Below, piece by piece: positions 1 to 52,776 of a stretch of DNA of 52,776 nt. This stretch comes from Sphingobacteriales bacterium. Lineage in GTDB: Bacteria > Bacteroidota > Bacteroidia > Sphingobacteriales > Sphingobacteriaceae. The notes beneath the pieces are model-generated. The model searched no databases, was not told where the DNA came from, and saw only the letters and a program-made list of their open reading frames with translations. A program made the position numbers and the translations under genes. The stretch lies in NCBI GenBank assembly GCA_004292865.1, contig RDXP01000118.1, positions 1 through 52,776 of the forward strand, read 5' to 3'. Numbering within the stretch: position 1 is the stretch's first letter; every line of letters starts with the position of its first letter.

Positions 1-2640
1 AGGGCAAATACCAATGGATAATTACTTAAACCAGCTGGTATAATGGCGTTAACTGTACCATTAGGTATGCCGTTGCTCCAGTTGGCGGCATTGGCCCAGA
101 TGGTGTTTGCTGTACCTGCCCAAGTGCTTGTAGTAACGGACAAGCCTGGCGTAACGGCAGTATTGGCAACGCCTATGGCATACGCTGTTGCAAATTTGGT
201 TAAGCCCGATAACGAAGCAGTTGCTTTACCGTTGCTTACAATTGCACCACTTACAGTACCACCCGTTTGGGTGGATGTACCGCTTACACCATCGAAAGCC
301 CAAACCTTATCGTTTTGATTAATTAATACATAGCGGTTAGCATCGGTTACGCCATTATTATACGTGTTTTTTTCTACATCGATGGTATAACTACCCGAAG
401 TAGGTTGCACATCGGGTGTGATTTTTAAATACGTGTTTTGTAGTATCGCTGTAATTTTATTAGTACCTAAATTTACCTCGTTTATGGTGTAATTATATAA
501 GCCTTCGGTGCTTACGGTTATGGTTTTTGTAGCTGTTAAATTGTTTAATTGCAGTTTGGCTGGTGCATATTCGGCAGGGTAACCTACTGGTGCACCTACC
601 GGGAAATTATAAGTACCCGAAGCATTTACCGTTCTGGTTAATTTATTTTTAAAATAGGCGCCACTGTTAAATCCTGTTATGGCGTTTACATCGGTATTAT
701 CAACGGTTATATCGCCAGTTACGGTAGCCCTTGTACCTATAAATTTTATAGTGCTAAAAGTACCGAATGTTTGTATGGGTTGGTTAAACGATATGTTTTT
801 GGTGGTTGGCCCAATTATAACAGATGAAGTTGCCGAAGTACCATTAAAAAATATTTCTCCATTGCCCGTAATTTCTTTTGCGCCATAACCTCTAAAAATA
901 TAATTAGCCTCGGCATTGCTTACTGTAAGTTTACCGTTGTTTACAATTTTATTGGCTACGGTTAAGGCTTGGGGTAATTCAACATTTATACCTGCATCAA
1001 TAATTATTTGTAATGCGGTAGGTGTAGTTGCTACGGTAGGTTGTTGTGCGGTATTGGCATTAAATTTTACAATGGTGGTAGCATCGGGTACTTTTCCGCC
1101 ACTCCAGTTGGCGGTGTTGTTCCAGTTATTATCAACCCCTAACCAAGTTGCTGCTACTGGCGGTGCTATAACGGCGGCATCCGCCACAGCTATAAACATA
1201 TCGGCTTTTAAGCTAGCAAAAAACGGAAAACGGGTGCCAAAATCGGTATCGTTAAAGTTGGGTGTTAAGGTTTTGGTACCAAAAATTAAGGGTGTTTTAA
1301 ATTCGCCGCTTATGCTTACTTTATTTTGGTATAATGCAGCCAAACTGGTTTTAGGTGCTTTTAAGGCTTTTACAAAATTAAAATCTTGGTCTAAAAATTC
1401 CACTACGCTGTAATCGGTGGTGCTATTAAAAATATAGTCGCCTCTTTCGTAAATTACATTTGCACTTACCAATTTTGGACAGGCAAATTTATTGCCGTTA
1501 CGCACCATACTAGCATAAAATGGTACATAATCTAACCCCGAACGGTAACTTAAATATTGGCCTGCATTGTTAAAGGTTAATGTGCCATTAAAAGTGTAAA
1601 GAGATGCACTAAAAAAAGACGATTGTAGGTTTGGCATTAAACTAAATGGAGCTTGTGTAGATACCTTTGCAGCAAAAGCACCATAACTTAAATATAGGTT
1701 TCCGTTTATGGGGCTTAAACCCGAAAAAGTTACTGTAGCGTTTGTGCCTTTATCGGCTATTGCAAATTTTTTAGAGCCATCTGCATTTAAACTAATTACT
1801 ATTGAATACGCCGACGTTGGGCCAGTAGAATAAGTACCCATTTGCGATGCTAACGCTTCGCCATTATAATACCATAAGTTGCTACTATCATAAATACTAA
1901 AAGTAACTTGGCCAGCATCGTCAACAAAAATCTTAGGAACTGTAATACCCGCTAATTGTGCAGTAGAAAATAATTCGGTATGCCACACTTCATCGCCACT
2001 GGCATTAAATTTTATAATGCGGTGTGGGTGGTTAAATTGTGCAGTTGGAGGATTTGGTGCTGGGTTATTTGCAGCAATAACAGCATATAAATTACCATCG
2101 GGCGTAAACTGCATTCCTTGTACATTTATTATGGCTTTGCCTGTTGCGCCACTTAAAATATTAGAACCTGTGTTAATATTCTTCATCCATTGAGCTACGC
2201 CTATGTTACTTATTTTTAAAATTTTGGCTCCGTTGGTATCGTTTATAATACCGTTACCAAAATCATCGGGTGCGGTAGGGTAACCCGCCCTTAAAATCAT
2301 ATATAAATTACCATCGGCATCTAAGCGGCCTTCACCCGCATTTTTAATTCTTTTGAGCAAGGTTTGTGTGCCATCGGGGGCAATTTTGCCATAAATACCT
2401 TCGGTGCCGGGGAAACTGCCAAAGCCACCAGGGTCTATTTGTATGCCGGCAAAAAGGTTTTTACCAGTTACGGTAGCTAAAAAGTAAAGGTTGCCGCTGG
2501 CATCGTAGCGCATTTCGGATACTTTGGTACCCGCACCGCCAAAGTTAAAGGCACTGTCCCAGCCGTTGCCCAGTTGGGCAAAGGTGGGGGTTAAGCCCGA
2601 TAACAAAAGGGCTAAAAAAAGGGTGTAAAATTTTTTCATT
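1..2640 (-). CDS. Large secreted/surface protein, C-terminus truncated by window edge; begins MKKFYTLFLALLLSGLTPTFAQ
   Basis: Minus-strand reading frame open from ATG at 2640 (complement) to base 1. Signal peptide, then repeat-type extracellular sequence with two W-G...NWSxGxxP motifs. Absent from the ORF track because it has no stop inside the window; the + ORFs here are antisense artefacts. Confidence 0.85.
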
Positions 2641-3005
2641 GTTTGTGGGATTAAATTTTGCTAAAATTATATAAGCAAAATTTACTACACCATACCCTGA
2701 TGAGGGTATATTTTAAATTGTTTTGGTAAAATTCTAAAGTTTCGGCGTAAGTAAAAATTAGATATACGCCCTAAACAATAACAGAGATAGATTTTGTGAA
2801 TTTTTCACCACCAATATTCGTGTATTTGTGGTAAATAAATAAAGGCGACAATAAATAACCACCAATACACCAATACAAGGGTATAATTTTTTAATATTTT
2901 ATACCAACACGTTTAAACAAGTAGGAAATGAGATACTTTAAATTTAAAAAAAAACGTGTCTTTCGTTTTTACATTTCGCTAGCCTTAAAAAAAAGAAACA
3001 GATAC

Positions 3006-3037
3006 TTGCCTTTTAAAAACTAAAATTATTAGTTTTG
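3006..3037 (+). promoter_or_regulatory. Bacteroidetes-type promoter for rmuC
   Basis: TTG (3006-3008), ~21 nt spacer, TAGTTTTG (3030-3037), matching the TAnnTTTG -7 consensus, 17 nt before the ATG. Confidence 0.5.
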
Positions 3038-3054
3038 CATTCAAAATATTTTGT

Positions 3055-4452
3055 ATGGATATAGGCATATTATTAATTGCACTTGTGCTACTATTGGTAG
3101 CAGTTTATTTATTTGTAAAACGGCCAAAAGCTATTGAGGGGTTTACCCTTGCTGATTTTGATGCCCTTACCGCTCAAAATAATACACTTAAAACCAACTT
3201 GGCCGTAGCCGAACAGCAAATTAAAAATGCCCAAGAAAACGAGCATAAGCTACTAACGCTACAGCGAGAAGAAAAAGCAGTTTCGGATAATTCGTTTATA
3301 ACGAGGATAGAAAAACTGGAGACCGAAAAATTGGCTATTGCCGAACAACTTACCAACGAGAAAAAAAGAATGAGCCAAGCCGAAGAAAGTTTTAAAGCCC
3401 AACGCGAAAAACTGATAGAGCAAAAACAGTTTGTGGACGATGCACAGCTGAAGTTTAAAACCGAATTTGAAAACGTGGCCAATAAAATATTAAAAGAAAA
3501 AACAGCCGAGTTTACCGAAGTAAATAAAACCAACCTAGATACAATATTAAACCCCTTAAAAGAAAACATTAAAGCCTTTGAAAACAAGGTAGATAAGGCT
3601 TACAGTGCCGAAGCTGGCGAACGTAATGTACTAAAAGGAACAATAGAACAAATGATGCTGATGAACAAAACCATGAGCATTGAAACCTTAAACCTCACCA
3701 AAGCATTAAAAGGCGATAATAAAAAACAAGGCAACTGGGGCGAAATGGTACTGGATAAATTATTAGAAAACTCGGGGCTAATTGAGGGCTTAAATTATGC
3801 CAAACAAAAAAGTTTTACAGCCGAAGATGGCAACCGTGTGCAGCCCGATGTGGTTATATTTTTACCCAACGAAAAACATATTGTTATTGATGCTAAAGTA
3901 TCATTAGTGGCTTACGAAAGGCTGGTAAATAACGATGTAGAAGATGACCGCGAAACGCTAACCAAGCTACATGTAAATTCTATAAAAACGCATATTATGG
4001 GTTTAAGTGGGAAAAATTACCATGATTTGTATGCCATAAATTCGCCCGATTTTGTATTGCTTTTTGTACCGATAGAGTCATCGTTTGCCATTGCGGTACA
4101 GTACGACCAAGAGCTATTTGATTTTGCCTTGCGCAAAAAGGTAGCATTAGTTACACCATCCACACTTTTGGCTACCTTAAAAACAGTGGCTTTTATGTGG
4201 AAACAAGAACAACAAACCAAAAATGCGATTGATATAGCCACCAAGGCTGGGCAGTTGTACGATAAGTTTGTAGGCTTTGTAACCGATTTACAAAAAGTGG
4301 GCGAGCATATTGATAAATCTCAAAAAGTATATAGCGATGCCATGGGAAAATTAAGTACAGGCAGCGGCAACTTGCTAGGCCGGGTAGAAAACCTAAAAAA
4401 ACTTGGCGCAATAGCCAATAAAAGCTTAGACGCTAAATTTTTGGAAGACTAA
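3055..4452 (+). CDS. rmuC: DNA recombination protein RmuC
   Basis: N-terminal TM, coiled coil, then GNWGEMVLDKLLE...QPDVVIFLPNEKHIVIDAKVSLVAYERL typical of RmuC. Confidence 0.93.
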   Translation: MDIGILLIALVLLLVAVYLFVKRPKAIEGFTLADFDALTAQNNTLKTNLAVAEQQIKNAQENEHKLLTLQREEKAVSDNSFITRIEKLETEKLAIAEQLTNEKKRMSQAEESFKAQREKLIEQKQFVDDAQLKFKTEFENVANKILKEKTAEFTEVNKTNLDTILNPLKENIKAFENKVDKAYSAEAGERNVLKGTIEQMMLMNKTMSIETLNLTKALKGDNKKQGNWGEMVLDKLLENSGLIEGLNYAKQKSFTAEDGNRVQPDVVIFLPNEKHIVIDAKVSLVAYERLVNNDVEDDRETLTKLHVNSIKTHIMGLSGKNYHDLYAINSPDFVLLFVPIESSFAIAVQYDQELFDFALRKKVALVTPSTLLATLKTVAFMWKQEQQTKNAIDIATKAGQLYDKFVGFVTDLQKVGEHIDKSQKVYSDAMGKLSTGSGNLLGRVENLKKLGAIANKSLDAKFLED

Positions 4453-4529
4453 AAAAATTAAAAAGTTAAAAACCTTACAACGTTTTAAGAATTTACATTT
4501 TTAACGCCATTTTTTTTTAAATTCTAACT

Positions 4530-4767
4530 AAACTTTTGGAGGATTAAAATATTTAGATGCGTTAAATTAAATCTTAAAAATGTTGTTATTAACGCAACGT
4601 ATTTATAAAATTAGCTGGGTATAAAAGCAATAAGCTTTGCGTAAATCTTTGTGTTCTTTGCGGTATATTTTTACCCCAAAGTGCGCAAAGAACACAAAGC
4701 TGGGTGTAAACACCATCTTAAATAAAAAAGACAAAAAAACACCTCATTATTTACCTCCGAAACTTTA
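4530..4767 (+). repeat. MITE-like dispersed repeat, copy A
   Basis: aaacttttggaggattaaaatatttagat ... internal TTTGTGTTCTTTGCGGTA/ACCCCAAAGTGCGCAAAGAACACAAAG fold-back ... tttacctccgaaactttaa. Confidence 0.8.
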
Positions 4768-4872
4768 ACTTTTAAAACTCGCTGAAAGATTTTTTGAATT
4801 TTAACTTTTGAATTTTAACTTTTAAAACTCCTTGAAAGATTTTTTGAATTTTAACTTTTGAATTTTTAACTC
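4767..4872 (+). repeat. 50-bp tandem duplication (2 copies)
   Basis: aacttttaaaactc[gc/ct]tgaaagattttttgaattttaacttttgaatttt at 4767 and again at 4817. Confidence 0.8.
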
Positions 4873-4949
4873 TTGGGTTTATCAAAAAAATAACTAAATT
4901 TCATGCTTATTTTTAACCTTGTTTTATTAAAAAATTTAATCTCATTATA

Positions 4950-5375
4950 ATGAAAAAACTTATCTTCTTATCGCTATTAATCACCTCATTTGTAATGGGT
5001 AAGGCACAAACCGATAGTACCCAAATTACTCCCAAAAACACTATTACAATAAATGGCAATATGTGGAAAGGCGTTAAATACAGTTATAATGGTAGCAACA
5101 ATGTAGATATTCGTAAAATACGAACAATGTTAAACATTGATAATACAAACGCTATATTGATGAAACAAGCTAAAAATGCAAAAATTATAAGTAGGGTTGC
5201 CGCTGTAGCGGGAGGTATTTGCCTTGGCTTTGGTATCAATAGTTACTTGGGCGAGGCCGATTTTAATACCCCATTAATTGTTGCAGGAGGAGTATTAATT
5301 GGCGTTTCGTTGCCTTTATCTTCGCTATCGGTAAATAAAATGCGAAGGGCTGTAAAGCGATATAATGCAAGGTAA
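4950..5375 (+). CDS. Hypothetical exported protein with C-terminal TM segments
   Basis: Signal peptide MKKLIFLSLLITSFVMGKAQ; Gly-rich hydrophobic helices near the C-terminus. Confidence 0.75.
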   Translation: MKKLIFLSLLITSFVMGKAQTDSTQITPKNTITINGNMWKGVKYSYNGSNNVDIRKIRTMLNIDNTNAILMKQAKNAKIISRVAAVAGGICLGFGINSYLGEADFNTPLIVAGGVLIGVSLPLSSLSVNKMRRAVKRYNAR

Positions 5376-5470
5376 TTTTAAATATACTTTATTTTTTTTG
5401 GGGGGGGAGTGGGATAAAATAAGCGATGCCGCCCCACGGTTTAGTTAAATAAATATAGCCAAGCTAGGCA

Positions 5471-6445
5471 TTATTTGTTTCTCTCAATAGTAAATCGTAC
5501 AAGGTGCTGAAGCCCTGTTTTTGACGGGCTATCGGCAAAAGAGGCCAGTATAGCAAAAGCCTCATTTTGGTAGTTCATCATTTGCTGTTCGGCATAAGCC
5601 AGCCCCCCACTATGCTTTACAAAATCAATAATTTTTTTGATTTTTTCAGGCTCATCGTTATGGTTTTTTACTAAATTAATGATGGCTTTTTTATTGGCCG
5701 AGCTCGCATTATTAAGCGCATAAATTAAGGGTAAAGTAACTTTTTTTTCTTTAATATCTATGCCTTTGGGTTTACCCACATCATCGGTACCAAAATCAAA
5801 TAGGTCGTCTTTAATTTGAAAAGCAATGCCAATTTTTTCGCCAAACGAGTGCATTTTTTTTATCGTTTCGTCATCGGCACCAGCCGATGCAGCACCACAT
5901 GCACAGCAGGATGCTATAAGCGAAGCTGTTTTTTGTCTAATTACCTCGTAGTAAACCGCTTCGCTAATATCCATTCGGCGTACTTTTTCTATCTGTAACA
6001 GTTCGCCTTCGCTCATTTGCTCCACCGCTGTTGAAACAATTTTTAGCAAAGCGAAATCATTATTATTAATAGAAAGTAACAAGCCTTTGGCCAGCAGATA
6101 ATCGCCTACGAGTACGGCAATTTTATTTTTCCATAACGCATTTATCGAAAAAAAACCACGCCGCTGGAAAGAGTTATCTACCACATCATCATGTACTAAA
6201 GATGCGGTGTGCAAAAGCTCAACCAAAGCAGCACCACGGTAGGTAGCTTCGTTTATACCGCCACACATATTGGCCGCAAAAAAAACAAACATAGGCCGTA
6301 TTTGCTTGCCTTTTCGTTTTACGATATAATGCGTAATACGATCAAGCAATGGTACTTTACTATGCATAGATAGTTTAAATTTTGCCTCAAAAGCATCAAT
6401 TTCTTTAGCAATTGGGTTTTTTATTTCATCAATACCAAGCATCAA
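5471..6445 (-). CDS. Polyprenyl diphosphate synthase (octaprenyl-type)
   Basis: Asp-rich motifs LVHDDVVDNS and IKDDLFDF of the trans-isoprenyl synthase family. Confidence 0.92.
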   Translation of the reverse strand: MMLGIDEIKNPIAKEIDAFEAKFKLSMHSKVPLLDRITHYIVKRKGKQIRPMFVFFAANMCGGINEATYRGAALVELLHTASLVHDDVVDNSFQRRGFFSINALWKNKIAVLVGDYLLAKGLLLSINNNDFALLKIVSTAVEQMSEGELLQIEKVRRMDISEAVYYEVIRQKTASLIASCCACGAASAGADDETIKKMHSFGEKIGIAFQIKDDLFDFGTDDVGKPKGIDIKEKKVTLPLIYALNNASSANKKAIINLVKNHNDEPEKIKKIIDFVKHSGGLAYAEQQMMNYQNEAFAILASFADSPSKTGLQHLVRFTIERNK

Positions 6446-6610
6446 ATTTATAATAGCCTATAAAAAAAGGTATGCAAACATAAATTAAAAAGCTGTAAAA
6501 CGTGTGAAAAATATATATCTAACCATAGCAAGCACTATTTTTACCAAAAAAGTTTAGCTTTCATAACCTGATGCTTTATTTAAAAGAAAATAAATCAGCG
6601 TTGCTTTATT

Positions 6611-7150
6611 TTATGCAGTACCTAGTTGTGGGTAATTGCTATTGTTAAAATCGTAAACTTTTAAAGACCGTTTTAGCATTTTGCGGGCTACGTGTATGCG
6701 GGTTTTTACCGTACCAATTGGAATGGTAAGCTGGTTGGCAATTTCGTGGTATTTATAGCCTTCGAAATACATGGTAAAAGGCACATAATAATCTTGATGT
6801 AGTTTAGAAAGGGCAGTTTTTATATCATCCATTATAAACTTACTTTCGCCTTGGTTATGGGTAGAGCTATAAAATAGCTGTTGCGATGATATTTCGTCGG
6901 TTTTGGTAACAAACGTGTTTATTTTAACAAACCTGCGGTAATTGTTTATAAACGTGTTTTTCATGATGGTATATAACCAAGCCTTTAAATTAGTACCTTC
7001 TTTAAATTTATTAAAGTAGGTGATGGCTTTTAAGATGGTATCTTGCACCAAATCATTGGCATCATCGCTATCGTGGGTAAACCGCAAAGCATAAATTTTT
7101 AGAGATGGCGCTTGGCGAGTTACAAGGGTGCTAAATTCTATATTTGTCAT
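6611..7150 (-). CDS. RNA polymerase sigma factor, ECF subfamily (start MTNIEFSTL at 7150 preferred over 7183)
   Basis: Region 2 [20 protein letters not shown] and region 4 [30 protein letters not shown]; an inverted repeat immediately abuts the internal ATG. Confidence 0.9.
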
Positions 7151-7184
7151 TTTGTTTAACTTATGTATAAATAACTTAAACAAA
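7151..7184. promoter_or_regulatory. Inverted repeat IR1 abutting the sigma-factor start codon
   Basis: TTTGTTTAACTTAT (7151-7164) / ATAACTTAAACAAA (7171-7184), 13/14 complementary. Confidence 0.6.
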
Positions 7185-7213
7185 TGTAGTACCCAAAATT
7201 GATGGAAACAAAT

Positions 7214-7249
7214 TTTTGTTTAACTTTTTTTAAAAAAAGTTAAACAAAA
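7214..7249. promoter_or_regulatory. Perfect 36-bp palindrome IR2 (operator and/or terminator)
   Basis: TTTTGTTTAACTTTTTTT|AAAAAAAGTTAAACAAAA; 18-nt arms, no spacer, same arm word as IR1. Confidence 0.7.
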
Positions 7250-7315
7250 TAATTATCTGTAAATACTATGATTATCAAAAACTTAAATCATAAAATAAAT
7301 AAAATTATCCTCTCG

Positions 7316-8332
7316 TTAGATAATATTAACCTCTCGTTCTAGCGTAATGCCAAATTTTTGCTGTACAGATTGGATGATAAGCGTCGAAAAATCGTAAATT
7401 TCTTTGCCACTGGCATTGCCATAATTTACCAGTACAAGGGCTTGGTTTTTCCAAGTGCCAGTATTGCCTACTACTTTTCCTTTCCAGCCACATTGCTCAA
7501 TTAGCCAGCCTGCAGCTAGCTTGGTATGTGTAGTACCTGCATCAAAGTGTACAGCATCAGGAAATTGTAAAAGTAAATTTTGCGCTATTGATTTTGGTAA
7601 GATAGGATTTTTAAAAAAAGAACCCGCATTGCCTATAGTAGATGGATTGGGGAGTTTTGCTACCCTAATATGTGCTACCACATCAGCCACCTCTTTTATT
7701 GTAGGCTGGTGTATGTTTAGTGATTGTAATTGTTGCAGTATTGCCCCGTAATGCGTATTTACCGCTGCATTAACCGATAAATTAAAAGTTACCGAGGTAA
7801 TAATATACTGCCCTTTAAAGGCTTGTTTAAATATGCTTTCGCGATAAGCAAAGGCACAATCGGCTTTAAAAAAAGTTTTAATTTGCCCTGTTTTAATTTC
7901 AAAAGCAGTACAGCTTTCGAACACATCTTTTAACTCGGTACCATAAGCCCCAATATTTTGAATAGGCGATGCACCTACCGAGCCAGGTATAAGTGCAAGG
8001 TTTTCTAAGCCTGCAAAATTATGAGCCACAGCATATTGCACCACATCGTTCCACACTTCGCCTGCGCCAGCAGTAAGTTTAACTTCATAATTATCAATAG
8101 TATAAGCAATCCCTTTAAGGTTAATTTTAATAAGTAAACCCTCGAAATTTTGGGTAAACAATATATTGCTTCCGCCACCCAATACCAAAATGGGCTGCTG
8201 GGCAATTTCTTGGTTTTTAAATAATTTGATTAGGTCGCTTTCGTAATTTATTTCAACAAAATATTTAGCCCTAGCATTTATACCAAAACTATTGTAATTT
8301 TTAAGCGAAACATTGTGTTGTACATGTAACAT
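7316..8332 (-). CDS. murB: UDP-N-acetylenolpyruvoylglucosamine reductase
   Basis: LKNYNSFGINARA, LGGGSNILF, ENLALIPGSVGASPIQNIGAYG, GSFFKNP. Confidence 0.96.
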   Translation of the reverse strand: MLHVQHNVSLKNYNSFGINARAKYFVEINYESDLIKLFKNQEIAQQPILVLGGGSNILFTQNFEGLLIKINLKGIAYTIDNYEVKLTAGAGEVWNDVVQYAVAHNFAGLENLALIPGSVGASPIQNIGAYGTELKDVFESCTAFEIKTGQIKTFFKADCAFAYRESIFKQAFKGQYIITSVTFNLSVNAAVNTHYGAILQQLQSLNIHQPTIKEVADVVAHIRVAKLPNPSTIGNAGSFFKNPILPKSIAQNLLLQFPDAVHFDAGTTHTKLAAGWLIEQCGWKGKVVGNTGTWKNQALVLVNYGNASGKEIYDFSTLIIQSVQQKFGITLEREVNII

Positions 8333-8334
8333 GG

Positions 8335-8784
8335 CTAATAATTGGGCAAATTTAATTTTTTGGGATCAAACCATAACAAGCCAAAAAAAGTAGCTGGTTT
8401 TTTTTGTATTGATTTATGATGGATTTTATGCGCCCTTTTTAAAGCCCACAAATACATGTTATTACTTTTAAATGCTGTAATACGGTTATGTACAAAACAA
8501 TCGTGAAAAACAAAATAAATAATACCGTAAACAGATATGCCTGCACCCAGCCAAAAAATAAAGCTTAAATCCGAATGCCCAAGCCACATAAACGCCATGG
8601 CCAACAGGCTAAAACCGAGGCTAAAAATATCGTTTAACTCAAAATATCCCTTATGCGGTAAATGGTGCGTTTTATGTATAAACCACAGTGGCCCATGAAA
8701 CAAGTATTTATGTATAGCCCACGAAAACGCTTCCATTGCCACCACGCTAAGTATAAGGATACCAATATTTAATAGTATTTGCAT
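8335..8784 (-). CDS. crtZ: Beta-carotene hydroxylase / sterol desaturase-like (CrtZ-type)
   Basis: His clusters HKYLFH, HKTHH, HDCFVH, HKIHH in a ~150 aa membrane protein. Confidence 0.85.
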   Translation of the reverse strand: MQILLNIGILILSVVAMEAFSWAIHKYLFHGPLWFIHKTHHLPHKGYFELNDIFSLGFSLLAMAFMWLGHSDLSFIFWLGAGISVYGIIYFVFHDCFVHNRITAFKSNNMYLWALKRAHKIHHKSIQKKPATFFGLLWFDPKKLNLPNY

Positions 8785-8872
8785 AGTATATTTTTTAATT
8801 TCAGGGGGTTTTAATAAATGTTATTTTTAAGATGATTAGGGCGTTTAACACGCTCTACGCTATATCTTTTTC

Positions 8873-8928
8873 GTTATTGCCCCCTCCCCCATTTCCCCCT
8901 TCGGGGGCTAGGGGGAGGGGGCAATAAC
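8873..8928. repeat. GC-rich nested inverted repeat
   Basis: GTTATTGCCCCCTCCCCC (8873-8890) perfectly complementary to GGGGGAGGGGGCAATAAC (8911-8928), with an inner CCCCC-TTC-GGGGG hairpin. Confidence 0.9.
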
Positions 8929-9042
8929 AAAAAAGGATGCCGCTGCGATCGTTAACGCTCTTAAATATTTTATAATATTGATTTCTAGTATATTAAGTTA
9001 TAATTTAATCATCGAAATTCGGGTTTTTAGTGCTCTTTATTT

Positions 9043-10326
9043 TTACGTTACTTTTATCAAAAAATAATTCTTTTTCCCTTTTTGCACTACCAAAAACTGC
9101 TGGTTAATTAAATCCGAAGGGGTAAAAACTTTGCTGTTATCGGTAATTTTTTCTCGGTTTACCGATACACCACCGCCATCAATCATTTTTTTACTTTCGC
9201 CTTTCGATGTAAATATTTTGGTACGTTCGGCAAGCAAAGTAAGTACATCAATTCCCGTTTCGAGTTCGTTTTTATCAACAGTAAATTGTGGTATGCCTTC
9301 AAAAATTTGTAAAACTTGGGTGGCGTTTAATTGCTTTAAAAAATCTAAACTACCGTTGCCAAACAAAAAATCGGTGGTTTTTAAAGCTGTTTGTAGCTGT
9401 TGTACACCGTGTACTCGGGTGGTAATATCGGCCGCTAGGGCTTTTTGTAAAATACGCAAATGTGGCGCACTTAAATGTTGGCTAACTAGGTTGGCTATAT
9501 CGCTTTGCGTAAAAAAAGTAAATATTTTAATATAATTTTCGGCATCGGCATCGCTGGCGTTTAACCAAAATTGGTAAAATTGGTAGGGGCTGGTTTTATC
9601 GGCGCTAAGCCAAATATTACCTCCTTCGGTTTTACCAAACTTGGTACCATCGGCTTTTTTTATCAAAGGCGATGTAATGGCAAAGGCTTCGCCACCATCT
9701 TTACGCCTTATAAATTCGGTGCCGGTAACAATGTTTCCCCACTGGTCGCTGCCACCCATTTGCAGCACACAGTTTTTATGTTTCCATAGGTAATAAAAAT
9801 CGTAGCCCTGCACCAGTTGGTAACTAAACTCGGTAAAGCTCATGCCTACTTCGCTTTCGAGGCGTTTTTTTACCGAATCTTTGGCCATCATATAGTTAAC
9901 GGTAATATGCTTGCCAGCATCGCGAATAAAATCTAAAAAAGTAAAATTTTTAAACCAATCGTAGTTATTTACAATTTCGGCACTGTTGGCACCACAGTCA
10001 AAATCTAAAAATTGTTCTAATTGCTTTTTAATTCCCGCAAGGTTATGGTTTAAAATATCTTCGGAAAGCAGGTTTCGCTCGGCCGATTTACCCGATGGGT
10101 CGCCCACCATACCTGTTGCGCCACCTACCAATGCAAAGGGTTTATGCCCCGCTTTTTGAAACCTTAGCAGGGTTAAAATCTGCAATAAGCTACCTACATG
10201 TAAGGAGTCGGCAGTAGGGTCGAACCCGATATAACCAGCCGTAATGCCTTGGGCTAGTTTTTCTTGTGTGCCGGGCATTATATCATGCAGCAAGCCTCGC
10301 CAACGTAATTCTTCAACAAAATCCAT
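9043..10326 (-). CDS. tyrS: Tyrosyl-tRNA synthetase (start MDFVEELRWRG at 10326)
   Basis: YIGFDPTADSLHVGSLLQ, GDPSGKSAERNLL, KFGKTEGGNIW (KMSKS-type loop), C-terminal S4 domain. Confidence 0.96.
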   Translation of the reverse strand: MDFVEELRWRGLLHDIMPGTQEKLAQGITAGYIGFDPTADSLHVGSLLQILTLLRFQKAGHKPFALVGGATGMVGDPSGKSAERNLLSEDILNHNLAGIKKQLEQFLDFDCGANSAEIVNNYDWFKNFTFLDFIRDAGKHITVNYMMAKDSVKKRLESEVGMSFTEFSYQLVQGYDFYYLWKHKNCVLQMGGSDQWGNIVTGTEFIRRKDGGEAFAITSPLIKKADGTKFGKTEGGNIWLSADKTSPYQFYQFWLNASDADAENYIKIFTFFTQSDIANLVSQHLSAPHLRILQKALAADITTRVHGVQQLQTALKTTDFLFGNGSLDFLKQLNATQVLQIFEGIPQFTVDKNELETGIDVLTLLAERTKIFTSKGESKKMIDGGGVSVNREKITDNSKVFTPSDLINQQFLVVQKGKKNYFLIKVT

Positions 10327-10397
10327 GTTATCAAATAAAAATACTATCTTGTAAATTGTAGCAAATATATAAGTTTCGGGTACAATCATTATTTAAG

Positions 10398-11075
10398 ATG
10401 AATTTTTTATCCCATTTTTACTTCGATAGCCTTAGCCGGCAACCCTACCAAATACTAGGTGGGCTGTTGCCCGATTTGGTAAAAAATGCCGATAAAAGTT
10501 GGAACATACACCCCGAAAAGTTACCTATTAGCGTGTTTGACAATCCCCATCATTTACAAATACTTAAAGGCTGGAACAGCCATTTACGGGTAGATAAACT
10601 GTTTCATTCATCGGCGTTTTTTGCACATCACCTGCATCAAATAAAACAACCCTTACTAGGCTTGCTAAAAGGAACGGCTATAAAACCATTTTTTTTAGCC
10701 CATATTAGCATCGAGCTGCTGTTAGATAGCCTTTTAATTACCGAAAACATGGTGGTTGTTGAAAATTTATACCTTAAATTAAATGAAATTGACGATACTG
10801 AAATCTTATATTTCCTTCGATTAAATCAAATACAGGATATAGCTAAGTTTCAAAATTTTTACAGTGTTTTTAAAACCGAAAAATATTTATCCACTTATGC
10901 GCATACCGATAAAATATCTTACGCATTAAAACGTATTTGTATGAGAATATGGGATACCCCAATAAGCCAAACCCAAGAAATAGAACTTACCGAAATATTG
11001 AATGCGTACAAAATTAAACTATCACAAGATTTTATATTTATCTTTGAGCATATTGCAGCCAAGCTTTTAACATGA
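10398..11075 (+). CDS. Acyl carrier protein phosphodiesterase family (DUF479)
   Basis: MNFLSHFYFD...LGGLLPDLVKN start and overall length typical of AcpH-like proteins. Confidence 0.75.
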   Translation: MNFLSHFYFDSLSRQPYQILGGLLPDLVKNADKSWNIHPEKLPISVFDNPHHLQILKGWNSHLRVDKLFHSSAFFAHHLHQIKQPLLGLLKGTAIKPFFLAHISIELLLDSLLITENMVVVENLYLKLNEIDDTEILYFLRLNQIQDIAKFQNFYSVFKTEKYLSTYAHTDKISYALKRICMRIWDTPISQTQEIELTEILNAYKIKLSQDFIFIFEHIAAKLLT

Positions 11076-12151
11076 TTAAACGGATAGTAACCATCATTAT
11101 TTTTACACCTATTATTACTTTTGCACAAGTACGAAAGTATAGTAACGAGTTTTTACAAATAGGCGTAGGTGCTAGGGCTTTTGGTATGGGTGGCTCGGTA
11201 GTGGCATCGGCTAGTGATGTAAATGCTGCTTACTGGAACCCTGCAGGCCTAGTAAATATGGAAACCGACCGCCAGGTAAGTTTAATGCACTCGGCTTATT
11301 TTGCTGGCGTGGCCAAGTATGATTATGCGGCGTTTGCCACCTTTATAGCCGATAATACGGCTGTGGTAAGTGCTTCGCTTATCCGCTTTGGGGTGGATGA
11401 TATACCCGATACCTCCGAGCTTATTGATGCCGCTGGTAATATTAACTATAGCCGTGTAAAATCGTTTTCGGCGGCCGATTATGCCGCCATATTTAGCTAT
11501 GCCCGTAAAACCCAACAACGTATAAGCGATGATAGGGGCTTAAGCTATGGTGCTAATGTAAAAATTGTTCACCGTACAGTGGGGCAATACGGTAAATCGT
11601 GGGGTTTTGGTATTGATGTAGGCGCACAGTATAAGCTGGGTAACCTAACGCTAGCCGCCGTAGGCCGCGATATTACCACCACCTTTAATGCGTGGAGCTT
11701 TAACCCCGATAAGTTTTCGAGCATATACTCGGCTACGGGAAATCAAACACCTTTAAACTCGAACGAAATTACCCTTCCTCGTTTTATACTAGGCGCAGCG
11801 TATTACAACACTATTGGCCAAAATTTTGGTTTAAATACCGAAGCTAATTTTAACCTTACCACCGATGGTAAACGAAATGTTTTACTTTCGGCCAAGCCTG
11901 TAAGCATCGACCCCACGGTGGGTATAGAAGCCAATTATAAAAAAATTGTTTTTTTGCGTGGCGGCATCAATAATATACAAAGAACTACCGATTTTAACAG
12001 TGCCAAAAAAATCGAGTTTCAGCCCAATGTAGGCCTCGGTATTAAAATAAAAACTTTTTCTATTGATTACGCCCTTACCAACGTAGGCGGACAAAGCTCG
12101 GCGGTGTACAGCAATATTTTTTCTATACGGTTAGATTTCGAAAAAAAATAA
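11072..12151 (+). CDS. PorV/PorQ-family outer membrane protein
   Basis: Signal peptide; FLQIGVGARAFGMGGSVVASASDVNAAYWNPAGLV; starts in a 4-nt ATGA overlap with the preceding gene. Confidence 0.88.
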   Translation: MIKRIVTIIIFTPIITFAQVRKYSNEFLQIGVGARAFGMGGSVVASASDVNAAYWNPAGLVNMETDRQVSLMHSAYFAGVAKYDYAAFATFIADNTAVVSASLIRFGVDDIPDTSELIDAAGNINYSRVKSFSAADYAAIFSYARKTQQRISDDRGLSYGANVKIVHRTVGQYGKSWGFGIDVGAQYKLGNLTLAAVGRDITTTFNAWSFNPDKFSSIYSATGNQTPLNSNEITLPRFILGAAYYNTIGQNFGLNTEANFNLTTDGKRNVLLSAKPVSIDPTVGIEANYKKIVFLRGGINNIQRTTDFNSAKKIEFQPNVGLGIKIKTFSIDYALTNVGGQSSAVYSNIFSIRLDFEKK

Positions 12152-12191
12152 AGTGGATTATTGTGTAAATAAGGGGGGTGGTTGGCTTAAA

Positions 12192-14444
12192 TCAATAATT
12201 TAAACCAACACCAAAACCTAAGCCCATATCGCTATCGTAGTGTGTGGTTACGCCAAAGTTTCTTTTAATAATATAGCGTAATCCAGCCATGTATTCTTTG
12301 TCGGTATTCCACATCAATCTCATTCGCAAGCGTTTAGATAGGGAAATATCATCTCTCATAAACTGTACCCTTAGGTTACCATCGTGGTAAATTTCGGTTT
12401 GTAGTATAAGCAACATAGGCAAAGTATATTGTAAGCCCAAGCTAAATTGTGTGCGATTATCTTTGGTATTGGTTTGTTTAAAAATATTTTTTTCGACCAC
12501 ATTATGCCCCAATTTACGGTAACGCCAATCAAACCCAATAAACGGCATTAGCCATTGCATTTTACCTATGTAACGGCCAATATGTGTTTCGGTTTCGTAG
12601 CCGTGGCTGTTGTGGTAGCCCAATCGCCATTCGGAACCAAGGCTCCAGCGAGTGTTGCTAAGCATTGCCATACCATCGTTACCATTAGTGGCAAAATCGT
12701 TTTCGGCCATAAAATGAAACATTCTATCATCGGCAAAAAGTTTGCGTTGTGCCAGTTTTAGATTTGGAATTAATGGATTTGCTGCCTGATTTTGGTAAGT
12801 AAAAACTCGGCCCATTCCGGCCATCATGTGGTACAAAATGTGGCAGTGAAAAAACCAATCGCCCTCAACATTGGCGTTAAATTCTAAAACATCGGTTTCC
12901 ATTGGCATAATATCAATGATATTTTTGAGTGGTGCGTACTCGCCTTGTCCGTTTATTATTCTAAAATCGTGACCGTGTAAGTGTATTGGGTGTCGCATCA
13001 TTGAACCGTTGTAGATGGTGATGCGTACATTTTCGCCTTTTTTTATCAGTATTTTATCTGTTTCGGAAACTACTTTGTTGTCTAAACTCCAAACGTAGCG
13101 GTTCATATTTCCTGTGAGTTCAAATTTTAATTCTTTTACTGGTGCATCTTTGGGAAGTGTTGTTTTGGTTGGCGATTTTAACATTGCGTAATTTAGAGTT
13201 ACAATTTCCGAAAGTTTGTTGCTGTTATAATCGTCTTCGGTCATTTTCATACCGCCCATTTTGTCGCTTACTTTTTTTGCATCGCCTGTAATTTCGGGAT
13301 ACATTACTACGTTCATATCCATTTGGTTGTATGACATACTCATTCCCATATCGTCAAGGTCTCCGTTCATTTTCATCATACCGTTCATCATTTTCATTCC
13401 TTCAAAATATTTTAATTTGGGTAAAGGCGAAACTAATTGTTTGATACCATTGCCTAAATACAAGGAAGCGGATTTTGTGCGGTCTTCGGAGGTTACCAAA
13501 AATTCGTAAGCTGTTTTATTAGCTGGTATGGTTACAATAATATCGTAAGTTTCTGAAACGGCTATTAATAATCTATCAACCACAACTGGTTCAACATCGT
13601 TACCATCGTTGGCAACAACGGTAATTTTACTGCCTGCATAATTGAGCCAAAAGTAGGTTGATGCACCACCATTTGAAATTCGTAAGCGTACTTTATCGCC
13701 ACCTTTGAACTGCGAAAGTTGGCTTTCATTTTTTCCGTTTATGAGAAACTTGTTATAATAAACATCGCTCACGTCCATTGCGTTCATTCGTTTCCATTCG
13801 TTGGTTACTTTGGTTTTAAAATGACCTTGTTGTATTGCTTCAGCATAACTTTGTGTTGTTCCTTTTTGGATAGCGAACCAATCGGTTGCGTTGTGCAACA
13901 ATCGGTGTACATTTTCGGGTTTCATATCCGTCCATTCACTCAAAACTATTGGAACGCTTGGCAAATCGTCAATTCCTTTTCTAAAAGTTAGGTCAGTTGA
14001 TTTTTTTAGCATTACAAAATTTCCGTACATGCCTATTTGTTCTTGCAAACCCGTGTGGCTATGGTACCAATGTGTACCGTGTTGTATAATAGGGAATTTA
14101 TATAAATGTGTGGTATTGGGTTTTATAGGCATTTGGGTTAAATACGGAACGCCATCTTGGTTATTTGGCAAAAATAATCCATGCCAATGTAGCGATGTTT
14201 CTTCGTTTAACATATTATGCACATAAATTTCGGCGGTATCGCCTTCGGTAAATGTTAGCGTTGGCATTGGTATTTGCCCATTTACGGCAATTGCGTGTTT
14301 GGGTTTACCCGAAAAATTTACAATGGTATCATGCACATATAAATCGTAACGAACAATTTTTTGGGCGAAAATAGATTGAGATAGAAACAATAGGATTATT
14401 GCCGTAGGCAATAATTGTATGTTTTTTATTTTTTTATTTTTCAT
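12192..14444 (-). CDS. Multicopper oxidase (CopA-like) with Met-rich insert and C-terminal CopB-like beta-barrel region
   Basis: Copper motifs LHWHG, HWYHSHTG, HPIHLHGHDF, HCHILYHMMAGMGRV; Met-rich GMKMMNGMMKMNGDLDDMGMSMSYNQMDMN; ~180 aa C-terminal strand-rich tail. Confidence 0.92.
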   Translation of the reverse strand: MKNKKIKNIQLLPTAIILLFLSQSIFAQKIVRYDLYVHDTIVNFSGKPKHAIAVNGQIPMPTLTFTEGDTAEIYVHNMLNEETSLHWHGLFLPNNQDGVPYLTQMPIKPNTTHLYKFPIIQHGTHWYHSHTGLQEQIGMYGNFVMLKKSTDLTFRKGIDDLPSVPIVLSEWTDMKPENVHRLLHNATDWFAIQKGTTQSYAEAIQQGHFKTKVTNEWKRMNAMDVSDVYYNKFLINGKNESQLSQFKGGDKVRLRISNGGASTYFWLNYAGSKITVVANDGNDVEPVVVDRLLIAVSETYDIIVTIPANKTAYEFLVTSEDRTKSASLYLGNGIKQLVSPLPKLKYFEGMKMMNGMMKMNGDLDDMGMSMSYNQMDMNVVMYPEITGDAKKVSDKMGGMKMTEDDYNSNKLSEIVTLNYAMLKSPTKTTLPKDAPVKELKFELTGNMNRYVWSLDNKVVSETDKILIKKGENVRITIYNGSMMRHPIHLHGHDFRIINGQGEYAPLKNIIDIMPMETDVLEFNANVEGDWFFHCHILYHMMAGMGRVFTYQNQAANPLIPNLKLAQRKLFADDRMFHFMAENDFATNGNDGMAMLSNTRWSLGSEWRLGYHNSHGYETETHIGRYIGKMQWLMPFIGFDWRYRKLGHNVVEKNIFKQTNTKDNRTQFSLGLQYTLPMLLILQTEIYHDGNLRVQFMRDDISLSKRLRMRLMWNTDKEYMAGLRYIIKRNFGVTTHYDSDMGLGFGVGLNY

Positions 14445-14455
14445 TTTGGTTTTTC

Positions 14456-15178
14456 TTAAATGATTATAAATAACATAATTCCACTCATTGCAATCATCAA
14501 CGCATCTTCGATAATGGTAACGGTACTCATTGGTAAATTAAAAATTGCACCCAAACAAGCACATTGAATTTTCTTTTTGTTTAATACCGATTGTAAAACT
14601 CCAATAATACTAATACTCATAACTACAACTGTAATTAAGCTGGTTAGTAACGGGTTAAAATCCACTAAAAAAGCAATTCCTAAACCTAATTCGATAAATA
14701 CATATAGGTATGCCCAAGCTGGAATTTGTTTAGCCAATACATCATACATCACATAACTTTCCGCAAATCCTTTGAGGTTTAATAATTTAAAAAAAGAGAA
14801 AATAAGAAAAAACCCCGACATAAAATGCCGCATTGCTTGCATAAAATCGAATTTTGTATTTCGAGTTTGCACCAATGTTGTTACTAATATAATGTAGAAA
14901 AATATTAGTAAAATGGGCTTATAAGTTTCAAACCAAGATTTTGTTTGTTCTGCAATTTCGTTATGATTGGTTGTAGATATTTGATATTTTGGTTCTAAAA
15001 CTTTTTGCAAGTCGGACAATGCAACATGATTATCCATTGTAATAGTTGCGGTTTCTGTGTCTTTAAAAACGGTAACATTAGTAACATTTTCGATGGTTAG
15101 CAAAGCCGCTTTTACTTTGGCCTCGCAAGCAAGGCAACTCATGCCATTAAGGTTATATTGGTGTATCATTTTTTGCAT
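14456..15178 (-). CDS. HMA (CxxC) domain fused to MauE/DoxX-like membrane domain
   Basis: N-term YNLNGMSCLACEAKVKAALL (HMA) followed by 4 TM helices with MauE-like sequence. Confidence 0.8.
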   Translation of the reverse strand: MQKMIHQYNLNGMSCLACEAKVKAALLTIENVTNVTVFKDTETATITMDNHVALSDLQKVLEPKYQISTTNHNEIAEQTKSWFETYKPILLIFFYIILVTTLVQTRNTKFDFMQAMRHFMSGFFLIFSFFKLLNLKGFAESYVMYDVLAKQIPAWAYLYVFIELGLGIAFLVDFNPLLTSLITVVVMSISIIGVLQSVLNKKKIQCACLGAIFNLPMSTVTIIEDALMIAMSGIMLFIII

Positions 15179-15240
15179 GGGGGTAAAAAATAGCGTGTAA
15201 CCTTACAGCCACACGCTATAAAAAGCATAACAAAATACAT

Positions 15241-15381
15241 TTATTTTGTTATGCAACAAGGTGCATTTATTGTGCAACAAGCACTGCCTTTTTTGCAACA
15301 TTTTTTTTGCGCAGTAGTAACTGCAAATAAAACAGAACCTGTTAATAATAAAGCCATAACACTTAAAATTACTTTTTTCAT
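15241..15381 (-). CDS. 46-aa exported Cys-rich peptide MKKVILSVMALLLTGSVLFAVTTAQKKCCKKGSACCTINAPCCITK
   Basis: Manual translation of the minus strand, ATG at 15381 and TAA at 15241; signal peptide plus three CC pairs; below the ORF-track length cutoff; lies between copper genes. Confidence 0.7.
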   Translation of the reverse strand: MKKVILSVMALLLTGSVLFAVTTAQKKCCKKGSACCTINAPCCITK

Positions 15382-15479
15382 TTTTTACCTTTTAAACATA
15401 TAGATACATTTCTATTTTACAAATTTGGCAAATGATTATGCTTCACACATTACACAATTTGGTAAATAATTTGCAAAAT

Positions 15480-16040
15480 TTATAGTTCGTCTATTGGTTT
15501 TCTTTCTTTTTGTTTAAGATGCTTAAAATAACTGGGCGAGTGGCCTGTAACTTTTTTAAACTGGTTACTTAAATGTGCTACACTGCTATAATGAAGCCGA
15601 AAAGCAATTTGGCTTAAATTTAATTCATTGTATATCAACAATTCTTTTATTTTTTCGGTTTTTTGATTGATAAAATATTTTTCGATGGTGCAGCCCTCTG
15701 CTTCCGAAAACAGGTTGCTAATGCTCTGATAATCTTGCTGTAAATTATCGGCTAAGTATTGCGATAAATTAGTTTTTAATACCGTTATTTGATGATGCAC
15801 CAAATCAATTATTAAATTTTTAATACGCTCAACAGTTTTACTTATCTTATCATCTAACAACTGGAAACCAAGCAGTTTAAAGGTTTCTTCTAATTGTTGT
15901 TTTTGGTTTTCGATACTGTTTTCTACTATTTCTACTTTTCCTAAATCAACAGAAACGGTATGAAGCCCCAGTTTTTCTAACTCGGCCTTCACCACCATTT
16001 TGCACCTACTACACACCATATTTTTAATGTACAGCTGCAT
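15480..16040 (-). CDS. AraC-family regulator with N-terminal HMA-like metal-binding domain
   Basis: N-term MQLYIKNMVCSRCKMVVKAEL (CxxC ferredoxin-like fold); C-term LNLSQIAFRLHYSSVAHLSNQFKKVTGHSPSYFKHLK AraC HTH. Confidence 0.88.
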   Translation of the reverse strand: MQLYIKNMVCSRCKMVVKAELEKLGLHTVSVDLGKVEIVENSIENQKQQLEETFKLLGFQLLDDKISKTVERIKNLIIDLVHHQITVLKTNLSQYLADNLQQDYQSISNLFSEAEGCTIEKYFINQKTEKIKELLIYNELNLSQIAFRLHYSSVAHLSNQFKKVTGHSPSYFKHLKQKERKPIDEL

Positions 16041-16041
16041 A

Positions 16042-16458
16042 TTACTTTACCTTATTGTTTTTGGCTGTATCGGTTTCGTTTTTTTCTGTTTTTAAGGGCA
16101 AAGCCTTTTCCTTTATCGCTGCTCTATCATATTGGCAACAACCAGGCAAATTATTATACACACTTAAAGGTGCTAAAAAGCTATCGCTATCGTAACCAGC
16201 TAATGATATACGTTTTAATACCTCATCTTGATTGGTTTTTTTGCTATCGTAAGTAATGGTAGCCATTTTGGTGTCGGCATTCCAATTCACTTTAGCTATT
16301 GTTTTACTATTGCCCGCACTTTCGATAGTATTTTTGCACATACCGCAGTTGCCGTAAATTTTTACGGTGGCCGTTTGAGGATTTTTTATTTGCGCATTAC
16401 AGGCGGTAAATGGCAATAATAGGGTTATTAATACCCATGTTTTTAATATCAGTTTCAT
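16042..16458 (-). CDS. Exported HMA-domain heavy-metal-binding protein (probable lipoprotein)
   Basis: Lipobox-like LLPFTAC; KIYGNCGMCKNTIESAG; C-terminal PGCC. Confidence 0.85.
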   Translation of the reverse strand: MKLILKTWVLITLLLPFTACNAQIKNPQTATVKIYGNCGMCKNTIESAGNSKTIAKVNWNADTKMATITYDSKKTNQDEVLKRISLAGYDSDSFLAPLSVYNNLPGCCQYDRAAIKEKALPLKTEKNETDTAKNNKVK

Positions 16459-16548
16459 TGTAATAATTTTAAATTTTTTGTAAATAAATATTTTTTTTTA
16501 GCAATATACCGCTTTAAAATAAACGGTTTTTTGGCTATGCAAATAGGC

Positions 16549-16902
16549 TCAGCTTATTTTAGGAATAAGCCATAAAGTGTAAAAACCAGCAGAGATATTG
16601 GTTTTAATGGGATAAAAATTTTGCCTTTGGGCCGATAAATTAAAAGCAGTATTTATTGTTGTTTGATTAATAATGGCTATACTAAATTGTGCCGTAGTTG
16701 TACAACCCGAATGCCCACATTTGCCATTGCAAGCGTTTTTTTTGCTTTTTATTTTATGGCTACAGCAGTTTTTTTTGGTGGCTTGGGCCGAAATTTCTTT
16801 TTTACAGCAGGCTTTTACTGATTTTGTTTCACACGCAAATGTGCTACTAGGCAACAGCAAGTAGCCAAACAGTACGATTATTAAGATGTGAAATTTTTTC
16901 AT
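16549..16902 (-). CDS. Exported Cys-rich putative metal-binding protein
   Basis: Signal peptide then ACCKKEISAQATKKNCCSHKIKSKKNACNGKCGHSGC; start MKKFHIL preferred. Confidence 0.7.
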   Translation of the reverse strand: MKKFHILIIVLFGYLLLPSSTFACETKSVKACCKKEISAQATKKNCCSHKIKSKKNACNGKCGHSGCTTTAQFSIAIINQTTINTAFNLSAQRQNFYPIKTNISAGFYTLWLIPKIS

Positions 16903-17148
16903 CGCAAGCAAAAATAACTAAACTATATTGATTGTGATAATTAAATATGATTTGTTTTTGTGTAAGTTAATCTCCGCATTAAAAAGCACCAACCTGTGTA
17001 ACTAAACCCTAAAGTAGCCAATACCCGCCTTGCCTGCCTACTGGCCACAAGTATAGCTAATATGATGAAATACAGGCCTTGGTTTTTCAAATTATATTTA
17101 CAATAAATATGCAATTTGTGCCTTTGAATTAAATTCACCTTAAATTTT

Positions 17149-17156
17149 TATATTTG
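17149..17156 (+). promoter_or_regulatory. TATATTTG -7 element for yicC, almost abutting the ATG
   Basis: TATATTTG at 17149-17156, TTTG at 17123-17126, ATG at 17160. Confidence 0.4.
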
Positions 17157-17159
17157 TGG

Positions 17160-18035
17160 ATGATAAAATCAATGACTGGCTATGGCCAGGCAAGTAAAGA
17201 ATTTAAAAATGGCAGGTACGCCGTTGAAATAAAATCGCTGAATAGCAAGTTTTTAGAGCTTAATTTAAAATTGCCGAAAGCCTACTCGGATAAAGAATTT
17301 TTTTTGCGTAACGAGTGTAGCCGCCTGCTAGAACGAGGCAAGGTAATGCTTACCGTTACCGTAGAAAACAATGATGAAGCCTCCAAAGCTGCGGGTATTA
17401 ACCAAGCTTTGTTAACTCATTATTATACTTCGTTAAAAAATATAGCTTCGCAATTGGGCCAAACGGGCGAAAATTTAATGGCTTTGGCCGTAAATTTTCC
17501 TGATGTAATTAAGTACGATGATAACGCTGTGAGCGAAGATGAATGGAAAGATGTGCTGCTTACTTTTAACCATGCGGTAGCCAATTTTAATGTTTTTAGA
17601 GCGGATGAGGGTAAGGTTTTGATGAACGATTTAATATTGCGCATTAACAATATTTTGGATTTTATGGCTGGGATTGAGTTGCAAGACCCAAGCCGTATAT
17701 TGGCTGTGCGAGAGCGCTTGGCAGGTTTTTTGGCCGAAGCCGTGGGCAAAGAAAACGTGGATAACAACCGCCTAGAGCAAGAACTGATTTACTATATTGA
17801 TAAACTGGATATTACCGAAGAAAAAGTACGCCTAAAAAGCCATTGTAATTACTTTTTAGAAACCCTAAAAGAGCAAGATGCTGGCGGTAAAAAATTGGCT
17901 TTTATTAGCCAAGAAATTGGCCGAGAAATTAATACCATAGGCAGTAAAGCCAATAACGCCGATATACAAAAAATGGTGGTGGGGATGAAAGAAGAGTTGG
18001 AGAAAATGAAAGAGCAATTGCTAAACGTATTGTAA
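17160..18035 (+). CDS. yicC: YicC family endoribonuclease-like protein
   Basis: MIKSMTGYGQA N-term; EQELIYYIDKLDITEEKVRLKSH and GKKLAFISQEIGREINTIGSKA C-term. Confidence 0.94.
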   Translation: MIKSMTGYGQASKEFKNGRYAVEIKSLNSKFLELNLKLPKAYSDKEFFLRNECSRLLERGKVMLTVTVENNDEASKAAGINQALLTHYYTSLKNIASQLGQTGENLMALAVNFPDVIKYDDNAVSEDEWKDVLLTFNHAVANFNVFRADEGKVLMNDLILRINNILDFMAGIELQDPSRILAVRERLAGFLAEAVGKENVDNNRLEQELIYYIDKLDITEEKVRLKSHCNYFLETLKEQDAGGKKLAFISQEIGREINTIGSKANNADIQKMVVGMKEELEKMKEQLLNVL

Positions 18036-18628
18036 TGATTTTACCCGAAAGCACCCCTGTAAAACAAGGCAAACTGATTATATTTTCGGCACCATCGGGT
18101 GCGGGCAAAACTACTATTGTAAAACATTTGCTGAGTAAATATCCCAATAAAATTGCTTTTTCTATCTCGGCAACTACCCGTAAACTGCGTGGCCAAGAAG
18201 TTAATAACCAAGATTATTATTTTATTAGCAAAGAAGATTTTTTACACAAGGTTGCCAAACACGAGTTTGTAGAGTTTGAAGAAGTGTATGCTGGCACATT
18301 TTACGGCACTTTAAAAAGCGAAATTCAACGTATATGGAACCAAGGCAAACATGTAGTTTTTGATATTGATGTAGAAGGCGGCTTACGTTTAAAAAAGAAA
18401 TTTGAGCAAAACGCACTAGCCATTTTTGTACAGCCACCATCAATACAAGTGTTACAACAACGCTTGGTAAGCCGTGGTACCGATAGCAAAGAAAAACTAG
18501 CCGAACGATTTGCCAAAGCCGAAAAAGAATTGGCCTACGCCCCACAGTTTGATATTGTTTTAAACAATTTTGACTTGGAGGTGGCCTGTAAGCAAGCCGA
18601 GGAATTGTTGATAGGATTTTTGGGGTAA
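18035..18628 (+). CDS. gmk: Guanylate kinase
   Basis: GKLIIFSAPSGAGKTTIVKHLL, SISATTRKLRGQEVNNQDYYF; TAATG overlap with yicC. Confidence 0.96.
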   Translation: MILPESTPVKQGKLIIFSAPSGAGKTTIVKHLLSKYPNKIAFSISATTRKLRGQEVNNQDYYFISKEDFLHKVAKHEFVEFEEVYAGTFYGTLKSEIQRIWNQGKHVVFDIDVEGGLRLKKKFEQNALAIFVQPPSIQVLQQRLVSRGTDSKEKLAERFAKAEKELAYAPQFDIVLNNFDLEVACKQAEELLIGFLG

Positions 18629-18660
18629 GCCAAGATGGTGAAAAAACATCAATAATCAAT

Positions 18661-19273
18661 ATGAAAAATAAATTATTTGAAACCAGCCCAAGATTATATT
18701 TACTTTTTAGGGATTTTACAGGGTTGTGTTTTTTTACAATTTTAGCTGTAAAAATTTTTATTTTTAACTTTGAGAGTTTAGTTACCAGTGTTTTATTTCT
18801 ATTATCAATTTGCACACTATTAATAGGTGCTTTTGTTTACAAAATATTATCAATTCAAGTTGTAATTATCACTAAAACCAATATCATATTAAAACATTTT
18901 TTTTTGGATAAAAAAATATGCTTTTGTTTAACTGATGTAACTAACATTTTCCATAACTATACAGAGAACCTATTTAGCATTGATGGTGCTGCTGGTAATG
19001 GCTTTGGTAACGGAAATATGTATAATACCTACAAAACAACCCTTGTTTTAACCAATAATATACAATACCACCTATTTACCATTATGCCTTATGCCTTATG
19101 ATTATGCAATTTTACGAAATTATTTTGATCAAATAAAAAACGGAAACACGGATCTTGAATTAAAAAAAAACACCTTTAAATCTTATTTAGAACAAAATAA
19201 AGATGGTTTTCCCATTTTGTTTTTAAACGGCTTATTTCTAATGATTATGTTTTGTTTATTTTTTTTTAGTTGA
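18661..19273 (+). pseudogene. Membrane protein gene split by a 7-bp tandem duplication (ORFs 18661-19101 and 19091-19273)
   Basis: ...atgccttatgccttatgatt...: deleting one gccttat fuses both ORFs into a 201-aa frame ...YHLFTIMPYDYAILRNYFDQ... Confidence 0.8.
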
Positions 19274-19279
19274 TTTAAT

Positions 19280-19852
19280 ATGAAAATAGGCCTTTTTTTC
19301 GGTTCGTTTAATCCCATACACCTTGGGCATTTGGTAATTGCCAACTATATGGCCAGCCATGCTGGGCTTGATAAGGTGTGGCTAATGGTATCGCCACACA
19401 ATCCGTTAAAAGATAAAAAGCAATTGATACAGGTATATGATAGACTAGAAATGGCCAAACTGGCTACCGAAAACTGCGAAAATATTATAGTTAAAGATGA
19501 TGAGTTAAAACTACCCAAACCATCTTATACCGTTGATACACTGGTGTATTTGCAAGAAAAATATCCTACCATAACCTTTGTTTTAATTATGGGCGAAGAT
19601 AATTTACTATCGTTACCCAAATGGAAAAATTACGAATTTATACTTAACAACTATGCCATTTATGTTTACCCTAGGTTGGGCACACCAGCATCGGCCTTGA
19701 GCCAACACCCTAGCGTAACCATTACGCAAACACCCGTTATGGAAATATCATCATCGTTTATTCGCAAAGCGATACAAGAGGGCAAAAATGTACAATTTTT
19801 TATCCCCGATAAGGTTTTAGAGTTTATAGATAGCAAGCGGTTGTATCACTAA
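19280..19852 (+). CDS. nadD: Nicotinate-nucleotide adenylyltransferase
   Basis: MKIGLFFGSFNPIHLGHLVIANYM, SSSFIRKAIQEGKNVQFFIPDKV. Confidence 0.95.
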   Translation: MKIGLFFGSFNPIHLGHLVIANYMASHAGLDKVWLMVSPHNPLKDKKQLIQVYDRLEMAKLATENCENIIVKDDELKLPKPSYTVDTLVYLQEKYPTITFVLIMGEDNLLSLPKWKNYEFILNNYAIYVYPRLGTPASALSQHPSVTITQTPVMEISSSFIRKAIQEGKNVQFFIPDKVLEFIDSKRLYH

Positions 19853-19909
19853 AAATATCAGCCTAAAATGTAGCGTGTGCGTATAGCAAAAACTCGTTAG
19901 TTATTTTAT

Positions 19910-20152
19910 TGAAGTTTTTGATGATCAAAATATTTAGATATGTTAATTTAAAGCCTATAAATGTTGCTCATAAAGCATCGTTTTTGTAAAAATAGCTGGG
20001 TATAAAAGCAATAAGCTGAGCGTAAATCTTTGTGCTCTTTGCGGTAAAACCTAAAATTATTTTTACCGCAAAAAATAAAAAGCTAGTTGTAAGTACTACC
20101 AGTAAATAAAGCAGGTTAAAAAGTACCTTTTTATTTACCTCCGAAATTTTAG
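19910..20152 (+). repeat. MITE-like repeat, copy B, with flanking direct repeats
   Basis: Same internal words (agctgggtataaaagcaataagct, gcgtaaatctttgtgctctttgcggta) ending tttacctccgaaattttag; TTAGTTATTTTAT at 19897-19909 and 20149-20161. Confidence 0.75.
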
Positions 20153-22411
20153 TTATTTTATATTTACACGTACACCCCCAAAAGCCCTTATACCTTGGTT
20201 GGGGGCGTAAACATAATTAGTGTCGAAAGTTAAACCGTAGGGGTTATCAATTTGTAGGTTTTGATCAAATGGGTCGTTGCTTCTTGCAATTATAAAAGGG
20301 TTGCCACGGTTAGGTGTCCAGTTTAAAAGGTTTTTTACGCCTCCATAAATTTGTATATTTTTAAAGCCATCGTAGGTTAATTGTATATTTTGGATGCTCC
20401 ACCAGGGCGAAAATGGTTTCCTTGGGTCTGTATTGCCTAAAAGGGGTAAACGCATTGGGCTGTAAATGTTTCCTGTGTAATCTAACCCTAGGTTTAGTTT
20501 TTTTATTTTGTACGATACCGCCCAGGTTCCTGTAAAGTTTTCGGTTAAAATTTGCTGTTGTGTTAAGCCATTTTGGGTTAAAGTATTTTCCATTAATGTA
20601 CCACCTACGATAATTTTTAGGCCATTGTAAAAGGCAATATCGGCGTTTAAACTAAGGCCTTTACTTATGGCGTATCCGTTAAGGTTATCGTAAATAATTT
20701 TGTTAGGGTTGGTTTCGAAATCACCTACAATACGGTTATTAAAATAGGTGTAAAATGCCGAAGCATCTAATCCCAAAAAATTGCCATTGGGGGCGTATAT
20801 TTTTTTTATGTAGTTTAAATTTGCGTTGTACGATTTTTCGGGGTTTAAAGTATTTTTAATTTCTACCACTCTTGCACCTGTTAAGGCAGCGTGGTCTTCG
20901 GTAAATAAATTAACTACCCTAAAACCTGTACCTGCATTTAAGCGTAAAATATTTTTATCGTTAATGGTATATTTATAAGCAAGCCTAGGGGTAAAAATAT
21001 TACCGTGGTAGGTGTTATAATCGTACCTAAAACCCAATAAAAGTTTTTGTTTTTTGTTTAGTGTAATTTCATCTTGTACAAAAACACCTGGCAATATTGT
21101 TTTTTGAGGATTGTTTAAGGGGTTTAAAATGTTGGGGGTTGCGGTTGCTGGTGTATTATCATCGTAAAAGGTATAGCGTAGGGCGGTACCCAATAATAAA
21201 TCGTTTGAGCCTATTTTTTTATCCCAAGTTAATTGGCCAAAAGCAATATTTTGTTGCGCATTGTAAATTACGGTTCCGTAGCGGCTATCTTGCTTATGGT
21301 TGTTGTACGAAAAAGAAAGCATTAATTTTTGTATGGTTGGCAGTTGGTAATTACCCAAAACCTCCCAGCGGTTGGTGTAAATACTTTCGCCATAAATTTG
21401 GTTGCCCCCTCTAAAGCTCCTATTCCATCGCATATCGCCACCCCAGCGGTCTTCGTACATATAGCGGGTTGCTATACTAAACAAACGATTTTTTGTTCTG
21501 TTAAAATTCCATTTTTGAAAAACCGAAACTCGGTTTTGTAGCGTTACATCGGTAAAGTTATCGCGGTTATTATCTACTCGGTTATTAAAATTAAAATAAT
21601 TTATTCCCGTTAATACGGATATTTTTTTGCCTGCATTGGTTTTAAAACCTATATCAGCATTGTACTCTTGCCAGCTTGTGCCAAATAAATCAGCCGAAAA
21701 CAATGGGGCATTGCTTGGTTTTTTAGTAATAATATTTATTAAGCCCCCTACAGCTTCGCTACCATACAGGCTTGATGCTGGGCCTTTTACAATTTCTATA
21801 CGCTCTACCAGCGCATTGGGAATGCCTGATAAACCGTACACCGTAGATAAGCTACTTACAATCGGCATACCATCAATAAGTACCATTGTATATGGCCCTT
21901 CTAAACCGTTTATGTGTATATCGCCAGTATTACAAACCGCACAATTTAACTGTGGCCGTACCCCATTTACATTTTGCAAGGCTTCGTAAATATTGGGTGT
22001 TGGGTTTTTTCTAAAAAAAAGAGGCGTAAAAACCTCAACGGGTACAGGACTTTCTAAACGGCTTACTTCTTTCATCGTTCCTGATACTACTACATCGTTA
22101 AGCTGATTGGCTAAGCTCAAAAGCTGGAAATTAATTATTAGGCTGTCTTTATCTTTTATGCTAATTTTTTTTTCGATTGTACGATAGCCCACACTGCTTA
22201 TGTTTATTTTGTATGTGCCAACTGGTATATTTTTAAGATTATAATTGCCCAAACTATCCGTTATTACCGCAAATGTAGTGCCTTGCAAAGCAATACTTGC
22301 AAAATCGAATGCGTTATTTGGCGCACTTACTTTACCTGTTATAGTAGCTGATTGCGCTTTTGCAAATTGTATGCAAATTAAAAATATGGCAAGGCTAAAT
22401 ATATTTTTCAT
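20153..22411 (-). CDS. TonB-dependent outer membrane receptor with carboxypeptidase-like N-domain
   Basis: ITGKVSAPNN...GTYKINISSVGYRTIEK; plug NGLEGPYTMVLIDGMPIVSSLSTVYGLSGIPNALVERIEIVKGPASSLYGSEAVGGLINIIT. Confidence 0.93.
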   Translation of the reverse strand: MKNIFSLAIFLICIQFAKAQSATITGKVSAPNNAFDFASIALQGTTFAVITDSLGNYNLKNIPVGTYKINISSVGYRTIEKKISIKDKDSLIINFQLLSLANQLNDVVVSGTMKEVSRLESPVPVEVFTPLFFRKNPTPNIYEALQNVNGVRPQLNCAVCNTGDIHINGLEGPYTMVLIDGMPIVSSLSTVYGLSGIPNALVERIEIVKGPASSLYGSEAVGGLINIITKKPSNAPLFSADLFGTSWQEYNADIGFKTNAGKKISVLTGINYFNFNNRVDNNRDNFTDVTLQNRVSVFQKWNFNRTKNRLFSIATRYMYEDRWGGDMRWNRSFRGGNQIYGESIYTNRWEVLGNYQLPTIQKLMLSFSYNNHKQDSRYGTVIYNAQQNIAFGQLTWDKKIGSNDLLLGTALRYTFYDDNTPATATPNILNPLNNPQKTILPGVFVQDEITLNKKQKLLLGFRYDYNTYHGNIFTPRLAYKYTINDKNILRLNAGTGFRVVNLFTEDHAALTGARVVEIKNTLNPEKSYNANLNYIKKIYAPNGNFLGLDASAFYTYFNNRIVGDFETNPNKIIYDNLNGYAISKGLSLNADIAFYNGLKIIVGGTLMENTLTQNGLTQQQILTENFTGTWAVSYKIKKLNLGLDYTGNIYSPMRLPLLGNTDPRKPFSPWWSIQNIQLTYDGFKNIQIYGGVKNLLNWTPNRGNPFIIARSNDPFDQNLQIDNPYGLTFDTNYVYAPNQGIRAFGGVRVNIK

Positions 22412-22451
22412 TTAATTGCTTTTTATTTATTTCGATAACAAAAATAATAAA

Positions 22452-22467
22452 TTTAGACTAATCTAAA
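22452..22467. promoter_or_regulatory. DtxR/MntR-like operator TTTAGACTAATCTAAA
   Basis: 14/16 identical to TTTAGGCTAACCTAAA upstream of the mntR-like gene (32393-32408). Confidence 0.6.
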
Positions 22468-22516
22468 AATAAAATTTTGTATATTTTTGCAATCCTATTA
22501 TCATCAACTAAAAAAA

Positions 22517-22774
22517 TATTTAAAATTATTACCTAAACTTGGTTTTGAAAACGATATAGAGCAAATAAGTACCCATGAACTTGCTTTGCACCTAGCCATA
22601 AAACCCGCCGCTAAACGATATGCTTAAAGGTTAAAAGAAAAAAACCTAGTTAAATATGAAAAATACGGCAAAATATCAAACGTAAGACAAAAGCTTACCG
22701 AAAACATTTATGTTGTGGGTACTAATTGGGCACTTAAAAAAATTGTCCTAAATATTGTTTGTGAATTAAAGTAA
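22517..22774 (+). pseudogene. Decayed DtxR/MntR-family regulator remnant
   Basis: Frame reads YLKLLPKLGFENDIEQISTHELALHLAIKPAAKRYA*RLKEKNLVKYEKYGKISNVRQKLTENIYVV; aligns with NYLKAIFHL...VSTNAIAEALQTKAASVTDMLKKLADKNLINYVKYQGVTLT of the intact regulator at 31699-32379; in-frame TAA at 22625. Confidence 0.7.
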
Positions 22775-22891
22775 ACCTTGTAAAAAATAAAAAACCTTTT
22801 TGGCGGTTATTAGCGGTGCTACATTTTTAAATTTTTTAACTAATATTCGTATGTTACGTTTTTTGATTTTGAATTAATTTCCCCGCCTTTT

Positions 22892-23461
22892 TTAAAAACA
22901 GAAAACCTTATTAGGTGTAATACAATAACTTAAAGGTACATCAAAAGCATCCACATTATCAATACTATTTACAGGGGCAAAAAACGAAAGGCCGATTTTT
23001 ACTACATCGCTTCGGCAAGAAGCCAAAAACCTATCATACACACCCTTGCCATAGCCTACCCTATACCCCAAAATATCGAACGCCAAAAGTGGCACAAATA
23101 CGGCATCAATTACTGATGGCAATACCACATTACCACACACAGGTTCGGGAATGTGGTATTTGTTTTTCTCCAGCACAGTTTGTTGGCTATATTGTAGGTG
23201 TTGCACAGTTAAATCTATAAAATTTGTTTTAGGTATAGCAATTATAACTTGAGGGAAGTATCTTTTAAAAAACGAAAGTACCTCGTAAGTATTTACTTCG
23301 TTAAGGGTTTCGATAGGTAAAAACAAACTGATACATTTAATAGCACTCCAGTTAAGGTTTTTTAACTGGTTTATTATAGCATTGTTAAAATCCCGAACCT
23401 GTTGTTCGGGTATTTGTTTTCGTTTATTTAAGTATAAAGTACGTAATTCGTGTTTAAGCAA
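22892..23461 (-). CDS. 5-formyltetrahydrofolate cyclo-ligase
   Basis: LRTLYLNKRKQI N-term, VFVPLLAFDILGYRVGYGKGVYDRFLA. Confidence 0.93.
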   Translation of the reverse strand: MLKHELRTLYLNKRKQIPEQQVRDFNNAIINQLKNLNWSAIKCISLFLPIETLNEVNTYEVLSFFKRYFPQVIIAIPKTNFIDLTVQHLQYSQQTVLEKNKYHIPEPVCGNVVLPSVIDAVFVPLLAFDILGYRVGYGKGVYDRFLASCRSDVVKIGLSFFAPVNSIDNVDAFDVPLSYCITPNKVFCF

Positions 23462-23542
23462 TGTATTGGATGTTGTTGGTACTAATTTTTTTTGAGCTAT
23501 AATTTGGGCTAATTTTTACATTAAATAATATAATATATTCAA

Positions 23543-23795
23543 CTAAAGTTTCGGAAGGAAGTAAATAATGAGGTGTTCTTTATCCTTTTTTTTACTGATG
23601 ATGCTTACAACCAGCTTTGTGTTATTTGCGCTTTTCCTTTGCAAACTTTGCGGTAAAAATATACCGTAAAAAACACAAAGATTTACGCAAAGCCTATAAA
23701 TTTATACCCAGCTTGTTTTTATAATTACGCTGCACTATAAGTATATTTATAAGCTTTAAATTAACACATCTAAATGATTTAATGCTCCGAAAGTT
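23543..23795 (-). repeat. MITE-like repeat, copy C (reverse orientation)
   Basis: ctaaagtttcggaaggaagtaaataatgaggtg ... tttgcggtaaaaatataccgtaaa ... gctccgaaagttt. Confidence 0.75.
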
Positions 23796-23859
23796 TAGTA
23801 TCTAATAAAAAAACAAGAACATAAATTTTACCTAAACTGCCCGCCTCCCGTTGCCAATG

Positions 23860-24420
23860 TTACTTCACCCGTTCTACATAAGCTCCCGTAGCAGTATCAA
23901 TTTTAACCCTATCGCCTTGGTTTACAAACATGGGTACTTTAATTTCGATGCCCGTTTCGGTGGTAGCATATTTTAAGGCATTGGTAGATGTATCGCCTTT
24001 TACAGCGGGCTCGGTATAAGTAATTTCCAGCTCTACAAAATGCGGTGCCTGTGCCATAATAGGTTCTTCACTTTCAAAAGCAATAATCACATTCATCCCT
24101 TCTTTTATAAAACGAGCTGTGTTACCAAACAGGGTTTTAGCAATGTTATGCTGCTCGAAACTTACATTATCCATCACCACAAAATAATCGCCATCTTCGT
24201 ATAAATATTGGTAATCGTTGGTTTCAACCCTGCATATTTCTACCTCTTCGTCGGTACGCATACGCAGTTCAACTATTTTACCTGTTTTTATATTGCGCAT
24301 TTTACCTGTATAAAATGCCCCCCCCTTACCTGGGGTGCGGTGTATAAGTTCCTCAACCGATACCAATTCGCCATTATGCCTTAATATATTTCCTGTTTTA
24401 ATTTCTGATGCTTTTGCCAT
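23860..24420 (-). CDS. efp: Elongation factor P
   Basis: HRTPGKGGAFYTGKMRNIKTGKIVE...GDTSTNALKYATTETGIEIKVPMFVNQGDRVKIDTATGAYVERVK. Confidence 0.97.
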   Translation of the reverse strand: MAKASEIKTGNILRHNGELVSVEELIHRTPGKGGAFYTGKMRNIKTGKIVELRMRTDEEVEICRVETNDYQYLYEDGDYFVVMDNVSFEQHNIAKTLFGNTARFIKEGMNVIIAFESEEPIMAQAPHFVELEITYTEPAVKGDTSTNALKYATTETGIEIKVPMFVNQGDRVKIDTATGAYVERVK

Positions 24421-24587
24421 AATTATACTTTTTTTAATAGGGCGTAAATATATTAATATTTAGATTTTTGTGGGCATAACAACGTTTACAATTTTTAAAA
24501 AGGAATTTAACCGCTAATACAAGGCAATTTTTATCAACCATAAAAACAGCTATATTTGTGCTAAATACGCATCAAATACCATACCTA

Positions 24588-25292
24588 ATGCACCTATTTT
24601 ATACCCCCGATATAAGCGGTAACACGTACCAACTTAGCGAAGACGAAAGCAAGCATTGTATAAAAGTATTGCGCTTAAAAATTAATGATGAAGTAAACTT
24701 GGTGGATGGACAGGGTGGTTTATACCTCGCCAAAATTGCCGACAGCCACCCCAAACGAACTATTTTACATATTATTAACCACCAAAAACAATATGGCAAG
24801 CGTAACCATTACCTACATATTGCCCTTGCTCCTACAAAAAATATCGAACGCCTAGAATGGTTTTTAGAAAAAGCTACCGAAATAGGTATTGATGAAATAA
24901 GCCCAATAATTTGCGAACACTCCGAACGTAAAGAAATAAAAACCGAACGGGCCATAAAAATAATAACATCGGCTGTAAAGCAATCGTTAAAAGCCTACCA
25001 TCCTAAATTAAACGAGGCAAGCACTTTCCATAATTTTTTAAATAACGCTTCCGCGGATGCTAAATACATAGCCCATTGCCACGATTTTGAGAAACAAGCT
25101 ATCCAAAGTAATTTTATCACACACCAAAAATATTTAATTTTAATAGGGCCCGAAGGCGATTTTTCGCCCACCGAAATTAGCGCAGCGCAACAAAGCGGTT
25201 ATAAATCCATTACGCTAGGTAACGCCCGCTTACGCACCGAAACGGCGGCATTGGCGGCCTGTTTCGAGGTAAATTATTTAAACCGATTGTAA
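24588..25292 (+). CDS. rsmE: 16S rRNA (uracil1498-N3)-methyltransferase
   Basis: SEDESKHCIKVLRLK, LIGPEGDFSPTEISAAQQSGYKSITLGNARLRTETAALAA. Confidence 0.94.
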   Translation: MHLFYTPDISGNTYQLSEDESKHCIKVLRLKINDEVNLVDGQGGLYLAKIADSHPKRTILHIINHQKQYGKRNHYLHIALAPTKNIERLEWFLEKATEIGIDEISPIICEHSERKEIKTERAIKIITSAVKQSLKAYHPKLNEASTFHNFLNNASADAKYIAHCHDFEKQAIQSNFITHQKYLILIGPEGDFSPTEISAAQQSGYKSITLGNARLRTETAALAACFEVNYLNRL

Positions 25293-25293
25293 T

Positions 25294-25980
25294 ATGAAAC
25301 TAAAAAAAACGATTGCTTTTTTATACATCCCTATTTTATTTTTGGGCTTTATTATTTTAGGTATAAATTTATTGTATGCACAGCCAAGCTATAAAATGGC
25401 CAAGTTAAAATACAGTGGCGGAGGCGATTGGTACGCTAACCGTACCGCACTGCCTAACCTTATTGGCTTTTGCAACCAAAATATAAAAACCAATTTCGAC
25501 CCTAGCGAAGCCATTGTAGAAGCCAGCAGTGCCGATATTTTTAACTACCCTTACGTGTATTTAACAGGCCATGGCAACATAACATTTAACCCGCAAGAAA
25601 GCCAAAACATACGCAATTATTTAATGGGTGGCGGCTTTTTGCATATTGATGATAATTATGGTTTAGATAAATTTATACGCCCGCAGATGAAAAAAGTTTT
25701 TCCCGAATTGGATTTTGTGGAACTGCCCCCCACCCATGCCATTTATAACCAAACTTATACATTTACACAAGGCCTACCCAAAATACACGAACACAATGGC
25801 AAACGGCCACAAGGCTTTGCCCTGATTTACAAAGGCAAAATTATATGTTTTTATAGCTATGAATGCGATTTGGGAAATGGCTGGGAAGATTACGGCACCT
25901 ACCCCGATGACACCCAACAGAGCCGGCAAAAAGCCTTAAAAATGGGTGCAAACTTGGTGGAGTATGCGTTTAAGCAATAA
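25294..25980 (+). CDS. DUF4159 domain-containing protein
   Basis: YSGGGDWYANRTALPNL, YVYLTGHGNITFNPQESQNIRNYLMGGGFLHIDDNYGLD. Confidence 0.85.
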   Translation: MKLKKTIAFLYIPILFLGFIILGINLLYAQPSYKMAKLKYSGGGDWYANRTALPNLIGFCNQNIKTNFDPSEAIVEASSADIFNYPYVYLTGHGNITFNPQESQNIRNYLMGGGFLHIDDNYGLDKFIRPQMKKVFPELDFVELPPTHAIYNQTYTFTQGLPKIHEHNGKRPQGFALIYKGKIICFYSYECDLGNGWEDYGTYPDDTQQSRQKALKMGANLVEYAFKQ

Positions 25981-26024
25981 GCCCTAATGCAAAAAATGGT
26001 TAAAAATAATTTTTTCCAGCAATT

Positions 26025-26828
26025 TTATTTAACAATTACACTATCAACACTAATGGCTGTGGAACTAAAATAACCTAATGCGCCATTGCTAAAATTAGAG
26101 TCGGGGTCGGCGGGGGATGTAGGTGGGCCACCAGCACCGTTAATTTGTGCTATGGCAAATAAGTAGCGGTAAACATTTACATCAATACCCAAAAGCTCTA
26201 CTTTAACTTTATCGCCTGTTTTTAAATCAGGCTCTTGGTTAAATAAGGTGTTTTCTACTCTTTTGCCGTCATTAAATCTATCAAATTCTACAAAAGAATC
26301 GTTTCGTTTTATTTTGTTTACGTAAAAACGGTTGTTATAATAATTGGGTACACCTGGTTCATCGTTGTACACTACTTGTATAAATTTATTTGTTTTACCA
26401 AAAATGACTATGCTGGTTTGCTTTAGCGAGTCTATTTTAACTGGGCTGGGCATTTGCGATATGGCAGTGTAGGTTTGGTTATTTACCGTAACGGTGAGGG
26501 TATATTTTATACCCGCAATTCCTTTTACAGCTTTATTGGTGGCATAAAAGCCTGGTGCTATTTCTACAAAAGAAAGGGCTAAGCCATTATCGGATTTTAA
26601 TGATACTTGGGCATTGCTTACGGGTGTCATTTTATTATCGGACTTAAAACTTACCGTTTGGCCAATATTTACCGTTTGTATTTGCAGGCTATCGGTAAAA
26701 TTAGCTTCAATAACTAGCTTTGGTTCGGTATTTTTTAAATCAAGTTCAATCACTTTTTCGCAAGCTACAAACGAAATCGCCGAAAGGCAAAGTATAATAA
26801 TAGGGTATATTTTTGAGGTAATTTTCAT
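26025..26828 (-). CDS. DUF4249 family lipoprotein
   Basis: Lipobox ISFVACEKVIELDL; adjacent to a TonB receptor as is usual for this family. Confidence 0.82.
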   Translation of the reverse strand: MKITSKIYPIIILCLSAISFVACEKVIELDLKNTEPKLVIEANFTDSLQIQTVNIGQTVSFKSDNKMTPVSNAQVSLKSDNGLALSFVEIAPGFYATNKAVKGIAGIKYTLTVTVNNQTYTAISQMPSPVKIDSLKQTSIVIFGKTNKFIQVVYNDEPGVPNYYNNRFYVNKIKRNDSFVEFDRFNDGKRVENTLFNQEPDLKTGDKVKVELLGIDVNVYRYLFAIAQINGAGGPPTSPADPDSNFSNGALGYFSSTAISVDSVIVK

Positions 26829-26831
26829 GAT

Positions 26832-29174
26832 TTAAAATTTAAAATTCCAGGTTACTGATGGGATAATACCAAATAATGTGGTGCGTACAGCTTGGGTTTG
26901 GGCTTTGTTATCGGGATTGTCTCTAAAATTAATTGCAAACGGATTTTGGCGGTTATAAACATTGTAGATGCTAAAGTTCCAGCTCGATTTTAGTTTTCTG
27001 TTGGGTTTACCATCTAGTGTTGCCGAAAAATCTAAACGGTGATAATCGGGTACACGGTTGGCATTACGGTCGCCGTAGTAAAACACGGTTTGGCCATCAA
27101 TAACATATTTACCTGCGGGGAAAGTAACGGCATTACCTGTGCTATATACAAAGGTTGATGAAAGTGTCCAGCGTTTATTTACTTTATAAATACCTACTAC
27201 TGATATATCGTGTGTGCGGTCCTGCCTAGCTACAAACCAGTTTCCACGGTTAATTTGGTCGAACTGTCGTTCGGTTTTTGATAATGTATAGCCTATCCAA
27301 CCGTTAAAATCGCCATATTTTTTCTTCACAAAAAGTTCTAAGCCATAAGCTCGGCCTTTGCCATAAATTAAATCGGCTTCTACGTTTGCGTTTCCACGTA
27401 AATCGGTACCGTTACGGTATTCGATTTGGTTTTGCATGGTTTTGTAATATACTTCGGCCGAAAACTCGTACACATCGTTTTTAAAATTATTAAAATATCC
27501 TAGGGCTACTTGGTCGGCAATTTCGGGCTTGGTATTATTGCTGTTCATAATGTACAAGTCGGTGGGCGATGTTGCCGTAGAGTTTGACATTAGGTGCAGG
27601 TTTTGTGTATTACGGGTGTACGATGTTTTGATAGATTTGGTTTCATCAATTAAAAAGCTTGAGGATAAGCGTGGCTCGAGGTTGATGTATGTTTTAACCA
27701 CCTCGTTACTGGCGTAGTTTTTTTCGGCAGTTACTTTACCATTTACATCATAAGTTTTAAATATGCCACCACCCATTAAAGAAAAAGTAGATAAACGGGT
27801 GCCAAAAACTATATTTATATTATCGGTAACTTTATACTCGTCCGATACGTAAGCGGCTACTTCGTACCCTTTGCGGTTTTGTATGGTTAATGGGTTTATG
27901 CTAAGCGATGTAGTGGTTAGCTTACCTGGTGCAATGGTATGTTGTATGGCATCTATACCAAACTTTAATTCGTGTTGGTTATTTAAAGCGTATTGAAAAT
28001 CTTGCTTGATATTAAAATCACGAATGCTGGAGTTAACTCTAAATTCGTTACCGCTTAATAGGTTTTCGATGGTATAATCGTAATTGCTATAAATAAGCGA
28101 TGTATTGCTAAATAAACGGTTGCTAAATAAGTGATTCCAGCGTAAAGTGGCCGTTGCATTTCCCCAGCCGAAGCCAAAAGTTTTAGCCAGCCCCAGTTTA
28201 TCTCTACCAAAATATCCCGAAAGGTAAACCACGTTTTTATCATCAATTTTATAATTGGCTTTGGCATTCAAATCATAAAAATAAAGGGTATTATTTTTTA
28301 TCGACGAATCGGGCGATAGTGCCAAAAAAGCATCAGCATACGTTCTTCGACCACTAATTATAAACGAGCTTTTATCTTTTTTAAACGGCCCTTCTACTTT
28401 TAAGCGTGATGATATTAAACCAAGCCCACCTTCTACGGTGTACTTTTTTTTGTTACCATCGTTCATCTTAATATCTAATACCGATGATAAACGGCCACCA
28501 TACTGTGCAGGCATACCGCCTTTATACACGGTAACATCTTTAATAGCATCGGAGTTAAAGGTGGAGAAAAAGCCTAGTAAATGCGATGCGTTATATACAG
28601 GTGCTTCATCAAGCAGTATAAGGTTTTGGTCGGTTGCGCCTCCCCTAACATAAAAACCGCTATTGCCTTCGCCAGCCGATTTTATACCTGGTAGTAATTG
28701 TAAAGTTTTTAAAATATCACGTTCGCCAAATAAAACGGGTACGTTTTGTATGTCTTTTACGTTCAGTTTCTCAACCCCCATTTGGGCATTGCTTACGTTA
28801 TTATTGCGTTTAACCTCGCTAACTATTACTTCGGCTAACTCGTTAGAAACAAGTAAATCAATATCTAATTTTACATTATCATTTACCTCAATTTGTTTTA
28901 CCAAACTTTGGTAACCTACATACGAAATCTCTATTTTGTAGGCTCCTTCGGGTAAATTTAACGAGTAAAAGCCGTAAGCATTGGTGGCCGTGGCCGTTTG
29001 CTTGGTACCGCTTACTTTTACCGATGCGCCAATAAGGGTTTCGCCCGTAGTTACATCTTTTATGGTGCCATTTAGCGTGTGGTTTTTTTGTGCAAAAACA
29101 GTTGTTGTAATTGTAAAGAAACAAATTAAAGCGGTAATTATGTTTCGATGTAAAAGGTGGGGTTTGATAGCCAA
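26832..29174 (-). CDS. TonB-dependent receptor with carboxypeptidase-like domain
   Basis: LNGTIKDVTTGETLIGASVKV...; plug GFYVRGGATDQNLILLDEAPVYNASHLLGFFSTFNSDAIKDVTVYKGGMPAQYGGRLSSVLDI. Confidence 0.93.
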   Translation of the reverse strand: MAIKPHLLHRNIITALICFFTITTTVFAQKNHTLNGTIKDVTTGETLIGASVKVSGTKQTATATNAYGFYSLNLPEGAYKIEISYVGYQSLVKQIEVNDNVKLDIDLLVSNELAEVIVSEVKRNNNVSNAQMGVEKLNVKDIQNVPVLFGERDILKTLQLLPGIKSAGEGNSGFYVRGGATDQNLILLDEAPVYNASHLLGFFSTFNSDAIKDVTVYKGGMPAQYGGRLSSVLDIKMNDGNKKKYTVEGGLGLISSRLKVEGPFKKDKSSFIISGRRTYADAFLALSPDSSIKNNTLYFYDLNAKANYKIDDKNVVYLSGYFGRDKLGLAKTFGFGWGNATATLRWNHLFSNRLFSNTSLIYSNYDYTIENLLSGNEFRVNSSIRDFNIKQDFQYALNNQHELKFGIDAIQHTIAPGKLTTTSLSINPLTIQNRKGYEVAAYVSDEYKVTDNINIVFGTRLSTFSLMGGGIFKTYDVNGKVTAEKNYASNEVVKTYINLEPRLSSSFLIDETKSIKTSYTRNTQNLHLMSNSTATSPTDLYIMNSNNTKPEIADQVALGYFNNFKNDVYEFSAEVYYKTMQNQIEYRNGTDLRGNANVEADLIYGKGRAYGLELFVKKKYGDFNGWIGYTLSKTERQFDQINRGNWFVARQDRTHDISVVGIYKVNKRWTLSSTFVYSTGNAVTFPAGKYVIDGQTVFYYGDRNANRVPDYHRLDFSATLDGKPNRKLKSSWNFSIYNVYNRQNPFAINFRDNPDNKAQTQAVRTTLFGIIPSVTWNFKF

Positions 29175-29359
29175 AATATTTGTGGTTATTATAATTTACG
29201 TTTTTTAATATCTTTTTAATTTGTGTTGCAAAACTACGGAAACTATTAGCATTTCCAAAGTTTCCATTAAATTTTATTTATTTTATACCCGCAAGGTAGT
29301 ATTGCTTGGGATAAACGAGCAGTTTATTAAAAACGCTACATTAAATTTAATTATTATTT

Positions 29360-29594
29360 GAAGTTTCGGAGGATTAAAATATATTTAGATAGGTTAATTT
29401 AAAGCCTATAAATGTTGTTATAATTGTAATTTTTGTAAAATTAGCTGGGTATAAAAGCAATAGGCTTTGCGTAAATTTTTGCGTTTGCAGTGCCTAAAAT
29501 TATTTTTACCGCAAAGAACGCAAAGCCTGTTGCAAGCACCACCGGTAAATAAATCAGGTTTAAAAAGACCTCTTTTTTACCTCCCAAACTTTAG
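29360..29594 (+). repeat. MITE-like repeat, copy D, with 9-bp flanking direct repeat
   Basis: gaagtttcggaggattaaaatatatttagat ... cctcccaaactttag; TTATTATTT at 29351-29359 and 29595-29603. Confidence 0.8.
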
Positions 29595-29827
29595 TTATTA
29601 TTTTTAGGCAGGTGGGATAGCCTTGGTTTTCAAAATATTTTTATAAAATAATGGGGTTTATGCCATTGTATGTATTTATAAACTTTGTTATAAAAATGGC
29701 ATTAGGTTCGTATTCGGTTATTTATTAGCTCCATAACGCTGGTAAACAATCAGCGCAACTTAGGGTAATAGGTAAAATCTATATATTTTTTAATATATAT
29801 AGCCTTTATACAAAATCTTTTAATAGC

Positions 29828-31702
29828 CTAATTTATAATTAATACGGGTACTTTTATTTTATGCCTTACAGCATCTACGGTAGTACCAAAAATAATATCT
29901 TTTAACCCTTTATGCCCGTGTGCTCCCATTACCAAAAAATCTAAACTATCGTTTGTTACTATTTTGGCTATGGCCGATGCCGTACTGCCGTAGCCTATTT
30001 TATACTGGCTTTGGTAACCCATATTGGCCAAGTTGGCGGTGTATTTTTGGATATTGCTTTCGTCTAACTGGGTTTCTCTATCCATCACCTTGCTGCCATG
30101 GTAGGTTGCGCCAGCGGTTTCAACAATGTGTATAAAAGTGTATTGCGCATTTTTACCTCCTTGGTTAAGGGCATTGTTAATTACCTTTTCGTCGTTTCCC
30201 GAAAAATCAATGGTAATACCAATGTTGCGATAAGCAATTTTTTGTTCGGTGTGTATATATAATGCTTCGCCATGTGGCAATTGCTTTTTTTGCAGCAGCT
30301 TGGTTTTTAAAAATGGGTGTATAAACACATACAGCAACAACGCTAAACAGGCCAAAGCTATTGGTATAACTAGGTAATAAATTAAAAACTTGTATTGCCC
30401 TGCGGTGTGTAACCAATTTACTATTTCGCCTATTACCAATTTAATATTTAGGCTAATGATAATAAGCGCACTTAACCAAGCCAATACTTTTACCCAAGTT
30501 TTGATGGCAAAACCGGCCATTAGTTTTTTATCGGAATTAAAATGAATTAACGGTATTACCGCAAAACCCAATTGTAAACTTAGCACCACTTGCGATAAAA
30601 TAAGCAGGCTGCCTAAGGCACTATCGCCAAAAAATAAAATAGTACAAAATGCGGGTATTATGGCCAACATACGGGTAATTAACCGCCTTAGCCAAGGTTC
30701 GATGCGTAGGTTTAGGTGGCCTTCCATCACTATTTGCCCTGCCAGCGTACCTGTAATGGTTGAACTTTGCCCCGATGCTATTAACGCAATAGCAAATAAA
30801 GTGGGGGCTGTACGGCCAAATATATTTTCCAATAATTTATAGGCATCTTGTATTTCGGCTACTTGGTAATGTCCGTTTACATAAAAGGCGGCTGCGGCAA
30901 GTATAAGTATGGCCGAGTTTACCAAAAAAGCCAAATTAAGCGCAACCGTAGTATCAATAAAATTAAATTTAAGGGCTTCTTTTATGCCTTGTGGGCTACG
31001 GTTTATTTTACGGGTTTGTACTAACGACGAGTGTAAATATAAGTTATGCGGCATCACCGTAGCACCAATAATACCAATGGCGATATACAGCGCATTTCCA
31101 TTAAGGCTGCTAGGAAAAAATCCTTTTAATACATCGCTATATACAGGTTGTACAATAAGCATTTCGGTTAAAAATGCTACACCAATAATAAATACCATTG
31201 ATACAATAAAGCGTTCCATGGTGCGCATGCCCCGTTTAAGTAAAAAAAGCAATAGCAAAGTATCAAATACGGTAATTAAAATTCCCCAAATAAGGGGTAA
31301 GCCAAATAATAAGTTTAAGCCTATGGCCATACCTATAATTTCGGCCAAGTCGCAGGCTATAATGGCTATTTGTGCCAACGCATACAAAGGTATATTTGCC
31401 CAATTAGGGTAAGCGTTTTTGGATGCTTGCGCCAAATCTACCCCTCGTACTATGCCCAGCCTTGCGCTTAAAGATTGTAATAGCAGGGCAATAAGGTTCG
31501 ACATTAATAATACCCAAATTAATTTATAGCCAAACTGCGCCCCTCCGGCAATATCGGTAGCCCAATTGCCAGGGTCCATATAGCCTACACTTACCAAGTA
31601 GGCTGGGCCTATAAAGGCAAATATTTTTTTCCAGCCTTTTTTTTGGTCGGTAAATACCGATGCGTGTACCTCGCTTAACGAATTATTTTGCTTATCCATC
31701 AT
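29828..31702 (-). CDS. mntH: NRAMP-family divalent metal (Mn) transporter with C-terminal universal stress protein domain
   Basis: GPAYLVSVGYMDPGNWATDIAGGAQFGYKL, MPHNLYLHSS, ASGQSSTITGTLAGQIVMEGHL; C-term Usp FLVMGAHGHKGLKDIIFGTTVDAVRHKIKVPVLII. Confidence 0.95.
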   Translation of the reverse strand: MMDKQNNSLSEVHASVFTDQKKGWKKIFAFIGPAYLVSVGYMDPGNWATDIAGGAQFGYKLIWVLLMSNLIALLLQSLSARLGIVRGVDLAQASKNAYPNWANIPLYALAQIAIIACDLAEIIGMAIGLNLLFGLPLIWGILITVFDTLLLLFLLKRGMRTMERFIVSMVFIIGVAFLTEMLIVQPVYSDVLKGFFPSSLNGNALYIAIGIIGATVMPHNLYLHSSLVQTRKINRSPQGIKEALKFNFIDTTVALNLAFLVNSAILILAAAAFYVNGHYQVAEIQDAYKLLENIFGRTAPTLFAIALIASGQSSTITGTLAGQIVMEGHLNLRIEPWLRRLITRMLAIIPAFCTILFFGDSALGSLLILSQVVLSLQLGFAVIPLIHFNSDKKLMAGFAIKTWVKVLAWLSALIIISLNIKLVIGEIVNWLHTAGQYKFLIYYLVIPIALACLALLLYVFIHPFLKTKLLQKKQLPHGEALYIHTEQKIAYRNIGITIDFSGNDEKVINNALNQGGKNAQYTFIHIVETAGATYHGSKVMDRETQLDESNIQKYTANLANMGYQSQYKIGYGSTASAIAKIVTNDSLDFLVMGAHGHKGLKDIIFGTTVDAVRHKIKVPVLIIN

Positions 31703-32379
31703 ACCGCTATCAATATATTTTTTGCCACATCGCGGCTTATGGTTAGTAACTGTTTATCAAGTGCTATAATTACCGAGCCGTCAAATTCAATCAAATCTTG
31801 CACTTTTACCTGCTTGCCCAATACCAAACCTGCTTTTTCTAAATAGTTTAAAAACAAAGTAGAATGTTCTTTTACACCGCTAATTATACCTGTTTGGTTG
31901 ATATTCATTTTAGAAACAGGCACCAAAGCGGGTTCTTTTAGTACCCCGTTTTTATCCGGAATAGGGTCGCCATGCGGATCTACTTTAGGAAATCCTAAAA
32001 AAACTTCCAAGCTATCAATAAGTTTTGTAGAATTAATATGCTCCAAATCTTCGGCCAGTTCATGTACTTCATCCCACTTAAAATTTAATTTATCAACCAA
32101 AAAAACCTCCCATAAACGGTGTTTTCGTATAATATTGATGGCTGCTTGCTGGCCAATATCGGTAAGGGTAACGCCTTGGTATTTTACATAATTTATCAGG
32201 TTTTTATCGGCTAGTTTTTTAAGCATATCGGTTACCGATGCCGCTTTGGTTTGTAAAGCCTCGGCAATGGCATTGGTGCTTACGGCCTCGGCCTCTTGCG
32301 GGCTTAAATGAAAAATAGCTTTTAGGTAGTTTTCTTCTGTAAAAGATGTTGTTATCATACAATAATAAAATATCAACAA
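31699..32379 (-). CDS. mntR: DtxR/MntR-family metal-dependent transcriptional regulator
   Basis: TEENYLKAIFHL..., KHRLWEVFLVDKLNFKWDEVHELAEDLEHINSTKLIDSLEVFLGFPKVDPHGDPIP; 4-nt overlap with mntH. Confidence 0.93.
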   Translation of the reverse strand: MLIFYYCMITTSFTEENYLKAIFHLSPQEAEAVSTNAIAEALQTKAASVTDMLKKLADKNLINYVKYQGVTLTDIGQQAAINIIRKHRLWEVFLVDKLNFKWDEVHELAEDLEHINSTKLIDSLEVFLGFPKVDPHGDPIPDKNGVLKEPALVPVSKMNINQTGIISGVKEHSTLFLNYLEKAGLVLGKQVKVQDLIEFDGSVIIALDKQLLTISRDVAKNILIAV

Positions 32380-32392
32380 AGCTAATAATTTT

Positions 32393-32408
32393 TTTAGGCT
32401 AACCTAAA
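32393..32408. promoter_or_regulatory. DtxR/MntR-like operator TTTAGGCTAACCTAAA
   Basis: Hyphenated palindrome TTTAGG-CTAA-CCTAAA just upstream of the mntR start. Confidence 0.65.
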
Positions 32409-32509
32409 AAAATTAAATCATTAAAAATATTTTAAATATTTTTAACCTTTTTATAAAATATAATTTGGTTTTTACGTTTAAAAGTTAAATTTGAATAATT
32501 ATTACAGCC

Positions 32510-32974
32510 ATGGAAATTGATAAAATAGACCTCAATATTTTAAAAATAATGCAAGAAAACGGAAGAATAACCAATCTTCAGTTATCGCAAAATATAGGCT
32601 TATCGCCTGCACCTACACTTGAGCGGGTACGCAAGCTGGAGCAATTGGGCTATATTAAAAGTTACCATGCCTTGGTTGATGAAGAAAAACTGGGCTTGGG
32701 TATAAAAACGTTTATACAGGTATCGCTAGATTTTCATCAAAACGATACCATACAAGTTTTTTTGGAAGAAATACAGGCAATAAAAGAAATAACCGAGTGC
32801 CACCACGTAACAGGCCAATGCGACTTTGTATTAAAAGCCTATGTTAAAGATATTAAAACATACGAACAGTTGATTATGCAAAAAATAAGCAAAATACGGG
32901 TAGTAAAGACGTTTCAAACCATGATGATTATGAGCACCAACAAAAAAGAACCCATTGTACCGTTAGCGTATTAA
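32510..32974 (+). CDS. Lrp/AsnC-family transcriptional regulator
   Basis: MEIDKIDLNILKIMQENGRITNLQLSQNIGLSPAPTLERVRKLEQLGYIKSYHALVD. Confidence 0.95.
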   Translation: MEIDKIDLNILKIMQENGRITNLQLSQNIGLSPAPTLERVRKLEQLGYIKSYHALVDEEKLGLGIKTFIQVSLDFHQNDTIQVFLEEIQAIKEITECHHVTGQCDFVLKAYVKDIKTYEQLIMQKISKIRVVKTFQTMMIMSTNKKEPIVPLAY

Positions 32975-33206
32975 AAAAACTTTTTTTTAACACCGCAAGC
33001 GTTAAGCACATCTGTATTTTTCTTTTTAGAAACTAGGCTTTGTGTAGTTATACCAAAAAACTTGCGCCTAACGGTTGGTGGCTACTACATGAAGGAAGGG
33101 AAAAGAAAGCACATCTGCTTAATTGCTTCCAAATAATGAAAACAGTAAAAATGTTCATCACTTGCACTAAAGCCCACCTTTCTTTTTAGCGCATGTTGTG
33201 CTATCG

Positions 33207-34829
33207 TTAATCGAAATTCTCTTTAATGTATTTTTTAAGATTATTGTTAGCTGGTTTTAAATCAAAATGTTTGTTTAGCATATATTCAGTTGTAAGTAAG
33301 GCGCCTTCAACCCAACTCTGTTTATTTGAATATGCAGAACCACAAATAAATACATCGAAATTAGACACAGGTTTTATCATTTCTTTTATTATTTTTTTTG
33401 GATTACTATAAGGCACAAAACAATGATAGGCTTCATCCCAATATGAATAAGCAATGTTTTTTACTGTCGGAATTTCAAAATCGGGACGGCATTTAAAAAT
33501 TCGGATTAAGTCCTCAATGTGTTTTGAAATATGCATAACAAAAAATTCATGTTTAGCATCTATTGGAGAGTTAGCTCCTTTGTACTTTGAATTCGGCAAC
33601 CCCATTTCATACACTGCTGCTTGGTCCGCGTATATTAGTATTACTGTTTCCTTAGAATTTGTATCATCATTTTTTAAAAAATATGCCATTCGTATTACAC
33701 CATCTGTATATATTTTTTTCCCTTGTAAATCCATATTATGCATTTGATCAGATTCGTCCAAATGAACATACAGTTTTAAAGATTGCATCTTTTGTACTTG
33801 ATTTAATTTACTTTCCGATAAGCCATTTTCCGAACTAAAAAAAGTTGTGGTTCTACTTAATTGTTTAATCGGCATTTTAGGCATTGCAAGAATTATTTTA
33901 TTGCAAAAAATGTACTTACTTTTATTAGAAACTAAGTCTGTATATTCTAAAAAATATTCTGTTGACTTACCTTGTTTTTTTAAACTTTCAAATATTGTTG
34001 CAGCTTTCTCATCTGTAGAATTTTCAATATTTTTTTTAAACTTAATAACTTGAGATTTTAAAAGCAATTGCCCATTCATTTCTATGAAATTATCTCTTAA
34101 CGCTTCTACAATTTTTTGAAACCCTTTCAAAATAAATTTGTAACCGCCATGATTAAAACGATACATTTCTATCATTCCTTCCGAAGCAGAAAGGTTATCT
34201 AAATTAGAGTTATAACCCTCAGTAGATTTAATAAGACTAATCGCTTCCGCAGATAATGTTTGGAATAAAAAAGTAGACCAGTTTATTTGAGTAAGATATG
34301 TAGATTTATATTTATTCGTTTTAATAAGTTTGTTAATTATCTCCCTCTTTTCATCAATAGTTTTTGTTACAAAGCCAGTCAAACCATAGTTCTCTTGAAT
34401 AGCATATTCCACCAGTTCAATAGGTGTCATGTTTATTTCATTACTCTTCAATTTGTAAATAAGCTGAACAACAGTTTTAATATTAGTTTCTTCACATTTC
34501 TGTCCCCTTAAAATAAACCCAAGAAGTTCGTAACTAAAATCATCGGTTTCTAATTGTAAATAGTCTTTTAAATAGTTCACTAATGCGTGTTCTGTATGGA
34601 AGCGCATACCACCATGTTCAATTGGAGAGGTTTTTAAGCCCGGGAAAAATTGAGATTTTAATCGCCCCCCTACATTGCTTGATTTTTCTAAAATTATTAC
34701 TTTTTTTGTTTGGTTGGTATCTTTTAATATTCTTTCTCCTGCATACATCCCAGCAATACCAGCTCCAACAATTGCAATATCACATAATTGAAAATCGGAT
34801 TGTTGATTTGTTTTGTTTTGTTTTAACAT
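33207..34829 (-). CDS. FAD-dependent flavin monoamine oxidase-like oxidoreductase
   Basis: CDIAIVGAGIAGMYAGERILKD...KKVIILEKSSNVGGRLKSQFF; EHGGMRFHTEHALV; C-term FICGSAYSNKQSWVEGALLTTEYML. Confidence 0.85.
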   Translation of the reverse strand: MLKQNKTNQQSDFQLCDIAIVGAGIAGMYAGERILKDTNQTKKVIILEKSSNVGGRLKSQFFPGLKTSPIEHGGMRFHTEHALVNYLKDYLQLETDDFSYELLGFILRGQKCEETNIKTVVQLIYKLKSNEINMTPIELVEYAIQENYGLTGFVTKTIDEKREIINKLIKTNKYKSTYLTQINWSTFLFQTLSAEAISLIKSTEGYNSNLDNLSASEGMIEMYRFNHGGYKFILKGFQKIVEALRDNFIEMNGQLLLKSQVIKFKKNIENSTDEKAATIFESLKKQGKSTEYFLEYTDLVSNKSKYIFCNKIILAMPKMPIKQLSRTTTFFSSENGLSESKLNQVQKMQSLKLYVHLDESDQMHNMDLQGKKIYTDGVIRMAYFLKNDDTNSKETVILIYADQAAVYEMGLPNSKYKGANSPIDAKHEFFVMHISKHIEDLIRIFKCRPDFEIPTVKNIAYSYWDEAYHCFVPYSNPKKIIKEMIKPVSNFDVFICGSAYSNKQSWVEGALLTTEYMLNKHFDLKPANNNLKKYIKENFD

Positions 34830-34862
34830 ATTATTATTTGATTTTGATCTTGTTTTTTGGGC

Positions 34863-34940
34863 ATAACACACAACACAAAAATTTACGCAAAGCCTATTTT
34901 TACGCCCAGATAATTCTATAAAAACGCTGCTTTATAGCCT
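34863..34940 (-). repeat. Truncated MITE-like fragment, copy E
   Basis: acacaaaaatttacgcaaagcctatttttacgcccagataattctataaaaacgctgctttatagc matches the left-internal part of copies C/G. Confidence 0.5.
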
Positions 34941-34977
34941 CAATACGAGTTATTATTTCGCAATAATATTTCCTGTT

Positions 34978-35694
34978 TTAGGCCAATAAACTCGCTGCTG
35001 CGGTATCTAAAAACCAGTAAACTTGGCCATTGCAGGGGTTTATTAATTGGGCTGGGTAATTATCAATATCTCTTTCGCCTTTTATAACCGCTTTTACGGC
35101 ATCGGCCTTAGCCAAACCAAAGGTTAAAAAAGCAATGTTTTTGGCTTTGTTTATTAATGGCGCAGTTAAAGTAATGCGGTAAACCTGTTGGGTGGCCACA
35201 TAAACTTCTTTAACCAGCTCTTCATCAATCCATAAAACCGAGGTATGCGGAAACAACGATGCCGTATGTGCATCGTTACCTAGGCCTAATAAAATTAAAT
35301 CGAAAACTGGTTCTTCATCAAAAAACAGGCAAATACATTTGGCATATTCTAAGGCTGCCGAAGCGGGGTCCACCTCGGTATCAACCGCAAAAATATTTTC
35401 TTCGGGTATGTTTAGCGCATCTAAAAAAGCGGTTTTGGCCATTAAAAAATTGCTATCGGGGCTATCGGCAGGTACGTAACGTTCATCGCCAAAAAAGAAA
35501 AAAACATTAGCCCAATCGGTAGCGGTTTTATACTCGGCGGCAAGCAGCTCGAACATTTTTTTAGGCGAGCTTCCGCCCGAAAGGGCAACTGTAAACCGTC
35601 CATTTTCGGCAATGGCTTCGTTGGCTTTTTGTATAAATAAATCGGCGTTAAGCCTAATTAATTCGTCAATATTATCTTTTATTATTATTTCCAT
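34978..35694 (-). CDS. pgl: 6-phosphogluconolactonase
   Basis: FTVALSGGSSPKKMFELLA, FFFGDERYVPADSPDSNFLMAK, LLGLGNDAHTASLFPHT. Confidence 0.95.
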   Translation of the reverse strand: MEIIIKDNIDELIRLNADLFIQKANEAIAENGRFTVALSGGSSPKKMFELLAAEYKTATDWANVFFFFGDERYVPADSPDSNFLMAKTAFLDALNIPEENIFAVDTEVDPASAALEYAKCICLFFDEEPVFDLILLGLGNDAHTASLFPHTSVLWIDEELVKEVYVATQQVYRITLTAPLINKAKNIAFLTFGLAKADAVKAVIKGERDIDNYPAQLINPCNGQVYWFLDTAAASLLA

Positions 35695-37214
35695 TACGAT
35701 TTTGGTTTTTTAGAAACGGGTAAACTGTACCAATGGAAGCCATCTTTGGCAATTAGGGCTTCGGCAAGCTCGGGTCCCCAGCTATCGGCCGAGTAATTAG
35801 GGAAGTTTAAACTGGTTTTTTTCTCCCAAAACTCAATCACAGGCATCAGCAATTCCCAGGCCACTTCTACTTGGTCGGCCCGCATAAATAGGGTTTGGTC
35901 ACCTTGTAGCACATCTAGCAACAAGGTTTCGTAAGCCTCGGGGCCATCGTGTGTATAAGTGCCTTGGTAATCAAAAACCATATCAACGGGGTTAAGCACC
36001 ATATTTACGCCTGGGCGTTTGGCTTGCACTTGCAGGCGGATGCTCATTTCGGGCTGTATGCTTATAATTAAGCGGTTTTGTTGCCATATTTCGGCAGCAT
36101 CATCAGGGAAAATTTTGTGTGGCACATCTTTAAACTGTATGCTAATGATAGACGATTGCTGGTGCATACGCTTGCCTGTACGTACATAAAAAGGCACATT
36201 TTGCCAACGCCAATTGTCCACAAAAAATTTAAGTGCCGCAAAAGTTTCGGTGTTAGATTGTGGGTCAACGCCTTTTTCTTCGCGGTAGCCGTTTACCTCT
36301 TCGCCCTCAACCCAGCCGCCATTGTACTGGCCACGCACAATGTTTTGGTTAAGTTCTTGCGCATTAAACGGCCTTATGGCTTTAAGCACATCAACCCTGC
36401 GGTTACGCACTTCATCGGCACCAAAACTTACGGGCGACTCCATAGCTACCAAGCAAACCAACTGTAACAGATGGTTTTGCACCATATCTCGCAAGGCACC
36501 CGAGTGGTCGTAATAACCGCCACGGTCGCCTACACCAATTTTTTCGCTTACCGATATTTGTACGTGTTCAATAAAATTACGGTTCCAAACGGGTTCAAAC
36601 AAAGCGTTGGCAAACCTAAAAGCCATCATATTTTGTACGGTTTCTTTACCCAAATAATGGTCTATTCGGTAAATTTGGCTCTCATCAAAAATACCTCGCA
36701 ATAAAATATTTAAGGCTTTCGCCGATTCAAGGTCGTGGCCAAAAGGTTTTTCAATCACAATGCGGCAGCGGCATTTATCTTCGGTAAGTTTAACTTTTGC
36801 TAAGTTTTCGGCAATAATGGGGAAAAACCTAGGTGCAACAGCTAAGTAATGCACCACGTTTGCAGGTTCTGTCCATTCATCGTCGCATTTATCAATAATT
36901 TCGCTTAGGTTTTGATACGTTTTTTCTTGCTCTAAATCGGCGTTTAAAAACCTAATATTTTCGGCAAAAGCTTTCCAAGTTTTGCTGTCGGGTTTGCCAC
37001 TTCGGCTAAACTCGGTAACACCTTCTAGCATTTCTTTGCGGTAGCTTTCAAGCGTATATTCGGTTCGTCCTAAACCAATTATGGCAAATTGGCTTGGCAT
37101 AAATTTATCGAGGTAAAGGTTATATAATGCCGGTATTAATTTGCGGGCGGCTAAATCGCCGGTGCCGCCAAAAATCATAAATACGGTTGGTTTTATGCTT
37201 ATTTCTGTTTTCAT
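35694..37214 (-). CDS. zwf: Glucose-6-phosphate 1-dehydrogenase (start MKTEISIKP at 37214)
   Basis: FGGTGDLAARKLIPALYNL, EKPFGHDLESAKALN, RIDHYLGKETVQNMMAFRFAN. Confidence 0.97.
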   Translation of the reverse strand: MKTEISIKPTVFMIFGGTGDLAARKLIPALYNLYLDKFMPSQFAIIGLGRTEYTLESYRKEMLEGVTEFSRSGKPDSKTWKAFAENIRFLNADLEQEKTYQNLSEIIDKCDDEWTEPANVVHYLAVAPRFFPIIAENLAKVKLTEDKCRCRIVIEKPFGHDLESAKALNILLRGIFDESQIYRIDHYLGKETVQNMMAFRFANALFEPVWNRNFIEHVQISVSEKIGVGDRGGYYDHSGALRDMVQNHLLQLVCLVAMESPVSFGADEVRNRRVDVLKAIRPFNAQELNQNIVRGQYNGGWVEGEEVNGYREEKGVDPQSNTETFAALKFFVDNWRWQNVPFYVRTGKRMHQQSSIISIQFKDVPHKIFPDDAAEIWQQNRLIISIQPEMSIRLQVQAKRPGVNMVLNPVDMVFDYQGTYTHDGPEAYETLLLDVLQGDQTLFMRADQVEVAWELLMPVIEFWEKKTSLNFPNYSADSWGPELAEALIAKDGFHWYSLPVSKKPKS

Positions 37215-37237
37215 TTTCTTGTGTTTTATGGTTGAGT

Positions 37238-38647
37238 TTAGTTTTCCCATTGGGTATGAAAAACACCCTCGTGGCCAATTTTTTCGTAGGTATGTGCACC
37301 AAAAAAATCGCGTTGGGCTTGTATTAAATTGCTGGGCATATTGCCGCTGCTTAACATTTCGAAGTAGCTTAAAGCCGCTGTAAATGCGGGTGAGCCCACG
37401 CCTGCGGCCATTACGCTGGCCAAAACGCTACGTGTAGCAGGTAAAATTTGTTTTACGCTTTCGCTGATTTTGGCGTCGAGCAACAAATGTTCTAAATCGT
37501 TTTTGGTACTGTACGCTTGGTAAATATCTTCTAAAAATTTAGCCCTAATAATACAACCGCCACGCCAAATTTTAGAAATTTCGGCCATATTTAAACCGTA
37601 ATTATAGGCCTGCGAAGCCATAAATAAATTGTGCATTCCTTGGGCGTAAGTTACTACGGTAGCAAAATACATGGTTTGCTCAAGGGCAACTAAAAATTCG
37701 GCTTTATTGGTTTTTATGGTTTGTTTTGCGCCATAAATAGCCTCGGCGTTAAGCCTTAACTGTTTAAGTTTTGATAGGTTGCGCATAGTTACCGCAGTAT
37801 CAATAACCGTAATGGGGGCTTCTAAATCCATCGCAATTTGGCTTGTCCACTTACCTGTACCTTTCGATTTTGCGGCATCTTTAATCTCATCTAACAATAA
37901 ATTTGCTGCACCCGGCTCTTTAAAAGCAAAAATATCTTTGGTAATTTCTATCAAGTACGATTGTAAACGACCTTGGTTCCAGCCCTTAAAAACTTCGTAA
38001 ATTTCATCGTTAGGCATTTGCAAGCCGTTTTTCATTACCGAATAAGCCTCCGAAATTAGCTGCATTAATGCGTACTCGATACCGTTATGCACCATTTTTA
38101 CAAAATGCCCCGATGCCCCAGGGCCAATATAAGTTACACAAGGTTCGCCGTTTACTTTTACGGCCACGGCTTCAAAAATAGGTTTTACGGTTTCGTAAGC
38201 GGCTTTATCGCCCCCAGGCATCATACTTGGGCCACGCCTAGCACCCTCTTCACCACCCGAAATACCCATACCAAAAAAGTGTAAGCCCACTTGGTTAAGT
38301 TCAATCACACGGCGTTCGGTATCGGCCACGTACGAGTTTCCACCATCAATAATCATATCGCCTTTATCTAAAAGCGGTATCAATTCGGCAATTACGTTAT
38401 CCACAATTTTGCCCGCCGGCACCAAAAGCATTACCGCTTTTGGGCTTTGTAGGTTGGCTATAAAAGCAGCAATATCATTAAACCCAATGGTGCCGGTTGG
38501 CTGCCCTTCGTGGTTTATTTTCTCTACCATTTTGGTATCACGGTCGTACCCGCACACATTAAAGCCGTGGTCGGCCATGTTTAGTAACAGGTTTCTACCC
38601 ATTGTACCTAGGCCTATCATACCTAGAGCGCATTTTTTATTTTCCAT
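37238..38647 (-). CDS. gnd: 6-phosphogluconate dehydrogenase (decarboxylating)
   Basis: GMIGLGTMGRNLLLNMADHGF, GMGISGGEEGARRGPSMMPGG, GTGKWTSQIAMDL. Confidence 0.97.
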   Translation of the reverse strand: MENKKCALGMIGLGTMGRNLLLNMADHGFNVCGYDRDTKMVEKINHEGQPTGTIGFNDIAAFIANLQSPKAVMLLVPAGKIVDNVIAELIPLLDKGDMIIDGGNSYVADTERRVIELNQVGLHFFGMGISGGEEGARRGPSMMPGGDKAAYETVKPIFEAVAVKVNGEPCVTYIGPGASGHFVKMVHNGIEYALMQLISEAYSVMKNGLQMPNDEIYEVFKGWNQGRLQSYLIEITKDIFAFKEPGAANLLLDEIKDAAKSKGTGKWTSQIAMDLEAPITVIDTAVTMRNLSKLKQLRLNAEAIYGAKQTIKTNKAEFLVALEQTMYFATVVTYAQGMHNLFMASQAYNYGLNMAEISKIWRGGCIIRAKFLEDIYQAYSTKNDLEHLLLDAKISESVKQILPATRSVLASVMAAGVGSPAFTAALSYFEMLSSGNMPSNLIQAQRDFFGAHTYEKIGHEGVFHTQWEN

Positions 38648-39333
38648 TTTTTTTGTTTGGGCTTCGGGCTTTAGCCCTTGGCTGGTTGTTTTATGCTATT
38701 GACCGATGGCCTTTAGCGTTGTTTGTTTTTTTATTGGGGCGTGTCCCCTCCAAAAAGGGGGCGGGCTTTACGTTGCAATAATTTTGTCCCAAAAGGCAAA
38801 ATTGATTTCCACTGCAATCCCTCACGCAAAAATTTGGGTTCATAAATAAACCACTAAATTACCAAAACCAATCTTAAAATTTCGTTAATTTTTTTGACCT
38901 TTTCCCTTGGCTAGTGGCACACCATACCGATTTTTACTGCGTTTTGTGTGCCAATAACCACGGGGGTAAATTTTCTAAATTATGTTTTTTTGAACTTTAC
39001 CCATTTACATCTTATTTTTTGTTTGTTAACCATTTAAAATTTACAATTATTTCTCCAAAATTAATTAATTAAGCAATTTATAAGTTACAATACTTCTAAA
39101 TAATTTATAGTTTGGGTATATTTTATGTATTTTAATTTAATAATTGCTTATGATTCATCAGAAATTTAAGCTATTTACAAAAAATTAATTCTTTTTATAC
39201 CCCATTTGTTATTCTTTATAAAAAATGGGTATTTAAAGTTATCTGCTAAATACCGAACCAGCTAATGCCATTTCGATTTCCAAAGTTTTATGCACCAGCA
39301 TTGCGCAATCAGTAATTTTAGCTGTTTTTTACT

Positions 39334-39384
39334 AAACTTTTAGAAGATTAAATTATTTAGATGCGTTAAATTAAATCTTAAAAA
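39334..39384 (+). repeat. MITE-like repeat, copy F, left part (interrupted)
   Basis: aaacttttagaagattaaattatttagatgcgttaaattaaatcttaaaa, near-identical to the start of copy A. Confidence 0.8.
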
Positions 39385-40536
39385 ATAGGGCTTGTGGCAG
39401 GTGGAGATTTGAAACTCATCCGCCCGAAGGTACGCCGATATAAATTACTGATTTTTATTTACTTGAAAATTTTTAATAGGTTTCCGTCTGCCAAAAAAAG
39501 TACAATAAAGTTATAAAAGTTAAATTACTTCCTTTAGCACCACTTGCCACAGGCTCTGTTAGACAAAGTTATTTTTTCGCCAAGTTATTTCGTATTTCTT
39601 CGATTTTATCAGTTGTCAAACCAGTCAAGTCGGCAATAATGGGGTTTTCAAATCCTTTCAAAATTAACTTTTCAACAATTTCTGTTTGAATTTTCTGTCT
39701 TTCGTCTATTCTAACGCTATCCTCTGCTTCTGATTTTAGAGAAAAAATCTCACTCGCTTTGTAATGTAAATAGTCCAAATAACGATTATAGCTAAATTGG
39801 TCGTCTTGTGGAAGTCGCATAAAGTCTAACACTTCTCCTGCTTGTTTTAAACCTTTTGCTTTGAACTCGTCTTTTACTTCGCTATTTTTCAAAAAGTAAA
39901 TCCATTCATCTAAATTATCTTTTGCAATGTCGTTAAACTTATTTACTTTGATAATGTAAAATTCAGGAAAAATGTCTGAAACTTTATCTTTAAAAAATGC
40001 TGTTTTTTGCTTCTCCGAGAGCGTTAATGTGTCATTTTGATGAAGTCCAAAAAAGTTTGTACTACCCTTATAAACATAATCGTACCCTTGTCCAAGGTCA
40101 AAATAAACAATGTTTATCGAAATCACCTTTTTGATTTCAGAATAGGCTTGTCCTAGTAATAAGTTTTCAGTCAAAGCCTTTGAAGCTCCGTAAGCCATTC
40201 GGTGGAAAAAGTCAATTTCGTAAGTGTTTTGAATTTCAACAACGATTAACTCATTTTTAGAGTTTTGCGTTAAAATGTCCACTCGGTTAAACTTGTCGTC
40301 TTCGGTTTCTTGGTTTCCTTCGCTTTCCAGTATTTTTTCAATACGAATATCGTCAAAGAGTAATTCGCTTAAAAACCCTTCTAAAACGCCAAAATTAGCT
40401 TTGTTTCGCAATAACTTCTTTACTGCCCAGTCAAATCGAATAAGTTTTTTATTCATTGTCGAATTAAATTTTCTGTCGCAAAGATACTATTTTTTGGGTT
40501 GAGGTTGTTCGTTTAGTGGTCGTTTTATAATTGCCT
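39385..40536. mobile_element. ~1.15 kb insertion carrying the Rpn-like gene inside MITE-like copy F
   Basis: Copy A reads continuously ...aaatcttaaaaatgttgttattaacgcaacg...; copy F stops at 39384 and resumes at ~40537 with ...aatgttcttattaacgcaacg... Confidence 0.75.
39569..40456 (-). CDS. Rpn-family recombination-promoting nuclease / PD-(D/E)XK nuclease family putative transposase
   Basis: RFDWAVKKLLRNKANFGVLEGFLSELLFDDIRI...NRVDILTQNSKNELIVVEIQNTYEIDFFHRMAYGASKAL, nuclease D...ExQ. Confidence 0.9.
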   Translation of the reverse strand: MNKKLIRFDWAVKKLLRNKANFGVLEGFLSELLFDDIRIEKILESEGNQETEDDKFNRVDILTQNSKNELIVVEIQNTYEIDFFHRMAYGASKALTENLLLGQAYSEIKKVISINIVYFDLGQGYDYVYKGSTNFFGLHQNDTLTLSEKQKTAFFKDKVSDIFPEFYIIKVNKFNDIAKDNLDEWIYFLKNSEVKDEFKAKGLKQAGEVLDFMRLPQDDQFSYNRYLDYLHYKASEIFSLKSEAEDSVRIDERQKIQTEIVEKLILKGFENPIIADLTGLTTDKIEEIRNNLAKK

Positions 40537-40738
40537 AATGTTCTTATTAACGCAACGTATTTATAAAATTAGCTGGGTATTAAAGCAATAGGCTTTGCGT
40601 AAATCTTTGTGTTCTTTGCGGTATATTTTTACCGCAAAGTCCGTAAAGAGAAAGCGCAAAGAACACAAAGCTGGGTGTAAGCACCATCTTAAATAAAAAA
40701 GACAAAAAACACCTCATTATTTACCTCCGAAACTTTAG
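40537..40738 (+). repeat. MITE-like repeat, copy F, right part (interrupted)
   Basis: atgttcttattaacgcaacgtatttataaaattagctgggta ... acctccgaaactttag. Confidence 0.85.
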
Positions 40739-40922
40739 TTAAATCAGAATATTAAAATTGTTTATTTGTAAAAATCAAAAGTCATTTAATAAAAAAAATT
40801 ATCGTTAAAAACGGTTAGTTGGATTTTGTTTTTTATTGCCAAGTATTGTTTGTTTCTTTTTTTGGAACTTTTTGGGCATTTGTACCCACTTCACAGCGTA
40901 AAAAAAATGATAACCAACCTGC

Positions 40923-41408
40923 TTAGCTGCATTTTTGGTTGCTTAATATATTGGAGTGGTTGGTTTTTAATAAACTAACTACGTGTTTATCAACCGCAAA
41001 AGTAACATCGGCTTCGCTAATTTTATCTAAACTAATAAATCTAAACGCTTGCTTGGCATCCCCGTAAGGGTTTAAAAAATTATAGGGAATATTGCTGATG
41101 GGTAAGTTAAAGGTGCTTATTGGCTTTACCAAGTAATACACGGCAATTAATTGGCCGCCGCCAAAAACAGATTCTACAAAAAAATGGGTGGTGTAAAAAT
41201 GGGTTATAATTTCTATGTCTAAGGCACATTCTTCTATAAACTCACGCTTTAAACCATCTATTAAGCCTTCGCCAAACACTAAGCCGCCACCGGGAAATTT
41301 GGTAAACCTTTTGCCGTTTTCTTCTTCGTCGCTTATAAGTATTTGTTGGTTTTGGTTTATTAACAGGCCATATACCCGTATATTAAATTTATGCGGCATC
41401 GTGTTCAA
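40923..41408 (-). CDS. NUDIX hydrolase
   Basis: GGGLVFGEGLIDGLKREFIEECALDIE Nudix-box-like sequence. Confidence 0.9.
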   Translation of the reverse strand: MNTMPHKFNIRVYGLLINQNQQILISDEEENGKRFTKFPGGGLVFGEGLIDGLKREFIEECALDIEIITHFYTTHFFVESVFGGGQLIAVYYLVKPISTFNLPISNIPYNFLNPYGDAKQAFRFISLDKISEADVTFAVDKHVVSLLKTNHSNILSNQKCS

Positions 41409-42372
41409 AGTGTTTTAGGTTTTGGGTAACGTTGTTTATATTCCAAGCAATATATTTACGGTTGGGCTGGCTGCGTACAGGGCAATTAGGCATATTGCAA
41501 TAATGGCAACATTGGGGCAGGCAAGGGTCGGCGTGTATAAAAAACTCGGTGGCAATAAGGGTATTTTGGCTTATGAGTTTATCTATTAGCGAAACTTCTT
41601 GGTGTACTTTTGTTAAATCAAAATAATAAGGCAGGGTAACATGGCAATCAATATGTAGGGCTGTGCCGTAGCGTTGGGTGCGTAGGTTGTGTACATCAAT
41701 CCACTCGGGTTTGCGGTTTTTATTTAGGTGGGCTATTACTTCGGCTATCATTTCATCGTCCGATTCGTCCATCAGGCCACCTACCGCTTTTCTTAATAAA
41801 CGGTAGCCGTTGTAAATTATAAAAAAGCCTAGGCCGAAAGAGATTAAGCTATCAATCCATAAAAAACCACTAAAATAAAGCAGCATTAAACCCAGTACCA
41901 AGCCAAAACTGCTAAGCGCATCTACCAATAAATGCTTGCCTTCGGCGTTAAGCGTTAACGAATTTAGTTTTTTGCTTTGCCGCAGCATATACCAACCCAG
42001 TGCGCCGTTTACCAAGCCTGTAAAGGCAATAATGTAGCTACCGTTTAATAAATAGCTAATTGTGTGAGGATAAAAAACCGAATAAACGGATTTAAAGACA
42101 ATAAAAATACCGGCCATTAATATAAGTATTCCTTCTAAAAAAACCGAAAAATACTCCACCTTGCCATGGCCATAGGGGTGGTTATGGTCTTTGGGTAATG
42201 CGGTTAAATAAATGCTGTAAAAGGCAAATGTGCTGGCTACAACGTTTACTATGCTTTCTAAGGCATCGGTTAAAATAGCGTTTGATGACGTAATAAAATA
42301 AGCCACAAATTTTGCAAGCATTAAAATAATGCCAACAATTAGCGAAGCGGTAATTATTTTTTTGGATGTCAA
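41389..42372 (-). CDS. Cation diffusion facilitator family transporter
   Basis: NAILTDALESIVNVVASTFAFYSI, DHNHPYGHGKVEYFS, LLVDALSSFGLVLGL. Confidence 0.94.
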   Translation of the reverse strand: MTSKKIITASLIVGIILMLAKFVAYFITSSNAILTDALESIVNVVASTFAFYSIYLTALPKDHNHPYGHGKVEYFSVFLEGILILMAGIFIVFKSVYSVFYPHTISYLLNGSYIIAFTGLVNGALGWYMLRQSKKLNSLTLNAEGKHLLVDALSSFGLVLGLMLLYFSGFLWIDSLISFGLGFFIIYNGYRLLRKAVGGLMDESDDEMIAEVIAHLNKNRKPEWIDVHNLRTQRYGTALHIDCHVTLPYYFDLTKVHQEVSLIDKLISQNTLIATEFFIHADPCLPQCCHYCNMPNCPVRSQPNRKYIAWNINNVTQNLKHFEHDAA

Positions 42373-42884
42373 AATGGTGTAGGTTAATTGGGCTTTGCCC
42401 TCAAAAAAGGCTTACAATTTTTTTGATTAAATGGATTTATTGTTTGCAAGTATAAATAAATATGGAATATGCGTTACAATTTATATTTTTATGTTGCCTA
42501 TAAAATTAATCGAATAAACATGAATAAGCTAATTTTGCTTGGAAAATGAGCTTAGTATTTTACAATAAATGAAATGGTTTTTTACTTAATAAACAAGTTT
42601 TTACGCTCGGTATTGTGGTTAAGCCATTATATGTGCCTAATTGTAGCCATTGCGGTGCAAGGTAACTGCATAAAATAGCACTAGCTTGGGTTATGTAATT
42701 GCAAGCCTTGGTTTTTCAACTTATTTTTAAAACAATTAGTGTAAATGATGCGGAGATTTACGTAATATGTACACCTATTTTATAGCCAGCTGGTTATAAA
42801 GCAGTGTTGATTATTCTAATTATTAGGGCGGCGTATTGCAACCTTAATTGTGTGTTTTTACAAGCAAGCTGGGTAACAAAAAAA

Positions 42885-43238
42885 TTAGCTTTCTTGGTGT
42901 AACCACTCTTTTTTGGCTAACAACTCTTGTTCGGTTTCTCTAATATCTTCGTCATCCACACAGCAATCAACAGGGCATACGGCGGCGCATTGTGGTTCGT
43001 CATGAAAGCCCACGCATTCGGTACATTTATCCGATACGATGTAATACACTTCATCTGATATGGCCGATTGTGCTTCGCCAGCATCGGCAGTTTTGCCATT
43101 GCCAAAGTTAATTATGCCTTTAAGGTCTGTTCCTTCCGAAAATTTCCATGCCTGCCCGGCATCGTAAATGGCATTATTGGGGCACTCGGGCTCGCAAGCA
43201 CCACAGTTAATACATTCGTCGGTAATTTTAATTGCCAT
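42885..43238 (-). CDS. 2[4Fe-4S] dicluster ferredoxin
   Basis: CINCGACEPECPNNAI and CTECVGFHDEPQCAAVCPVDCC. Confidence 0.95.
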   Translation of the reverse strand: MAIKITDECINCGACEPECPNNAIYDAGQAWKFSEGTDLKGIINFGNGKTADAGEAQSAISDEVYYIVSDKCTECVGFHDEPQCAAVCPVDCCVDDEDIRETEQELLAKKEWLHQES

Positions 43239-43327
43239 CTCTTTATAAATATATCCTAGTTAACAATAGCTTTGTACTTTGTTAATGTTGCAAATATAAT
43301 ACATTTTCGGTTTTCAGTTTTATAATT

Positions 43328-44350
43328 ATGTCCAATTTTAGTAAAGATGATAAAATAAAGGCTTTTTCCCTTTTGGGAGATTTTTTGCGTAAGCCTACAC
43401 CAGCTTTTATAGAGGTGATTAACAGCGCACAAAACCATAATGCTTGGTTTACCCCGCCCCAGGTGAACACAGCCGTAACGGCTGTGGCCGATATGTTAAA
43501 TTCTAAAGATTTACAACAATGGCTAGCCAATTATAAGGAAAATAGCCGTGAATTTAATGTGGGTTTAGTGCTGGCTGGCAACTTGCCTTTGGTTGGGTTT
43601 CATGATGTATTGTGCGTATTAGCAACTGGTAATAAGGCGTTTATAAAACTATCGTCGCAAGATAACCAATTGTTGATAGCCGTTTTAGAGCAACTATTGG
43701 TGTTAGAGCCTCGCTTTAAGCCGCTGGTACATATCGTTTTAAAACTCGAAGGGTTTAATGCCATAATAGCCACAGGAAGCAATAATACTTCCCGATATTT
43801 CGAGCATTATTTTGGCCAAGTACCGCATATTATACGCAAAGCCCGCAATACGGTAGCCGTTTTAAGTGGCAACGAAACCGCCAAACAATTGCAGCTTTTG
43901 GGTAACGATATTTTTAGTTACTTTGGTTTAGGTTGCCGCAATGTAGCCAAGCTATGGGTGCCCGAGGGCTATGTTTTTAACTTTTTTTTCGAAAGTATCG
44001 AAAGTTTTAGCCCTATAATAAACCACCACAAGTACAATAATAATTACGATTACAACAAATCTATTTATTTGGTAAACAAAGTACCGCATTTGGATAACGG
44101 CTTTTTATTGCTTACCCAAAACGAGGCTTTATGCTCGCCTTTGGCGGTTTTGTATTACCAAACTTATGCCAATATAGCCGATGCCGAAATGCAAATAAAC
44201 GCATCCGAACAAGCCATACAAGTGGTAGTAAGTAATGTAAAACTAAACACCACAGTTGCGGTAGTAAACTTCGGCGAAAGCCAACACCCTAAGCTTTGGG
44301 ATTATGCCGATGGCGTAGATACAATGCAATTTTTAACTTCGCTGAGGTAG
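43328..44350 (+). CDS. Acyl-CoA reductase (LuxC-like)
   Basis: NVGLVLAGNLPLVGFHDVLCVLATGNKAFIKLSSQD, LGCRNVAKLWVPEGY. Confidence 0.88.
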   Translation: MSNFSKDDKIKAFSLLGDFLRKPTPAFIEVINSAQNHNAWFTPPQVNTAVTAVADMLNSKDLQQWLANYKENSREFNVGLVLAGNLPLVGFHDVLCVLATGNKAFIKLSSQDNQLLIAVLEQLLVLEPRFKPLVHIVLKLEGFNAIIATGSNNTSRYFEHYFGQVPHIIRKARNTVAVLSGNETAKQLQLLGNDIFSYFGLGCRNVAKLWVPEGYVFNFFFESIESFSPIINHHKYNNNYDYNKSIYLVNKVPHLDNGFLLLTQNEALCSPLAVLYYQTYANIADAEMQINASEQAIQVVVSNVKLNTTVAVVNFGESQHPKLWDYADGVDTMQFLTSLR

Positions 44351-44410
44351 GTTGTTAAAAATAGCTATCTAGGATGTTTACCGCCTACATTCGTGTAATG
44401 GTTAATAACT

Positions 44411-44619
44411 AAACTTTCGGAGGAGGTAAAGCACATAAATATACTTATAGTGCAGCGTATTTATAAAATTAGCTGGATATATACGCAACAGGCTTTGTGT
44501 AAATATTTTTACCGCAAAGAACGCAAAGGAAAAACGCAAAGAACACAAAGCTGCTTGTAAGCACCATCTTAAATAAAAAAGATAAAAAACCACCTCATTA
44601 TTTACCTCCGAAACTTTAG
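44411..44619 (+). repeat. MITE-like repeat, copy G, with ~9-bp flanking direct repeat
   Basis: aaactttcggaggaggtaaa ... tttacctccgaaactttag; TTAATAACT (44402-44410) vs TTAATAAAT (44620-44628). Confidence 0.85.
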
Positions 44620-44704
44620 TTAATAAATTAGCTTCGCATTTTAATTGTTATAATTTTATTGTAAGATATTAAATACATATAATTTTTCTGATTATTTTTG
44701 AGAT

Positions 44705-46003
44705 ATGATAATTGCACAACTTTACCAGCACTACCTTAAACACCCAAAAATTTGTACCGATACCCGCAAAATCACTAAGGGCTGTATGTTTTTTGCCCTC
44801 AAGGGAGATAATTTTAACGGCAACACATTTGCCCACCAAGCTTTGGCCATGGGTGCAAGTTTCGCCATTATTGATGAAGCCGTTTATGCCGAACCCGAAA
44901 AATGTATTTTAGTAAACAACGTACTTAGTACCCTTCAGGAACTGGCAATTTACCATCGCCAACAATTACATATCCCCGTAATAGGCCTCACGGGGTCCAA
45001 TGGAAAAACCACCAGTAAAGAATTAATTAACGCCGTTTTATCACAAAAATTTAAAACATCGGCCACTATTGGCAACCTAAATAACCATATAGGTGTGCCA
45101 CTAAGCATACTTTCTATACCCAGCAATGCGCAAATTGCTATAATAGAAATGGGCGCCAATCATCAAAAAGAAATAGAAATGTTAAGCAATATATGCCAAC
45201 CTAGCCATGGCTTTATTACCAATGTAGGCAAAGCACATTTAGAAGGTTTTGGCGGCTTCGATGGTGTAAAAAAAGGAAAAGGCGAGTTATACACCTATTT
45301 AGAAAAATCAGGCGCAACCTTATTTATCAACCACGATAACCCGCATTTGCTAGAAATGATGGGCAATAAAGTTTTTAAAGAAACCATTACTTACGGCACA
45401 GGGAACAATAATTTTTTACAGGGCGAACTGGTGGCCAACAATCCATACCTAAAAGTAAAATGGCAAAGCGCATTAGGCACATCGACCGTACAATCACAAC
45501 TTACAGGCTCCTATAATTTTGATAATATACTAGTATCCATAGCTATAGGTTTATATTTTGGCCTACAAGCGCATGAAATAAATGCTGGCATACAAAATTA
45601 TATACCCGAAAACAACCGCTCACAAATTTTAAAAACTAGTAAAAACACCCTTATTTGTGATTATTACAACGCCAACCCCAGCAGCATGTTGGCCGCCATA
45701 AAAAACCTAAACGAACTAAATGCCACCAATAAAGTGGCTATCCTAGGCGATATGTTCGAGCTAGGCGAAGATGCCGAAACAGAACATCAAAGCATTATTA
45801 ACGCAGCAATAAACTGTAATTTTAACCAATGTATTTTTATAGGAAACGAATTTTTTAAAGCCTCAAAAACAGCAAAAGCTATTTTTTTTGATACCACACT
45901 TGCCGCCCAAAATTTTTTACAATCGCACCCTTTATCCAAATCCTTAATACTCATAAAAGGCTCCCGAAGCATGCGCCTCGAAACCTTAGTACAGTATTTA
46001 TAG
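44705..46003 (+). CDS. murF: UDP-N-acetylmuramoyl-tripeptide--D-alanyl-D-alanine ligase
   Basis: ICTDTRKITKGCMFFALKGDNFNGN, VIGLTGSNGKTTSKELI, YNANPSSMLAAI. Confidence 0.96.
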   Translation: MIIAQLYQHYLKHPKICTDTRKITKGCMFFALKGDNFNGNTFAHQALAMGASFAIIDEAVYAEPEKCILVNNVLSTLQELAIYHRQQLHIPVIGLTGSNGKTTSKELINAVLSQKFKTSATIGNLNNHIGVPLSILSIPSNAQIAIIEMGANHQKEIEMLSNICQPSHGFITNVGKAHLEGFGGFDGVKKGKGELYTYLEKSGATLFINHDNPHLLEMMGNKVFKETITYGTGNNNFLQGELVANNPYLKVKWQSALGTSTVQSQLTGSYNFDNILVSIAIGLYFGLQAHEINAGIQNYIPENNRSQILKTSKNTLICDYYNANPSSMLAAIKNLNELNATNKVAILGDMFELGEDAETEHQSIINAAINCNFNQCIFIGNEFFKASKTAKAIFFDTTLAAQNFLQSHPLSKSLILIKGSRSMRLETLVQYL

Positions 46004-46014
46004 GCTTTATTTGA

Positions 46015-46047
46015 TATATCTAAATTTTTTAATCCTCCGAAAGTTCA
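46015..46047 (-). repeat. Solo end of MITE-like family, copy H
   Basis: atatctaaattttttaatcctccgaaagtt is the reverse complement of the left end aactttcggaggattaaaatatttagat. Confidence 0.55.
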
Positions 46048-46159
46048 ATTATTAAAAATTAACCAAAATAGAAAAAAAATCCCCCTCCCTACTATCAATA
46101 GACATGCGAGTAATAGTATAGCATAATGATAGTAATACTATACTTTTAAAAGGTATTTG

Positions 46160-46167
46160 TATATTTG
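46160..46167 (+). promoter_or_regulatory. TATATTTG -7 element for the SbtA-like gene
   Basis: TATATTTG 17 nt before ATG 46184, supporting 46184 as start. Confidence 0.45.
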
Positions 46168-46183
46168 CCCAAATAAAACACAA

Positions 46184-47146
46184 ATGCAATCGTTACTAGA
46201 CCCCGTAATCTTATTTTTTATATTAGGTGCATTTGGCGGTTTAGTAAAATCCGATTTACGCATACCGCAAGCCTTTTACCACACCCTAAGTATTTATTTA
46301 CTATTATCAATTGGCATAAAAGGCGGTATAGAATTGTATCATAATGATTTTAATACCATTATTATTCCTGCAGTTTCAACAGTTTTTTTAGGCGGTTTAA
46401 TTACTGTGGTAGCTTTTTTAATTTTAAGCAAATTAGGCCGGTTCGATAAAACCAACGCCGTAGCCATAGCCACCCATTACGGTTCGGTAAGTGCGGTAAC
46501 TTTTGCGGTAGTATTAAATTACTTGGCCGATAGGCAAGTAAAGTACGAGCAGTATGTAACCGTACTGTTGGTAATGCTAGAAATACCATCTATAGCAGTG
46601 GGCATTTTTTTAGCCAAATGGAATACCAGCAACAAAAAAATGAATTATAAGGCCTTGCTACACGAAATATTTTTAGGTAAAACCATTTTATTATTGGTAG
46701 GAGGATTGTTAATAGGTGTAGCCACCGCTTATACCGGCAATAAACAAATCAATTTCTTCTTTTTTGATTTATTTAAAGGTTTTCTAGCTATTTTTATGCT
46801 CGAAATGGGCGTAATAGCATCACAACGCTTTGGCGATTTAAAAAAAGTGGGCCCATTTTTATTGGGATTTGGTATCATAATGCCTTTTATATCGGCAACG
46901 TTGGGCATTGTGGTTGCCATGCTGATACATTTATCGGTAGGTGGTGCCATTGTACTGGCAACTATGGCCGCCAGCGCATCGTACATAGCAGCCCCTGCGG
47001 CTATGAAAATAGCATTACCCAATGCCAACCCAACTTATTATTTAACGGCGTCGTTGGGTATAACTTTCCCTTTTAATATTATTTTTGGCATCCCTATTTA
47101 TTATTATATAGCACATTATTTATATCAAATTTTTAACATTATTTAA
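46184..47146 (+). CDS. Sodium-dependent bicarbonate transporter family (SbtA/DUF897-like)
   Basis: PVILFFILGAFGGLVKSDLRIPQAFYHTLSIYLLLSIGIKGG, ATHYGSVSAVTFAVVL, FGIPIYYYIAHYL. Confidence 0.88.
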   Translation: MQSLLDPVILFFILGAFGGLVKSDLRIPQAFYHTLSIYLLLSIGIKGGIELYHNDFNTIIIPAVSTVFLGGLITVVAFLILSKLGRFDKTNAVAIATHYGSVSAVTFAVVLNYLADRQVKYEQYVTVLLVMLEIPSIAVGIFLAKWNTSNKKMNYKALLHEIFLGKTILLLVGGLLIGVATAYTGNKQINFFFFDLFKGFLAIFMLEMGVIASQRFGDLKKVGPFLLGFGIIMPFISATLGIVVAMLIHLSVGGAIVLATMAASASYIAAPAAMKIALPNANPTYYLTASLGITFPFNIIFGIPIYYYIAHYLYQIFNII

Positions 47147-47158
47147 CCCCCCCCTAAA

Positions 47159-48619
47159 ATGAGAAATACCATTGCAGTAGCAAAAGGAGATGGCATAGGC
47201 CCCGAAATTATGGATGCAGTAATCAATATTTTTGATGCTGCCGCAGTACCATTAGATTTTAAGTTTGTTGATATGGGCAAGCATATCTTCGAACAAGGAA
47301 ACTCAACCGGAATGACGCTTGATGCAAAAAACACCATCGAAAACTTAGGTATTTTGTTTAAAGGCCCCATGGAAACCCCAAAAGGTAAAGGCATGAAAAG
47401 CCTAAACGTAACCGCCCGTAAAGTGTGGAATACGTATGCCAATAAACGTACTTTTATAAGTTTAAACGGTGTAGATACCGTATTTTCTAAAGCAGGCATA
47501 CCCATTGATATTACCATAGTACGCGAAAATATTGAAGATACCTATGGCGGTATTGAACACATGCTTACACCCGATGTAGCCCTTTGCCGTAGGTTTATTA
47601 CCCGCCCAGGGTCGTTACAAGTACATAAATACGCCTTTGATATGGCCCGTAAAAAAGGCGCCCGTAAAGTTACTTGTGGCCACAAAGCCAATATTATGAA
47701 ACTTACCGACGGCTTGTTTTTAGAATGTTTTTACGAAGTGGCCAAAGATTATCCCGAAATAGAAGTTAACGATGTAATTGTAGATGACCTTGCCATGAAA
47801 TTAGTAGTACGCCCTACCGATTTTGATGTAGTAGTATTAACCAACCTACAAGGCGATATTATTTCGGATTTATGCGCAGGCCTAGTAGGTGGCTTGGGCT
47901 TTGCTCCATCGGCCAATATTGGCGATAATATTTCGATTTTTGAAGCCGTACACGGTACCGCACCCGATATTACAGGCATGAATATTGCCAACCCAACCTC
48001 GCTATTGCTTAGCGGTATAATGATGCTAAGGCATCTTGGGCATTTTAGCCAAGCTACCCAAATAGAAAACGCATTACTTTATACCTTAGAGCAAGGTGCC
48101 CATACGGGCGATTTTGGCAGCAAACAAACGCCTTCTTTAAGCACCACCCAGTTCGCACAAGAAATTATCAATAATTTAGGAAACATCCCTGCCAAAGGTG
48201 CAAAAACAAACATTATGCCTAACCAAGAGGTTTATACCAGCCCAGCTTTGCCTACCCAAAATAAAATGACGTATAGTAGCCCACCCGAAACTACCGAAAT
48301 TATAGGAGCCGATTTTTTTATCGAAAGTATAGAGCAACCAAAACAAATTGCCGCAAAAATAGACACACTTTTAGGTACCGATTTTGCCCTATCAACCATG
48401 AGTAACCGTGGTACACAGGTATATCCAACTGGCTCGGTTTTTACCGAATGTATCAATCAATTTAGGGTAAGATTAGAAAAAACAGGCAATCAACAACTTA
48501 GCCAAACAGATATTTTAAACCTATCGGCAAAAGTTGCCCAGCAATTTAAAATATGCTCGATAGAATGGTTAATGGCCTACGATGGCAAAAAAGCATACTC
48601 GCTAGCACAAGGACAATAA
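47159..48619 (+). CDS. icd: Isocitrate dehydrogenase, isocitrate/isopropylmalate family with C-terminal extension
   Basis: VAKGDGIGPEIMDAVI, IVRENIEDTYGGIEHM, NLQGDIISDLCAGLVGGLGFAPSANIGDNISIFEAVHGTAPDITGMNIANPTSLLLSG. Confidence 0.94.
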   Translation: MRNTIAVAKGDGIGPEIMDAVINIFDAAAVPLDFKFVDMGKHIFEQGNSTGMTLDAKNTIENLGILFKGPMETPKGKGMKSLNVTARKVWNTYANKRTFISLNGVDTVFSKAGIPIDITIVRENIEDTYGGIEHMLTPDVALCRRFITRPGSLQVHKYAFDMARKKGARKVTCGHKANIMKLTDGLFLECFYEVAKDYPEIEVNDVIVDDLAMKLVVRPTDFDVVVLTNLQGDIISDLCAGLVGGLGFAPSANIGDNISIFEAVHGTAPDITGMNIANPTSLLLSGIMMLRHLGHFSQATQIENALLYTLEQGAHTGDFGSKQTPSLSTTQFAQEIINNLGNIPAKGAKTNIMPNQEVYTSPALPTQNKMTYSSPPETTEIIGADFFIESIEQPKQIAAKIDTLLGTDFALSTMSNRGTQVYPTGSVFTECINQFRVRLEKTGNQQLSQTDILNLSAKVAQQFKICSIEWLMAYDGKKAYSLAQGQ

Positions 48620-48638
48620 GCACATAAAAACAGCATAT

Positions 48639-48914
48639 ATGAACAATGCCCAAAAATACAAACTTATAAAAGGAAGGTTTGACGCCGAAGAAGCTATACC
48701 ACTGGTAACATCGCTATACGAAGCTAAAATACAGTTTCATAACCGCCAATTGCTTACCATGAACGAACGTAACGAAGAAGATGTAGAGCATTGCGAAAAA
48801 AGAATTACCGATTTAGAAAAAACAAGGGGAAATATTATCAACCTATTAAAAAAAGCTGCATTAGAAAGCAAAAAAATAGATATAGATGGCTTTTTAGCTA
48901 TCGAAATAGTGTAA
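48639..48914 (+). CDS. Hypothetical small protein
   Basis: 91-aa ORF directly downstream of icd, charged helical composition. Confidence 0.7.
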   Translation: MNNAQKYKLIKGRFDAEEAIPLVTSLYEAKIQFHNRQLLTMNERNEEDVEHCEKRITDLEKTRGNIINLLKKAALESKKIDIDGFLAIEIV

Positions 48915-48918
48915 ACCA

Positions 48919-49094
48919 AAGCAATAGAGCCTTTTGTAAGCCATTGCTTATAAAGTGTTTTGTTTGTAAAACACCCTTTAGTGCAACATTAACGGTGCAC
49001 AGCCATACATTTCATTATGGCTATTAAAAAGCATTTCGCTTATGCCTCTCTTTTTTTACCCTTGGCCTGGGATAAAAAGGGAGGCTTTTTTTTT
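48919..49094 (+). ncRNA. Candidate structured RNA or structured 3'UTR: serial hairpins ending in an intrinsic terminator
   Basis: Stems AAGCAAT/ATTGCTT, GTGTTTT/AAAACAC, GTGCA/TGCAC, AGCCATA/TATGGCT, AAGC/GCTT, then the terminator stem. Confidence 0.45.
49044..49094 (+). terminator. Strong rho-independent terminator
   Basis: GCCTCTCTTTTTTTACCC ... GGGATAAAAAGGGAGGC followed by nine T. Confidence 0.85.
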
Positions 49095-49302
49095 CAAAAT
49101 AACGCCTTGCTACATCAATCTGTTTTGCTGTTTCCGATTTTATTTTTGGAGAGTTAACCCGGTACTACCGCCCCATTGCTACATAAAAGGGTAACAATTT
49201 TTGTTATACGTTTATATATAAACACAGCTTAAAAAGCATAAAAGCATAAGGTTTTTTGGTTAGCTGTTTAAAATAATTGTTAAATATAAACCCGATACAA
49301 AA

Positions 49303-49503
49303 ATGACAGCTCGACAAATGGCAACATTCGATTTAAGCGACAAAACGGTATTTCCAATTTGTCCTAATTGTTATTTACCCTTTGCATGTAGGGTAAAACG
49401 ACCTTTTTTTCAAAAAATATTATTTTGTAAACTACATTTCAAAAAATATTGGTGCGAAAAATGCAACTCAAAATTTAGTATTATTGAGCAAAAAGGAGAT
49501 TGA
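49303..49503 (+). CDS. Small zinc-ribbon-like hypothetical protein
   Basis: 66 aa with CPNC and CEKC pairs. Confidence 0.45.
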   Translation: MTARQMATFDLSDKTVFPICPNCYLPFACRVKRPFFQKILFCKLHFKKYWCEKCNSKFSIIEQKGD

Positions 49504-49537
49504 TTTTGGCTTGCGCAACTATAAATGCACCCAAACA

Positions 49538-50278
49538 TTACCTCCATTTTAATTTGTGTAAAACGGTTAACCTTACAATATCTCTATCAAAAAACTGGTT
49601 TTGCTTTGCCCGCTGCTGGTACCAATGTAGGTAACCCAGCTCTACCGAAATTTTTTTATTTACCTCCTGCTCGCAGCCTATATACGTTCGGTTTTGGTCG
49701 AACTGGTTGTAAACAATGTTTTTACCCGCATTTAGCATAATTTCGTTCGATAGCTTAAACGTTGTTTTATTGTTTGCACTATCGCTGCTTAATCTATAAT
49801 TTGCTTGTAGCCTATACCTAAATCTGAAATTAAAATCATAGCCATCCAAAAGTTGGTTGCCATTATTTTTACGGATAAAACGTTCATCAATACGTATCCT
49901 GTGCTGTAATGTTAACCTGTTGGCTAATACGTTATTTAAGTTAATTTCTTGGTTAGGTCGTATTTCGGGTACAACCAAGGTCAGTGTAGCATTAGCCTCT
50001 TGCGGGCTTTGGCGTGAGTAGGTTAAACCTAAAGCTACATCAGTATTGCGTAAAATTTTATAATACAGCCTTGTATGTGCTATAAAATGGTGTTGCCGAT
50101 TGTTTTCTAAAAAACGCCTATTCTCAATTTCATTGTGCAAAGCCCATTTTTTGTTTATACTTAATTGGTTATAGTACCTAAGCCAATAAAGGCTTTGGTG
50201 ACTTACATCTTTTTGTGCCCGAACGCTTAAGCATAGCAAACTAAAAAGCAACAGTAAACAAGTATTTTTTATCCTCAC
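49538..50278 (-). CDS. DUF2490 domain-containing outer membrane protein
   Basis: Signal peptide; YWLRYYNQLSINKKWALHNEIENRRF... C-terminal beta strands. Confidence 0.82.
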   Translation of the reverse strand: MRIKNTCLLLLFSLLCLSVRAQKDVSHQSLYWLRYYNQLSINKKWALHNEIENRRFLENNRQHHFIAHTRLYYKILRNTDVALGLTYSRQSPQEANATLTLVVPEIRPNQEINLNNVLANRLTLQHRIRIDERFIRKNNGNQLLDGYDFNFRFRYRLQANYRLSSDSANNKTTFKLSNEIMLNAGKNIVYNQFDQNRTYIGCEQEVNKKISVELGYLHWYQQRAKQNQFFDRDIVRLTVLHKLKWR

Positions 50279-50372
50279 AAATAATGTACAATAATATAAA
50301 AGTTTATAAATACAACATATTCAATATTTTATACCGCTTACGCTAGGCTAATAAATGTAATTTTAGCTAAAA

Positions 50373-50393
50373 AACTTGGTTTAAAAAACCAAG
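50373..50393 (-). terminator. Hairpin downstream of uvrA
   Basis: ACTTGGTTTAAAAAACCAAGT, perfect 9-bp stem; followed on the minus strand by TTTTTTAG. Confidence 0.7.
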
Positions 50394-50403
50394 TAGTAAA
50401 ACC

Positions 50404-52776
50404 TTATTTTAAACCAGTTTCTATCTCCTTTTTCAAAAACAAACCTGTAAAACTTTCTTTACATTTTATCAATCCTTCGGGGGTACCGGTAAAAATAATT
50501 TTGCCGCCACCTTTGCCACCTTCGGGGCCAAGGTCTATCACATGGTCGGCAATTTTTATCACATCTAAATTATGCTCGATAACCAAAACGGTATTTCCCC
50601 TATCCACAATTAAATTTAACACGCCTAGCAACACGTTAATATCCTCGAAATGGAGGCCTGTGGTAGGTTCGTCTAAAATATAAAAAGTATTGCCCGTATC
50701 TTTTTTAGATAATTCGGTGGCTAGTTTTACCCTTTGCGCTTCGCCACCCGATAGCGTAACCGACGATTGCCCCAACGTAATATAGCCCAAGCCCACATCT
50801 TTTAAGGTTTTTATTTTGCGGTAAATGGATGGGATGTTTTCAAAAAAATCAACCGCATCTTCAATACTCATATCCAATACATCGCTGATAGATTTTCCGC
50901 GAAAGCGAACCTCTAACGTTTCTCGGTTGTAGCGTTTGCCACCACAGGCTTCGCAAGGCACTTGCACATCGGGCAAAAAGTTCATTTCTATTACTTTAAG
51001 TCCGGCTCCAGTACAGGTTTCGCAACGGCCCCCTTTTACGTTAAACGAAAAACGGCCAGGTTTGTATCCGCGTATGCGAGATTCGGGCAATGCCATAAAC
51101 AGGTTGCGAATATCCGAAAACACTCCTGTATAAGTTGATGGATTAGAGCGTGGTGTGCGGCCAATGGGGCTTTGGTTTATCTCAATTACTTTATCAATAT
51201 GTTCTAAACCTTTAATTTCTTTATGCGGCATGGGGTGTTTTTTTGCCCTAAAAAAATGCTTGTTTAAAATGGGATACAGCGTTTCGCCTATTAAAGTAGA
51301 TTTTCCGCTTCCCGAAACTCCGGTAACGCATATCAATTTCCCTAACGGAAAATCGCAAGACACATTTTTTAAATTATTGCCCGTAACACCTTTAAGCGAA
51401 AGCGTTTTTCCGTTTCCGTTTCTCCGCTGGGGCGGGATGATAATGCCCATATCGCCGTTAAGGTACGATGCCGTTAACGTATTTGATGCCAGTATTTGTG
51501 CAGGCGTACCCTCGGCAACTACAGTACCGCCGTGTATGCCTGCGGCTGGGCCCATATCTATCACATAGTCGGCCTCTAGTATCATATCTTTATCGTGTTC
51601 TACCACCAAAACGGTATTGCCTAAATCACGTAAGTTTTTTAAAGCGTTAATTAAGCGGTCGTTATCTCGCTGGTGCAAACCTATGGATGGTTCGTCCAGA
51701 ATGTACATCACATTCATTAATTGCGAGCCTATTTGCGTAGCCAAACGTATGCGTTGCGCTTCGCCGCCCGAAAGGGTGCGGGCGGTACGGTCGAGGGTGA
51801 GGTACGATAAACCAACATCCAACAAAAAGCCAATGCGTGAGCGTATTTCTTTTAAAATTTCTTTGGCAATGGTGTTTTGGCGTTCGTTAAAGGTGGCTTC
51901 CACATTATCAAACCATAATTTTAAGGTGTTGATATCCATCGACGCCAAGTCGAAAATATTTTTATCGCCCACTTTAAAGTTTAACGATTCTTTTTTTAGC
52001 CTTGCGCCATCGCACACGGGGCAGGTTTTTAAAACCCTAAAATTATCTAAATCACCAGCCCCCGTATCGCCACGTTTTTCGCTTTGTTCTTCCAGCATTT
52101 TTATAATGCCATCAAACTGTATCGAATAATTTTGCACATTCCATTTGTTATATTCCACAGGTACACTCACTAAATCGGGTACACCGTGTAACAAAATATC
52201 GATAGCTTCGGGGGCTAGTTTTTCGATAGGATTAGATAAGGAGAAATTATATTTTTTGCCTAACGCTTTGATAACCTGAAATATCCATACCTCTCGGTAT
52301 TCGCCCAGCGGGGCTAAGCCGCCGTTTATAATGCTTAGTTTACGGTCGGGTATTACGGATTCTTCATCCACATCAAACACAAAACCCAAGCCATCGCACT
52401 CGGGGCAAGCACCATACGGTGAGTTAAACGAAAACGTGTTGGGCTGCGGTTCATCGTACGATACGCCTGTGGTGGGGCACATTAAAAATTTAGAGAAATG
52501 GTAGGCATTGTTCTCCTTATCGGATACTTTAATAATGCCTTTGGCCATTTTTAAGGCCGATTGTATGGAGGTTTGCAGTCGGGCTTTGTCTTTTTCGGAT
52601 ACAATTAGCCTATCTACCACGGTTTCTATATCGTGTATTTTGTACCTATCGAGCTGCATTTTTGGCGTAACATCTAGTATCTCGCCATCAACCCTTACTT
52701 TTAAATATCCTTGTTTGCGTATTTGCTCAAAAAGCTCTCGGTAATGCCCTTTACGGCCTTTTATAATGGGAGCTAA
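50404..52776 (-). CDS. uvrA: Excinuclease ABC subunit A, N-terminus beyond window edge
   Basis: TLSGGEAQRIRLATQIGSQL, VTGVSGSGKSTLIGETLYPIL, TTGLHFEDI; frame is open past the listed Met (52659) to 52776: LAPIIKGRKGHYRELFEQIRKQGYLKVRVDGEILDVTPK. Confidence 0.97.
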   Translation of the reverse strand, partial: LAPIIKGRKGHYRELFEQIRKQGYLKVRVDGEILDVTPKMQLDRYKIHDIETVVDRLIVSEKDKARLQTSIQSALKMAKGIIKVSDKENNAYHFSKFLMCPTTGVSYDEPQPNTFSFNSPYGACPECDGLGFVFDVDEESVIPDRKLSIINGGLAPLGEYREVWIFQVIKALGKKYNFSLSNPIEKLAPEAIDILLHGVPDLVSVPVEYNKWNVQNYSIQFDGIIKMLEEQSEKRGDTGAGDLDNFRVLKTCPVCDGARLKKESLNFKVGDKNIFDLASMDINTLKLWFDNVEATFNERQNTIAKEILKEIRSRIGFLLDVGLSYLTLDRTARTLSGGEAQRIRLATQIGSQLMNVMYILDEPSIGLHQRDNDRLINALKNLRDLGNTVLVVEHDKDMILEADYVIDMGPAAGIHGGTVVAEGTPAQILASNTLTASYLNGDMGIIIPPQRRNGNGKTLSLKGVTGNNLKNVSCDFPLGKLICVTGVSGSGKSTLIGETLYPILNKHFFRAKKHPMPHKEIKGLEHIDKVIEINQSPIGRTPRSNPSTYTGVFSDIRNLFMALPESRIRGYKPGRFSFNVKGGRCETCTGAGLKVIEMNFLPDVQVPCEACGGKRYNRETLEVRFRGKSISDVLDMSIEDAVDFFENIPSIYRKIKTLKDVGLGYITLGQSSVTLSGGEAQRVKLATELSKKDTGNTFYILDEPTTGLHFEDINVLLGVLNLIVDRGNTVLVIEHNLDVIKIADHVIDLGPEGGKGGGKIIFTGTPEGLIKCKESFTGLFLKKEIETGLK

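Follow-up and report, generated by a model that had tools for sequence, protein, structure and literature searches.

An rpn gene within a MITE copy of a Sphingobacteriaceae genome: a probable integron cassette outside an integron

The attC sites of integrons have R'' and R' cores of the form RYYYAAC and GTTRRRY, with the crossover past the G (PMC12901181). The integron integrase IntI carries a specific domain that is considered its defining feature and necessary for integron-mediated recombination (PMC9668308). Surveys have reported few integrons in Bacteroidetes (PMC9024848). IntI1 is also reported to insert cassettes into bacterial genomes at attG sites (Loot et al. 2024, as described in PMC12444791 and PMC12901181). 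Rpn proteins belong to a different literature. In E. coli they act in phage defence as toxin-antitoxin pairs (RpnL/RpnS), and they have been judged unlikely to be transposases (Zhong et al. 2023, PMC10327210).

Here we present the case of an rpn gene in a 52,776-nucleotide stretch of DNA from a Sphingobacteriales bacterium (contig RDXP01000118.1 of assembly GCA_004292865.1, positions 1 to 52,776; "the window"). The source genome is a metagenome-assembled genome (MAG) of 219 contigs. The original prediction described this gene as sitting inside a copy of a dispersed repeat, forming a natural filled site. A reference copy of the repeat (copy A) is at 4530-4767 of the window (100% match), and a genome search returns 42 matches, corresponding to about 40 copies of approximately 240 bp. 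The copies have 15-bp terminal inverted repeats (TIRs; CTAAACTTTCGGAGG / CCTCCGAAACTTTAG) and a 7-bp target duplication that is perfect in many of them. Around the copies, the fraction of matching 7-bp flanks is 0.67 compared to 0.47 for shuffled flanks (standard deviation 0.025), while matches at 5, 6 and 9 bp stay at the shuffled level, and at 8 bp the values are 0.46 and 0.40. The inverted repeats, the 7-bp duplication and the roughly 40 copies identify the repeat as a MITE; the duplication is of constant length, the family has no coding capacity, and no transposase has been identified for it. One copy, on contig C60 (L066, 12992-13164), has a short internal insert (about 55 bp) following position 55.

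The MITE copy of interest is found in two parts. Positions 1-51 of copy A align to 39334-39384 and positions 50-238 to 40537-40737, with identities of 94% and 91%, and the two halves keep their order and orientation. Copy A and the copy on contig C138, both uninterrupted, read AACA^TTTTTAAG at the insertion point. These paralogous copies provide the empty site, as had been proposed, and they define both ends of the insert. The boundaries, originally placed to near base level, are refined to those given in Table 1. Since the repeat is a MITE, two halves that abut at one nucleotide position are not a chance arrangement. The original prediction had itself considered two independent truncated copies, and an assembly chimera would be another way for MITE halves to flank rpn by chance. 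The MAG is fragmented and truncated MITE copies do exist, but the halves join at positions 51/50 of a single element with both outer TIRs present, and other MITE copies are split likewise by other genes, all of which makes such an accident extremely improbable. We also looked for the empty site at the orthologous locus across the genus, as originally suggested, and found none; in the closest relative (G004), synteny ends at window position 40956.

Table 1. Coordinates of the features of the window described in the text.
Feature	Coordinates	Strand	Basis
MITE, left part	39332..39384		TIR CTAAACTTTTAGAAG... to ...AAATCTTAAAA; 94% to copy A 1-51; TIR and target duplication analysis of the family
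MITE, right part	40539..40738		...TGTTCTTATTAACGC to TIR CCTCCGAAACTTTAG; 91% to copy A 50-238
Insert of 1,154 bp, putative integron-type gene cassette	39385..40538	minus	Ends set by uninterrupted MITE copies; TTAGGC start, attC-like hairpin outer end
Cassette start TTAGGC	40533..40538	minus	Core site GTTRRRY minus its G; preceding MITE base is A
TATCTTTG, promoter-like motif inside the rpn cassette	40479..40486	minus	Sequence reading alone
rpn gene, 295 aa, PD-(D/E)XK family	39569..40456	minus	PF12784 PDDEXK_2, TIGR01784; D60/E74/Q76 in place
R'' core GTCTAAC	39558..39564	minus	4 nt past the rpn stop; against own start GTTAGGC, 6/7 pairs and one G-T wobble
attC-like site of the rpn cassette	39385..39564	minus	Arms AGAGCCTGTGGCAAGTGG / CCACCTGCCACAAGCCC, long variable loop
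Second MITE copy in the window, partial	34874..34936	minus	Interrupted at TTTTTGTG^TT, MITE position 126; 82% to copy A 61-126
Second window cassette (putative)	33072..34873	minus	Amine-oxidase-like gene 33207-34871 and attC; interrupts the partial MITE at position 126

The rpn gene is the only gene in the insert. Its product scores 78.8 bits against PF12784 PDDEXK_2 (E=6.5e-22, cut-off 27.4) and 62.5 bits against TIGR01784 Rpn (cut-off 52.1), which bears out the family assignment made from the sequence. On the minus strand, the layout of the insert and its surroundings is ...GAACA^TTAGGCAATT...ATG-rpn-TAA CTTT GTCTAAC AGAGCCTGTGGCAAGTGG...CCACCTGCCACAAGCCCTAT^TTTTTAAG. The motif TATCTTTG within it is presumably a promoter-like element of the TAnnTTTG type found at -7 in Bacteroidota. 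The stem of the attC-like site has a score of 18.4 (z=7.5), and none of 60 shuffles does as well. The outer end of this hairpin coincides with the MITE junction, a boundary obtained from independent evidence. When the whole stretch is folded as DNA, its energy is unexceptional (z=-0.76); the evidence for the site lies in the placement of the arms and their pairing. The site is long, 185 nts, and in the window it is not detected by our attC model R2. R2 is a full-length covariance model built from 15 sites, some of them from this genome, and it replaced a short model of the arms only (R1) that had little power in this genome. The canonical G is missing at both junctions, which read A^TT at the cassette start and T^TT at the cassette end: the MITE target base is an A instead of a G, and the terminal G of the cassette is now a T. 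An AAT had been noticed at both junctions, where it is indeed present, but it is not a target duplication; read on the minus strand, it represents the (A)TT at each of the cassette's two core-site ends. Judged by these ends, the insert appears to be an integron gene cassette and not an Rpn element.

Other MITE copies are split as well, by four further cassettes or islands, and in three cases at the same nucleotide, TTTGTG^TTCTTT (contigs C200 and C29, and the second window cassette of Table 1). This position-126 site sits in one arm of a 16-bp hairpin of the MITE. That three different genes split MITEs at one nucleotide argues for site-specific recombination. On contig C195, a MITE is split by a tandem pair consisting of an adenine methyltransferase gene with an adjacent ORF, an attC, an rpn gene and another attC. 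The first cassette of the pair starts with GTTATGT and has the R'' ACATAAC, a perfect complement; the left junction has 3 extra nts. The C200 insert consists of a gene of 167 aa and an attC that scores 61.8 bits and was outside the training set of the model; its R'' does not match its own start. The second window cassette starts with TTGTGT and has the R'' GCACAAC, complementary at 6/7 positions. Its gene matches PF01593 with 38.5 bits, and R2 finds its attC at 33066-33201 with 34.1 bits and an E-value, rough as all R2 E-values are, of 4.6e-5 in one search and 3.9e-4 in another. The C29 insert (L065, 9786-14135) is 4.35 kb long and carries what we take from the sequence to be a DUF1016-like and an hsdS-like gene; no attC is recognised at its end or within it.

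Do other rpn genes travel in the same way? Amongst 67 Rpn homologues examined, approximately 10 have an R'' at most 10 nts past the stop codon together with a significant stem, and 47 lack an R'' altogether at that place. The homologues with cassette-type starts or ends are found in other Bacteroidota. The cassette start GTTAGGC is found at four homologues (L082, L087, L093 and L113) and on contig C195, and in three of these (L087, L093 and L113) there is another attC-like hairpin upstream of it. The idea that rpn genes elsewhere might share flanks with this one holds for some homologues, which have the cassette start or the attC-like end, and fails for most. Since cassette ends are present at some Rpn homologues and not at most, rpn is a recurrent but not obligatory cargo of cassettes. 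By family membership, this cargo may serve in phage defence. At L082 (approximately 2910-4060), the Rpn cassette seems to interrupt a serine-hydrolase reading frame: with the flanks searched separately, the left one matches PF00144 (serine hydrolase) as far as position 302 of the 329 in the model, and the Pfam search of the right one gave no match.

The original prediction took the boundaries as those of a mobile element encoded by rpn. An element of this kind, in which the nuclease moves its own gene, would agree with the 'putative transposase' annotation of the Rpn/PDDEXK_2 families and with rpn being alone in the insert. We nevertheless consider it very unlikely. The ends are integron core sites, and in the same MITE family they also bound unrelated genes without rpn (the C195 methyltransferase, C200 and the second window cassette); most rpn homologues are without such ends, and Zhong et al. 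found nothing to indicate that rpn genes transpose autonomously (PMC10327210).

The logic of integron cassettes is also seen in arrays. In 19 of 21 cassettes from ten arrays, the start and the cassette's own R'' are complementary at 7/7 positions, a result that the scan does not impose, as it required R'' to be only loosely complementary to the next R', and set no condition on the own start. Restricted to variable positions, 59 of 63 pair, and none of 20,000 permutations is as good. The agreement of R'' with the start of the next cassette averages only 4.8/7. In the 15 attC sites of the model, the inner helix is paired in 97.9% of cells, and 15 of its 16 pairs covary with changes on both sides. 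The covariation score is 0.632, compared to 0.183 when shuffled, and slid versions do not exceed 0.10. R2 identifies 19 attC sites on 15 contigs of this genome, and all 18 genomes of the genus searched have them, with 3 to 77 sites each. A strict scan demanding both cores finds almost nothing, because the R' of an isolated cassette belongs to the target.

The same genome includes an integrase gene beside an attI and cassettes. Contig C136 reads, in order, an SSB-like partial gene, a tyrosine recombinase (269-1342, 357 aa), palindromes, an HsdM-type gene, an attC, a second gene and another attC. The palindromes end in ...GTGTATTTACGAG^TTAGGCG, with G^TTAGGC at about 1711. The two attC sites (4020-4149 with 107.4 bits and 5448-5579 with 106.9 bits) both belong to the model training set. 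With its integrase gene, the adjoining attI and the attC-bearing cassettes, C136 has the elements of a complete integron. Relatives have homologous integrase genes; next to these lies a conserved stretch that typically reads CATATATACAAG^TT, and beyond it the genes differ. In the attI surroundings of 15 genomes, conservation peaks next to G^TT and changes there, and across the genus the attI with its cassettes directly adjoins the C136-type gene. In G001, at least 14 attC sites are found 3' of the integrase gene within approximately 17 kb, all on the same strand. The same layout of integrase, attI and cassettes recurs on plasmid NZ_CP041688.1 of Chryseobacterium sp. SNU WT5, where the integrase is annotated as 'site-specific tyrosine recombinase/integron integrase'.

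The palindromes 3' of the genes directly follow stop codons, as transcription terminators or regulatory hairpins would, and one may ask whether they are recombination sites at all. That they are mere terminators is most improbable, given that each start hexamer complements its own far-end R'' and not that of its neighbour, that the hairpin is common to unrelated genes, and that conservation by the attI changes at G^TT. A different role for the C136 recombinase, as an hsdS-shuffling enzyme, was considered for the HsdM-type gene next to it and ruled out, as relatives carry other cassettes at the same attI.

Two side observations concern these integrons. The SSB-like gene (PF00436) directly adjoins the integrase gene on C136 (both within L077, 1-1342), and the same is seen in L210 and L220; the link may be functional, because attC recombination uses single strands. 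The Chryseobacterium plasmid array (L234/L239, NZ_CP041688.1) also contains an IS110-family transposase and a group II intron, both of them element types that target attC sites.

The C136 integrase is distinct from canonical IntI. It scores 197.9 bits against TIGR02249 (IntI; cut-off 265) and 204.8 bits against NF040815 (cut-off 220), below the cut-off in both cases. All six catalytic residues R-K-H-R-H-Y are aligned and are conserved in its group. The distance from the catalytic Lys to the box II His is 64-65 residues in the group, compared to 106 in all 31 canonical IntI sequences compared. An IntI-specific insertion of approximately 41 residues is missing from the C136 integrase, as it also is in the alignment to IntI4 2A3V. 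In the tree, canonical IntI form a separate clade with 100/100 support; where the C136 group belongs among the Xer-like and IS91-associated recombinases is uncertain, as the branches are long. As the IntI domain is taken to be defining (PMC9668308), we do not file C136-type enzymes as IntI. From their position beside attI and cassettes, they nevertheless appear to occupy functionally the place of the integron integrase. Members of the same broad group of tyrosine recombinases adjoin IS91-family transposases on proteobacterial plasmids (L236, L237 and L238).

A canonical IntI, from a transient plasmid or an integron since lost, could have placed the rpn cassette instead of a C136-type enzyme. 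Use of attG by IntI1 has been reported (see above), and in a sample of the phylum 105 of 396 genomes have an IntI over the cut-off. But amongst the genomes of the same class listed only G106 passes, and we find none over the cut-off in this genome, in 59 relatives or in the 12 genomes reached via Rpn loci, while in the genus it is the C136-type gene that attI and cassettes directly adjoin. We regard a canonical IntI as an unlikely source, if less so than the other alternatives.

Our preferred reading is that the insert is a single integron cassette and that a tyrosine recombinase of the integron type placed it outside any integron, at an attG-like position within a MITE. The enzyme was most likely that of C136 or a close relative. 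We give this reading a probability of roughly 0.88, on the sequence evidence of cassette-type ends, attC structure, array logic, the geometry of filled and empty MITE sites, and an integrase without the IntI insertion. The rpn cassette would have been excised from an array as a circle, and one strand of its attC would fold and be used as such. The C136-type integrase would then recombine the folded attC with the attG-like MITE site, and point changes may later have altered the junction bases. The rpn gene would be expressed from the cassette's own promoter.

Rpn genes are known to move horizontally although they are not transposases, by a route that Zhong et al. left open. The rpn locus may show one such route, travel in an integron cassette, and here the known empty site fixes both cassette ends. 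The locus is also a candidate natural case of a cassette inserted away from any integron, with repeated use of the same MITE nucleotide. Surveys count few integrons in Bacteroidetes, yet attC sites are present in every genus genome searched, many of which have an integrase below the cut-off of the standard model. If C136-type integrases are active, recombination at attC does not in every case need the IntI-specific domain. In the open-access literature searched we found no integrons of the C136 kind in Bacteroidota, which by itself does not prove their absence. On balance we lean towards the view that Bacteroidia carry a widespread, separate kind of integron, with an integrase lacking the IntI domain, that scatters cassettes (here one with a defence-type nuclease) across the chromosome and for which MITE hairpins are preferred dispersed landing sites.

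How does this locus compare to the systems already described? The rpn product resembles known Rpn nucleases (PDDEXK_2, TIGR01784; RpnL/RpnS) in its family score and its D/E/Q residues, with the difference that here rpn seems to travel as an integron cassette. The C136 integrase shares with NF040815, XerA and IntI (TIGR02249) the R-K-H-R-H-Y of tyrosine recombinases, and differs in falling below the cut-offs of NF040815 and IntI, in a Lys-His stretch shorter than that of IntI, and in an N-terminal extension of approximately 67-85 residues. As in class 1 and sedentary chromosomal integrons, the arrays show R''/R' cores, a folded inverted repeat and a G^TT boundary, the cassette start complements its own R'', and the cassettes lie in tandem beside an integrase and an attI. 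In contrast to those integrons, the attC sites are mostly about 131 nts long with a characteristic family sequence, and the integrase is on the strand of the cassettes and lacks the IntI insertion. CALIN and single-attC elements likewise have attC sites with no integrase nearby, whereas here the same genome has an array of integrase, attI and attC, and the isolated cassettes look visibly like secondary-site insertions. A further parallel is given by the attG insertions of Loot et al. (2024), as far as they are described in the sources cited above: there, too, the cassette has left the integron context and occupies a site other than attI or attC. Compared to that account, this would be a natural case in which the empty site is visible, one MITE nucleotide is reused, and the target, A^TTTTT, is without the G.
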